Below are positions 1 to 64,000 of a DNA stretch of 64,000 nucleotides, one piece after another. Each line of letters opens with the position of its first letter. Position 1 is the stretch's first letter. This DNA is from Sclerodactyla briareus (Eukaryota; Echinodermata; Holothuroidea; Dendrochirotida; Sclerodactylidae), in assembly GCA_026419785.1 (NCBI GenBank), contig JAODTK010005578.1, positions 294,501 through 358,500 on the forward strand, written 5' to 3'. A program made the position numbers and the translations under genes. The notes beneath the pieces are model-generated. The model searched no databases. It saw nothing but the letters and a program-made list of their open reading frames with translations, and was not told where the DNA came from.

Positions 1-1290
1 GTACGGTATCGTGTGTCGCCAGGTCCGAGTGCGAGTACAGAATATTAGACTCGAGTATGAAGACGTACTCGATTGCTAACAGATTCATGGCATACTGGTC
101 CCATACCGAGGAATTGGCCTGAGGCCCGTAAAGGCCTTCATGTGTATAGGCTGACGTGGACTATCGTTTATGCCGGTAAGACAGGATTGGACGGAGGTTG
201 GGGTGGGTATATTAAAAAACGGCACGAGGGTGGGTAGGTTCGCGTCGTATTCAGTATTTTTAATACTTTAATCCTAGTATTAGAGCGTCGTCTCCTCGAT
301 TCGTCGATCTGTGACACGGGTCAAAGGGTTTAGCCCTGTCGGATGTCACTGCGTGTACCTGGGATTTTTTGCAGGTCATCGACTTCGAAGAACATCTTAC
401 TACTCCCATTCATCAGTTCTTACAATCATCATGTTGTAACCGGGGTGCATCGAGTGATAGAACCCCAACAGAATGAATTATCATGTGAATTAATAATCGA
501 ACGAAATGGGAGAATAAACGACGAACGTGAGTAACCCTGCTTATTATGCAAGTGGATTGCATACATGCCCCATTCAGTAAAAGATTCACCACATTTTTGA
601 TGGAATGGTGGGAATGGAAGTCTCTCACTCACTCACTCCCCCACCACTCACTTCACTCCTCCACTCCCTCATGCCGTAGGAGCAAGAAAGCAAGACACCT
701 AGCCGACATCCACCCGCCGTCCAATCGATGTTCACATGTCGAGGGAAAATAACAGCAAACAATGCACGCGTTGGAATTCTCTCAGGTTGTCATGAAAGTT
801 AGGAACCCACGTACAAACTTTGTGCGTAACGAATGTGGAAAAAAAAAAAAACAACTCACCGCGCGGGGTTCGAGTAAGTAATGCGAACAGTGCGTGTCAA
901 TCGCCTCACTCGGATGCCGGAGTACAAATCAAATCCGGATTTCCTATATAGACTGCATCAACTCTTTACTGCGAAAAACAAAATACAGTGGAATAGCGCA
1001 CCCTACTCGCGGCACACCACACCGAAGGCAAGATTGTCGACGTTGCAGACGTGCGTGGCCAGTAGGTATGGTAATGCGGGGAATGTGGGAGACAATCGAT
1101 CTGTAGCCTATCAATCTGAGCCCCCTTCTCAGTGGGGACGGCGATGAGACGAGAGAGCCGAAAAGGAATATGCTTTCCTTCATATGCACTTCTGAGCCTA
1201 TGAGAGGGAGCTTACCATTTCACCTTGATTGAAAATTATGCGAAGGGCCCTAATGACTTGCAACATGGTTTAGTTGTTCTGGTAATGCTT
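1..1290. other. Unannotated non-coding stretch
   Basis: I see no gene or clear repeat here. All reading frames are shorter than 90 codons and none resembles a known protein. A pyrimidine-rich tract built from CTCACT and CCACT steps lies at about 625-668, and an A12 run lies near 839-851. Confidence 0.5.
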
Positions 1291-1415
1291 GGAACCCAGA
1301 GGTTTTCGGTTTTTTTTACCTTTAGTTAAAGCTATTGTGACTTGCCCCCACCAGCCTACCTCTGCCCTAAAAGTAGGGAGGCCTTATCTGACAAACGCAA
1401 GCATTGCCAATCAAG

Positions 1416-2464
1416 TTCAAATTTGGCATGTTGATGTTGATGCGCCCAAAACCGCAAAAAAAAAAAAAATGTAAAAAGCAATCAATCCCATTGGCATGCG
1501 GGTCCAACATTAATCCCCCCCCCTTTTTTTGAAAAACTAGATGTAAATGGTACAAGGGATCATTTTCGTTCAATAATAATGATCATGTTGATTCGATGTC
1601 AACTAACAGGTCAATTAGTGGAAAACATAATTTAGTTTTCCATAACCTGCAATGTTATAAATGTTCCAGTCACGGTTGAGAGGTTCCCCATTGTGATTCC
1701 ATTAGATCGAACTACATCTGTGTGACAATTTATCTCAGAATTGACCCGCTGAACCATTCCCGTTGTTTTTGCATTTAATTTTTCAAATTTGCTGTTGATG
1801 TTGATGGGCCCAAAACCAAAGAAACGCTAAAACGCAACACTACCATCGACATGCGGGGTTTCCAAATTATCTTGAAAACTAGATGTAAATGGTCACAGGG
1901 ATTCATTTTCAAAAATAATAATCATGTGATTCGATGTCACTACAGGTCAATTAGGGGCAAAAAATAATTTAGTTTTCCATAACATGAAAATGTATGAAAT
2001 GTCCAGTCAAGGTGCGGAGGTACACCATTGCTGATCCATTAATCGAACTGCATCTGTGTGACATTTGATCTCACGATTGACCTGCTGCTAACCTAATGTC
2101 AAGTTGTTTGGCATATTAAGTTTTCAAATTTGGCATGTTGATGTTGATGAGGCCCAAAACCAAAGAAAAACGTAAAACGCAATCACTCCCATCGACATGC
2201 GGGTCCAACATTATCTTTTGAAACTAGATGTAAATGGTACAAGGGATCATTTTCAAAATAATAATCATGTGATTCGATGTCACTACAGGTCAATTAGGGG
2301 AAAAAATAATTTAGTTTTCCATAACATGAAAATGTTATGAAATGTCAGTCAAGGTTGGGAGGTACACCATTGTGATCCATTAATCGAACTGCATCTGTGT
2401 GACAATTTATCTCAGATTGACCTGCTGTAACCTATTCCAGTTGTTTGGCATATTAAGTTTTTCA
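1416..2464 (+). repeat. Tandem array of a ~341-bp unit, three copies
   Basis: Three successive units begin at about 1416, 1781 and 2122 with a shared start close to TTTCAAATTTGGCATG followed by TTGATGTTGATG and CCCAAAACC. Each unit then carries AAACTAGATGTAAATGG, GATTCGATGTCA, GGTCAATTAGGGG, TTTAGTTTTCCATAAC and GAACTGCATCTGTGTGACA in the same order. Unit lengths are about 365, 341 and 341 bp. The last copy ends at TTGGCATATTAAGTTTT near 2462. The later two copies are the most alike. The repeat order and spacing are read directly. A satellite or a locally duplicated element remnant are both possible, and no coding potential is visible. Confidence 0.85.
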
Positions 2465-2839
2465 TTGCCATTTTGGATCTTAGTACCTTCCGATAAAGAA
2501 AAAACAGTGGTTGTCGACCTTTGACATCAGTATGCGAAGTGATCGGGCGTCGAAATTTTCTTTGGGAGAATAGCACAGTCGTAGAGCATTGTCATGGGAG
2601 TTTTTATTCAGCATTTCGAACTGCATATAATGAAGAATTCAAAGAGTTATGAGGAGATCAAAAGGTCGAAGTCAATCTGGAAGAACGTTATTTTGGGAGA
2701 TATGGGCAAGAAAAATAGCTTTACCAGAATTTGAAATATTGTGTAAAGCTCTGTGTGTTCAATAGAGGAAACCAACCTGAAGGTTCACACCGGACACGCG
2801 GTTCTTGAGTTATCAGGGGCCACAACATCCCGAAAGAGA

Positions 2840-3900
2840 AGAATAACCAGATTTCTAAAGAATTCGCCCACAATTCTCTGAGACTGTTCTTGAACGATTC
2901 ACACTCTTAGACAGAAACACATCTTCGGAAGACTATTTTATTCATTATCACTCCTTGCGAGAAGACAATATTTACGAATTTCAAAATACAGCGTTTGCCA
3001 CGAAGTTGGAGGCAATGGCCCCTATTGGTGGTAACTTTGGGAACTCAAAGAAATAGTGAAAGGGAAAGGCTCTCGAATCCATGCCGACAAATGCGAATCA
3101 AATCACCTCGAATTCGTTTCAGCTTTATCGAAATTAGACTGAGATGCCGTCATCTTTCTCCGTAAGGTAAATCTCTAAGACAGTGAATTAATCTAGTGGC
3201 CCCTCCGATCCAAGGTTTCAATACTGCCGTATCTTTCGAGAAAACAAGAAATATATACTTGAACAGAATACTTCCAGGTGAGGTCTCACCAGCGGCTTAA
3301 ACAGCCTGACAACAATATCTTTATCAAGGAAGCTATCGAGCCTAGAATCCAATTACCTTCCCTCGCAGCTTTAGCACACACTGTTTAAAAGAGGTTCAAA
3401 GAGAATCAAAACTCCGAGATCCTTCGCCTAATTCACCCTGCTGGGAATTTTGCCCACCTTACTTGAAGAGCTTGCGATCGTGGACCAACAATGCATACCT
3501 TTGCACTTATCGGCATTGAAAAACATTTGCCAATGGAAGGACCAGTCCGGCGATTTATATCAAGATCCCTCTGGACAATGGCAACATCTTCGTTCGAAAC
3601 AACCTCCCGATACAACTTGGTATCGTCCGCAAACTCTTTAACTTTGGAATGCACAGAATCCTCAAGATCGTCAATAACAACGCCAAAAAAGGCACAATCA
3701 CCGATCCTTGGGGACACCACTAGTGACCTTTTGTCAAGAAGACGAACGCCCATTGATGACAACTCGTTGTTCCTCTATTGAGAGCCACTGACGAATCCAC
3801 TCAAGAACATTCCCCCTAACAGCCTAATGTCAAAACTTTTCAATTCAACATTCATGAGGAACCTTGTCAAAAGCTTTCTGGAAGTGCCCATGACAAATTA
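2840..3900 (-). mobile_element. LINE reverse-transcriptase relic, C-terminal half
   Basis: Read on the minus strand from about 3900 to 2840, this contains the C-terminal half of a non-LTR retrotransposon reverse transcriptase in several frames. It starts near a degraded AFDKVPH-type motif (about 3875-3855), passes VLEWIRQWLS and VVINGRSS (about 3815-3745), then the catalytic-site motif FADDTKLYREV in an open frame at 3433-3762. It continues with a RPHLEYC-like segment (about 3290-3255), RHLSLISIK and GDLIRI (about 3155-3090), and a degenerate thumb/tail region rich in RGKRC and ECESFKNSL-like matches to about 2860. Stops and frameshifts separate these pieces, so it is inactive. The 5' part (endonuclease and RT fingers) is missing, as expected for a 5'-truncated LINE. 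Motif style suggests the Jockey/CR1/L2-like group, but I cannot assign a clade. Confidence 0.85.
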
Positions 3901-4154
3901 TATCAACACCCACTGCCGTTGTCAACTGCACTAGTAGTGTGGCTTAGAGATATAATGATCTCAACGGTCCCGAAGGACCGGATGATATATTGTAGTCCAG
4001 TTTGCCATTTCACCTATTTAACTGTTGCTGGTTACCATAGCACCATTTCTATGTTAATCACAGTGGTGTTAAAGAAACTGTCCACTGAGGTGTACCCATT
4101 GGTGGGGTACCCATTGGTGCCGAGTGATCCAACATTGAAGAGCACTCGCGGAAG

Positions 4155-4600
4155 TGTCCGTTTGTGTGTGTGCGTGCTGGGATTCCATAGATGCGTATGC
4201 GTATCTGGGCTGAAATGTTGAAAATCACACATTATGGAAATGAACGTTTGCTTCAGAAGAGAAAGCACTGTAAGTTTATGCGGAAAGACCTTAACAATGC
4301 AGCAACCCATGCATATTTTCGTTGGCTTTTTTTAAGAAAAGATGTCTATAGAATTAATTCAAAACCCGTGAACCGCATCGTATACGCAGTGGTACATATG
4401 CTTATTTCGCCTATTCGGTGTTGGTTTGTCTTTATTTATAATTTTGTTGCCTCTGTGGGACCAATAGCTTCTCGGCACCTAATAGGGACATATTCTGCTC
4501 CCACACTCATTTGACGTAAATTGGCGAGTTCTCACTACTCATACGCATCTCTGAATCCCAGTCTCAGTGTGCGTGTTCGTGTGCAGATTTTTCGATGGTT
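4155..4600. mobile_element. Small inverted-repeat element, MITE-like
   Basis: The left arm near 4160-4205 reads GTGTGCGTGCTGGGATTC then ATAGATGCGTATGCGTAT. The right arm near 4535-4585 contains the reverse complement of nearly the same string (ATACGCATCTCTGAATCCCAG then GTGTGCGTG in inverse order). The two arms face each other across about 330 bp with no recognisable protein, which is the form of a non-autonomous DNA transposon. The exact termini and a target-site duplication could not be fixed, so an inverted duplication without mobility is also possible. Confidence 0.5.
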
Positions 4601-5104
4601 TTCCGCAAATAATCCACTTTGGAGTGGTCGACAGATTAAAAAAAATAAATTTTCCACACGACTTGAATAGCCACAACACTATTTTCTGTCATATTAGGCG
4701 TGCACGATCAAAGTTGTGAAATTTAGAAGAAAAAAAAACATTTTGCGACAATTTTTGCTGATTCCTAATAGCTGAATGATTTCAAATTTGTCCCCACACA
4801 ATCAGCCAAAAAATTACCGAAAATGTGGATTTTAAGGGAAAAAATTGGATTTTTAGCCGATTTGGGGGATTGCCTTCTTGTTTCAATTGTAACCTCCACA
4901 GAACTTTCACACAATGTCAGGTGGAATTTACAGTGAAATACTCAACTATTCTATATTGATCAATCTGCAACGACATTTAATTTTCAGTTTGCGGTTTGCA
5001 CTCAACACATGGTGGTGTTTCATTGTTATTGTCTTATGCATAAACAAACAACGAAAATGGAGTCACCGTGATGTTACATGTAGACACCCCCAGGAAACAC
5101 ACAT

Positions 5105-5400
5105 TGTGTCTCTCGTTTTCTCTAGAATATTCATTGGAAGTCATATCCACTTTTTCAAGAGGAAATTCCATTGTATTGGCAATCTCTGTCGAATTAATTT
5201 TATTACGTGGGGTCATCCATGGAGGTAGTAACAAAGAACTAATCACGTGTCTCTCCAATCTCTGGCTTATTCATTAAAAGTCATCCACCTCCTGAGGATG
5301 AAATCCCATTGTACTGTTATTTCTTTCAATCTGGTTTCTGTTATGTGTGATCAGCCATGAAGGTGGAATAACAATTATGTCTCTTATGTGGGATTAAGCA
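5105..5400 (+). repeat. Tandem repeat of ~135-141 bp, two-plus copies
   Basis: Units start at about 5105 and 5246, with a partial third at about 5376. Both full copies carry TGTCTCTC, TTCATT(A/G)GAAGTCAT-like, CCAC, AAATCC(C)ATTGTA, TTTCAATCTG-like and GATCAGCCATG/GGTCATCCATGGAGGT-like segments in the same order. Divergence is considerable. No coding potential is seen. Confidence 0.65.
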
Positions 5401-5520
5401 TGTAGGTAAAAGTGCATCCTGCATCGATGGATCATATTGTCATTGAGTCCCCATTTCATGCGAATTAATCCGCTTCAGGTTGAATGTAGCATTTTCCTTC
5501 ACGGAGAAAGTTCCCCCTAC

Positions 5521-5830
5521 CTACCCCCCCCCCCTTCCCCCGACAAAAGATCGAGGCGCCAGTTGGGAATTCGAAGGCTTAAAAACGAGAGATGAAGAGG
5601 AGGGGGGGGGGGGAAGGAGAGACTGGAAATAGTGGGAAAACAAATAAATCCAGTGGAGGTGGCAATGAATTGAATAATTGCGAGAATTAGTGGGCCCAAA
5701 ATGGGATTGAGGGTAATGGGGGTATGGGAAGGTACGAGAAAGCTGCCTCACGAAGGGCCCTGATACAGCTAGAGGTCACCCCCCCACCCCCCTCCCCGCG
5801 CTCCTCACCACTCGCCCGCAAGTCGGCCTA
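5521..5830. repeat. Poly-C/G-rich low-complexity segment
   Basis: Runs of C at about 5525-5537 and 5779-5797, and a G run at about 5602-5612, lie close together. They generate spurious proline- and glycine-rich reading frames. No gene is supported. Confidence 0.6.
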
Positions 5831-6399
5831 ACCACCCGACCCTCTGTGTCCGATTCAGGAGTTATAACAAAGATATTAAATTTCACCCAATAGTTTTGGA
5901 GAGGAACCGTATAAGCTAACAGTTACTTGGTATTAATTGAGAATTATATCCTTATTCTTTTGTCCCTCGATCAGCAAATTGTTACATGCTTTTAAAATCA
6001 ATTAGCAGAAGTGTTATACTACTTTTACAATTCAGGCTTACAACGCTAGCTAGGAAGTTGAAAATCAACAATTCCGTAGATTACATACACGGGGACAGTC
6101 ACCGACTCACCGCCGTACGACGTCGTTGCTTCAAGTGTTTTTATGTTTGCACTTCCGCGCTCTCAGAAACGGGAAACGACGAATTACGCAACACAGGTAT
6201 GGCTGTTGAAATCAATCACTATAACTAATTTATAGCTTAAGCATAAGGTCTCACTTCACCTTGACGTTGGGTAAATTCGGCAAAACGAAATCACCGTCTG
6301 CGAATGCAGTATGCGGTCAAACCAAACGAGAGGAAAAAATTGACAGCTCGACTCAATTTACGCTGCCTCTAAAACATGTTGCTCTCTTCCTTCGTTTGG

Positions 6400-6492
6400 A
6401 AGAAAAAACGAGAAAGACGAAGAAGAGGAAGGTGAAGAAGAAAAATACGAAGAGGCAGAAGAAGAAAAAGACGAAGAGGCAGAAGAAGAGGC
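6400..6492 (+). repeat. GAA/AAG-rich purine tract
   Basis: A purine-only stretch is built from AAG, GAAG and GACGAAGAGGCAGAAG steps. It produces a lysine/arginine-rich frame on one strand and a serine-rich frame on the other, and neither looks like a real protein. Confidence 0.7.
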
Positions 6493-6779
6493 ACTACATA
6501 GTATGATACTGTTCTTGACAAAAGGAATTGTGAAACGACAACGGGAAGATCGCCGATCGCGACACTCTACAAAAGTGAACAAAATGGTACGAAAGGAACA
6601 ATGGTCTTTATAAACAAGAAACGCCATTTAAATTATGTAGTGTAGTAAAGATTCGTTGACAGATTCGAACTGATACCAACCGTTTGTTACAAAAGGAGTC
6701 TTTCAACATTAAGGTATATTTTACTGTTTCATTAACTTTGGCAGAAAGAATTTGCCGGGAACTCATTTTGGTAATCCAA

Positions 6780-6935
6780 AACTAATTCAATTTCAAATTC
6801 ATTTTGGAAATGAAATTGGAATTCCGAATTCAATTTCAATTTCAATTCAATTTTAATTCAATTCAATTCAATTTCAATTTCATTCAATTTCAATTTCCTT
6901 TTTTGATATGAAATTGGAATTGAACTGAAATTAAA
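6780..6935 (+). repeat. AATTCAATTTC-type low-complexity repeat
   Basis: An imperfect pentamer/hexamer repeat of ATTCA and ATTTCA extends over about 150 bp. Its centre contains GAATTC-like inverted symmetry (GGAAATGAAATTGGAATTCC around 6805-6830), so the two halves are partly reverse complements. Confidence 0.7.
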
Positions 6936-7059
6936 AGAGGTGTCCATTACAACTTAATCGATGGCCACCTCAATCTAGACATGTATTTCCCCGCGATCGG
7001 AGGATCACTGGTGACCTTTAAATGTCGGTGAATTGTGCCAGAACTGAAACGTAGTTCGC

Positions 7060-7315
7060 ATGCATCGTGTTCCATTTTGGTCAGACGAAAAAATCGCGTA
7101 CATTATGTTCTGGTAACCTCAAAATGATTGCCACTTTTGTCGGGACCCAATGTAGTCTCCACGCACCAAGTTTTGCCCAAACAACGAACTTTGGTGAATC
7201 CAATAAACTATACAAACGACCTCGAAATGACCTCCAATTCTGTCGGGAACAAGTAGTCTTACATCCACCAGTTTCGTTCAAATCCGGCGAACCTGAAAAT
7301 TACGAAATTTACTAG
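7060..7315 (-). repeat. Two copies of a ~130-bp dispersed tandem unit
   Basis: Two adjacent units share TGACC/TAACCTC...AAATGA, TTTTGTCGGGAC/TCTGTCGGGAAC, CACCAAGTTT/CACCAGTTTCGTTC and a TCC...AATAAACTATACAAA-type end. The reverse complement resembles the units around 47080-47400 (AAACTTGGT, GTCCGAAA, TATAACTTTGTTAGATCCGAACG-like), so the same dispersed family is likely present in both places in opposite orientation. Confidence 0.55.
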
Positions 7316-7689
7316 AATAGTCAGAAAGAGTCAGTGGCCGCGTCACATTCGGACCCATCCGAGATTTCTCTATGACGGACATGTGAACCTATAGGAGTTT
7401 CGAGTCAATTGGTCAAAGCATTGGATAGTTATTGCGCTGAGCCTAGATTCCCCAGCTACGGCGGCGGAGACAACGGTGGTTACACACTCAATACCATAAT
7501 GCACATTTTATTACCACTTTTTTTTTTCTTCGAATCATCGTTTTCCCATCCTCCCATCTCAACAATTTATATGCATCGCATCAGCGATGTTCATTCCTCG
7601 CATTAGCTCTTTGTTTTCATCGTATCACCTACTGAACTTCCATCAGCTTCTTATTCCATTGATGTAGTCGGTGCAGTTATTACAGATTA

Positions 7690-7739
7690 TGTGTGTGTGT
7701 GCACGCGCGCACGCGCGTGTGTGTAAGCGTGTGCGTGTA
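7690..7739. repeat. TG/CG alternating purine-pyrimidine tract
   Basis: About 50 bp of nearly unbroken alternating purine-pyrimidine sequence (TGTGTG, then GCACGCGCGCACGCGCG, then TGTGTG). This composition is the classic requirement for left-handed Z-DNA. Confidence 0.8.
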
Positions 7740-7740
7740 G

Positions 7741-8500
7741 CGACTGGCTTGTGAACACAATAACTCGACTCCACCTGGATGGATCACCTCATGCTCAGTA
7801 TGTGGCTTCCATAATGAGTGCATGAACCTTGGTCATAAGTCATATGAGGCCACAGAGGTCAGAGTCTGACAACCCCTTGAATCTAATACGTCTGGTATCG
7901 GTTGGTCTAATGGAGAATCTATTTTGGTACACAGCTTTTTTATGGGGAGTACAAGAACCTTAATGTTTATGGTGTAAATTTGAGGTAATTATTTTGGTAA
8001 TAAAATACATTATTGATTAATTTTGGCTTGTGGACACGATAGCTCGACCCCATCTGGGTGGATGAAGATCATTCTTGGTATGTGGGTTCCCCCTAATAAA
8101 TACTTCGATCTTATCGTTTCTTGGCCATGTCATCTTATATCAGCAGAGGTCAAAGTCTGAAAACCCTATGAACTTGTCCAGTCCAGAATGCTGAGTCTGC
8201 TAAGTTGAAATTCGGTGTATATTTTTTTTTTCTTTATGAGTATACAAGGACTCAGATTAGAACTAATTTCTGGGGGAAATGTGAAAAACTGATATTTTGG
8301 CTTGCGAACTTGACCTCATCTATGTTTCTCATAGTGAGTCAATGGTCCCTTTCATTTTGGGATCACCTCAAAGGTCATCTTATTCAAGAGAGGTAAAAAA
8401 CATGAAAAATATCATGATAAGTTTAGAATGCTCAGTCCAACCAAGCTAAAATTTGATATGCAGCTCCCTCATTTGGTGTACAATGACCCTATTAAATTAT
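7741..8500 (-). repeat. Tandem units of the dispersed 'GGTCA' repeat
   Basis: Three diverging units begin with GGCTTGTGAACACAATAACTC (about 7746), GGCTTGTGGACACGATAGC (about 8022) and GGCTTGCGAACTTGACC (about 8298). Each then carries CATCTGGGTGGAT-like, CTTGGTATGTGG-like, a GAACCTTGGTCAT-like step, and AGAGGTCAAAGTCTGA followed by AACCC. Reverse-complementing the first unit gives clear similarity to 43380-43530 and to 39330-39470, so this is one repeat family placed at several points in the window. The unit is about 275 bp here. No coding role is visible. Confidence 0.7.
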
Positions 8501-9000
8501 GAAGGTCGCAGCACATTTGTGGTTTGAAATTTATTTTTTCGCTTAATCTGGTATCTTCGGTTAGTCTGGTGACTACAGTTAGTCTGATATCTTCAGTTAG
8601 TCCGATATCTTCTATTTATCACATTGCAGAAAATCAAACTGCAGACAAATTTCAGTCGTTACAAATACAAAAAAAAGAAAGCTATCTGACACAACTTTTG
8701 TGCAAAAAATTACAACGTTTTGCCTGTGACAAATCTGTACAATCTGTGCAAAAAAATCATTGACTTCTCCATGCATGCTGTTTTGCCTTCCGTCTAAAAA
8801 CGAGAGGTATATAATCATACAATCTGCTCGCGCAAACCCATTCATTACTGTTCTAATTAGAGGTGACAGATCTGAAGAGTAGCCCAACGTTCCTTCAATT
8901 AACCATGTTAAGCCTTCCTACTGCTTTACATCTCCAGATACTCACGGTCAAGCTGTTTATCGGTCGTAATCGGTGTGAATAATCGATGGGTTGAGTTATA

Positions 9001-9115
9001 TAAATATAACTATATATATAATTATATATATATATATATCTATATATATATAATAATATATATATATATATATAATAATATATATATATATAATATATAT
9101 ATATATTATATATAT

Positions 9116-9177
<62 letters not shown>

Positions 9178-9199
9178 ATATCTATATATATATATATAG
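9001..9199. repeat. Long TA dinucleotide microsatellite
   Basis: About 200 bp of almost pure TA, broken only by occasional doubled A or T and by two TATCTATA steps. The tract is self-complementary over its whole length. Confidence 0.95.
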
Positions 9200-10292
9200 T
9201 AGAGTTAACGACATGCTTATTATTTTTTAGCTCAGCATATGTTTGTTTTGTTTTTCGTTTTTTTTTTTCTTTGGTTCTTGTTTTATTCATCCTACTGTCC
9301 TACTCATAGCGGAAGGACATGTCATATCATGGGGCAATGCACAGGTGATAATTACAAGGTTTATTGGTTCAACGTGGCTCTAATCCCGATCTTAATTAAC
9401 CAGCTAATCACAGGAGGCGTGGTTAGAAATTCACGCGACAATGAGGCCGTGTCTGGATGAAGAGTCTCTGATGCAATGGCATTTGAAGCCGTGCGTTTGA
9501 TGTCTTCCGCCTTCTTCTGAGAGAGTTGTTACGAGACGGAGGAAAATATCAAACGTCAAACGCTTTGTTCCAGCAACTAACGCTCCCTCTGTTCGTACAT
9601 GATTGAACCAAAAATGTCGACCGTGTCCTCGTATATAAACAATGTAATATCAGAAAAATGTTTTATAATTCTTATCAGTGAAGACAAGATTGACAACTGA
9701 AGTATTCACGTTAAACCTAATCATTCATAATTAGTTGTGGCAACATTTCGACCGTGTACAAAATTCTTCTCTCTTTCCCCTAAAATATTACCTTGACTGG
9801 GACATTGATACCGATCTGAGGTATGCGAAGAACATACGGCGGCAAGGAATTCTTTGTCCGACGCTACACCTGAACGGTTATAATAACCAATTACGACGTT
9901 GGTAGATGAACCTGATGTCATTTTCGATATTTTTGGAAAGTTGATGTCGGAAAAATAGAAATTGATAAACACTGTTTCTAATCGCTAAACTAATGTGGGG
10001 ACTTAGTCCCGAGTAATAGGGACCCAACATTGGTGGGAGTGGCCATGGTAACCCGCGTCAGAGGCTACACTCGCCATACCTTTCCCGCTGGGCTCGAGTC
10101 AAAGATCCCCAAAACAAATTAAATCAATTTGGGCAACAGTAACCCGTACAAAGATTCCTAGATGAGTCCCCCACCATTCGATGCATGCATCAATAGAATA
10201 TCTCTGGAGCTGGGCGTAAATATCTTTTATTGTACATTCTGGTTGACAGTTAAAGGTCGGGGAAAGTGTAAAACTTGACTTCGAAGACTATT

Positions 10293-10780
10293 ATCTTGTC
10301 TTGTCTTGTCGTTTACTATGGCAAACACCAACTATTGGTTCACTGCCTAGGCTGATATGGTGGCACTGCAACATTCACAAGCTTGAAGACCTGATGATGA
10401 CCACTCGATCATGTCAGAAAAGTTGTGGATTTGTGTTCTTTTGATGGCTTGAAAGCACATTTGTTCCAATCTGGAATTGTTCTTGGCGAATGAATCCTAG
10501 AAAGGCCATCTGTTTAACACTACTGTCTATAACTAGAGTCATTGGCTATTGATGATCTTGATTGATGATTAGTCAACTCGACAAAGTCCGGTACTGGGAG
10601 AGCCACCAGCTTGTTAACTGGTTTGTAGAAAAGCTTGAGTGTGAATCCCCCTTCCTCCTCCTGCAGTGTAGGCAAGCCATACTAGTAGGATTCCTTCTGA
10701 TTAATTCAGTATACCAAAAACATCCCCTAAGTGTTTTCAGTTGACGAGACCTCGTAACAATGAAACAGATATTTGTCATG
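10293..10780 (-). mobile_element. LINE 3' end with GACAA tail, copy of the 43812-45480 element
   Basis: This matches the 3' part of the LINE at 43812-45480. Both begin on the plus strand with a CTTGTCTTGTCTTGTC tract, the reverse complement of a (GACAA)n tail. This is followed by GCAAACACCAAC, a region with CACAAGCTT...GA, TTCCAATCTGGAAT, ATAACTA.AGTC and finally AGCTTGAGT...CTGCAGTGTAGGCAAGCC against TAAAGTAAGGCCAGGC. Read on the minus strand, the left-hand sequence corresponds to the end of the LINE reading frame plus the 3' UTR, heavily broken by stops. The copy is strongly 5'-truncated, stopping at about 10760-10800, as is usual for target-primed reverse transcription. Confidence 0.75.
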
Positions 10781-10889
10781 TCAAAGTAAGGATGCTCATC
10801 ACTAAAGAAAACAAAATTGCCAGATATGAAATTCATCCTCTCAATTTATAACACATTCGTCCTGAACGACGCAGATTTGAGGTACCGGT

Positions 10890-10980
10890 ACACATTAAAA
10901 TATCCCCCCCGCAACACTCTTAATGTTCGGAATATTATGGTTTGGGGGCTGTGACCGCCGCCGCTGCCGCCGCCGCCGAG
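10890..10980 (+). repeat. CCG-repeat-containing repeat head
   Basis: The segment CCCGCAACACTCTTAATG, a GGAATATTATGGTTTGG block and a (CCG)n run at 10953-10978 match 46974-47045 (CCTGCAACATAGTAAGTG, GATAATATGGTTTTGG, GCCGCCG). Two positions in the window therefore carry the same short repeat head. Confidence 0.6.
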
Positions 10981-10984
10981 TAAC

Positions 10985-12139
10985 ATGTGATCTGCTATGC
11001 ATGGTTATATATGTAACCTAGGGAGAATTAAAAGTGTCAAAAGTGACAATCAACGGATCAATATAAAACACGTGACCTCTATGTTTGTAGGTTTAGTGAG
11101 CGAGAGTGGGTTTAACTGTTATAAATTATACTAACTAAACGATACTAAACACCCTGCAGCTGATGACGACACAAGTTCACAAGATCGAGAGATATTCGTT
11201 TATTCTGGTCAGGCATGAGTCAATTATCGATGTAATGATTGTTTAAATTCGAACACAAATAGTGTCTAACCTTCAGGCTTTGCGCACAGTACAGTAGCAC
11301 GCCGCCACCATGACGGATTTCTACACGCGAATCCGACACGCTAATCGACTCATCGCAAGCGCGCTAAACTGTATCACATTTTGCTGTGAAGCCTGTGATG
11401 AAACTACTAACATAAAGATTACATGCTGCAGCCGTTTTTATCCTGATTTTGGAGCGAATGTATTATAGATATGGTAATCGCTATGGATTTTCTTTCTTCC
11501 GTTCTTTTCTTTCATTTGAAGCGCGATTCTTGACTTTAATAGTGTCATAAACAGTCTCGACTGAAAATTCATTCTTCTGATTGGCAGATTGGAGAACAGT
11601 TTTATTTCTCATGTTATCGGATAGTTCATCGCTCACGGATCTATTAGCATTTCATCGTTTTCGTTGAAATTACCATTCTCCGGTGGCTATATAGCGCTTT
11701 TGCCACGTGGAGTACAATGCTCATCAGTCACATGTCACTCTCGTACTGTACAGCACGCCCTGACGCCCCTACTTCCCTCCCCCACCAGGTCACGGCGAAG
11801 GCCAAGAAACGTGCCATAATTCAAAGATCCGTGACGTGACTGTGATTTTAGGTCTTGGTCATTGGTCATTCAACTGTTCAAGGTTAAAAGAACTAAAATC
11901 TCCCAGATAATGTTTGTTTTATGTTAATTTAATTTACCCAATTCGTGCATATGGGTTCCAAACATGGAGAGGAAGTAGCCATATTGTCAGGACATGGGTG
12001 TCTCGGTGTCCAACAAATCACACCATAATGTCGATTGTAGAATGCACGCTCAACAAAGAGCTGTTCGCGCTAGTGCGATCATACATCCATACAACGAACA
12101 ATTCGAGTTAAAACGAGTTAAAAAGTGTTGTATTTTCAA
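10985..12139. other. Unannotated non-coding stretch
   Basis: No gene, no convincing repeat and no frame longer than 70 codons was found. I see only the small direct repeat TTGGTCATTGGTCATTCAAC near 11853. Confidence 0.4.
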
Positions 12140-12995
12140 TGGAGTGTTCACACTAGTGCGAACCGATACGATACGATTTTATCGAACGTCAAGTTGGAAG
12201 CACGTTTACGATTCGATAAATTTATCGAATGTGATCAATTGCGCACTGCAGTAATAAAATTGCGAAATTAGACAAAGCGTATGGAACGCCAAAAGTGCAA
12301 TTGTGGTAAATTTGATATGAAAAGTGGGTTTTGGCGTGACAAAAGGGATTTCGATGGATGTATTGGTTGGTGATGTAACCGCATCGACCGCTGATTAAGC
12401 TGCTCGGTCCTAATGTTGCCATACTAGCGCATACCATATTCTAACTTTAATTCAGAATCCGTTCTCATATACAATACTAGCGCGACTACTAAGGGTGTGG
12501 GGAGGGGCGTGGTGCGGTTGCCCCCACCAAAAAACATCTTTGAAATTAATATTGGCAATTGGAATCGTGAGGACATCCCATGCACGCGGGCAAAAAGTAC
12601 CGCCTCTCTGGGTGAAGCGGGTGCCCTTAGTTACACGTGATGCTCAGGCTGCTGTAACATTAGTAGCTCGTAGTAGGGCAGCACAATGATCCTCGACCGG
12701 GAAAAAAGTAGGACGTGTTGTTGTTGATTGCTTAAAAAATGGGGCGATAAAGTCCTCCGAGAAAAACACACGTTCTCAATTGCGTCGAAATTGCATTTTT
12801 TTTCTTTTTTTTTTGCAATTAAAAACTGTGCTGATCAAGCTATTCTTCCGCCACATTTTTCAACTAAACTCCAACCACTTTCACTGTTACGTTAAGCGCC
12901 GACAAGTCCAATAAAATTATCGAACGACATTTCCATCGAACAAACCATCCGATGAAAATACCGTATCGTATCGTATGTGCAACTAATGTGAGCAA
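12140..12995 (+). mobile_element. TIR transposon, CACACTAGTG family, copy 1 (non-autonomous)
   Basis: The left end reads GTGTTCACACTAGTGCGA followed by CGATACGATACGATTTTATC and GAACGTCAAGTTGG. The right end near 12918-12993 carries the inverse (AAATTATCGAACGACATT, then ATACCGTATCGTATCGTAT, then ACTAATGTGAGC). The interior shares blocks with copy 3 at 45611-46922 in the same orientation: AAAAGTGGGTTTTGGCGTG, GCTGCTCGGTCCTAATGTTGCC and CTCATATACAATACTAGCGCGA. The region near the right end matches the left arms of copies 2 and 4 in reverse. No transposase is recognisable, so this copy is non-autonomous. Terminal form is compatible with hAT elements, but this is an inference. Confidence 0.8.
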
Positions 12996-12999
12996 AGCT

Positions 13000-15900
13000 T
13001 AATGCAGCAGGTCATGATTGATGCACTTTACTTTGAGGGCGTTTGCTTTCAGGGTTATTGGCACCAACTTCGTAAAAATTGAATAATGAGGAGGAATGTC
13101 AAGTGCTTAAGTTCAAAGTGAATTTTCAAACCAAGTGTGTTGATAATATATTGTGGATGTTTAAAGATTGTGCGTTGTCTTTCTGGGTCCCTATCTCGAT
13201 ATCTACCCCCCCCCCCCTCTGCAATCAGTATCATCCTGTATTATCTCCCGCAGGCCAGCAGGCAGTAGCTGGTCACTGGAGGGGGAATCGTTGCTGATTC
13301 AACTCTAATACACGTAATCATATGTGGATGTCATACCGCCTGCATAGAGGTAAGTATTTTAGTTTCACGTATCGAAAGTCCGATATCATCGAAATAACTC
13401 CACATCGTTCTGTTTGGGTTACTGAAAAATTAGGTAAAGAACGAAAAAAATTCAGGCATCGAATACAGGAATAGGTGCTATTCAAGGAAAAATAAGAAAA
13501 AACAGATAAAAGAAAACTGTTTGAATGTTCTGTTCGTTGCCCTATTTTATTTTAAACGAAACGCCCGAAAAGTGCATGTGCAAAACTGCAAACGACATAA
13601 ATTGGAAAGTCCTGTACACCTGTTATCGCGACTACCAGTTTTCTTAGGTTACGGTATTGAAGGTAAACAGATATAACATACACTTCTGGTATACAGGGGC
13701 GTAGCTGGGGGCGCACACGTGGCTCAAGCAGTGCAACGACGGATTTATCACAGAGCAAGTCTGCTGGTACGGTAGCATCCCATACACCATCACCTTTATC
13801 ACGATCTTCCCTGTATAGTATTGTACATGCACGTCTCGCCTATAAATAAAGATGTTGAGTAAGTTGCGTGTTTCCATTCTTAGGCTTCGCTACTAACAAT
13901 CTAGAAGTTGGCACCAATAGACCTGTGCCCGTTGCGGATGATGCCTATGCCTGTATGCAGAGTATAACGCAGTACCCATGACCCCCTAAAACGAAATGCG
14001 GATGACACAACTGAAATCACATAATTTCCAAAGAATAGGCCTATGTGACGTTAAACAACAGCTGGAATTATGACCTCCATAAAAAAAAAAAGTGGGTACT
14101 CTCAGTTGTACTTTTTGGAACGGTGTAGAAACCGATTGTTCGGAACTTTCTTCGATTTCTAGCTTTTAATTATGCGTAATTGAAATTGTCATGCTGTAAC
14201 TTGTTGTACTCAGTTTTGTCTATAAATGTTGACGTTCAGTTTCATATTCTGCATCAAATTTAAATTGAAGAAACAAAGAAACAAAAATTAGGATACACGC
14301 ATACAAGCTAAATTGCTTATTGATTAAACAGAAGTGTCTACTACCATGTCTATTCATTCTGCAGCCTAGGTCGGGCTGCGAACGATAAGGAGGTGGCCTT
14401 CCGCGGACAGAATTTCTACGCGACAGACGGCGGATATACAAATTATTCTTCAAATTATTTTGTCCACGAATTCTGGCTAAATCGAATGAGTGACAAGAGA
14501 GTAGCAGACAACGGAATAACAACTATTTTTCTTTCGATAATTCGATTTTAGCGAACCTAAGAACCCTACGTCTTATTTTGTCCCAGTACCACAACAAACG
14601 GGGGGTCAAGCAATGATCTGCAGTCATTCACCTGTATGTCGTATGGAGTGAAAATAAACTATAGATGTTACAAACTACTTACGTCACGTGGTGAAAACAT
14701 GACATAAACAGAATGGCCACCGCTGTGCTATACTATATAAACTCATAGCAATGACGAGCCCGTTTCTTGCCGCGTGGGCGGCGCGCGGAATTCGTCTATG
14801 GACAGCGTGACGTTGATTTGTCGTGACTAGCCGTCTGCGAACGCGGGCGGCTCCCCCTGGAGTCGCTTTGATTGACACCAAAACAAATTGGTGCTTGTAT
14901 TTAATATATTGTTACACTAGAATACAGGCTGGTTCGAAAATGAAGAGGAAAATATCGCTAGCATCTCTCGATCAGGGCACTGATATGACGCAACATGGTT
15001 CATAACAGAGGCGGCTGACTCACATTTGTGTTGGTCCATATAGTATTAGAGCTCCAATTACAACCACTTGATAGTAAAGGATACTTGTTATAGTTTCATT
15101 CACTACAAAGACAAATGCTACGCAATTATAGTCTTCGTTTCCGACGTTTTCCTGTCATATTGCTCTGCGTTTAAACAAATTTATCACATTAGTAATAAGA
15201 TATCCAAAACGATATTGGAATCGTTCATAAAAGTCGTTTCCATGTTCCACGTAACGTCCTGTTAGCGTGCATTATACACTGCGTGATCTATTCCTCATCT
15301 CTCTCGTATTGTCGCCTCTCTGAGGGAATGCGAATACTGTTCTTTGAATGCCGACGATCGTCATCAACAGTAGTTGGGTAACTTTCGTGTTGGTATTTAG
15401 TTATGTATACCGTTTGTCTTTACTATTCTGTGATGGTTCGGTGAGTAGGATTTTCTATTATTCGACGGGTCTTGCAACACGATAATACTGTGCATCATAA
15501 GTGGTGAATGAAGAAAGTGTCGTTGCGCCAGAAAATAAAAATCGGCAGGTGTGGCAAAAATTTTACTATTAACAAACGTCACAACTGGGAAGGACGGTTG
15601 TTTCTCCAGTTGTGTGTGACAGGCCCATTGAGTACGACGCCAGTTGATAGTCCTTCGCTCAGTTTCGTGGACAGGTTCAACATACTTTCCCTTCATAATT
15701 AAATTCACGTGAATTTAAACGGTACTTAGATTACTACTAACGATCATGTCCATTACAATTTACTAGGTAAATAATAACAAACATTCAGTTGGATTACTCT
15801 TGAATTTATTAGGCAATATGACACTGTGATACATGGCTCAGAAATTAAATGGTGGAATCATGCTGTAAATATAAACTATCCACAATACTACCTTTACGAA

Positions 15901-17095
15901 TGCGAACTAACTTTCTTTTTTTCCATTCCAATAAACTGATGATGCCTATAATTGTGTTTACTCCTCGAAGAGGCCTGAGTCCATAGCGATAATTCACAAC
16001 AATGACGCAAGAATACGATTTTCCCTGAATCAACGCGTTGATAGAATAATGCATTGAGCGCACCCCTGCTTTGATTCGGCCGACATCCTTTACAATTGGA
16101 AGCAATATTCACCCAACCATGATTTGCCAGACATACGCCTATTACCCTGGTCGTACAAAGGTACCGCCATCAATAATATTGTTAACCCCATGCGTGCACC
16201 CATTGATATACTGTTAACTTGACTGAATATACTTAATAATCTATTCATTTTAAACATCAGTATGGGTCACTGGGCTTAAAGCCGAATCACGACATTTATT
16301 TCACAATTATGACGCAGCCCAACACCCAGCGTGAGAATTTTTCAAGCTGAATTCACTGAAGACTTCTGACCAACTATATGCTGGGCAGTGGTGCTATGCG
16401 GTCATTAACTGTGGTCATTGTCTATACTTCAGCCCCGGACTGTCAACCATCAGTTTAAAAGCTAGAAACGCTGTTATGACGCGATATCACCCCAGGACAC
16501 TATAGTGTGTCCTATAGGTATATAAATATGTTATACGGGAAATTAGGCCGCCAATGATGCAATCACCGTAAGATTGGATAAGAAGGTGCACGCATTCTTA
16601 ATAGAAAGTTTATAATTATTTAATCGAAATCATTGCATTCTTCGTCGCACCACAATGTTTATGTTTGGTTGCGCTTTAACTCTCTCCTATACCATTTAAG
16701 ACAGTTTTACGCCTGATCAACTGGTAATATTGACTTTAAAAACAGATTAATACACCCGTATAGAACGAGCCTCAATAGAGGTGTTAGCGACACCTATGGC
16801 GACACCCATTCACGGACGGGGGCAACATGGGGCCTGGCGATAGAGCCGTTTGGGTGGAAGAGATGAATAGGATGGAGATTAGGAAACACCTCGATTTTTT
16901 TCTTCAATTCCTGGGTTTCTAGAAAGGGCAATAGTATAGTCTCACGTTAAACGCTCGCACTTGATGACAAATATTTGCGTAATTTGAAGAAGAATGGGGA
17001 GGCGAGGAAAGCGACGGACACGTTGAATAGTGTAAGGCAGCCTACATTTGAAAAAGAAGTACAAACGGGGCCACACGACTGCTTCGGCTATGTCG
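13000..17095. other. Unannotated non-coding stretch of ~4 kb
   Basis: I see no recognisable protein, RNA gene or repeat array. A C11 run lies at about 13206-13218. A near-palindrome, GGACACTATAGTGTGTCC, lies at about 16496-16513. Reading frames are all about 100 codons or shorter and unremarkable. Confidence 0.4.
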
Positions 17096-17099
17096 ACCT

Positions 17100-18478
17100 T
17101 GCATGTACGGTAGGGTTGTGACAGACATCACATCCCAGCACACCCTTGTATGTACAATAACTCTTGTAGGTACGGTAGAGAGGTGATAGACAATACATCC
17201 CTGTACACTCTTGTATGTACTATAGGGATGTGATATAGATATCACATCCCTTCACACTCATGCATGTACGATAGGAATGTGATAGACATCACATCCCTAC
17301 ACACTCTTGTATGGACGATAGGGAGGTGATAGATATCGCATCCCTGCACACTCTTGTATGTACGATAGGGAGGTGATAGACATCACATCCTGCACACTCT
17401 TGTATGCACGATAGGGAGGTGATAGACATCACATCCCTGATACTATAGTATGCACGATATAGGGAGGTGATAGACGTCACATCCCTGCACACTCTTGTAT
17501 GTACGATAGGGATGTGATAGATATCACATCCCCGACACTATAGTATGCATTACGATAGGGATGTGATACTCATTCTTGCACGCTCTTGTATGTACCATAG
17601 GATGTGATAGACATCACATCCTGCACACTCTGTATATACGATAGGGATGTGATTGATATCACATGTCTGCACACTCCTGCATGTACCATAGGGATGTGAT
17701 AGACATCACATCCCTGCACACTTTTGTATGTACCATAGGAATGTGATAGATATTACATCCCTGCACACTCATGTATGTACCATAGGGATGTGATAGACAT
17801 CACATCCCTGCCCAACCCCCCCCCCCCCCCACCCCCCCCACTCGTGTATGTACCATAGGAATGTGATAGATATTACATCCCTGCACACTCATGTATGTAC
17901 CATAGGGATGTGTTAGACATCACATCCTGCACACTCTTGTATGTACCATAGGGAAGTGATAGATATTACATCCCTGCACACTTTTGTATGTACGATAGGG
18001 AGGTGATAGACATCACATCCCGCACACTCTTGTATGTACGATAGGGATGTGATAGACATCACATCCTGCACACTCGTGTATGTACCATAGGGATGTGATA
18101 GATATTACATCCCTGCACCACTCTTGTAGGACGATAGGGCTGTGATAGATATTACATCCCTGCACACTCGTGTATGTACCATAGGGATGTGATAGAATCA
18201 CATCCCTGCACACTCTTGTATGTACCATAGGATGTGATAGATATTACATCCCTGCACACTCATGTATGTACCATAGGGAAGTGATAGATATTACATCCTG
18301 CACACTCTTGTATGTACGATAGGGAGGTGATAGACATCACATAATAATAATAATAATAATAATGTCAATTTCTTATATAGCGCTTTACCACCGAAGTGCT
18401 CAAAGCGCTTTACAAACATCCCTGCACACTCTTGTATGTACGATAGAGATGTGATAGTTATCACATCCCTGCACACTC
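17100..18478 (+). repeat. Satellite array of a 47-bp palindromic unit
   Basis: Roughly 28 copies of a 47-bp unit run head to tail. The core of the unit is GGGATGTGAT-AGAC-ATCACATCCC, a perfect 10-bp inverted repeat with a 4-base loop, followed by TGCACACTCTTGTATGTACGATA. Units differ by small substitutions and by one-base indels: GACGATA/ACCATA, CATCAC/TATTAC, and GGAGGT/GGATGT. Variant types recur, which suggests local duplication of blocks. The array is broken once by a C run at 17816-17839 and once by a 73-bp insertion at 18343-18415. Minus-strand frames through the array read as short repeats and are not real proteins. Confidence 0.95.
18343..18415 (+). mobile_element. Short TAA-hairpin element inserted in the satellite
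   Basis: This begins with (AAT)n, then GTCAATTTCTTATATAGCGC, and ends with a hairpin whose arms are AGCGCTTT and AAAGCGCT around ACCACCGAAGTGCTC. The host satellite unit is interrupted between ATCACAT and CCCTGC. The tetramer ACAT is present on both sides (18339-18342 and 18416-18419), consistent with a 4-bp target duplication. The TAA tract plus AGCGCTTT hairpin is a form I associate with short interspersed repeats in marine invertebrate genomes, but I cannot name it. Confidence 0.75.
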
Positions 18479-19668
18479 CCAAAAATAGTACATATTGGTG
18501 ATAAACCCCATTTGGAATTACCAGTGTGTCATTACTTTTGATACTTTTAAATACATAACACGATAACACTTCCCAGGCAGCCAGGGCATAATGTATTTCG
18601 TTGTCTAACATGGTCAGAGGCCCCCAGTGAAAATTGGCGGAAGTATCATTCCGCCCCCACTTCTTAAGTGCGAAAAACATCTACAAAATATTGATAACGA
18701 CATTCGTAATTTATCCTATTTCCTGTTCCCTCTCTTCATCAGCATTGTCATCAGAATTCACATTCGCAGGAATGGTAAAGTAAACTCTACGGCAGTGAAT
18801 ATAGGCTTGTTAGCCGTCGAACAGTCCGAACATGCTTTGCAACATATGTAGTACGGTCGTACGCATAGTATGTTACGGGACTTGGGAACCTGAGAACTTT
18901 CGCAGTGGGTTAGTGCCAAAGCGAAATGTGACCAGTGGTTTTTTCCTCTTTTTCAGGGGTTTTTTCAAGTTAAATTGATGTAAAATGCACAAGTTATACA
19001 ACAGAGTGGGTGTTCAGGTGCGTTTTACATTGCGCCAAATCATACTCAAACCATACAGGTGGAAAGCAAAAATAATTTTTGTGTGCTGCATCCAGGCCAC
19101 CTCGCAGTAAACATTCCTTCACCACTGATTTTTTTTAAATGTCAAACATGTGAATACAGAGCCACGATTGAAGTTCTCTGCCACTGCTATCAGCAGCCAA
19201 GTTTTACTGTATGACTCATTCCATCATTTGTGCAATATTAACTTAAGTTTAACCAGTAACAATTTTTTCAAGATAGGCCAAGGTCTTCTTAGCGCCCATT
19301 CCCTTTTCTGGCAGGCCCATTTCAAGAGGTGTCATCTGTGATGTCATGATTGCTGCAAGTATCACTCGGTTTATCATATTGGGCAATGTCAGAATGTGGA
19401 CTGTACAGCTTAACCGTGCCGTGGGTTGATTCAGATCCGTTTTGAGTTCCCTCATGTGCCCGAGGTCGAGTCCAGCAGGAAGGGGACGGCAGAAATGTAG
19501 TTCTGTGTGTGGCGTGCAAACTACCCACCCATTACCCGGCCAGATATTGGTATCTCGTTCATTCACCGAGGATATTGTGTTAGTCCCCAATCTAACTATC
19601 GTTTGTTTCCGTTTGGATGTTTGAATTCATAGTGATGCCACTGCCAGGTATTCTGCCGCCGCACGCCC
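18479..19668. other. Unannotated non-coding stretch
   Basis: No repeat or known protein is seen. A 113-codon minus-strand frame at 19249-19590 is the longest here. It has no recognisable domain, signal peptide or compositional bias of a real exon. Confidence 0.4.
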
Positions 19669-19670
19669 TC

Positions 19671-19999
19671 CCAACAAACACAGAAACGTTTTAAAAATAT
19701 TTTGAACATATTTCACCAAATGTTTTCAAAATCTTTCTTGATGAGTAACACAAATGGTAGGAAAATGTTTCTAAAACGTTTGACAAAACATTTTGACAAA
19801 ACGTTTTGAAACCTTTTCTTCGAAAATCACTTCTGAAATTGTTCTTAAAAGGTTTTGGTGGCAAAACATTTTGGTAAAAATTTTCTCGAAACTTTTTTTA
19901 ATAGTATGAAAACGTTCTCATAACATTTATGTTACTCAACATAAAACATTTTTCTGAATCATCGGGAAAATAGTTTCGAAAACGTTTCGTGTTTGCTGG
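19671..19999. mobile_element. MITE with CCAACAAACAC terminal inverted repeats
   Basis: The left end is CCAACAAACACAGAAACG and the right end is CGTTTCGTGTTTGCTGG, imperfect inverted repeats of each other. The interior is built from many copies of AAACGTTTT, AAACATTTT and their complements, so the whole 329-bp element can fold on itself. Flanks GCCCTC (left) and GCTCTC (right) differ by one base and may be a decayed target-site duplication. No protein is encoded. Ends of the form CCCAGCAAACA are widespread in animal MITEs. Confidence 0.85.
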
Positions 20000-20004
20000 G
20001 CTCT

Positions 20005-20805
20005 CTCGTCCTCAACGTAGTACAGACTGTAAACAGACAAAAGACCAACGCAGACCCGATGTGCATACGGATTCAAGAATCCGTTAAAGACCTACAAGTA
20101 TATCGACCCAGTGAATTGAATGTCTGGCTCAATTATGTTCATCAACACAATACTATTTCGTAATGTATTCATGTGAAAAGGCAAATTGTCCCCTTCAGCG
20201 ACATGCCCACTATGCATTCATGAGTAGATACTACTTTACTCTCCCCTGGATTTGCTTATTTTTGTGCCCACATCGCTTTTCATTGGACCGTTCTCTCAGC
20301 GGTGTGTAATCCCAGGGTAACAGTATCGTGTAAGTTAATCTGGCATCAGACGCTGAGTCATACACGCGAACCGAGCCATTTAAATACACAGGAGACCCAT
20401 GTGAGATCTGCGTATATGCGCCATGACAGAGCGCCCACTGTGAGGGGTAGCTTGTATCGAGTTCATTCGACCCTTTGACTTACATGGAAGAGTTGGCAGA
20501 CAACCGGGCGGTGGTCTCATCAAATGGTCTTCACTAACTCTCCAGACGTGAACTTTAAAAGGTTTACAGAGCTTGACGAGAGGTTATACCAAACTAAGAT
20601 TCACGTATAGCTATATGTTTCAGTATCTCCTTGTTGATATAGGAGTCAATCTGAAGAATCGCATCTGATGAACCTACGGTCATATCCCCAGGGGCATCGG
20701 AATGCTTGATCCTTGACATGAGTATTTATAGAGTGTTCTCCGTTCTATATGGTTGTCTTATCCAGGACTCTCGCATTGTTATCATTTTCGATTTCTTGCT
20801 GAAGG
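20005..20805. other. Unannotated non-coding stretch
   Basis: No gene, repeat array or RNA gene is visible between the MITE and the GTAT microsatellite. Confidence 0.4.
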
Positions 20806-20808
20806 ATT

Positions 20809-20906
20809 CTATGTATGTATGTATGTATGTATGTATGTATGTATGTATGTATGTATTTATGTATGTATGTAGGTATGTATGTATTATGTATGTATGTATG
20901 TATGTC
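20809..20906 (+). repeat. (ATGT)n microsatellite
   Basis: About 24 tetranucleotide steps, with single substitutions (TATTTATG, GTAGGTATG) and one two-base phase shift (GTATTATG). Confidence 0.95.
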
Positions 20907-21063
20907 GAATGGTTTACTCTACTGTCTGTTGACCTCACAGTTTTCCTGTCATGACCTCTTTTTCTTTTTAATCATTATTATTGCATTGTATGTTATCCGC
21001 ATGTTATCATCATGTATCTGATAGTGATGTCTGTGGTGGAAATGCAATAAACAGTCACACTGT

Positions 21064-21184
21064 GTATGTATGTACGTATGTAGTATGTATGTATGTATTA
21101 TGTATGTATGTAGGTATGTATGTATGTATGTATTTGTATGTATGTATGTATGTATGTATTATGTATGTATGTATGTATGTATGT
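21064..21184 (+). repeat. (ATGT)n microsatellite, second block
   Basis: About 28 tetranucleotide steps with the same interruption types as the first block (GTAGGTATG, GTATTATG) 160 bp upstream. The shared interruptions suggest the two blocks arose by duplication of one tract. Confidence 0.95.
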
Positions 21185-21549
21185 CACTTGCGGGCTCTCG
21201 AAATACTGTAAATGTCATCCATGTCATTTTAGTCACAAATGACTGAACTATTGGAACTACGTGTCAAGTTGGGTGAGGGTTCATCTCAAAACATAACTTT
21301 AACGCAATATAAGGTCAGAAAAGGTCAGTCAGTCAAACTAATCGATTGTAGAGGTAACTTAAAGTCAAGCATTGGAGGAGAGGAAAAAACGTGTTCATTT
21401 CAGAGTAAACGTTGCGAAGGCCGGAGTAGGTGTCAACATTTACATAATGTAATATTAGATTACTTTCCTGAAAAACCATCATGTCTTGGAGATCATTCAT
21501 AGATCTTCATCCATAGATTCATTTGAGGTCACTCGTCAGATGTCTCAAT

Positions 21550-23560
21550 GACTCAATTCAATTCAATTCGGCCTTGTGGCCTATTTTTGCATGTGTGCAG
21601 TCATGTGTTACTCAGCTGCCATCAGAGGCAAAAGCTTGCGACGCTTCTGAGAGTTTATATTGTCTAGGCCTACCCCGGCCCTCGCACTAGTATGTAGCCA
21701 TGGACTATACGAATAAACAAACAGGATTCGTCTATGCACACCACATGGAGCACATGACGCACCTACAGGTGGAAATATAACATTAATAATGAACAGTAAG
21801 CCTGCATACAACGTGATTCCAGTCATAACCATAGCCAGAATTTGTTTTTTGGGGGTCATAACAGATTCAGTGATCGCCGGCCTGGAGGAGGGGTCCAAGA
21901 GGAGGGGTTTCCTCTTACTCTCGTTTTCGGTTATCCAAGAAGGCTGAGATGCAAAATGATAGGCTCCTAATTGGGAAGTACAACAGAGCCAAAAGTGGAG
22001 GAACTTGGTTCTCCCGTCAGATATCGCGACCGGCACGCACCACTATACAGTGAATCCATGACTCAATATACCAGGCCAAGGCATCTACTGACCTCGGGCT
22101 CGCACGAAGCAATGACACTGCTGAGGTAAGCGAATGACTCGATGAGTTCCACAATCCTGCCCATTCCACAAAATGGACTGGATCTTAGTCTTGGTCCATG
22201 ACACTCGACTCGGCAAGTAATTGCAATCATTATCCGCGAAGTCGAGGTCAGAAACCCAGGCTCCACTCGATTAAACGCCGTAGTCGATACTATCTGCAAC
22301 CCCTCTCCATAATCCAGTCCATACACGTGTTAAAAGTGTGGGGGCTAGCGTATACACCCCTCTCTCACACCCGTAAGAACAGGGAAGACGTCACAGAGAC
22401 TCCACCAGCACACTTCGCAATGTCACAGCACTCTCACCCCCATAACAAAGAGAGAATATCAGATGTACGAGACTGGTTGGCATACCACGCTGCTTGAGAA
22501 TTCTCTAGGGAGCCTCCCTATGCACAGTCAAAAGCATAGCGAAAGTTCATATAGGCTGAAGAGAACCCCTACCAAATCCCAGCATCCGCCCAGACAGAAC
22601 ACGGAGAGCCAAGATGCCATACACAGTGGACTTCTTGGGAGTGACACTCGACAGCTCTGAACGCTGAATGCTTCAAGTAGCTGACAACGCATCCTGTTCA
22701 GGATGTTCCTAACAAAGACTTTGCCAGGAAATGTGAGGAGTGTAACTCTCCGATAATTATTGCTGTCCCGAGTATCACCCTTCCCTTTCTAGACTGGGAC
22801 AATGAATCCTCTTCCCAGTCGGTTGTGATGACACTAGAACAAACAGTAGAGACCGTGTTACAACTCGAGAGCAGCCTGACCACCACCAAGGACATCTCTG
22901 AACACATGCCACATATCTCAACACTTTTCGAACCCATCAACTACTGCATGTTCTTCTTCAATAGTAGGCATGTCATAGTCTACAGGCGTTGCAATGCCAC
23001 CCATCTGAATTTCCAGGTTTGGGGGCTCAGCCTTGTAGCAATCCTTTAGATACCCAGCCCAGCGAGCCCTCACATCGGATTCATTGGTCAAGATCCTGCC
23101 GACCTCTGCCTTGACAGCTGGGCATTTCCCTACAGAGGCCGCGTTCAGGAGACTTCGCGTGGCAGTGTCGTGCGCGAAAGCTCTTTAGGAGGCGAGTCTG
23201 CCTCTTGGACGCTCCATGATGTACTTCCCCGTTGTTTTGTGGATGAATAATTTGAAATCGGCCTAGCCCTGCTCGGGGTCAACATCCACTCCCAGCCCTT
23301 CAAACAACTGTCCAAAACAGCATACAATGTGGCTAATATCTTATCCTTCAGTTGGCTTTACCGCAAACGTCTTTGAAGTCTGACGTAGCTTTCCTCTGGA
23401 ATTTTAAAGAAAGCCTAAGTGTAATGACTAGCAACCTGTGATCAGTCGTGATAAACTGGGCACTCCTGAAGACCCTGCAATTCACGGGCATCCTCCATCT
23501 CTCGTCTCTGAGACATGGTCGAAAAAGGGTGTGCGATTCTTCCACTTTCGATGTTCAAGA
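21550..23560 (-). mobile_element. LINE relic with endonuclease C-terminus and reverse transcriptase
   Basis: On the minus strand this runs from the end of an apurinic-type endonuclease (TDHRLLVITLRLSLK at about 23465-23410) through a linker. Next come a degraded ARWAGYLKD-like segment (about 23065), WKGKGD...NNYR and LLTFPGKVFVRNILNRM-like RT motifs (about 22800-22690), and TPKKSTV.. GILALRVL (about 22645-22590). Next are FNTC..GLDYGEG and the FLTSTSRIMIAIT region (about 22335-22220), ELIESFAYLSSVIASCEPEV (about 22145-22090), MDSLYSGACRSRYLT and finally GSVVLP (about 21980). Many stops and frameshifts intervene. The element ends on the plus strand with a TTCAATTCAATTCGG tract at 21554-21570, i.e. 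a (GAATT)n tail on the coding strand preceded by GGCCACAAGGCC. It is the most complete LINE in the window. The clade is unassigned. Confidence 0.85.
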
Positions 23561-23636
23561 ATCTAGGTGAACACAAGGGCATAGGAACCGCGGCTGGGGG
23601 CGCAGCTCTGTACAAGTTGTGCATAGCGGAGTAGTA

Positions 23637-23705
23637 CCCCCCCCCCCCCCCCCCTCTGCACACACGCAGTTTTCGACTAAGTATCCACCCCCACCCCCCC
23701 CTTCT
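23637..23705. repeat. Poly-C tracts
   Basis: C18 at 23637-23654 and a second C-rich run at 23686-23701 create spurious glycine-rich minus-strand frames. Confidence 0.8.
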
Positions 23706-24471
23706 CTAATTATGAATGAATTATAGCATAATTCGTTCATTTTTAGAATAATGAGCGGATGTATGTAGATGTGCTACAAGCCTAAAATTCACCAATTTGC
23801 ATCAAAGGTGAACAAATGGTATTATTTTCTAAAGAGACAGATCACCCTTCCCTTTGACCCTGTCTACTACAAGGTCAAAGCGGAAATTCAGAGTTGAGGT
23901 GCATGTTTCTATACCTGTTTGTTATACCATAATGCATAATAGGGATAATAGGGAACAATTAGGCGTGATTAAATTGGTGTGACATCTCAGCAGAGCACCA
24001 CTATCGGCTCGCGCGAGTGTAATGAAAAAACTTTGAATAATCAACGGCTGACATGATTTTGAGCATTTATTATTTTCTAGTATCCCATCGACAAGATTTG
24101 AGGTGAGGGGGTCTGATTTACTGGGAGGCGGGCCCCTGGCCGCCCGTGTTAAAAACCGCAGCCAGCCAGTGAAAAGGCAACATTATTTCCAAAAACGGAA
24201 ATGGGTGTTTAGGTTGCTATATGACATAATGGATGATGTTTAGGTGTGCCATAAAATTGCACCAGATTGCATTAACGGCCACCTGTGAATGCCAAAAAAT
24301 ATCAGTGGACAGACTAGGGACACATACGCAAAACTCAATATAACTCGAGGGAGTCTATGCGGCGATATAATGAACAGTTGTGACTGAGAAATGCAAAATC
24401 TCATGACAGTATGTGTGCGCATGGGAGGTGGTAGGCTCACCGCTAGTGCGCAGAGGTCTCGTGACTGTCTC
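23706..24471. other. Unannotated non-coding stretch
   Basis: No gene is seen. A short perfect inverted repeat, CTTTGACC and GGTCAAAG, lies at 23852-23880. Confidence 0.4.
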
Positions 24472-24537
24472 GTTACCACCTGCGGGTCCTAACGTCTCCG
24501 GTCGGTTAGCTCAGTCGTCAGAGCACCGTGCTCAATA
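24472..24537 (+). repeat. tRNA-Ile-derived SINE, 5' part (interrupted)
   Basis: ACCACCTGCGGGTC is followed by a tRNA-like head (CGGTCGGTTAGCTCAGTCG, then CAGAGCACCGTGCTCAATA). It aligns with the intact repeat at 29287-29350. The tRNA-like sequence stops in the anticodon loop, where a LINE fragment begins; the remainder of the SINE resumes at 25791. The A-box promoter element TRGCTCAGTCG is present. Confidence 0.8.
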
Positions 24538-25790
24538 TTTACCCGTTATTCCATTTCATCTGTTCATTGCGCTGTTCATGTGGTTCTGATTTTGTTATTA
24601 AAGAGCTGGAGAAGGCAGTATTCTCCTTTCTTTGGGGAGTGAATTAAGCACATCTTGTTGCCCGAAAACGTATACTTTGAGAATTACACAAGGTGGGTTG
24701 GGATGAGACGATTCAGGAATAAAAAAGGAATGCGCCTTTGGTTAAGCACCTAAATGTGCTATGGGAGGACATCCCAAAATTAGTCTTATTTCGCAGAGTT
24801 TTTAATCGCCAAGCAGCTTCGGGTATTTATCCCCATATTTGGACCAAACAGTCACATTGTTCATCCTGCTCTGCTACATGCGTGTGATTTCATGAAAACT
24901 TAACAGTAAAGATCATACGTTTGGTCAGTCAGTCATAATCGCCAAAGATATTGGCAACCTGTTACAACCAAGCGACGTTAGTATGGCTGCAGTGCGCCAC
25001 CATCCCAATAGACCTAGGCATATCGTTTGGCCTATGTCTTCAGAGTGACATTTTGTCTAATAGGTAATTAGGTTTCAGTGGGCGTTTTAGCCACCTGGGG
25101 TCCATCAAGGGAAGGGACTAAAGACTGGGGTATTAGTGAACGGTTATCGGTCTTTTGCGGCAGTGCAACAGTATTGAGGTTGCGGCTCATATTTTATGGG
25201 AATGTCCGAAAATTAGAAATGTGTTCTCATATGGGTTGGTAGTATTTTCAATTTTAGGAAAGGGGAAAACTAGGGTCATGCTCGGACTTGTTGTCTTTAT
25301 GGAACAAAATTGCCACAACTATTTCAAAGAGGTGGTACAAAGAATATGGTTATTTTTCTCTTAACTAAGTTCATAATTTGGAAGTCGAGATGTTTGCATA
25401 TCTTCGAGTCTCAGGTTCAAAAAGGTTCAGGTTATTAAAGTCTTATCGTCACGCGGGAGTTTAAGTGTCGGGTGAAATCTGATTTTATGGTTATCGTCTT
25501 AGGAAATTTAAACGCATTTGGACTGATGGGATTTCGTATTGTTACTCTAGATAATGAAAGCTTAACTTCACACTCAGATTTGTTTCTGGGGTTTTGAGCT
25601 GCCACTAGCTCAGTTTGTAAGTTCGAGATTATCTGTACTACTTTTGAGTTGTTTCCTCTTTGTTCCCCTTGTGTAGCTTTTTCATTATGCCATGTGAATT
25701 CATATGTCGTTGTAAATATCTAATTATATGAATATGTAAATATGTGCAATATTAAGTGGACCAGAGGGCCACTTTCAATAAAAGAGAAAA
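24538..25790 (+). mobile_element. 5'-truncated LINE fragment inserted in the SINE
   Basis: This ~1.25-kb insert contains, in broken frames, the C-terminal end of a LINE polyprotein. A GGxGM-like stretch (about 24695) is followed by RNKKGMRLW. An open frame at 25155-25364 contains AAHILWECPKIRNVFSYG, the cysteine/histidine-bearing end typical of the zinc-binding region after the RT domain of L1-like elements. The 3' end is CTTTCAATAAAAGAGAAAAA, an A-rich tail containing AATAAA. The flanking SINE is continuous if the insert is removed, and AATA occurs on both sides (24534-24537, 25791-25794), consistent with a short target-site duplication. Confidence 0.8.
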
Positions 25791-25908
25791 AATAAGGCGG
25801 CGGTCATGGGTCATGGGTTCGAGCCCCACGGTGGGTGAAACCTTGTTAATAATAGCTAACCGTGTTGGTTTAGGTTCAATCGTGTGCCTACAGTTGAGGT
25901 ACCACCAG
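25791..25908 (+). repeat. tRNA-derived SINE, 3' part (resumed)
   Basis: AAGGCGGCGGTCATGGG and the B-box GGGTTCGAGCCCC restore the tRNA-like module begun at 24499. The sequence then passes directly to CCACGGTGGGTGAAACC, AATAATAGCTAACCGTGTTGG, TTCAATCGTGTGCCTACAG and GAGGTACCACC. In the copy at 29340-29515 a whole second tRNA-like module lies between these parts. This copy is therefore a shortened version, joined across the T-arm similarity. Confidence 0.75.
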
Positions 25909-25909
25909 G

Positions 25910-27690
25910 CCCCTGCGAAGGGGGGGGGGGGGGGTGCTGGGGGGGATGCAGCACACCCAGATTTTTCTGACGGCGGTACAGATTTTCAGGTCCTTGGTCC
26001 AGAACCCCAGTCGATTTTTGAGCTTGAAGGCTGTCATGGATCAATATTTAATATTCAATATACGACAACTTGGTATCCCGGTTTCGATCAGCTGGCTGCG
26101 TAGTTGTTATTCAGTGTACTTGAGCAACTGGAATAGAAGATATCCTAAAGACCCCAAATTCACTGATTATTTTGATGATTGATCTGTAGTGTGGGAAAAA
26201 GATTCGTGAAGTTCCTTATAATGTTTTATAAAATATCAAGGGCACCTAACAACTAGATAAAATACCGAAAGTTGAACTTTTCACGAATTTCATCTGTATA
26301 TAAGAATGTACGTATTGTTTGTGGGCTCGCAGGCACCCTATCGTCAACGTCACATGGAGGAAGGGGTTTGCCACAGTGGCAAGGCTTCCCGACGGTAGGG
26401 AAGGTTGTGCCAGTGTAAAGTTTTCCTTGACGAAGTCTCAATTCGAATCGCAGTTGTCTCAATCGCTGTAGTTGTGCTTTGTTAATCTTATGTGATGGAC
26501 GTGAACAGTTAAGTCAGTAGCAACTGGCCTGTTCCGGTGGTTCTGTGAGGGCTGATTTGTTTTAAATTTCTTTGCCTCGCTTCGCGGCCAACTGATTGCC
26601 CCTTCGGCTTTTGGACGGGCACATCACATATACCAATTACCACGCCGATCGCGAAATAGGCCTACGTTCACAACCGAGTCTTACGGATGTAGTCACACAC
26701 TGATCGAGGCATAGCCTACCGTTCTGCCATTTAGGGGCCTTACACATGACAAATTTTCAATCATATTTTAATTCCTTAAAAAATAGAATCAGTCATTGTC
26801 CCTCCAATAGTTTTAGTGGTGGGGGGGGGGGACATCATATCGAATACCCCCCCCCCCCCCTATTTGCGGACGGGCAAAAAAAATCTATAATCTTGTACAG
26901 TCCGGCCAAAACAAAAAATGTCTAACTCATATTCCTTATTAATGTTCATTATTTTTTGTTGAGAAGGCCGAAATGCAAACAAGAAAACCCGCGCGCGCGC
27001 CTGTATCCTATCTTTTCCGGTACATAATAACACAGTAGGCCCCGTTTACAATAACTGTGCAGATTCCTGGCAATATGATTTTTGTCCATACGTGTCCAGC
27101 TTCAAGTGTGGTGAACATATGGGAAGTCCACGAGGAGAATTGGTTTAGGACGTGATTTATGTTGCAGTTGCACCGCCCCCCCCCCTCCCCCCCCCCCCCC
27201 CCCCCCCCCACTACAACAATGCCGGGATCCACGGCCATTTTCTTACACTGACACAGTTTAGTCTATTCTGATCCTTATTGTTCAGATTGTCTCTGCAGCG
27301 TGAACGTGCGTTTTTAATAGAAGTAAACCTATTGTAACGAAAAACAACGGGCAGGGGATCGTGCACATTAGTAGGGAAGTTTACGTGATTGACGTGAGGA
27401 ACTATACAGGCGCGAGCGGGGCGAACCCTCTGAGACATGAGAATTTTGGACGAAATTTTAAGCGGAAACAAGGCGGAAAAATGACCAAATTGTCTGCTGA
27501 CTGGCTCAATGCCTTTCAATCAAATGTCGAAAAATGCACGCCTTTTCCATGACAGTGATGTTCAAGCAAATTTTCAATCTGCGACAGCCGCCCCCATCGG
27601 ACAGTTGAAGGGTCCCCGATCGATGATATCTTAAGACATTGGCTATGGTAGGAATGGAGACCACGATGAAGGATGTAAGATTAACATCGA
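25910..27690. other. Unannotated stretch with long C and G runs
   Basis: Homopolymer runs lie at about 25920-25934 (G), 26820-26831 (G), 26847-26861 (C) and 27176-27209 (C with one T). A CGCGCGCG step lies near 26991. They create artificial glycine- or proline-rich frames. No gene is recognised. Confidence 0.4.
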
Positions 27691-27699
27691 TCATTTTCG

Positions 27700-28600
27700 G
27701 ATTTCCGTGACTGCATACTGCCATAATCTCGGAAGTGCCGCTCCCCTGCAATCGGGGGGGGGGGTGGTCTGGTAAGACTATTTTATTGTTACCGGTACGC
27801 GCACCGTATGGTGGCGCGAATTGGAATGCATAAACGTCGATCATTTCCTTTAATAGTGTTTCTTGTGAAGAATACAGTTCAAATTTATTGTCAAATTTTG
27901 GGGATGTTGCTTACTCGCCATATACCTATACCGACCACTGATGATGCCCAATTGTAGGAATAAGCATAAATTATTTCCCCAACATATACATATACAAAGA
28001 ACCACTTTAGTTCCATCATTAGGTGGCCCCAATTGTGCGGAATAAACTCATTAGTTCCTCAAGAACGTTTCTTTAAATACCACATTTCTGAAACTTATTG
28101 CCAATTTTAGAGACTTGCTCCTGCCTCAGCGAGGGAAGTGCCGTTTCCTCCTACAATCTGACTGAAATCCCCTTGTACCCTACGCGTCCACTGATGGTGG
28201 CGGCTGGCCCAATTGTACGGATACACATCGATCAGTTCCTTCAAGAACGTTCTAGACATATGAATTTCTGAAATTTATTGCCAATTTAGATGACGTTTGC
28301 TACTGCCATACGGTGCCGTGGGGGTAATGCTGTTCATCCATTCTAAACCAAAAACAAACAACCGACGGTGGCCCGAATTGACGGAATAAACATTGATCAT
28401 TTCCTAAGAATTTTCTTGAAATGAAAATTCGGGAATTTTTCTGACGATTTTAGGATGTTGCTTACGCCATATACCCCATAAGTGCCGGTTCCTGCAATCT
28501 TGTGGGTCTTTCAAACGGAAAATTTTCTTGTGCTACGCGCCACCCCCTTGTGGCGCCCGCTTGGATAGTGCTACCCTCATATTTCCCCCCCCCTCCATAT
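27700..28600 (+). repeat. Tandem array of a diverged ~130-180-bp unit
   Basis: Units carrying GATGGTGGCCCAATTG(A)CGGAATAAAC-like starts occur at about 27808, 27939 (short), 28018, 28196 and 28363. Each is followed by TCGATCATTTCCT, AAGAACGTT(C)T, GAATTTCTGAAATTTATTGCC and a GATGTTGCTTACGCCATA-type end. A partial end lies near 28540 with the symmetric step GCGCCACCCCCTTGTGGCGC. The array is strongly diverged, so boundaries are approximate. Confidence 0.7.
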
Positions 28601-29167
28601 GCAACCCACATCCCGACCCTGATCATTACCAATTTAAAGACAGTGAAATAATTATACAATGATAAATTGAAAGGCAGGACTTTCAAAGCTCCTTGACTCT
28701 AGTATAAAACACTTTTGCATCGCGCAACAGCCAGAATTTAAAAGGGACGATGGGACACTCCCTTCCCTTATACCCGCACTGACGGCGGTCATAATGGGGA
28801 CCCTAAGTTACCTTTTTCCTTAAACACCAGAAACCCGGCTACTACGCCCGTTGTTCACTGTTTTTGGCTTTGCTCTGGTCGCCCTTTGTCTCGGCTGTGC
28901 TAAGACAGATTAGTACCGTTACCGCGGGTATCTGGTGTACTGTCGAAGCGATTCGCTATGAAATAACTTTAAAAAGTATACAAATGCAAAAGAAAATCCT
29001 GAAAAATGAAAATGACTAAAATGTAGGTTTTTGTGTAAGGGGGTAGGTGAGGTGTCTTTGTCCGGAGAGCTCAGCACCCCCAGTATAAAAATTGTTCGCA
29101 GGGGCCGTGGGACCACCTGCCGTCTTGCGGTCATGGGTTCGAGCCCTTACCGACTAGAAACTTCAGT

Positions 29168-29234
29168 CGCCCGGCTAACTCATCGGTACAACAGAGGGTC
29201 GTGGGTTCTAGCCCCACGTTTGACGAAAACCCTT
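29168..29234 (+). pseudogene. tRNA-Lys-like pseudogene, anticodon arm deleted
   Basis: GCCCGGCTAACTCATCGGTA matches the 5' half of animal tRNA-Lys, and GAGGGTCGTGGGTTCTAGCC then CCACGTTTGACG matches its 3' half. The anticodon stem-loop is missing between ACAACA and GAGGGTCG, so no functional tRNA can form. Confidence 0.75.
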
Positions 29235-29310
29235 TAATAATCATCTACCGCCTTGGTTTCGATTGCGCGTTTTCCTACAGTTGAGGTACCACCTGCGGTC
29301 TTAACGTTAC

Positions 29311-29383
29311 TGGTCGGTGCGCTCAGTCGGCAGAGCACAGTGCTAATAACGCGGCGGCCATGGGTTCGAGCCCTTCCCGACTA
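29311..29383 (+). pseudogene. tRNA-Ile(AAT)-like module
   Basis: A 73-nt cloverleaf is still recognisable. The acceptor arms TGGTCGG/CCGACTA pair over 7 bp with one G-T. D-arm GCTC..GAGC is intact. The anticodon loop CTAATAA has anticodon AAT at 29345-29347, with 4 of 5 stem pairs. The T-loop TTCGAGC is conserved, but only 3 of 5 T-stem pairs remain. The known family pattern is tRNA-Ile. The damaged T-stem and the repeated context argue for a SINE head and against a working tRNA gene. Confidence 0.75.
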
Positions 29384-29394
29384 GAAACTTCGTC

Positions 29395-29463
29395 GCCCGC
29401 TGGGTCAGGCGGTAGACAGGTACGGTCAACTCAGAGTCGTGGTTTCCAGCCCCACGTTTGACG
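29395..29463 (+). pseudogene. tRNA-Lys-like pseudogene, second copy
   Basis: GCCCGCTGGGTCAGGCGGTA..AC followed by CAGAGTCGTGGTTTCCAGCC then CCACGTTTGACG parallels the module at 29168-29234. The anticodon region is present but scrambled (AGGTACGGTCAACTCAG), and the CTT or TTT anticodon is not identifiable. Confidence 0.65.
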
Positions 29464-29515
29464 TACCTTCTCAATAATAGGGTAACCTTCTTGGTTTATT
29501 TGATCGTGTGCCTAT

Positions 29516-30550
29516 ACGAGACAGTATTTGAAACCTCTAACAGCAAATAAGGCTTGGCTTTAATGAAAACTTCCACAATCACTGAAAGGTATGAAACGAG
29601 GAAAAACTTCTAGTTTTCTTTTAGAATTAGAAATGCATTCTTTGTGTAGAGTCAATAGGCAGTATTGCATCTGTCCTCTGGCGCAATAAAAGACATAATG
29701 AGGGAGTACAACGTGCTCGCACTACAGATACTACTAATGGGAAGGAGGGTTTGCCGAATAGTCCACTTCATCTGCCCTAGTCTTTTTTTAATGAAAACCA
29801 TTATATCTTGAACCATAGTGATTTAATTCTTTCTTACCTTCCTGAACCCCAGATACGTCTGACGTTCGAGGTAAACCCCCATTTAAGTAGATCTTCTCAT
29901 TCTTTATATTTGATGGTTAAAGATTCAGTGCATGCAGGCACCACCTTCTACCATATCATGCTCCTTCACGATGATTGCAATAAATACATCGGCTCATCAT
30001 GTTAATATTCGGCTTCAAGAATACCTTTCGAGTTAATACCTTTCAAATAAATGCCATCGAGACTATATTGTAAGGTCCAATTGTTGATACCTGAAGGAGG
30101 AGGAGCACCGAGTACTCCTCGTGAATTACTCCAGAACTAGAATACACAAAGGCTTCTGAACCATTAGACTTTTAAATCATAAAAGAGGTACCGATTGTCC
30201 CCAGCAAAATAGCGCCAAGACAAGTTGAGTGAATTCTCAAGTTACCCCAGTGATCTGATCAAGCACTCCTGTATGATTAAAGATGTATTGTCGTCACGCG
30301 ACAAAATATCGTAATGTTCAGCACCATTCGTATATCGGAATCACATACTTTCAATATGTTATATCAATTTTATTTAGACGAAAAAATGCGTGAAATAACC
30401 CATTTGGGGGGGGGGGTTTCAATTTATCTAAATTGCTGGGTGCAGATATATTGTTTACAATTTATTTGAATTGCGACATCCCTCTTTATTTAGCATGCTG
30501 TGTCTGTTAAAACCCGGTCGCTCTTATTTCCATAGACCAACATAAGGCTT
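29516..30550. other. Unannotated non-coding stretch
   Basis: No gene or recognised repeat is seen. A G10 run lies at about 30408-30417. Confidence 0.4.
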
Positions 30551-30554
30551 CGAT

Positions 30555-31070
30555 AAGGCCGATTGGGTTTTTAGCTGCGGTAGACGGCCTCTACAAGTCA
30601 CCATCATCTCTCCGCCGTCCGTTCGTATTAGTATGAGGTTCTTTCAATTGTTTGTTAGTTGCGTCGTTAGTTTTTCTCCGTTTCGTTCGTCCCGAGCTAT
30701 TCTCCATTCCTCATACCTTCTAAACCGACCTGCGCTCAGGTTCAAACTTGGTGGGTGGGTGCAGCTCCCCTGGTCAGGGCATTGCATTTTTTGTTGGCGG
30801 ATTGTGATTAATGTAATTGAAATCCAATTATTACTCAATTAGTGCCTCACAGTCATTATTCCATATAGAGTTCTTGCGTGCTGTGGGTTGACAAGCTCTG
30901 CAGTCAGCATGACTCTCCGTCCGTTCGTTAGTTCGTCGTTAGTTCTTTCGTTTTCCTTCGATCCGATCAGGTAAACTGGTGGGCGGATGAAGCCTGCCAC
31001 TAAGTTACATTTTTTTATTCGCATAGTTTGATTTTAATTACCTCCAATTGAATTACCCCAATTAGCGTCT
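30555..31070 (+). repeat. TCCGTTCG interspersed repeat, two monomers
   Basis: Monomer 1 (about 30568-30850) runs TTAGCTGCGGTAGACGGCCT, CTCCGCCGTCCGTTCG, TTAGTTGCGTCGTTAG, CCTTCTAAACCGACCTGCGC, AAACTTGGTGGGTGGGTGCA, GGGCATTGCATTTTTTG and AATTGAAATCCAATTATTACT. Monomer 2 (about 30875-31070) repeats the order in shorter form (CTCTCCGTCCGTTCGTTAG, GGTGGGCGGATGAAGCC, TTACATTTTTTTATTCGCAT, AATTGAATTACCCCAATTAG). Relatives lie at 53800-53955 and, reversed, at 59125-59470. No coding potential is seen. Confidence 0.7.
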
Positions 31071-31377
31071 TTCCCCCCACGACACGAGTAGTACTCAGGT
31101 AATAGGTTAGGTGTGCTGCCGCCAAAGAAACTCTATGCGACCCGCTATGACTCTTCAACACATTGTCTGATCATGTCTGCCATAAACTGCCATGCATAGA
31201 GTGATTGAAGTCAGAAGGGTTCGAAAGTGGGTTTGTCACGCGATTAGGGTCTTCTGAGTGGCATATTTTCCACAATTTTACAATGTTGGTCATTACTTGG
31301 TAGATGTGGGAACTACAGTTGATTCCGACGCAATGCGGAGTTAATTTTTAGTCATCGGAGGTCAAATATACCTAATT

Positions 31378-32944
31378 CAGGCGGTTCACACTAGTGGATA
31401 CGATACAATTCGATACGCATAATTTTATCGGATGGAGTTCACACTTGTGCGAAAAATGTCGTACGATAATTTTAATCAGACGTGTCGGTGCCTAACATCA
31501 ACGAGACGTGGTGGGAGTTGTGTTGAGAGTAAAAGTTTTCCCCTTTGTCATTTGGTGGGATAGCTTTGTCGGAATAATATCTTTGAATATCAAGCATTGT
31601 AATTTCAAAGCAATTAGGAGCCTGTGTCCTTTCTCAGTACGTGTATGAGGCGTGAAATGGTGTTAATGTTCAAAGCGATCAATAACAGTTACAGCATTTT
31701 AGGCTCTAGTCGTGGAGACATCACTCGCAGCTAGGGGCACCTGATTCCCCGTTTTCCCTGGACATCACTGACTTTCCTTCCCATACCTAAATTTCCCTAC
31801 AAATTCATTTGCCCCAAACACCATCACTCTGGAGCACATGCCTGTAAACTTTAGCCGTATGGCCCCCGCCGCTCCGCTCACCCATGCTTTCTCTAGACAT
31901 GTGACCAGGCCTGAGCCTGCCTTCCCCTAACTCTCCGAGGCCTTCGCGCAGCTGGCGGACCGGGCCGCTGTCGGACGGCCCTAACCCAAGGGGGCCCGTG
32001 TACAGAACCCGCGGCGCCCTATGTCAAAGAAGCACAGTTGAGCATCACGATCAGGCAGCTAACTTAGCATCCCCCCGCCTCCCCACTGCCCTGTCGTTGA
32101 ACACCTAGCCCTGGCAGCGGTATTCAAGGATATGGGTAATGTGAGGGAAGTCAAGGAAGCATCAGTCTCCGCCTCAGATCCCACAGTGACATTCCACTCC
32201 CAGTCCACCTTTCTGCCTGTGTACCCGGTACTTCCGTCATGACCTACAGACATTATTACAAGGCTTGGATCTATATTATATCTAGCTATAGTTTTATTAA
32301 CCATTGCCCGCCGCTTGTTGCGATTCCCTTTTCCCGCCTCTTCTTCACATTAGGGTTAGGGCGAAGTTACCGTCAAAACGTCAGGCTGTGAATCGACCCC
32401 CTCCGGGGAACTTCTTGTACACCTCCCCTCTAGTAAGTTCTAAACCGCCTCCCACACTACCCCTCAAAACTACTCCACAACACCCCCTCCCCCACTCCTA
32501 TCACATTACATGATACTTCGTGGACGGGACCCAAACGGCTCCCCTCCCCATGCCCTCACTCTTTACGCTCAATTGTATATGGGTGGGTCATTATGGATTC
32601 GAAACCAAAATTATTGTTTTGGTTGGTCCTATTTCCTGAACAGCAAATAGGGCCGAACAGCTCAATCAGAGGCCAATGTCGTCCACGATACGTCGCTGAA
32701 CCGTACATTAGTCAATAAACCCCGATGTTAATCACAGAACCCACTTTTCACGCCACAATTCCCCAATAGCCCTTTGGTTTTCTACTTTTTGCTGAATTGC
32801 GCAAGTTATCACTGCATTGCGCACTTCATCGCATCCGATATTTAATCTTAGATAAAAGTTTAATTAAAAAAAATTCAACTTGACGTCGTAAGATTATCGT
32901 AATCGTTATCGTATCGTATGTATCGCACTAGTGTGAACAGCCCT
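31378..32944 (-). mobile_element. TIR transposon, CACACTAGTG family, copy 2
   Basis: The left end CAGGCGGTTCACACTAG and the right end CTAGTGTGAACAGCCCTT are inverse to each other, giving a family terminus close to CAGGGCTGTTCACACTAG. Inside the ends come ATACGATAATTTTATCGG-type steps and TTCAACTTGACGTCG in inverse orientation. The left arm (CGTGTCGGTGCC, TTCCCCTTTGTC, AGCAATTAGGAGCCTGTGTC) matches copy 4. The right interior (CACTTTTCACGCC, CCCCAATAGCCCTTTGG, GCACTTCATCGCATCCG) matches copies 3 and 4. CCTTCCCCTAACTCTCCGAG and its neighbourhood match copy 3 in reverse. No intact transposase frame is seen. This may be a longer, internally decayed member. Confidence 0.85.
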
Positions 32945-34385
32945 TCATTCGATTTTCCAAACTTCGTTAGTTGTGTGGATTCCATCTTGGTGGTTAGTGT
33001 TTTGTTGTCGTCGTCTTGAGGAGCAAAACGAGATTACCCACACTTGATAAGTTGCCTAAATTGTCGGCATTTGGGGGCATCGTTCGAGAAAGTGGCCAGT
33101 AAACTCTGGCAAAATGAAATGAAAGTAAATAGTCTGGGTAATTCACTTCTCCATTATCACACACGCTTGAATTTCCCAAAATTCTTTGCTTGAATTATAG
33201 TCCCTCCGCTGCTCGAGTTCTTGATGTCAACCATGCCACCTGACTCTATCTGACTATATTAGGCAGTAATAATCCAATCTAGGAAATCATTCACCCATCT
33301 GAGTGAATCTCCAACGCATGTGTAACAATTTCCCCCAATTATACCGCTTGCGGTATACCCAGTTATAGGCTATGCGGGCAACCATCCTAGAGCTGAATGC
33401 GAAGCCTATGCACAGATGTAATGCTATAACCAGACAAGATGTGTGGAAGAATAAAACATCACACAGTGCCTATACGGTTTCATAAAAAACAAAAAAAAAA
33501 TTCGCACGTCCGGCCCCCTATCCTACCAATTTTATTTTCTTTTTGGTGGGGTGGGGGGGGGGGCGCATGTTAGTGTTACTCACGATTATGTGAACAGGTG
33601 CGCCTCTGCGTGGGGTCCAGAAACAAAGCGCCTATTGGCTCGCAAGCTCGATGAGTTCAAGTCTTCTGAATTCTGGACTTTGATCGCTCACTATTCTAAT
33701 CAGTTTAAGCAAAGCAAGCGGAAACAAGCGCACTCAATGGATCAGCCCATTGTGAAATTGAGGAAACACCTCGTTGCGCCTCTCGTAGTCGGTGTTCGCA
33801 GGGTGCTCCCCCCCCCCCCTTCCCTCCGTTAAGTAGCTGCCAAGTCGGTTCTTCCAAGCGTAGGGTTTTATTAAATTCTGAGGCAATAGTCCATATGAAC
33901 AGTATGTTAACCCCCTGACATTTTAAAACAATGCGATGTTCTATATGGGAACAAAATATGATAAAATAGTAGATATATTGTTGAGGTTGAGTCGCTATGG
34001 AATTCATCTCTTCAACGTTTCGAAAAGATAAGGATGTTTTGCAGTCGACGCGTGAAAAAACATGCTCCATGTACATGGTGATGTTAACCATGAAAAAACA
34101 CAATCGAAATTCGCGCAGATTGTTTCTTGTTCATTTTTTGTTCTTTTGGAAAGTTTGAGCATTTTATTCATTCAGCAAGCCTTATCAGTGGTCTATTTAT
34201 TTCGCGAGACTCTTTTTCTTCAGTGGATTTTCCTCCACAATATGTTTGGACTTTTTATGTGACAGTCTGCTTTCTACTCTAACCCTCGTATACCATACGC
34301 CTGGCTCTTGTCCGGAATTGGAAACATCTGTATATTGCGAATTTACGTAGGTTTTTTCGGGGAAAAGACGTAGACTTAGGGAATG
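32945..34385. other. Unannotated non-coding stretch
   Basis: No repeat array or known gene was found. A 93-codon plus-strand frame at 33551-33832 is unremarkable and ends in a C10 run at about 33809. Confidence 0.4.
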
Positions 34386-34389
34386 GTTT

Positions 34390-35070
34390 GAATAAGATGA
34401 GGTGTACACAGACGAATATGTTTATTCGTGTGTTAATAATAAAATATGTTTTGTGATAATGTCGGTGATTTGTGACATATCTTTCGCATGCACGATGTAC
34501 GAAGAACAGCGTACTGTATATGGGAGGATGGCGGATTTGCTCAGTCGGTCAGGCGGTCGGTAAGCTCCAGACTGTGCAACACCATTGATTGCGAGTCGGC
34601 GGCCCATTGGAAGCCCGGGACTTTTTTCCACGTGCTGTTGAAATGACTCCTGAAATGTTCCACGCACCCACGTGTTAAAGTGGGTACTTTTGAGTGACTG
34701 ACTTGTGAAGAGTAGCGAGAGCTGTGTGTGGCTGCCCTATTTGGAAGTCCCCATGGGACACGAGACAGATGACGTCCTGAAATAGTCGTCTGGAGATAAC
34801 AAGCCAGAGTGTGTGCTGCCATCGTAAGGGTGTGACCAGTCACTGATTTAAAGCAAACTTCGACATGTCTCCGAGTGAAAAGCGCTTATATACTAACGAG
34901 ATATAGTATTATTATAAAGTTCCAAATTGGGTATTTACAACATGCAAAAGCCAGGATGTGCAACAGTGAGCAAACCCCCCAATATTTTTACCCGTTTCAA
35001 TAATTTTTTCACCACTATTTCCCAGACTTCTACTATGCTTGGTAACTTTTTACGGAGCCTAAGGAAATGG
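34390..35070 (+). repeat. Dispersed repeat related to 36480-36800
   Basis: ACAGACGAATATGTTTATTC and TGATTTGTGACATATC match GGACAAATATATTTGTG and TGATTTGTGACACGCC at 36507-36570. AAAGTTCCAAATTGGGTATT, GCCAGGATGTGCAACAGTGA, CCCAATATTTTTACC and TTTTTTCACCACTATTTCCC also match 36620-36740 (AAGTATTTATATTGCAAGTC, GGAATGTGGAAATG, CAGCAATATTTTCATC, TATTTTTTCACACC). Two copies about 2 kb apart are therefore supported. Confidence 0.55.
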
Positions 35071-35574
35071 GGGCCTTTATCGTATTCAAGCTAGCGACGC
35101 TGCGTCCCAGTAGGCGCCGTAGGACTTCGTGACCTGAATGGCGATTGTGTTGCCGCATTGTATCGCTGCGACCAGGGATGTTTATACCAACAGCAGGATT
35201 AACGGTTCACACCCGGGATCCATTTAGTGACACAGAATTAGGTAATATCAATAACTTGACCCAGGGCCTGTAAATACAGAATGTCGCTGATTGTTAGCAT
35301 GAGTGTATAATCCTGGAAACATAGGCGGGCTTTCTTGTACACGATCTTTATCGGGAATTACTGGGGCGTAATGAAGAAAGGATGATGTACCCAAAGCATT
35401 GCACATTCACAAAGCATCCACTGTTTGTCTTTTGGCAGATACACAACAACACTGGGGCCGCTCAAGGCCTCCTTCCCATACAACAGAAACTTTGTAACAA
35501 CCACCGCCCGCCGTGAACAGTATCTGACGCGAACACGAAGACGTTCATGATTCCTTCGCCTGTCCCTGTGAACA

Positions 35575-36800
35575 TATATTTAATTCACTCATGGGAGCAC
35601 GAAGGAACCACCATAGAACGCGCGAAGCGCGAAGATTCTTAGTATCGCGGCAACTGCTGTCCACCACTTATCTATTTGCTATGCTATTGTTTTTAATTCC
35701 ACCCCCTATAAGTTGTATATGCATTGAGCTGTATTAAGACTGTATTCAGAGTGATGGAGGTGGGGTAATGTTCTCTTCTATGATATTTGTAGTACCAAGT
35801 TTTTGTGACAGAGGGGCGAGGGGAGACCCTAACACCCCCCCCCCGGCCCTGTTCTTAAGTACCATCTCCCACCCCATCCATATCTCTTTCCCTCCACAAA
35901 ACAATAAACACAATGAATCACTTAAACAAATCTTTCATGCAGGACTAGACTCGAAAAGTTCATACTTATTTCTGGTCCCTTCACCTCCCCTCAAGTCGCT
36001 TTTATAGAATGTCAATGTAATAACATTGCATGGCCATTTGTATTGTCACATTGCATTATATTTTGTTGTATTGTATACCGTACTATTCGTTTTTTCGTTT
36101 TTTTTTTCGGATTTACTTTGTATATGAGGTGGAGATAAACTTGAACTTGAAACAGTGTCGGCGGATTTTTTAGAGTACGCAGACAAATATGTTTCAATTT
36201 TTCACGTAATCTCTTGGACTTGCTATATGACGTGTCAGACGTAGCTAGTAATAACACGGACACGTTTCGTGGTTCTTTCTTCCTGCGGTAAATATTACTC
36301 GCTCACTCACTCATGGGCGCACAAAGGAACAAACGGTAGAACACGCAATGCGCGAAGATTCTTAGCAATCACGGAACCGCTGTCCACCCCCTTTCAATAT
36401 TTCCTACCCTAGAAGTGTTCTTCATCCCATCCCCAATAAGTTGTGTATGCCTAGATCTCTTCTATTCTGTTGTTAGGTCCAAGGGTGTCGGAAGGTTTTA
36501 AGGACTCGGACAAATATATTTGTGTGTGTGTGTCTATTATGTTTTCGATAGTGTGATTTGTGACACGCCTTGTCAGCATGATGTCCAAGAACGGCGGACA
36601 GGCGGACATGCATCAAGTTCAAATAAAGTATTTATATTGCAAGTCAGGAATGTGGAAATGTTAGCGGAATTCGAATCAAAGCAAAGCCCAGCAATATTTT
36701 CATCATTTCATATTTTTTCACACCTCTCCTGACTTACTACTATGATGTCTCACGAGATTTAGTTAGTGGTTCTTTGCATTCTCGCTCATGGGTGCACATG
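35575..36800 (+). repeat. Repeated block with CTCATGGGNGCAC and GCGAAGATTCTTAG
   Basis: CTCATGGGAGCACGAAGGAA, GAACGCGCGAAGCGCGAAGA, TTCTTAGTATCGCGG, AACTGCTGTCCACC and CCTATAAGTTGTATATGC at 35589-35725 recur at 36310-36450 (CTCATGGGCGCACAAAGGAA, CACGCAATGCGCGAAGATTC, ACCGCTGTCCACC, AATAAGTTGTGTATGC). A third start, CTCATGGGTGCAC, lies at 36786. Spacing is about 720 and 475 bp, so this is a degraded tandem triplication. Confidence 0.6.
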
Positions 36801-37559
36801 CCTAGAAGGAAACGAAGCCGCACCCGTCCTCCTAGCAAGCGACCATGCCTTTACCTGGCCCATCCCAACTTCCTGAGGTGCCCGCAAAGCTACGCCGACT
36901 ATGAATTATGAGGCGTTCTTGCGATCAGCCCCAACTGCCCAACCTTCACCATCGCCGCCTCCCCGGGAACCCTTGCATTGGATACACGATCCTGTCATCG
37001 CTAACCATGATGCAACGAAGTGAGGTAGTAGGTGAGGTAGGAAATCCAACCACGGCATCAGCGCAACAGATGAGCGTCCAATCCTCAATAGGAGAAAGCA
37101 TGCTGTGGAATCACAATAGGGCCAAAACACACAGCTTGTTCTGGCTCAGACATCGCGACCGCCTCATACCCACTATACATGACTTTATTATGACTCCATA
37201 TGACAATTCCATGATAAGGTCATCATCATACCCAAAATTTGAAACACTTTGAAATTTTAAATGTTGATAATTTCAGTTAATATTATCTCTGTGGTTGTCT
37301 GAAAAGTGAAGAAAAAAAATTACGATTTTTTTTCTTCCGTGTGGATAGCTCATAGAGAGGTGCAAAGTAAAGTTAGCCATAGTAAGCGATTATCTCTAAA
37401 TAATGAGAACAATTTATTTTTGGTAATTTACTCAGATATAAATTCGATTTTCCAAGATTCATGAGCTGATGTTGTTACATATAGGAAGGAGTATTTGATT
37501 TCATTAAGACATTTTTTGACATCGGGGTGGTGGGTGTAATTTTCCGATGAAAACACCCT
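36801..37559. other. Unannotated non-coding stretch
   Basis: A 114-codon plus-strand frame at 36908-37252 overlaps no known domain. The rest is AT-rich with no repeat recognised. Confidence 0.4.
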
Positions 37560-37990
37560 CATTTTTATGTCACGCGAATCACAAAATGGACGATAAAATT
37601 AATTTACTTGGCCGTCACTTGATTATTGATTTTTTTCATGCATTACAACATTTTTTCCAAAGTCGTATAATAATTGAGAGAGGGTAGAGGTGGTTTTCAA
37701 CTCCGGCATGAACGTAAAAAATATTGGAAACCTTTTAATAAGACATGAGAAATCAAACATTTGTGTGTGCATTCTGATTTTTGCTAATAGTATGTCACGC
37801 GAGTCACGGTCATTTTTTTTGTCGATCCATCCTCAATACTGAGTTATAATTTTTTTTTTACTGTTGTAAGCATCAAAGCATACCTTCACTGACTGCTTGA
37901 ATGATTTTCTCCAGATATGTTCTTTATTTTCTCCATGATATCACACAAAGAGGAAAATTTAGTAAAAATGTCACGCGAGTCACTATGAAT
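37560..37990 (+). repeat. TCACGCGAGTCAC tandem repeat
   Basis: The conserved core ATGTCACGCGA(A/G)TCAC appears at about 37567, 37791 and 37968, spaced 224 and 177 bp. Between the cores are AT-rich segments with related features (GATTTTTTTCATGCATTACA; GATTTTTGCTAATAG; TTTTCTCCATGATATCACAC). The core is far better preserved than the spacers. Confidence 0.65.
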
Positions 37991-38079
37991 TGCCATATGC
38001 CAGTCTGGGGCGTCTACTGAACTCGGGCTTCAAATTTCTCTGTCAAGATCCTGCCGTCAGTCTGGCCTTGATCGTATAC

Positions 38080-38745
38080 AGCGAACCGCGATTAATATCA
38101 GAGATTGATTGTGATGGATAGGTATGCTACTATTGCTATTGTCAGGGATTGATTAGGGTAGGTGGCATACCCATTGTTATTGTCAGGAGTTGATTAGAAG
38201 AAATGTTGTAACTATTGCTAATGTCAGGGATTGATTAGAGTAGGTGTCAAACCTATTGTTAAAGTCTGGGATGATTAGGAGACATGTTGTGACTATTGCT
38301 AATGTCAGGGACTGATTAGAGTAAGTTGTCATACCGACTTGTATTGTTCCAGGACTTAAGTAAGTAATAGGTAAGTATAAAAATTTTTGATAGTTATCAT
38401 GAAATGAATAAGATAATAAACTGGACTACAAGCTCAACTAAAAGATTATGAAAATAAATGGTTATCTCTGTGGGGTCCAAATTCAGCAGTTTGATACAGC
38501 AGATTGGTTAGAAGAATGTTGTAACTATTGTTCTTGTCAGAGATTGATTAGAGCTGGCATTGTACCTATTGTTATTATCAGAGATTGATTTGAATAGACG
38601 TTGTACCTATTGCTATGAGAGATTTATTGGAGTAGGTGTTATACCAATTGCTATTATCAGGAATCGATTATTGTAGGTAATGCACCTATTGTTATTATCA
38701 GAGATTGCTCAAAGTAGTTAATGTACCCATTGCTTTGATAGTATT
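38080..38745 (+). repeat. 41-bp tandem repeat with alternating monomers
   Basis: Monomers of about 41 bp read GGATTGATTAGAGTAGGTGT then (C/A)(T/A)ACCTATTGTTATTGTCAG (type A) or GTTGATTAGAAGAAATGTTG then TAACTATTGCTAATGTCAG (type B). In 38140-38345 the order is A-B-A-B-A. The array is broken at about 38346-38497 by unrelated sequence and resumes to about 38745 with more diverged monomers. Confidence 0.85.
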
Positions 38746-39109
38746 TCTGTTCCATTTTGTTTGCACTCAACTTAATATAATAATATAATATTTTCAACGT
38801 GGTCAGTTAGTTGTTAATGTCGTTCATCTCAACCTGAATCATTCAAAATAGCGCCATCGATATCAGCACGTCGTTGTGTGAACATAGCGTAATCCCCAGT
38901 TGTCGATCTACCCTAATAACCAGGAAGCCAGAAAGGCATACCAACACCAAACGGTAGATTGCACCAGTTCAATAGCAACATATGACATTTCTCAATGAAT
39001 TTTTCACGAATAATGCAACCATCCTGACAAAACAAAAGGGTTCTTATCTTGTATTTTCGATAGGAAAACTTCAGACCGAATTCCAATTCGATCTGACTAA
39101 GCATTTCTG

Positions 39110-39720
39110 GACATATTGCGTTTACAAGGATTTTCAGATCTTGACCTCCGTCGACCTCAGGTGACCATTGACCTTACCCAGGAACAATAGGTTTCTATAC
39201 TCTTCCTAATTTTCCCCCTTTTAAACCAAAGATGACCCCAAAACAAGAAATGACCCTGTTAACATTGAACACAACAGACTGTACTTCCAATGAGGAAGCG
39301 ACACAACACATTTCGACTGAAACGAGCACTCTCAGTGGAATGATCGTGTTCACAAGGTTCCAGACCTTGACCTCTGGTGACCTCTGACATGCCCGCAAAC
39401 AAAGGGTTCATGTACTGATCATGGGAACAACTCATACCAAGTATAAGCTCCAACTATTCAAGTGGTTACGAACTAAAATTAGCCGGGAAATTGAAGACGA
39501 CTACCGATCTACACTAAAAACAGGTTCCTGTACTATCCATATAAAGACTACACACCAACTCAGCTTGATCGGACCAAGCATTCTGAGCTCTCGTTTTCTA
39601 CAAGAATTTTCGATCTTTGACTTCAGACCTGCCCCAAAACAATTTATGGACATTAGGTGTGATACCTGCAAATCTGTCATGATTCTCCAAATGTCTAAAA
39701 CACTGCACTCTTTCACATGA
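39110..39720 (+). repeat. Dispersed 'GGTCA' repeat, three diverged units
   Basis: Units share TTTACAAGGATTTTCAGATC or TTCACAAGGTTCCAGACC, TTGACCTCTGGTGACCTCTG, CC.CAAACAA.AGG/TTTAT, CATGTACT..TCATGGGAACA, and CAAGTATAAGCTCCAACTAT. Starts are near 39120, 39355 and 39598. The order matches 43690-43812 and the reverse complement of 7741-8500. Short frames overlapping the block are not supported as genes. Confidence 0.65.
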
Positions 39721-42700
39721 CCTTGAATCCGATTAGAAAATAGTTGGTGTTTTTTTTTTATAGTAAAATTACCAGTGAAAGCGCAATTATCGTGACATCA
39801 GGGATTCTGTCACTGTCCCTGAATTGACATTGGCAGGTGACTGAAAGTTTAAATACACAGTACAGGTCACAGTAGTGAAAAATATATCAACAAACTACGC
39901 TGATACGATCAGTATAGGCTATTACTCCTGCTTGCTCAATAAGATTTGAAGGGCGTGGGCCTATTTTGAATATAGACTCGGATCATATAGTGATTGATGT
40001 TGCCTGTTAATCTCCTAAATTAAACTGATTAAGACTGCAAGAGCGATCTTTTTTACATTTCCCCCCTTTTTTCCACACGTAGGTTCTATGTTATGAAGGG
40101 CTCGGGTTTTTTGTACGCTACAGAGTACAGACTGACAGACGCTCGCTGCAATCGCCGCGAACAACGAAAGATTCCCAGTGCAAAATTTCCCACAGGAAGC
40201 CTACTGGATGACTGAATGGACACATACGTTACGCTATTACATTCCTTATAAATTTATATATACCGGTCCCCGACCGTCAACGCATCTTTAGATATTTAGA
40301 CTTTAGCATTTCAACTTTTTTTTTTACATTCATAACGAATTCCCTTTTCCCTCTTGTCTGGCGTACACAGTTTTCGTCCTTTCGGAGAGGGAACTAAAAC
40401 CGTGTTGGATGTAGAACGGTAAAAATAAAATTACAAAAGACATGTTTCGGCAGGAAAATCTCCCCAATAAGTTCAAGCGACCCCTCCGATTAGCAATATC
40501 CTGATATTCGAGTCAGGTAATATATTTGGACGGAGGTACGCCTGCCTATGCCTATATGGGAAGACCCTGTAATCCTCACAAATCGGTGGCCCTATCATTC
40601 TCCAGCTTACAGCGCGCGGGTTATTCTCCCAAGGATTTACTACACTGTAACCAGGACGACCATTTCTTCTACTCCTCGATAACTATAACTGTCCCCGCGG
40701 GCACGACGGTGACCTTGTCCTAGCGATATTTCAAGTTTACGCTGAGCAAACACCACCGACAATAGCCACCCTCTGTGTGTAACCGCATACCTCGGGCAAT
40801 TTCCCACCGATCAAACCGGGGGAAGCCTCACACCGACTAGTCAGCGGAGTCACCGACTGGAATTCGACTAACCTTTTATCTAGGGACCTACATAGCAGTC
40901 AGTACTATTACAAAAACATCAAAGAAACATCCAGGCCCAACAACGAAAAATATGAACCCCCTCCTCCCCCCCCCCCCCCCCCCCTCTCTCTCTCTCTCGC
41001 TCTCTTGCATAATTTCTCCTCCCGCCAAGAATTTTGACGTCGATTGCGTCGTAAAAATATGGATGATTCCAATTACTGACGATCTAGCGACTTGTATCGA
41101 AGAGGCAGGCCTGGCTGGAGGCGCCCATAGGACACGATGACCTTTGTTAGGTGTGAGGGCATGGAATGGCGCGTAGCTAGACACCTCCGGCAGAAGACGA
41201 CACTCTGATATCTTTGTTGATCCATAACATCGCTATATTTTATCCCAATGTGCCCATTCACCATTAACGCTCAACTCCACGGGAGGTGAACGCCTGCAAG
41301 TGCGAATAAGAGCAGTATTTGGAGAGAAAACAATATGATATCGTTATTCGGTTTGATCGCCTGGAATTCGGGGTACGAGAAGAAAGTCGGCGCTTATCAA
41401 TACGGTAAAGATATCAGGGTGGACTGGTAATTGTTAGATGATGGTCACAACATTTATTGAGGGAATGAGTCACTTCTGATTATGAAGGCAGGATATTGAG
41501 CAATTATTGCAAATACTTCACTGCCGGGGACTAAATTGCAGACTTTATGCTTCGATATTTCGATAGGGGGCCACTTGGGCCATGGGCCGGGGGTCCCCGG
41601 GATCATCACCTCAGTCGACGCGGCCACGCGCTAAACCGCTCATTAAATCATAACTAGGTAACATTTGATTTTCGATTTCGACTCAGGGTTCGAGTGTTAA
41701 TTGTCTTTTTTATACATGAATAATAACCTGTTATGTTCTGTAGTGATCGGGGAGTCAATGCAAAACGCAACATTTTCTTGTAAACGTTTCGCGCCAACTA
41801 TATAGTTGGCTCCGTTTTTTAGATTAAAAGTAACTCGGAAAATCGCGTGAAATGAAAAAACAAAAACATTCCTAGACAGTTAAAATTGAAGATGATCATC
41901 TCCAGGATACAGCAGCAACATGGCGCCCCTCTAGAGGGGCACTTCAGTCTATGACAAGTACCATTGTTTAGACCATGCAAGAATGAGATTTTTGGAAGGA
42001 GGGCTACGCGCCACCTGAGGGCGCTCTGCTTCCTTTATACCTCTGAGGACCCTGGGCGGCCGTCCCTAGTCCTCAGTAGTAGGTATTGCTGTAATTAAAG
42101 CCTAAACTATCCGTGCCCGGCTCACACTCGTTAGACCCGCTCGGATTGCGGGGGGGGGGGGGGGTTCCCTTCCCGTATTGGAACTCCGCGATTGATATTC
42201 TTACCACTGTCACATCGAAATCCACCTCGAATTGTCACAGATCTGAGCATCGTTTTAAAGAATCGAAAACAACACGTAATACCTTTGCACAATACTTCCA
42301 TTCCATAGGGAACCTATCTAAGTTTGATTGACATGCTTTCGATGCAAAACCATATTGACATTAAATATCCTTGGATGGTCTTGCCCTTTAAGTGGTAAAT
42401 GGGCTGTGACAGTCGTCCGGGGCGCTCTTGTGTCGGACTCATGCGTCTACCCTCAGGATGATGCACGAGCGCTCTGCTCTATTATGTTATTGAGAGTGTT
42501 AATGGACATGATCTTTTCTGTCAGTGTAGCCAAGAGCAGCCGAGAGCACCTACAAGTGACGTCAGTATATAGAGCGACCCTTCGAACATGCAAGCAGGAG
42601 TACTGTTGTATAAGCATAACGTTTGTAACAAATATTAGGCCTGTGGATTTCTCGACTGAGTCTGTGCCTTAGGTAAGCATGCAAAGATGCACTTTAGCGT

Positions 42701-43185
42701 GTCAAATGGGTTAATGAACAGGATCGCATCATTTAATTCATTGTGTTACCTGGTAATGGGATGATTCGTTTATTTAGCTAGAAGGGGAAGTAGGTCGATT
42801 GTTTACAACCCTCCCGTGTCGCGTGTTATAACGGGTTCACAATGATACAGAAGAGATGGTGTTTGTTTGTCGTAACTATACAAACCATCTTCGCCATCCC
42901 ATATCTGATAGTACACGGCAGAGTATAGGGCCAGTGCGTCAGAAGTCATTAGTAGCCATTTGTGTCAGTTGCCCTGAGGGACAGGCAGAGCTTGCACACC
43001 AGGGGTCTGCACGATAGCCATAAACCAATTATAAAGATCTCGATGACGTTGATGATGGGGCGGGCAGTTGTACCATGGAAGTACCTCCATGGTTTTACTA
43101 TGGGGTCAGAGACTCAGTGAACTGACCAGTATAGTGCCCGTTGACCGGCCCAAGCCGAAGGCCCCCTACCAGTGCGGGATGTGTT
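39721..43185. other. Unannotated stretch of ~3.4 kb
   Basis: I recognise no host gene. Features seen are a C19 run followed by (CT)n at 40966-41005, two perfect palindromes (41793-41810 and 41925-41940), a G13 run near 42153-42166, and weak frames at 40526-40723 and 42328-42672 that match no family I know. Confidence 0.4.
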
Positions 43186-43186
43186 A

Positions 43187-43245
43187 AAGGGCTGTACCAT
43201 TCGATACGGATACGATAATTTTATCGGACGTTCGAGTTTTAAAAA
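43187..43245 (+). mobile_element. Solo end of the CACACTAGTG transposon family
   Basis: AAGGGCTGTACC, ATTCGATACGGATACGATAA and TTTTATCGGACGTTCGAG reproduce the left terminus of the elements at 12140, 31378, 45611 and 48661. The CACTAGTG step is deleted. No partner end follows before the LINE at 43812, so this is a truncated relic. Confidence 0.7.
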
Positions 43246-43379
43246 CCAGGGAAGCCAAAAGGCTTAGGGATTCCCGACTCTTTATCCCCAAAACGTATAG
43301 CAAGACTCAAGGACAAATGGGAGATGTACCAGCTCATTGTGGAAACATAACGTCTGCAAATTTCCAATTTTTTTTCTTG

Positions 43380-43812
43380 GTAAGATAGCTACACACTAAT
43401 TTCAAGGGATGTCAGACTTTGACTTATGGAGACCTCAAAGCAGAGGGTCATGAATCATTATCTGGAACACACATACTAAGTATGAGATTCATACATCGAG
43501 GTGGGGTAAAGTTATCAAGTTCACAAGCCATAATTGGCCAACATATTGATTTCCACAATTTTTTTCTATTTTCGACCAAAATTCACCCCTGATATAACCA
43601 AAAAGAATAGGGTGCCTGTATCCCCATACGGAAAGCTACAACCAAATATCCACCCGATCAGGGCCAACATTCTGGGACTCATTGTTATCACAAGGTTTCC
43701 AGATTGACCTCTGGTGACTCAGTGACCTCTGACCTGACCCCAAACAATAAGTTTCAATGTACTTCATCATGGGAAACCAAGTATACAAGTATGAGCTTCA
43801 TCATCAGGTGGG
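43380..43812 (+). repeat. Dispersed 'GGTCA' repeat, units flanking the LINE insertion
   Basis: GATGTCAGACTTTGACTTAT, AGAGGGTCATGAATCATTAT, ACACACATACTAAGTATGAG, ATCGAGGTGGGGTAAAGTTA and TCAAGTTCACAAGCC match the reverse complement of 7741-8020. A second unit follows (TTGACCTCTGGTGACTCAG, CCCCAAACAATAAG, AAGTATGAGCTTCATCATCA, GGTGGGG), which stops exactly where the LINE tail begins. The expected continuation, TTTCAAGTTATTGTG then TCCACAAGCC, is found at 45480-45508 beyond the LINE. Confidence 0.75.
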
Positions 43813-45480
43813 GTCTTGTCTTGTCTGTACTTGCAAACACCAACAGTGGTATCATGCATAGGGACAGCACCAAACAGGCACAAGCTTATTGAAGGGTCAG
43901 AGTTGAGATGATGATGAAGAATTTACACCATCACCAGAAAACACCACAGGGACTTAATTCCTGATAGTTGAGACTAGATGCATTCCAATCTGGAATGGTT
44001 CTGGGCCAAAATGACCAACCGAAGACGTTGTATTAAATAACATGGCTATAGTTAAGTCCATTCACGGATGATGACGTGTGCGATTAGATAGTCTGCTAAA
44101 TCCACCAAAATCCAGGAACTGGCAAAGCCAATAAGTCGTTAATGGAATTATGAACAGCTTGAGTCGCATTGCGCCTTCTCTCTGTAAAGTAAGGCCAGGC
44201 AAGAATGTGCAGGAGCCCTGCAAACACTGGTGGACCGACGGTGATCCTTGCAAACAAATCTGCAAGCTTTGCGCTGACTGAACCAGTTCCAGCTTCGTAA
44301 TGTTACAAGTTTGGATGGGATCCCAAAACTGAGGAGCCTATATTCCAAACCAGGGGACGAAACCCAGAGACTATAAGCAATGTACTTTCGTTTTAGTATC
44401 CAGTAATACGATGTCTAGGATCAGATTGAGGAAACTTATAATTGCTTTACCACTATCTTGTTTTATGAGTTGACAAATGAGAGCTTGAAGTGAGGTACTC
44501 CAAGATCGGGATGTTCTTTCACAGTTTCAAGGCGACCGTATGTCAATCTACATATTGGAATGGTACAACTTGGGACTTCTTGTTGGTGGACAATCATGAC
44601 TTGCATTTTGATGCATTCAGATCGATCTGCCAAGTCCTTACTCATTGTCGAAAAATTATCCAGATCTTGCTGGAGCATGTTACTGTCATTAATTCCATTG
44701 ATGGTCCGGTAGATTAGGCAGTCATCAAAAACCTTCTGAGAGTGGATGCATAAACAGTCGGAAGATCATTGATGTTGAGCCGAACAGCATGGCCTAGTAC
44801 TAGTACCTTGTGGGGCCCCTGATGAGACAATTCCAAGAGACGACTTCATTCCAACCATTTATGACAACATGCTGGTACGATGGTTCAAAAATGAATTATT
44901 TATCCAAGTAAGAATTTGACCACTAATGCCATTAATGTAATTTAGAGCGTCTGAGCCAGTCGCTTGTGTGGAACCTTGTCCTTCGTCCAAGGCTTTACTA
45001 AAATCAGTAAAAAAGCACATCGTCCGTCCTTGACGTCTATATCTTACTAGATCATTGACAGTTTAGCCAGTTGGGTTCACTGAGTGTCGTTTTTCTTCCT
45101 AAATCCATGTTGAACATTGGTCATGACTTGTTGAGTGTCCATAAGTTCCTGATGGGTGATGGAACAATATGTTCCATTATTTTACATGGGATTGATGTTA
45201 ATGAAACAGGCCTGTAATTGCTGGGGTTTGAAGGGTTTCCCCCTTCTCTTGGAAAAGGGAGTAACAACAGCAGTCCTCAATCTGAAGCAGATGAGCAGTA
45301 TTAATAGATTTCTTATAGATGGCCCTAAGAATGGTGCAATGAAGCGGTGTATGGAGAAACAATTTCAGAGTGTATGGAGAAACATCATCAGCACCACTTG
45401 CTTTGTTCACTGAAGATTATCAAAGCGTCTTCACACCAAGTTCCGTGTATTTCAATGTCTGAATTGAACGACCCACGGTT
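43812..45480 (-). mobile_element. LINE relic with reverse transcriptase, GACAA tail
   Basis: On the minus strand, RT pieces occur in order. NKASGADDVSPYTLK lies at about 45405-45360. FQEKGETLQTP is at about 45255-45220, and a degraded QH/STWI..KRHSVNPTG segment at about 45115-45070. CFFTDFSKALD is at about 45020-44985, SGAPQGT at about 44820-44800 and DDCLIYRTI at about 44720-44690. MLQQDLDN..., QVMIVHQQEVPS and KEHPDLGV lie at 44678-44500. Stops and frameshifts lie between nearly all of these. The 3' end is a (GACAA)n-type tail at 43812-43825. A second truncated copy lies at 10293-10780. The fragment sits inside a GGTCA repeat unit, whose halves abut both ends. The Jockey/CR1-like superfamily is likely, but the clade is not assigned. 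Confidence 0.85.
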
Positions 45481-45610
45481 TCAAGTTATTGTGTCCACAA
45501 GCCAGGCGTCACACCCCTACACACCACAATCCACCTACGTACTTACACACATACACCACACACTGCCTGACTGCATAATTCGTCAAGGAATAAAAATGCA
45601 TTTTTCACTA
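45481..45610. repeat. Tail of interrupted GGTCA unit and CA-rich segment
   Basis: TTTCAAGTTATTGTGTCCAC followed by AAGCCAGGCGTCAC matches the reverse complement of 7738-7770, closing the repeat unit interrupted by the LINE. A CA-rich segment (TACACACCACAATCCACC and CACACATACACCACACAC) follows. Confidence 0.6.
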
Positions 45611-46922
45611 GAATGTTCACACTAGTGCGATACGACCCGGTACGATAATTTTATCGACATCAGTGAAAATATTTTATTTTAATCGTATGATAAATTTTCG
45701 GATGCGATGACTTGCGCAACCAGTGATTTTGAAAGCGCATTCAGCAAAGACTATATGGAACCTCAAATGGGCTATTGGGGGACGTTTTGCGTGAAAAGTG
45801 AGTTTGGTTAAAAAATCAGGGGTTTTGAATACGCAGTGGGCCAGTGACATTCCCATGCAGACATTTGCACCTTATTGAGCAGCTGCTCGTCCTATTGCCG
45901 CCATACATATATACCCAAACATGATTTTAGTTCGAATTCATACGCCCTCTCATATACAATAGTAGCATGATCAGTGAGGGCGTGTGGGGGTGGCGTATTA
46001 CGTCAGCGTCCACCAAGTATCATTCCACATGCAAGGCAGGAGAATTGCGTGATATTGATTGGCCATCAGGGGAAGGGGGTGTTGTGGGAATTGTAGTCAG
46101 AGGGAAGGCGGTAGAATCTCATAAATGGGAAGGGGTACGTCGAATCCACACCTGACGTCTGACGGGAACTCCCTACTAACGTGACTACCCTCAGTTGAAG
46201 AAATAGGCCGGGAAATAAGGCAACGTAATAAGCTATAGAGGGTTATGATGTACTCTAATGCCTAGTTAAATGAGTTCTTGTAGGTCAGTGAGAAGAGTAG
46301 CAGGGAATCAAGGGCGCCGTAGGCTTGTTTTTTACATATTGTACTGAGCCATGCGAGTACTATCTCCGTGTTTTTGCTCAATTGTGCTTTCATTCTTCCT
46401 ATGCTCTAGTGAGGCGTAGATGCTCACTGTTGGACTGGGCGTAGACTGAATGCTTCCTTGGCTACTTCACTCCGCCTTGTCCTTGGATACTGCTGCCAGG
46501 ACGGGGTGTCCAACGTCGGCGTACCTGGGGAGTGGCGATTGTAAGGGGTCATGCACCTGATTCGTGATCGTCAACTGCGCTTCTTTTCTTGGGCATATGG
46601 CGCTCTTACCGGTGGACGATCCTGTCACTGTGTTCTATCTCCACGGACCGCTTGGTTTCGGCTGTTCCCTGAGCGCCACTTCGTCCCCTAGTTGCGCAGC
46701 TGCTCGGTACCTCTGAGAGTTAGGGTAAGGGAATCAGGTTCAGGCCTGGTGGCTTGCCCACAAGAAGGGGTAACTGAAAGCGGCGTGGATGCGACTAAGT
46801 GGCCTCCACAGCATTGCGCCCATGATTGCTAGTGATGTGTTTTTGGCAAATGAATCGTGAAGGGGGAAACAAAAATTTAAATTGTATTCGACATCGGTAA
46901 TCGTATTACACTAGTGTGAACA
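45611..46922 (+). mobile_element. TIR transposon, CACACTAGTG family, copy 3
   Basis: The left end is GTTCACACTAGTGCGATACG then GGTACGATAATTTTATCG. The right end is GACATCGGTAATCGTATTAC then ACTAGTGTGAAC. The left interior matches copy 1 (GACTATATGGAACCTC, GTGAAAAGTGAGTTTGG, GAGCAGCTGCTCGTCCTATT, CTCTCATATACAATAGTAGC). The right interior matches copy 2 reversed (GTACCTCTGAGAGTTAGGG and TGGCAAATGAATCGTGAAG). Length is about 1.3 kb. No transposase domain is recognisable in any frame. Confidence 0.85.
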
Positions 46923-46924
46923 CG

Positions 46925-46977
46925 CTGTCCACACTGTTCCCACTAACGCGATACAATGCGATACGATAATTATACCC
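46925..46977 (+). mobile_element. Second solo terminus of the same transposon family
   Basis: Immediately after copy 3, CGCTGTCCACAC, then CCCACTAACGCGATACAATG, then CGATACGATAATTATACC repeats a degenerate left terminus without a following element body. It may be a relic into or beside which copy 3 inserted. Confidence 0.6.
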
Positions 46978-47460
46978 CTGCAACATAGTAAGTGCTCGGG
47001 GATAATATGGTTTTGGGGTGTAGCCGCCGTCTTCGCCGCTGCCTCCGGAAACTTTAGGCGTTAGCGCAATAACTCTTTAACGCTAATCCAATCGATCTGA
47101 AACTTGGTACACTGCATGTCCGTCCTAACGAAATCTTGGATGAGTTCGAATGTGGGCGTCACTGCATGTTGCTGCCCACTATATATGCGCGGGTTTTGGA
47201 ACGAAAAAAAAAACAAAGAGTTGTATGAATTACATGAAACTTGGTTGGTGGGGACAAAAGTCTGTCCGAAACATGACGGTAATTTCCCCAAGTCACCAAG
47301 GTCAAATTTTGCGTTTCATTCTAGATTTGTATAACTTTGTTAGATCCGAACGAAAACTGGGAGAAGTGACTACAATTGGCTTGAACAAAGGTTAGGGCAT
47401 TTCAATAGTCACCAGAGGAGGTCAAAGGACATAAACGGCTTTCTACAAGAGGTCCAAATG
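46978..47460 (+). repeat. CCG-headed repeat and AAACTTGGT tandem units
   Basis: The head CCTGCAACATAGTAAGTG..GGATAATATGGTTTTGG with GCCGCC steps matches 10890-10980. It is followed by two units containing AACTCTTTAACGCTAATCC, ATCTGAAACTTGGTAC, then TGAATTACATGAAACTTGG, TTGGTGGGGACAAAAGTC and AACTTTGTTAGATCCGAACG. The second unit matches 7060-7315 in reverse. The block ends where LINE sequence starts. Confidence 0.6.
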
Positions 47461-47469
47461 ACATAACGC

Positions 47470-48560
47470 TTTTCTCAAAAACCGAAACAGAGTGTGGTGT
47501 TTGGTGGGGAGTTTTCTCAATGGGCAAGAGTTGACTCTGGTGTTCCGCAAGCTACCGTTTTAGGCCCATTGTTGTTCAAACCTATATAATGATTTGCCAG
47601 ACAACCTACACTCAACTGTTAGGCTGTTTGCTGACGATTGTGTTCTTTATAGCAACATTAATTCCATACAAGACTCTGATCTGCTACAAGTGACCTGACC
47701 TCTATAGCGGCCTGGACACAAACATGGCAAATGAAATTCAATGCTGAAAAATGCAACGTTCTTCGTATCCCTGCTAGTAGATCCCCTATAGTTTACAAAT
47801 ACACCTTGGGTAGCACCATTCTTAAAGGCACTGCTTCGCATACTTACCTTGGGTGTTGATACACATGTTCTGAAGTGGAATAATCACATGAACAGAATTA
47901 CACTTGCTGCTAACAAAACAAGTTGGCTTCCGTGTTCGTCGGACCTAACTCCTGTACTAAAGACACCAAATCAGAGGTTTATAAGACCCTCATCCGTCCA
48001 AGCATTGAATACTGTTCCTCTGTTTGGGACCCGTACACTGTACAGCTCACTCGGAAGCTTGAAAGGGCTCAGAGACGTGCAGCCAGTATGGTACACAACA
48101 ACTATGATTGGGACCACAGTGGCATCTGCCCTTGTTCAAAACCTTCAGTGGGATCATTTGACCACTAGGAGGGAGATTAACAGGATCTCTTACTTGCACA
48201 AAGCCATTAGGGGGGCCACATTGCCATTCCTATTCATGATTCACCTTCAGCCAGACCAAACGTAGAAGAACCCGCTCGCCTCCCCCTCGAACAATGATAT
48301 TGAGCATCACACACGTCGGGACTGGTACAAATACTCCTTCATTCCAAGAACCACCAGGGACTGGAACAACTTGCCACATGAGAGTACAAGATCTGTCAGC
48401 CCGAGCGAACTTCAAAGTCTGTTGAACGACATCTGAGGCTTCAGGCATCGGGAATAGCACTCCCCCGTTTAGTAGCACTGCACACACCCAACCCTGCTCG
48501 TTTTGTTCCTTAAGGAATGTTGGGCAGTCCCACCAAAGAATAAGAGAAGAAGAACTTCAA
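47470..48560 (+). mobile_element. LINE reverse-transcriptase relic, plus strand
   Basis: In broken plus-strand frames, these occur in order. ARVDSGVPQ..VLGPLLF lies at about 47525-47575, followed by NDLPDNLHSTVRLFADDCVLY (about 47590-47650) with the catalytic FADD. SIAAWTQTWQMKFNAEKCNV is at about 47700-47760 and LGVDTHVLKWNNHMNRITLA at about 47850-47910. SEVYKTLIRPSIEYCSSVWD then LERAQRRAA is at about 47968-48095, and WNNLPHEST... to about 48430. It begins abruptly within the RT domain, so it is 5'-truncated. At least four frameshifts separate the segments, so it is inactive. It is Jockey/CR1-like in style. It sits between copies 3 and 4 of the TIR family. Confidence 0.9.
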
Positions 48561-48660
48561 TGTGCTTTCTTCAAACGAGGTCAACAATGGCCATTTCCAT
48601 TTCTGGCGGGATATACACGTCGGCGGTTTATCCGCCTGCCCATGTCTAGTTGTATCGGAT

Positions 48661-50053
48661 GGAGTGTTCACACTAGTGCGATAAAAATATTAATTCGTTG
48701 TTAATTTAAAAATGATAATTTTATCGGACGTGTCGGCGCCCAACATAACGGCGAAAGTGCATGGTTGCAATTGAGTTGAAAATAATACCCTGGGTAGTTT
48801 CCCCCTTTTGTCGCCTCGGGCGATGAAATAGCTTGGTCAGCACAGTTTTCAATATAGAAAATTGCCATTTCGATGCAATTGAGAGCATGTGTCTTTCTCA
48901 GAACCTGTAGACGCAAGCAGCAAGTTGACACGTCCTGCCTTTTTTCCCAGTCGCGGAACATTGTGCTGCCCTATTACGAGCTGATAATATTACAACAGAG
49001 CATCAACTAGGGGCTCCCGCTCATCCAGAGAGCGATTACTGCTCAGCCGTTTATGGACACAGCCCTCATCTATGCATACATTTTCACTGATCCAGATTGC
49101 CAATTACATGTCTGTGATCAGTACCTATACTGCTCCACCTACTCTGCTATCAACCTATATGCCCTGCTACTTTCCTCGCCTGAACTACAAGACATTTTGC
49201 TTTGGCGTTGCTCGATTTTACGCCTGCACTTATCGTCATTAATTAACTTCAAGTTCCTTCTCCACTTTGAATTATTTTTCCTGCGAAGTTGGGCAGCGTC
49301 AACCCCCACCCCTAGTCAGAAGGGTGGGGGATTTAGGCGCTCACAATGACGGCATGAAAAGCGGTGCAAACATCTGAAACATAGTTTGGGGGAATTTCGG
49401 GGCAGTGGATCATAATTATAGGTTCTTGTGTGGGAATGGAGCCGCCAGATGTGGACGCCCGTCGGAAACCACCCTGCTAGGAAATCCGGTGCCACCCACG
49501 CTCCCCCATCTCCAACCCCCCTGTGTTTTGTCCTTGATTCTTTGATATGTGGAGGCTAAAGGTTCACGCCCCTCCCCATACTCGCCAGTATTACGGTATA
49601 TGAGGACGGCAATTCGAAGCTGAAGTCATGGACTTTGCAATGCTCATGTATGGCAACATAAGACAGCGTATGCAACAATGAGAGCTAATCAGTGACTGGT
49701 GCATTCTACGGATAATCACTTCATTCCAAATATATCCATTAACCACTCAACTCTTATTTTACAACCAGAACCAATTGTGAAGTCTAACACGTCCCCAATA
49801 GCACTTTTCGGGTTCATGGCTCTTTGCCTAATTGCGCAATTTCATCACTGCATTGCGCAAGTTATCGTATCTGAGAAGTTCAGACAACACGTAACATTTA
49901 ACATATTTTCAACTTCACGTCCGATGGGGCGATCGTATCGTACCGGAATCGGTATACTCTGACTGAGACATTCTATTGAAGATAAAACTTTTTAACTCGA
50001 CGTCGGATAAAATTATCGTAGTGGTATCGTAGTTCGCACTAGTGTGGAAGTCC
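48661..50053 (-). mobile_element. TIR transposon, CACACTAGTG family, copy 4
   Basis: The left end is GGAGTGTTCACACTAGTGCG; an A/T-rich block of about 30 bases has entered the terminal repeat before AATGATAATTTTATCGG. The right end is CTCGACGTCGGATAAAATTA then GTAGTGGTATCGTAGTTCGC and ACTAGTGTGGAAG. The left arm (GACGTGTCGGCGCCCAACAT, AATTGAGAGCATGTGTC) parallels copy 2, and the right interior (CCCCAATAGCACTTTTCGGG, CACTGCATTGCGCAAGTTAT) parallels copies 2 and 3. No intact protein is seen. Confidence 0.85.
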
Positions 50054-53000
50054 TCATTACGGTAACACCAGCCTGCCTATTATAGCCGTTCTGATAATCA
50101 GCTTGTATAGGCATCCCACTAATATGGCCAACCGTATCAAGCAACAGCCGGGTTCGATCTACTCGCGAACCACCCCCCCCCACCCCCCCCCCCCCCTCCA
50201 CCCCCTCCCCCCTTCCCAACCCCAACCCGCTCTGTTATTATACGCATTATACCGTGTTTATTGCTTTAGATGCAGGTGAATAACCTGATTTTCCACTGTT
50301 GGGCATAGTCCCCTTTTATTTTCATTTTCTGGTTATGGGTGGGCTGGCAGAGGCAGTTGAATGCTGTTTCAATACCGGTGATACGGGATGTCAACACCTG
50401 AACGGCGACTCTCGGCAATTCAGAATTTTCACATCCACTGAATGCGGTAGCTGCGATTACCGCAAAAAAATACACAGGGAAAACAGGCTGACAGATGTGG
50501 TGTTCCCATCACTCAGTCAACTAGACGGCCTCGAGGTTGAAAATCGTTAGATATGGTCCTAATTAAACTTTAATGGGAGAAAAGTTGTAGCTTATACTCT
50601 GAGGAGAAATTGGCTAGTGGCTAAATTACTGAACATATCGAAGACGAGGCTTTATTCGTACCGAGGGATTGACTTCTCCAGAAGACAGCAGACGGGCGAG
50701 AGTCTGGCCGCGCGTGCCTCCACTTAGCGCACATGACACGTGCCATTAAAGAGGTTCTGAATGCGTGGGTTCGCGAGCGTGCCTGGTAGTTTAGTACAGT
50801 AGCCATTACCTCTCGAGATCGGCTAGCACGTGCGCAAGAGGGACCACAGACACAGACTGCTTGGGCGTTGACAGGTCCCCCAATTTATAGCAGTATAGCA
50901 AGCGACCTTTCGCAGAATGAACACGGCGGTACAGCCATGCTGAGACCATGCTCAAAGACCTGAGAGTGAAATTCACTTGTCGATCTCTACATGAATACAG
51001 AATACTCTATAGTTTACAAAAGATGGAAATGACTCGTGATCATTTCTTCTTCGTTTTTTTTTCCCAATGTGTCGGTGACGTTTATAATGAAGGACAAATG
51101 TGTATATGTAGCCATTGTGTGCAATTCTAGAGAGACTATTTCACGGTGTTTTTTTCTAGTTAATGTAAAGAGTTATATGTTTTGTCTTCTGGTTCCTGTT
51201 GCATGCCTGCCTATTGGCGGTCTACCTTTTGTTTGTTTTTGGTGATGAACTATTCCTTCCATCATAAGCCTACTGTTTTTTTTTTTTTCTACGTTGCGAC
51301 ACCTATCCATCGAGGGCTCGAATAGTCGTTTGAATCGATATGCTTGCTTGTCCGGTGTCGGTTGCCTGCCGCGTCTGCAGTATTCTGTTCGTCCGTATGT
51401 ATTGGCGAATTAGCTCCAGTCGGTATGAACTCAATACGCAAAACATGAATTTTTGGGGCGGGACTCGGAGCATTGGGAGCCCGAAGACTTGCATGACCAC
51501 TATCCTTGATCAAATGACTACTAAATTGCGGCACTGCGTCCAATGGTGGCCCCAAATATTCGTTTGTGAAACACCCCTCTTTTGATAAATTAAGACATTG
51601 ATAACCCGTTACAATGTACAAAAGGTGATTCAAACGCTACTTCTTTTATCAATTTTATTGCAACGTGAAGCTGTGTTACTAATAACTGCCTAGGGTAGTG
51701 AGGGACATATGGTCGGGAAAGGTCCACTAGTTTTTATTTTTGTGCAGCTCTACACTTATGTTTCCAAACAAGCCGGTGGGTCGAGTGGAGGCCTGGCGAA
51801 TTTGGATACGCGGATTAAAAGAATAATGGGCTCTCTGGAGTGGAATAGTGACCAACCTGACAGCTTGAAGGTTGAAACAACGTGCAAGGACTTTTTATGC
51901 CGAATCATGAAATGGGTTACGATTGTTGGGAAGTTGAGTCGGCGAAATACCGTTAAGACCCGGGCCTAAGTGGAACGAGAGTGCGTGCGGTACCTTTAAG
52001 ACCGATCTGCAGACGCCACAACCCCACTTTTTTCCTTACTAATAACTCATTTTTTACCCCTGTAGCCACAGCGGGTCTAAACCCACCTGCCAATACTAAT
52101 ATGCCCCTCTCTTCCAGTTAATTCATTCCATTGTCCTACCTACTGGGATTCCTCAATTTAAAATCAGATTTTCGGTAGCTCGAAAATTGGATTCTGTTAA
52201 CGGGTCGAAACCGTAATCACTTATCGAATTTATCAATCACCGTGTTAATTTACGGAATGTGTTTCCTTTTTCTATACTAATCGAGAAAGAGTTAACCGTT
52301 TGTTTTGGGTTTCGGGTCTTTATGACACGTATGGTAATTCTCATTCGACTTCATAAATCAAGCGCCTGTTGACTTAGATCCGTGCTATTTTTTTTCGATT
52401 AATAATGGAACCTACGTCGTCTAATTGAACAATAGGACTGAATGAAAGGTATCAAATTGACATTGGATTGTTGTGAAACAAAGATGCGCCGGATGAAAAA
52501 CCTGTTAAAACGTTTGAAATCAATATGGGGCCAATACACGAGGCCTATACTTAGGCCTATTACATAATTAACCGTCATCGAAACATAATATACACCCCTT
52601 GGGAGTGATACTGATCATTCGAGACAATTGACAAAGTCCATTAGAGATATTGTATTCGTGTTGTTTTTTGTTTTTTTTTTTCTTTTCTTCAAATTTGTTA
52701 GCATCGTTACCTCTAACTCACAATGAGCCATATTCCGAATTGATCTGCTTAACACAATACGAAACTCGGAAGTTATTTCACTATGAACAACGTTTATAGG
52801 CCCATCCGTTTCTAGCTGTCTATAGTGCCGTAGAGAGCGGATTATGGCTGTCAATTTTGCGGATTGGACTAATATACCTTACGTTGAAAAAAAATAGTGC
52901 CAGTACTACAATCGTCAATTCTTTTGCCTGTCAAGTTGTCAAACTAAGTGAGAAATCGAATTAGACAGTTATTTAGACTATTATTTAAAGTTCTAGGCGG

Positions 53001-53795
53001 AATCTTGTATCTCTGAGATTTACACAAGTAGGTACATTTTCACACCATCCCAATGTTAGTCTCGTGGTCATACTATACACACTACAGTTCAACCACAAGA
53101 GGAAAGCACATTCTCCTCGAACCCATGGGTCCGCAGTAATTAGTGTTCGGTGCTATTTTGAAAATTTAATATAGGACGCGAACGTGTTCATGGACTTCTA
53201 GTGCAATAAATGAATGAAGAATTCAACAGAGCCAGATCGCTGTTTCCCTCAGGGGAGTGGGGGGGGGGGCTTCTTCCTTTCAAATTAGTGCCCCGGCACC
53301 ATAACAGGTACGCCGCAATACGAGAGGCAACAGTGTCAGAGAATTCCTACGACGAATACAACTTAAATTATGGAACCTTGCGATGTGTGTGCCTGAGAGA
53401 TGGGGGTCCCAACCCTTCTTGCCTGACGAAAGATTATACGACCCCTTAGGCAAAGGGAACCTACCCTACTACCGAAGGGACGCCTGGCTTGTGAACGCTG
53501 ACTGAATAACGCGGTGTGGGATTCCCATGATGAGTACACTATCTCTATTGTCTGTTTGGAGTTAGGTCGGGGGTCAACAGAAGTCTGGAATCCTTGTGAA
53601 CCGATAAGGCAAGAATGGTGTCTGCTAGAAACATTATATGTTACAGCTTCGCAAGAATCGTATATTTTTAGTAGCGATTTGGGTCAGTTGAGAGAAAAAT
53701 GGGAAAGTGAAAGTGGCGGCAAACTAACATTCGAGCGATTCTGTGCACCTCTAGACATGATTCTCTGCAGTGCTACTCAACAGCATCTGTCATAT
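50054..53795. other. Unannotated stretch of ~3.7 kb
   Basis: No host gene is recognised. C-rich runs at 50173-50212 and a G10 run near 53259-53268 make spurious frames. Frames of 114 codons (51289-51633 minus), 79 codons (53210-53449 plus) and 120 codons (53514-53876 plus) match no family I know. The last runs into the TCCGTTCG repeat. Confidence 0.4.
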
Positions 53796-53955
53796 ATCTT
53801 CTTAGCTGCGGTCGGGCAGCTCTTCGAGTCATTCTGTCCCTCCGTCCGTTCGTCCGTTCGCCACATAAGTACATAACTTCTAAACCGTACAGCTGTCAGT
53901 TGAAAACGTGGCTGATGTGTGCAGCTCGCTGCTGGCCAGGGCGGGTTGCATTTAC
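53796..53955 (+). repeat. TCCGTTCG repeat, left portion interrupted by the fold-back-like element
   Basis: TTAGCTGCGGTCGGGCAGCT, CCCTCCGTCCGTTCGTCCG, AACTTCTAAACCGTACAGCT and CTGGCCAGGGCGGGTTGCAT parallel the monomer at 30568-30800 in order. The monomer stops at GCATTTAC. Its expected downstream sequence appears at 57751-57820. Confidence 0.7.
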
Positions 53956-53989
53956 TACGGAGCGCGAAACGTAACAAAAATCATTGAAG

Positions 53990-54170
53990 TTGGAATCAAC
54001 CCAGCGAAAAAAGAATCAACCCATCGGAAAAAGAATCAACCCATCGGAAAAAGAATCAACCCATCGGAAAAAGAATCAACCCATCGGAAACAGAATCAAC
54101 CCATTGAAAACCGAATAAAGCCTTCAAAGGAAGAATCAACTCATTGAAAGAAGAATCAGCCTCCTCCAAA
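53990..54170 (+). repeat. ~20-bp tandem repeat in the left inverted repeat
   Basis: About eight consecutive copies of AAGAATCAACCCATCGGAAA run head to tail. The first four are nearly identical and the last four diverge (CATTGAAA, CTTCAAAGG). The right arm at 57615-57722 carries the inverse of the same repeat in fewer, more diverged copies. Confidence 0.9.
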
Positions 54171-54260
54171 CATAATCAGTCACTTCATATAATACTCCTA
54201 ACTCCTACCCTCCACCTTAACAGGATATTCATTGTATAGCCGTGCTCCGTTAAGTGTGAT

Positions 54261-54291
54261 ACACTCCGCGCTGTCCTGGTGCGCGGAGTGT
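54261..54291. other. Perfect 11-bp hairpin in the left inverted repeat
   Basis: Arms ACACTCCGCGC and GCGCGGAGTGT surround a 9-base loop. The right arm of the element has the related hairpin CACTCCGCGCA/TGTGCGGAGTG at 57472-57500 with one mismatch. Both copies retain pairing although the loops differ (TGTCCTGGT against CCCGGAC), which argues for an origin as a structured terminus. Confidence 0.85.
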
Positions 54292-54649
54292 AGCAAAATC
54301 ATCAAGAAATGGAATCAGACCATCAAGATTTAGAATCGATCGTCCAAAGACAGGAAAGGGTGGTCCAAACTGGAATCATGGGTCGAAAACCGAAACAGGG
54401 TGTCAAAACCAGAAGTGAACTATCAAGAAAAGCAAAGAACGCAACCCTGCGTAATGATTCCTTTTCGCAATATTTGTTTACCTTCTTCTTCTCCAATTGA
54501 ATGACACACAACAATCGGCAGTTTTTTTGCCATTTTGGCTAGTAGCACATTTTAGGGAAATGTCTGGATTGTGCTGTCGAGGCAAAGAGGATTATTACAC
54601 CCCTTATCAGTAGCTCTAGCCCTTTCAATCTACAGGATCAGGGGAGCAT

Positions 54650-54960
54650 TATATGCAATAGCGTGGTGGTGAAGGAGGTGGAGGAGATGAATGAGAAGGG
54701 GGTGGGACTGTTTGGATCAGTGACTGTAGAGGTTGGGTGAGATGGATGAGAGGGCTAAGGCGCGTCAAAGAAACTATAAGGAGGTGTGGAGATGAATGTG
54801 AGTAAAAGGGGAGGGTGGTTATGCTGGTTGAAAGGGGAGGGTGAGAAGTGAGTACATATAGCGAGTGTAAAGTGAATCACGGCGGCGAATATTGATGAGA
54901 GTAGGTAATAGAGTGGGTGTACGCAGTGGAGGTGGATGCGAAGAGGGTAGTCAGAAAATA
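54650..54960 (+). repeat. Purine-rich G/A tract inside the fold-back-like element
   Basis: The plus strand is heavily biased to G and A for about 300 bp, built from recurring GATGAATGAGAAGGGG, GGTTGGGTGAGATGGATGAG, GGTGTGGAGATGAATGTGAG and AAAGGGGAGGGTG steps, suggestive of a decayed repeat of about 70 bp. No gene is seen. Confidence 0.6.
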
Positions 54961-57434
54961 AGATTACCAGTATCTAACCCGAATGACTAATACATTTCGT
55001 AGAGTGAACAACACTCTACATGTACTTAACAATTGGACCTCATTTAACAGAAAAAATTATGTAATGGAGGGACGATTACAATAGACACTACGACAAATGG
55101 CCTATTTTCGCATATGGGACAATTCCACGACAACCCGCACCTCGGCCAGGTCATTACATCCTGTTCATATGGCAATGCCATCAGCTATGTATTTTTGAAC
55201 CTATGCAGTGCACAACAGTGGCGCCAGCGGGGTGCAGGGGTCAGTGAGAGACCCCCACCCCCCCCCCCCTCCATCGGGGGATATTTCCATTTTCTGTCGG
55301 TAGCCCGAGAGGGAATGCTAAAATTTACACACCTCGACGAGTGCCGTTGCCCCGACAGTAATATAATTTTCAACCTATAGGCCTGGTGAAAAATCGTATA
55401 TTAAAGTCTGGAAATTCGCGCGCCTCATATCTGATATCTTATTCCTTCGCTTAAGTTTAAGATAAGTATATACATCCACCTAACATCCTACAAACATACA
55501 ACCGTAGCCTAGGCTGTACAAGTCTTATGATTCTTTGGAATGTCCCTGGGAGAGATCATTGTTATAATTCTGCTGTGACTCTTCCTTCCCGAAGAGTTTA
55601 CCACTGTTTTGCCTGACAGCAACATCAACAGCAAAATTAGAAAATGAAGGTGTTGACATAGGGGATAGGGTAAGACTCGAAAATCTTTGATCGTCCGGAC
55701 ACTCCGTCGGGGAAATTTTCTATTCTCGCCTCTCCCCCCCCCCCTCCCCAACCCCTCCGCCACCACTGACAGTGCATCGTGAATTCGTGCAATACTGGCC
55801 TATTTGACACTTGTATGGACTTCACTTGTGTTAAACCTGTAGTCATCGAGTGATTGCTGTATCATTCGGTATCTTTTCATACATGCCTGTACACACATCA
55901 GTGAAAGTGGAAGAGTGTGTTAATACTAACAAGTAACTATGACCCCTGGAATGTTGAATTTGTACTCCTTCCTGGATGGATTAGGCTACCTAAATACAGG
56001 TAATGAATCAATAATATGGTAGTGCTCTCTGGGTCTGTTATTTCTTTGGTGTAATTTCATGATTACCTAATCTGATATGCCACATATAAGAAAGCATCCA
56101 CATGGAATGGAATTTGTGCATGTTGACAAGCTAAAACGGTCGAAAAAAAGTTTTCTGATGTCCCTTATTCCTCAAAATTTTGACCCTTGGTCTACACCAA
56201 AACAACACACATAAACTGTCCAACTTGACACACCCTTTCATTCTGAACAACAACTATTCTTACTCAACTCATTGGAGGATATCATGTTTTTGTCTCGACT
56301 GAACAGAATTCCGAAAGGCTCAGTGTTCACTAGTCGTATATGTGGTATGTCACACTCCCTTCTAGCCGGACATTCCTCCAACGATCCAACAGATTACAAC
56401 AAAATTGTGCGATAAACACCTGACATACGTGTAGAACTGACTATGGACCCCAGAGAGACCTTCATTTATAGAGCTCATTAGAATTTCCAGCCCTTCGACG
56501 GTGGACAAGTAAACTGGCCGATCGGCCGGTTCCAACGACATATAAAAATCAAGCCGCTTTCCCCAAGGGAGCATCTCCTTGGACCACTTGGTATTTGACC
56601 TTGAAGTGTTTCAATTGTACGCGACGGTGGAGAGGCTAATAACTTGACAAAAATGAAATTTTTGGAGGAAGTAGTATGGGTCTATATTTTTTCTCAGAAA
56701 ATTCTCATAGGAAACCGTAACATACGGCAGTCATCGTCGTCCCGACAATGGGAAATATTTCAAAGATCCACTTTTCAAACTTGAACGGATTTCATATAAA
56801 CTTTGAGTCTGTCGTTTTCAGTCGAAATTGAACAGATTTTGATCATTGAAACGTTTATTTCAATCTACTATTCGCCAGAGATCCGACAATGAAAATGAGC
56901 GAATGCGAATATTCCAATCATTTCAATGATAAAATAATAACTTCCCAGTCCGCAGTAGAAACCACAAGATTGTGGCACCTGTTGTTTAAGAAGGAGGGTC
57001 ATTAGCTATGTCACTCGGTCAAGGGCGAGGTTGTCTGAGATGTGAAATTATACAACATTAGAAAGGCGCTAAAAAAGAGCATGTCTTCCATGCCTTCGCC
57101 TGAATACAAATACAGCAAGAACGGGACAAACCAAGACCTAATCGGCCGAGTGTGATCCGATGACAATGTGAGGTCATTCGTTCCCTGATAGACGTATATA
57201 CAACGCCCTAATTATTCAACCAACACTACTATTTGCCCAATTACCATTTTAAAATAGACTGACAAGAAGGTAAGAAACAAAACCGCTCCTCGCCTTGCAA
57301 CATAATCCAGACATTCCTCCAAAAAATGTCCTATTAGCCGAGAGAACATGGCAAAACATTCCCAATTATGTAACTCGCATTCGATCTTAGGAATCACCCT
57401 TTCAAGGAATCACTACGCAAACTGCGTTCCAAAT

Positions 57435-57750
57435 CCTGATAGTCTGATTCTATCCTTGATGATTTTTGTTTCACTCCGCGCACCCGGACTGTGCGGAGTG
57501 TATACCAAGGAACACGGCAATACAATGGAAATCCTGTTAAGGTGGAGTCATGGAGTATCATATGATGTACTGATTCTTGTTTGGATAGGCTAATCCGCTT
57601 TTCATGGTTGTTATTGTTTTCGTTGAAGGCTTGATTCTGTTTTCGATGGTGATCCTTTTTCGAGGATGATTCTTTTTTCCCCGATTGTTGATTCTTTTTT
57701 CGCTGGGTTGATTCCAACTTTGATGGATTTGTTAGGTTTCGCACTCCGTA
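57435..57750 (-). repeat. Right inverted repeat of the fold-back-like element
   Basis: On the minus strand this reads from the terminus (TACGGAGTGCGAAAC, 57750 inward) through the AGTTGGAATCAACCCAGCG block, 20-bp-type repeats, AACAGGAT (inverse near 57535) and the CACTCCGCGCA hairpin, to AATCAGACTATCAGGATTTG. The order equals that of 53956-54345. Confidence 0.8.
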
Positions 57751-57820
57751 ATTTTCGCTCGCGTAGTATGGTTAGATTTCAATCGAATCCAATCGATTAA
57801 CTCAATTAGCTTCCCCATAG
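57751..57820 (+). repeat. TCCGTTCG repeat, right portion resumed
   Basis: ATTTTCGCTCGCGTAGTATG, GTTAGATTTCAATCG and AATCCAATCGATTAACTCAA followed by TTAGC align with TTATTCGCATAGTTTG, ATTTTAATTACC and TCCAATTGAATTACCCCAAT followed by TAGCG at 31014-31066. This completes the monomer that stops at 53955. Confidence 0.6.
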
Positions 57821-59120
57821 CCATTCCCGTTGAGCACTCTGTGAGAGATGTTTGTTCGCTCCTATCTCTGCAAGGCATGCACATGTAGCAGGGACCGGTT
57901 TTTATATCTTCCAGTCAGGTCCAGATAAGCTACCTTCAGGGAGACTAGCTTAGCCTGTACTGAGTTCTTATGTATTCTGATAATATAACTCAATTGACTG
58001 TCTAAGTTTTTCCACATAATCACGCATTTGTATTGAAATGAGTTGGAACTGTTTAAAGGGTAATATCATTCAAACGTGATAAAATGAGGTTGAAAAATGG
58101 GATAAGTAGTCAACATCTATTAGTATAATTCTCGAAATCATTTGAGTTCAGATCACCCAAATGCTGATATCACTCAAATCATAGATGCTATAGGGTTGGA
58201 AGTTGGGATCCATAGTCTAAATATTGGAAGGTCATTTGAAGTCAAATTAAGAACAGTTTCCGATTTGAATGTAACTCGGTACGTACAGTAAAGTCCACAC
58301 TTTGGTGTGAATAGTTTGAGGGTCTCATTTAATACAGTCGGGGTAAAGTAAAATTAGGAACAATGTCCTGATTTGAATGAATCCTCATAAATTAAGGCAA
58401 TAAGGTTGGAATATTTGAAGGTAATTTGGGAGGTCATCCGGGGGTTCATTGAGTCAGTCACATTAGCGAACAGTGCCCGATTCGAACTAGACCTGATACA
58501 TTTAGTCAACTTTTGATCGCGCACAAATATGTGGACTTGCGTTTGAATCGTGCTTGTTAATGAACTACTATTTGGGATTATTGAGTAGAATTAGGTTGCA
58601 ATGAGCGAGGTATGGTCATTAAGATAACAAAGCGCAAGTGGAACGTCTTGATTAGATTCGGACGGCAAAAATGGGTGAATACACTACATGTTCTTCACCA
58701 ATCCACAGTATTGTTGTTCATATTTAGTGACCTTTACTGACATCTGTCCATTAACCTTGGAATGGCTGGGAACATGTCTACCACATTGGCCTACCCTAAT
58801 ATTTGCTACAGTGCCAGCACAAAGTACTCATCTAAATCATTCCTAGGCCTGTATATTAACTAAATATAGCCTACCCAACAGATTACTCAACATATGGAAA
58901 AAGCCAACTCCTTTCTGGGTACCAGCCGACAACCAGAGCGAGATGTGTGAGAGACAAATAATCTCCCCCTGGTCAATGGGTTGTTATTGCAACTAGGATA
59001 CGACCTGACCTTCTGACAGATAAGGTAGGTTGGTAAACACTGGTATCAGAGAGATGGAGTAATGTGAACAAAACCTCTCTCACACTGTCACAGCGGAGCT
59101 AGCTCAATGGAATTGGGAAC
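57821..59120. other. Unannotated non-coding stretch
   Basis: No gene is seen. Short related phrases (ATTTGAGTTCAGATCACCC, ATTTGAATGTAACTCGG, ATTTGAATGAATCC, with AGGTCATTTGAAGTCA and AGGTAATTTGGGAGGTCAT) recur at 58060-58460 and may be a strongly diverged tandem repeat of about 120 bp. Confidence 0.4.
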
Positions 59121-59124
59121 TGGT

Positions 59125-59470
59125 GGTAAGTAATTGGATTTTAATTAGAAGATAATGAAAAATATGCAAAACATAAATGTAAAATCAGCATAGGCAGGTG
59201 GCATGCTTATCACACCCAAAAGTTTCAACATGATTGCATTTACGGGTCAGAAGTACGAATGAAAAGACTTATTGGGGTAATTAATTGAATTTAATGAAAT
59301 TTCATCGCACTATGCAAACGAAAAATTAACTCAGCGCAGCCAGTGGTATGCTCGCATGTACGGTTCAGAAGTACGGTGGAAGTGAACGGAACGAACGGAC
59401 GAACGAAACGAACTAACGAACGAAACAAAAAGCGAAAACAACGGGACGGGAGACATGATGACTGTAGAGC
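59125..59470 (-). repeat. TCCGTTCG repeat, two monomers in reverse
   Basis: On the minus strand: CCAGCTGCGGGTAAGCGC, TTTCGTTCGTTAGTTCGTTT, CGTTCGTCCGTTCGTTCC, ACTTCTGAACCGTACATGCG, TTCGTTTGCATAGTGCGATG and AATTCAATTAATTACCCCAA parallel 30568-31066. A second partial monomer follows (ACTTCTGACCCGTAAATGCA, TTGCATATTTTTCATTATC, AAAATCCAATTACTTACC). Confidence 0.7.
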
Positions 59471-60065
59471 GCTTACCCGCAGCTGGAAAATGCAGCTATT
59501 TTGTTTGCCCTCATTTTGCAAACATAAAAATTTGGGTAATAAATTCCATAGTTCGTGGCTTTAATGAAATGAAAAGCTGGAACTCAGGGAGGCCTTCATG
59601 ACATATTATTTGTGTAGAATGGAAGTTAGCGAAATATTGTAGGAAGAGGATATGAGAATAATCATAAATTTGATGCGGGTAACGCTGGGTACGCTCGGCA
59701 CCCTGTAACATTGAGAGTTACACAAATTAAAGAGTATGTCCAGCACACAACCTTGCTGGTTGATGTTTTTTTTTCTTGTATCTTTTCTTTCAATTTTTGA
59801 TATTCTTGTACTGACAGACCTGAAATAGCATCACTCAATAGGATAATGTGCTTGAGTGCATGAAATGTGAGTAAAATTCAACAGTGGACAATTTATGCCC
59901 CACATTCTGACGTTGCCGACCGGAATGAGCAAATTACATTTACTTTGTTGGTTCCGATGTTAGTAGGAGGCCAGGATAGAGGGTCACTGTGGGAGTCTCT
60001 GCTCAAGCACGATTATCCAGAGATTGCCAAACAACCTCAAACTATAGGCATGTGGTTAGCATGTG

Positions 60066-60731
60066 TCAGTTTATTGGGTCATTGCATGCACGGCACAAAT
60101 TATCAAGTTCCAATTTAGCGAGTATGTTGCAGTTTGAAAAAGTTGAGCCCCGTTTTATGGAGGGGGGGGGGGGGAGGTCAATGTGTTTTAAGGATTCATA
60201 TAGAGAACAAATTATGTCATTTCTTATTCCTCCAGTGCAAAAGAATTTACCAGTAACGCTGTTATTGGGGGCGTCCGTGAGGTTGGTGCGTACGTGTGTG
60301 TATGTGCGTGTGTGTAATGTGACACCCACTTTAGCTTGATATTGAAGAAACGCAATCGTTTCAGTGGGGACGGAGGGGGGGGGGGGGGGGTTAACTGCGG
60401 GGAGGACAGTGAAAACCCCCAAGGATATTAGTAGCACGTGGGGGATAGGGACATCGATTGCCTTATTGACACTACTCAATGACAGACCGCAGGGGAATAG
60501 TGAAAACATTGAAATTGTAAAACATTTGGCCGTTTCGCCCGATTCTATATAATCTAAAATGAGCATGCCATCATTCACTAGTTTAGGGGAGCTTGTGAGA
60601 ATGACTTTATTGCGTATCTGTGAAAACCCCCGTGGGAACTGGCATGCAGTTGCTGTGGTACCATGTACATGATTGTATATGTTCAAAAAAAGGATAGACG
60701 CAGTCACCAGTAGTACCGTGATGTCTCCCAT
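60066..60731 (-). other. Longest open frame in the window, function not recognised
   Basis: A 221-codon minus-strand frame begins with a hydrophobic, signal-peptide-like segment (residues about 1-25, MGDITVLLVTASILFLNIYN) and has a second hydrophobic stretch (about residues 92-112). Two proline runs (about 116-120 and 187-190) are read from the G runs at 60375-60390 and 60162-60174, so the frame depends on the exact length of those homopolymers. I recognise no domain, and there is no visible gene context. It could be a chance frame, a relic, or an exon; I favour chance. Confidence 0.15.
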
Positions 60732-61419
60732 GTGATAACTGTTTGAAACTGCTGTGAATCACCTCGCTTACACAGGGAATTACTGCTGACACTGTGCTTA
60801 CCGGCTAATGGGAAGGTTGCAGAATGTGAAGATTAAGCAAAAAATGTGGTGAAAGTGGCTGATGAATAAGGAGCTTCCGTTATGCCGGAAGAGACCGAGG
60901 AGACAGTTGGGTTTGCGCTTGTGTTTGAGATATATAATAACCATGGGACAAGAATGTGGAGCTAGCGAATAAAGAGTTATGCGACTGCGGGATCCGGGTC
61001 GAATCGAATACTGGAATAGTAAACAAGAAAAGGACACCAATGAGCGCAGCGACATGGCTACTGCGAATACAATCAATGGCGGACCAGTCATGGATAGGAT
61101 TGGGGCGAAGTGAGGGGCGGGACGGGTCAGGTTGTTATGTGAGGGTAATGGAGACAAGACGTAACGTAGAACGAAGTAACGTTCCCTCAGCAGGCATGAT
61201 AGATGGGTAACTGCATGATGGAAAAATGTAAGAGTGGGAAGTGTAGGCGACCAGAAACATTCGACGTGAGTTGGGGTAGTTCTTCTTAGCCTTCACAGCT
61301 TTACATATCAGGCAGGCATTTCCTGCAAACGAGAGACCACTATTAGGGAACGTTAGGAAAAGTTCTGGTTTAGTTCTTATATCAGCAGTTCAACAAGGAA
61401 GGAAATCACTATTGCTGGT

Positions 61420-61439
61420 GGGGGGGGGGGGGGGGGGGG
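61420..61439 (+). repeat. G20 homopolymer
   Basis: A 20-base run of G. Similar runs are scattered through the window and can form G-quadruplexes; their lengths are also prone to sequencing error. Confidence 0.9.
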
Positions 61440-61626
61440 TGGTCCAAAAAATTGCTATAGTATTCTGACATGCCGCCTGTTGCCAACCATTGATTCCCAT
61501 GTGTTAGGTTTCGGAGAATAGAAAGTTGTGCCATTGAAAGCAAAATTTTCAGCATGATCAGCAAATTTGTGAATGTATTCACTTCGGATAAATAGTAATT
61601 ACAGTATTAGAAAGCATTCACGGTAG

Positions 61627-63033
61627 ACTATCACTGACAAAATAAAATTGGTTCGCTAGACTAACAAAGGTTACTCTATCTGGTGCCTCGTTCGACTAAC
61701 TTTTGACTACCTTACGTTTTTAGTCAATATAGATGGACTAACCTTTGTTTGTAAGCGGTTAGTCCAGCTCGCTGGACTAAGTATGGTTAGTCAAATCATG
61801 TTAGTTCAAGCTTGCTGGACTAAAAAAAACCCCCCCTTTATACTGCCGATAGACTAAGTTTTGACTAAGTTTTGCGTTAGTCTATCCGGTGCCTTGCCTT
61901 TTCGACTAACTTTTGACTACCAGGTTAGTCCAGGGGAGCTTGACTAACCTGCTTGGCGACCTTTTGACTAGTAAGTACGCAGTACGATCACATTGATTGT
62001 TGCGAATGGTTAGCCTTCGTCCGCCATGCACTTTAAGTTACGCAGGACATATAACAAGCGTACTAGTATGGCCCGCGACAGATGAAAACCAACAAAGCTA
62101 CTCTCGGTATGCCTGTATGATTCATACTGAATCGCACAATTGCTGGTAGGCCATACGGTATGACGGAAAACATAAACTAAAACTGAGTGTCATATCCAAT
62201 GAAGTGTGCATTCATTAGTCCTTGAGCAGGAATTGTCCTTATTCATATTTACAAGAGCTGCAAATTAATTACCAATTCATTGGAAGTCCAAAGTAGGCCA
62301 ATCGAAAGAAAACAAGTATCGACACGAGACGAAACAATAAGGTGATCTAAAGGTGAACAACTGATCACCACAACTTCAGTTACTTAGTACTCGGATACTA
62401 CTTTCAACACTGACGACAATTGAGTGAATGGAATGCTCGGGAAGGGGTTTTTTCCGAGGCTCGTGGTGTACCACAGTTGTGTGACAAACGGTGAGAAACC
62501 CACATGACAGACAAAGAGTCTAGATTAAGAAATAACATAAGGCAGCCTCAGTCCACTAATTGGATTGAAACATCACTTGTTTGTCAACGAAGGTGATTGA
62601 GTAGTTGGAACGCAAGAAAAAAATAGTCGTAAGATACAATCATGATCATTTTTTTTATCAAGTTTCAATGCGTCGACCCTATAACCCCCTTGGTCCAGTC
62701 ACGCTCCTAACACAGCAGGACAGAAGGACTGTTTGTTTCCCCGCAAAATGTAGTATCACGCTAAGTTAGTCAAAAGTTAGTCATGACTTAGTCATGGCAA
62801 TCCCGCAGACAGAATCGCTTTGCAGCCAAAGTTAGTCCATCGCATATTTTTGAGCTAGTCTATCCATGGGCTGTGCTCAAAGGTTATTAGTCTATCTTTA
62901 GGCGGGTAGGCATGCCTCACAAAGAACGGGATTTTCATCCCGAATGTTAGTCATTCTAGCTTGACTAGCCTGCTAGACTAACAATTATTAGTCCATTCTT
63001 GATTTTGACTAACTTATTTTTTGGTTCAGTGTA
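61627..63033. mobile_element. Putative transposon with GACTAA/TTAGTC-dense arms
   Basis: Two dense clusters of GACTAA and its complement TTAGTC lie at about 61658-61975 (at least 12 occurrences) and 62762-63015 (about nine). Unrelated sequence without the motif lies between them. The outer edges read ATCACTGACAAAATAAAA on the left and TTATTTTTTGGTTCAGTGTA on the right, imperfect inverse repeats of the form CACTGA(A/C)..AAAAAATAA. The layout resembles a DNA transposon with long motif-rich subterminal regions. No transposase is visible and no clear target duplication was found. Confidence 0.5.
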
Positions 63034-64000
63034 CAAACAATACCACCTGGCTAGGATAATCAAAATAGTCCTATTTTTTATTCTGCACTTCCAAAAAAAT
63101 CTATTGAGTCATGTCTGTGGGTATATGTGTGTGCAACACCCCTTGTCAGCACCAGCTAACGAACCGCAAACAAATTAGGCACTGTGGGTTGCTCATGTGG
63201 TGAGATGCACCCTATGGTTTTTAGTGTCAGTTCAGGGTAATCCAGGGTTATGACAGGCAGAGTAAAAAAATTGTCGGCATGATATTAATGATGGAAGTAT
63301 CTACTAAGTTCATATCAGGTAGTGGGTTGCGGTTGCAAATATGGTGAGGGATGACCCTGTTGTTTTGGTGTGAGTTCAAGGTCATCGAAGGTCACCATAG
63401 GGGAAACCTTCTATATCTTAGCAACGAAATTTAAGAGCAATGTCTTAATTGAAAGTTTCGTTCGTCTAGGAGAACCACATCTGGTGACCTACGTTGACCT
63501 CATTTGAACCGTTGACCTCATTTTGACCGAAAGACCTTGTGGACCTTAGAGGTCATTTGTTCATGACTACCAGACTCGTTTTATGCAGCAAACAATAAGT
63601 CAATTGCATTGATGTACTAAAACACTTCCATCACACGCTTCTCAGTTATGTCCTCTGAAAAGGGCGACGAAACAGTTTAAAGAAAATGATGAATTTGGTC
63701 ATGTTCGACATTGACTTCTCAGAACATGTGGAGGACTGTCGTAATTGGAAGTTTCGTTCGTCTGTGTGGCTACCATTAGACTCAACTTTCTATGTACACA
63801 CAGAAAGAAGTTGACAATGCTGTAATTGCAGTCTATTAAACCAGTTGACATTAAATTATCCGGGGTCCCCGAAGTGTCCCAGTAGCAAGTATGTTGTTAT
63901 TTTGTTACACCATGCCCAGCCACGGAGACACAAATATACGCAAAGTTGATTGATCATTCAGCTCTCAGTGGTACCCACACTATCCTTCAATCCATGGTAG
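63034..64000. other. Unannotated right edge with weak GGTCA-type similarity
   Basis: Steps such as GTGAGTTCAAGGTCATCGAA, GGTCACCATAGG, GGTGACCTACGTTGACCTCA and TTAGAGGTCATTTG at 63370-63560, and the doubled phrase GAAAGTTTCGTTCGTCT / GGAAGTTTCGTTCGTCT (about 63450 and 63747), suggest about 300-bp diverged tandem units of the dispersed repeat family. No gene is seen. Confidence 0.45.

Follow-up and report, generated by a model that had tools for sequence, protein, structure and literature searches.

A decayed, probably non-autonomous DNA transposon family with IS3EU-like ends and compound, tandemly repeated arms in Sclerodactyla briareus

We analysed a 64,000-nucleotide stretch of the genome of the holothuroid Sclerodactyla briareus (assembly GCA_026419785.1, contig JAODTK010005578.1, positions 294,501 to 358,500; the whole stretch is hereafter called the window) and found that the element lying at its positions 53956–57750 is a non-coding DNA transposon, which is present at more than 50 places in the host genome. 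This element is probably a decayed copy of a non-autonomous family of cut-and-paste transposons of the IS3EU type, the class being read from the terminal sequences and the length of the target-site duplication only, because a transposase carrying these ends was not found with the rva_4 profile. The parts of the window copy, together with the empty site to which its flanks could be aligned, are as follows.

30712–30857, forward strand: empty site, a paralogue of the host repeat lacking the element (from the joined-flank alignment)
53950–53955, forward strand: left target-site duplication ATTTAC, equal to the right copy at 5 of 6 bases
53956–53970, forward strand: left terminus TACGGAGCGCGAAAC (15-mer with Y, 102 in the assembly; reversed control pattern, 0)
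53956–54335, forward strand: left outer inverted arm, comprising the outer end module, the 20-bp units, the hairpin and the start of the inner end module (from the inverted-arm alignment)
53993–54158, forward strand: 8.3 tandem units of 20 bp with the consensus GAATCAACCCATCGAAAAAA
54261–54291, no strand: hairpin ACACTCCGCGC-loop-GCGCGGAGTGT, with its counterpart at 57471–57501
54280–54440, forward strand: inner end module, copied from the outer one and diverged from it (limits approximate, transferred from the consensus)
54441–57426, no strand: non-coding interior common to other copies, containing a nested insert (limits approximate)
56483–57045, no strand: later insert of about 563 bp, absent from the consensus (from the comparison of copies)
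57427–57750, reverse strand: right inverted arm (from the inverted-arm alignment)
57471–57501, no strand: hairpin of the right arm
57736–57750, reverse strand: right terminus, reverse complement TACGGAGTGCGAAAC
57751–57756, forward strand: right target-site duplication ATTTTC

The limits of the element given in a preliminary description of this DNA (53956–57750) proved exact to the base, and each arm has the module order proposed there, i.e. terminus, 20-bp units, hairpin and inner segment. The near-identical termini that it named were also found, as TACGGAGCGCGAAAC at 53956–53970 and GTTTCGCACTCCGTA at 57736–57750. Inverted alignment of 54033–54335 with 57427–57714 gave 77% identity over 312 columns (E 2.75e-50), and the tandem units were more decayed in the right arm than in the left (3 versus 8 by motif count). 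A match to the hairpin within 8 edits of its 31 bases was detected in 31 of the 36 arms of 18 copies with both termini intact. The later insert in the interior (56483–57045) is accompanied by an imperfect 7-bp duplicate, CATTAGA / AATTATA, and no match to it was found in the other DNA fetched up to that comparison.

The hexamers on the two sides of the element, ATTTAC and ATTTTC, which had been pointed out as possible duplicates, are a 6-bp target-site duplication with one mismatch. When the same comparison was made for the 18 copies, 6-bp flanks agreed at 5 or more of 6 bases in 12 of them (6 perfect), compared with 3 of 306 mismatched-pairing controls (1 perfect). Only the 6-bp register stood out among the 18 copies, with lengths of 4, 5 and 7–11 bp at background except in L021, which has a perfect 7-bp duplication; the copies failing the 6-bp test were L016, L020, L021, L023, L024 and L025. 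In the 8-bp register none of the 18 copies reached 7 of 8 bases, and duplications of 8, 9 or 10 bp were seen in none of them when one mismatch was allowed.

The element is inserted as one unit into an older repeat. In the joined-flank test, the element and one duplicate were removed and the rejoined flanks were compared with the window; the joined flanks aligned across the junction to 30712–30857 (110 of 154 columns, 71%, E 1e-10), i.e. to a relative of the older repeat that lacks the element, indicating a single nested insertion. As a control, the true left flank was joined to random right flanks, and the junction was crossed in 1 of 200 joins; this one matched its own neighbourhood because its right flank happened to start at 54028, a position within the element and close to the left flank. 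The eight control alignments listed against 30712 all end at base 198, which is the junction. For the 17 other copies, no junction-crossing match of the joined flanks was found in the window or in the loci fetched up to that comparison. The earlier claim of one insertion event is thus upheld by the paired arms, the paired duplications and an empty site that has neither arm. Regarding the repeat monomer TCCGTTCG, which had been described as broken by the element, the older repeat is indeed continuous over the break, as the alignment of the joined flanks indicates, but this sequence does not lie at the break; it was found at 53845–53860, about 100 bp away. The diverged copy of the host repeat that lacks the element, at 30500–31050, contains TCCGTTCG at 30618 and, some 300 bp farther, at 30920.

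The family is dispersed over the genome. The assembly searched comprised 319,486,128 bases in 3171 contigs, in which the 15-mer TACGGAGYGCGAAAC was found 102 times (58 forward and 44 reverse), whereas the reversed control was absent. Among the 100 exact ends that were listed out of these 102, 18 inward-facing pairs of 1.0–5.8 kb were obtained, the window copy included. These pairs are the 18 copies referred to throughout, which were chosen by that 15-mer and have both 15-bp ends intact. No exact partner lay close to the other 64 of the 100 listed ends, in part an expected result of mutation in the partners. Arms occurring mainly as solo insertions had been named as the outcome that would speak against a single paired element; instead, family interior adjoined the arm at 36 of 38 search loci (L001–L008 and L029–L058, with some places represented more than once) and at 16 of the 19 probes lying 340–640 bp inside single ends (a twentieth lay beyond its contig). 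The three probes that missed the interior were those on C1919, C1842 and C2047, of which C1919 looked empty beside the arm and nevertheless carries a paired copy that has taken up a 2.1-kb insertion. On C111 no partner was present within 9.6 kb, and C755 was covered for 1.5 kb only. The C111 locus (L028) was rejected as an autonomous partner: family interior is absent, and its long frames resemble reverse transcriptase rather than transposase by eye.

One homologous interior was found in the fetched copies, in both orientations and mostly at 71–81% identity (range 69–84%, all-against-all), L023 having almost no interior to compare; differences in copy length accompany insertions and deletions. 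A majority sequence of 3161 bp was derived from 15 of the 18 copies after orienting them, L010, L011 and L023 being excluded because of large rearrangements. It replaced a first consensus of 12 copies that had not been oriented and that gave only 75–80% identity. The copies were 83–93% identical to the oriented majority sequence, and it is in this sense that the family is old, its copies lying 7–17% from that sequence. No open frame above 116 codons was present in the consensus, and the longest stop-to-stop frame in the 18 single copies had 192 codons. A deletion of consensus positions 480–782 with identical breakpoints was shared by 10 fetched loci, which count as nine sites, L016 and L043 being the same place, and the same region was undeleted in 28 locus identifiers (several the same place twice). 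Because one deletion recurs at many sites, the shortened form itself seems to have moved.

The IS3EU-type reading was adopted because the TACGG..CCGTA ends and the 6-bp duplication match the published signature of that class. IS3EU elements have TA..TA ends and usually 6-bp duplications, according to passages of PMC10045372, and families in rust fungi are described in part of PMC12730594 as having TAYGG..CCRTA ends, inverted ends that exceed 30 bp in length and target duplications of 6 bp. In the present family, TACGGAG..CTCCGTA ends were found in the 18 pairs, which were themselves chosen by that 15-mer, the TAYGG form being that of the fungal families; a 6-bp duplication and inverted ends longer than 30 bp were both found as well. 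The family is therefore like IS3EU and GingerRoot elements, whose DDE transposases are related to IS3/IS481, in these three features so far as the cited passages describe them. It is unlike IS3EU in that its ends exceed 330 bp and include tandem units, a hairpin and a further end module, and in that a transposase was not found with the rva_4 profile. A search with this transposase-like profile (PF24764) gave five integrase-like matches at four places (L062, L063, L064 and L066), all of them fragmentary or decayed. Within about 3 kb around each of these places there was neither a family terminus (up to 3 mismatches) nor a match to the consensus, and within 9–9.5 kb around three of them matches to the consensus did not exceed 20 bp. 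In the DNA around these three places, a scan for TA..TA ends with 6-bp duplicates yielded a single weak candidate, at one of the three, with agreement at 11 of 16 bases. These places were therefore rejected as the autonomous partner, since none carries the ends of the family.

The arms are compound. In the consensus, the outer inverted repeats are 333 bp long and 97% identical, and beyond them inverted similarity persists at lower identity to about 620 bp; in the single copies, the matching arm piece was at least 225 bp in 15 of 18 (52 bp in L024, 30 bp in L023 and none in L011). The terminal module of the consensus, from base 4, could be aligned in register, 20-bp periodicity included, with the stretch that starts in the hairpin over about 158 columns, and the first part of this alignment scored 42 compared with a maximum of 22 in 300 shuffles, indicating that the arm contains an end within an end. 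Array size varies widely among copies. Ordinary left arms have about 4–8 units by motif count, and arrays of 13 and 65 units were found on C3160 and C3053, respectively. In L059 (C3085:135044-138661) the left array, at 339–2877, consists of 127 units of 20 bp with 99% matches, and nearly all of the interior has been lost. These copies are the satellite-like and fold-back-like extremes of one family. An apparent minimal derivative, L082 (C2191:207593-207893), consists of roughly 470 bp of arm with a 37-bp right terminus immediately after it.

Could the two arms be unrelated inverted repeats, or independent solo arms that face each other by chance? The 2 of 38 loci and 3 of 19 probes without family interior beside the end would fit such an account, but 18 inward pairs with paired target duplications and a common interior, and an empty site having neither arm, make it exceedingly improbable. 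An unlikely account, too, is a true fold-back element of the TU, FB, Galileo or Tetris type, in which tandem-repeat arms surround an arbitrary middle. The long arms with tandem units, the arrays of 65 and 127 units, the almost complete loss of interior in L059 and the very short copy L082 at C2191 all resemble that architecture, but the interior is homologous among the fetched copies, and because the copies have this common interior the family is not fold-back in the strict sense. The fold-back-like label of the preliminary description hence applies to the long inverted ends with tandem repeats and not to the middle, which the fetched copies have in common. That description had also drawn a comparison with the TU elements of sea urchins, which have long inverted ends with short tandem repeats and an 8-bp duplication; with a duplication of 6 bp, the present element does not belong to them. 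Galileo, likewise, has other ends and another duplication length than this family.

A sea urchin paper of 1983 is cited in PMC4079207, passages of which concern Tetris, a fold-back element of Drosophila virilis. Tetris is like the present family in having long ends, a variable-number array giving rise to satellite-like DNA and no coding capacity, and differs in its units of about 220 bp, its 8–10 bp duplications (against 6 bp here) and a middle that varies in composition and size (PMC4079207). Galileo, a member of the P superfamily, is similar in its long, internally repetitive ends, for which passages of PMC3688188 propose transposase binding sites in the end repeats from the binding of a THAP domain, and different in having a P-type transposase with that domain. 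The group with which fold-back elements have chiefly been associated is Mutator, Galileo being among the exceptions (passages of PMC4079207 and PMC3688188). The third alternative to the IS3EU-type reading is a non-autonomous derivative of another class with 6-bp duplications, for example Polinton/Maverick-like or Dada-like, which we regard as improbable although no transposase with these ends was found. Polintons have AG-like ends and are 10–20 kb long, and the majority sequence is without a long reading frame. Duplications of 6 bp are made by Polintons too, as a passage of PMC10045372 states, but TACGG..CCGTA ends are of the IS3EU form (PMC12730594, in part).

On the IS3EU-type reading, an IS3EU transposase made elsewhere would have cut the ends of the element and linked them to target strands with a 6-bp stagger. 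By analogy with Galileo, the inner end module and the 20-bp units might act as extra binding sites for that transposase; the number of units could have changed through slippage or unequal exchange, which would give the satellite-like arrays of some copies. The window copy would then have gained its insertion of about 563 bp and decayed. A tentative proposal, to which we give slightly less than an even chance, is that the fold-back architecture evolved on IS3EU ends by duplication of a complete end module inside the arm, with a hairpin between the two ends, the 20-bp units, perhaps binding sites, serving as a nursery of satellite DNA. Satellites partly similar to IS3EU elements have been described in an oyster (PMC8268682) and a beetle (PMC5844308), as far as passages of these papers tell.

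The ends, together with the target duplication, fit a known but little-studied class of transposons, for which compound arms would be a new feature. In literature on IS3EU, GingerRoot and foldback elements, covered by titles and the beginnings of abstracts and with Repbase outside the scope, no such family was described among the matches listed. With its IS3EU-like ends, such a family would show that fold-back architecture arose independently in a lineage related to IS3/IS481. Its stepwise anatomy, with arms of 97% identity, similarity fading to about 620 bp and a second end module, may be read as a record of how transposon ends grow, and the range in array size, from a handful of units up to 127, would make the link between a transposon end and satellite DNA directly testable.

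Several other features were noted in the window and in the fetched DNA. A tandem array of 46–47 bp units at 17160–18342 comprises about 25 copies with higher-order periods of 94 and 139 bp, two arrays of 41-bp units lie at 38130–38707, and a 337-bp tandem unit is repeated 2.7 times at 1533–2461. In L069, positions 1196–3660 are of low complexity and open in several frames, among them frames of 806 and 803 codons consisting nearly entirely of Phe, Ser and Leu, which are surely not coding. At 29312–29383 of the window there is a weak match to the tRNA family (31.5 bits versus a threshold of 29), where ARAGORN reports none.
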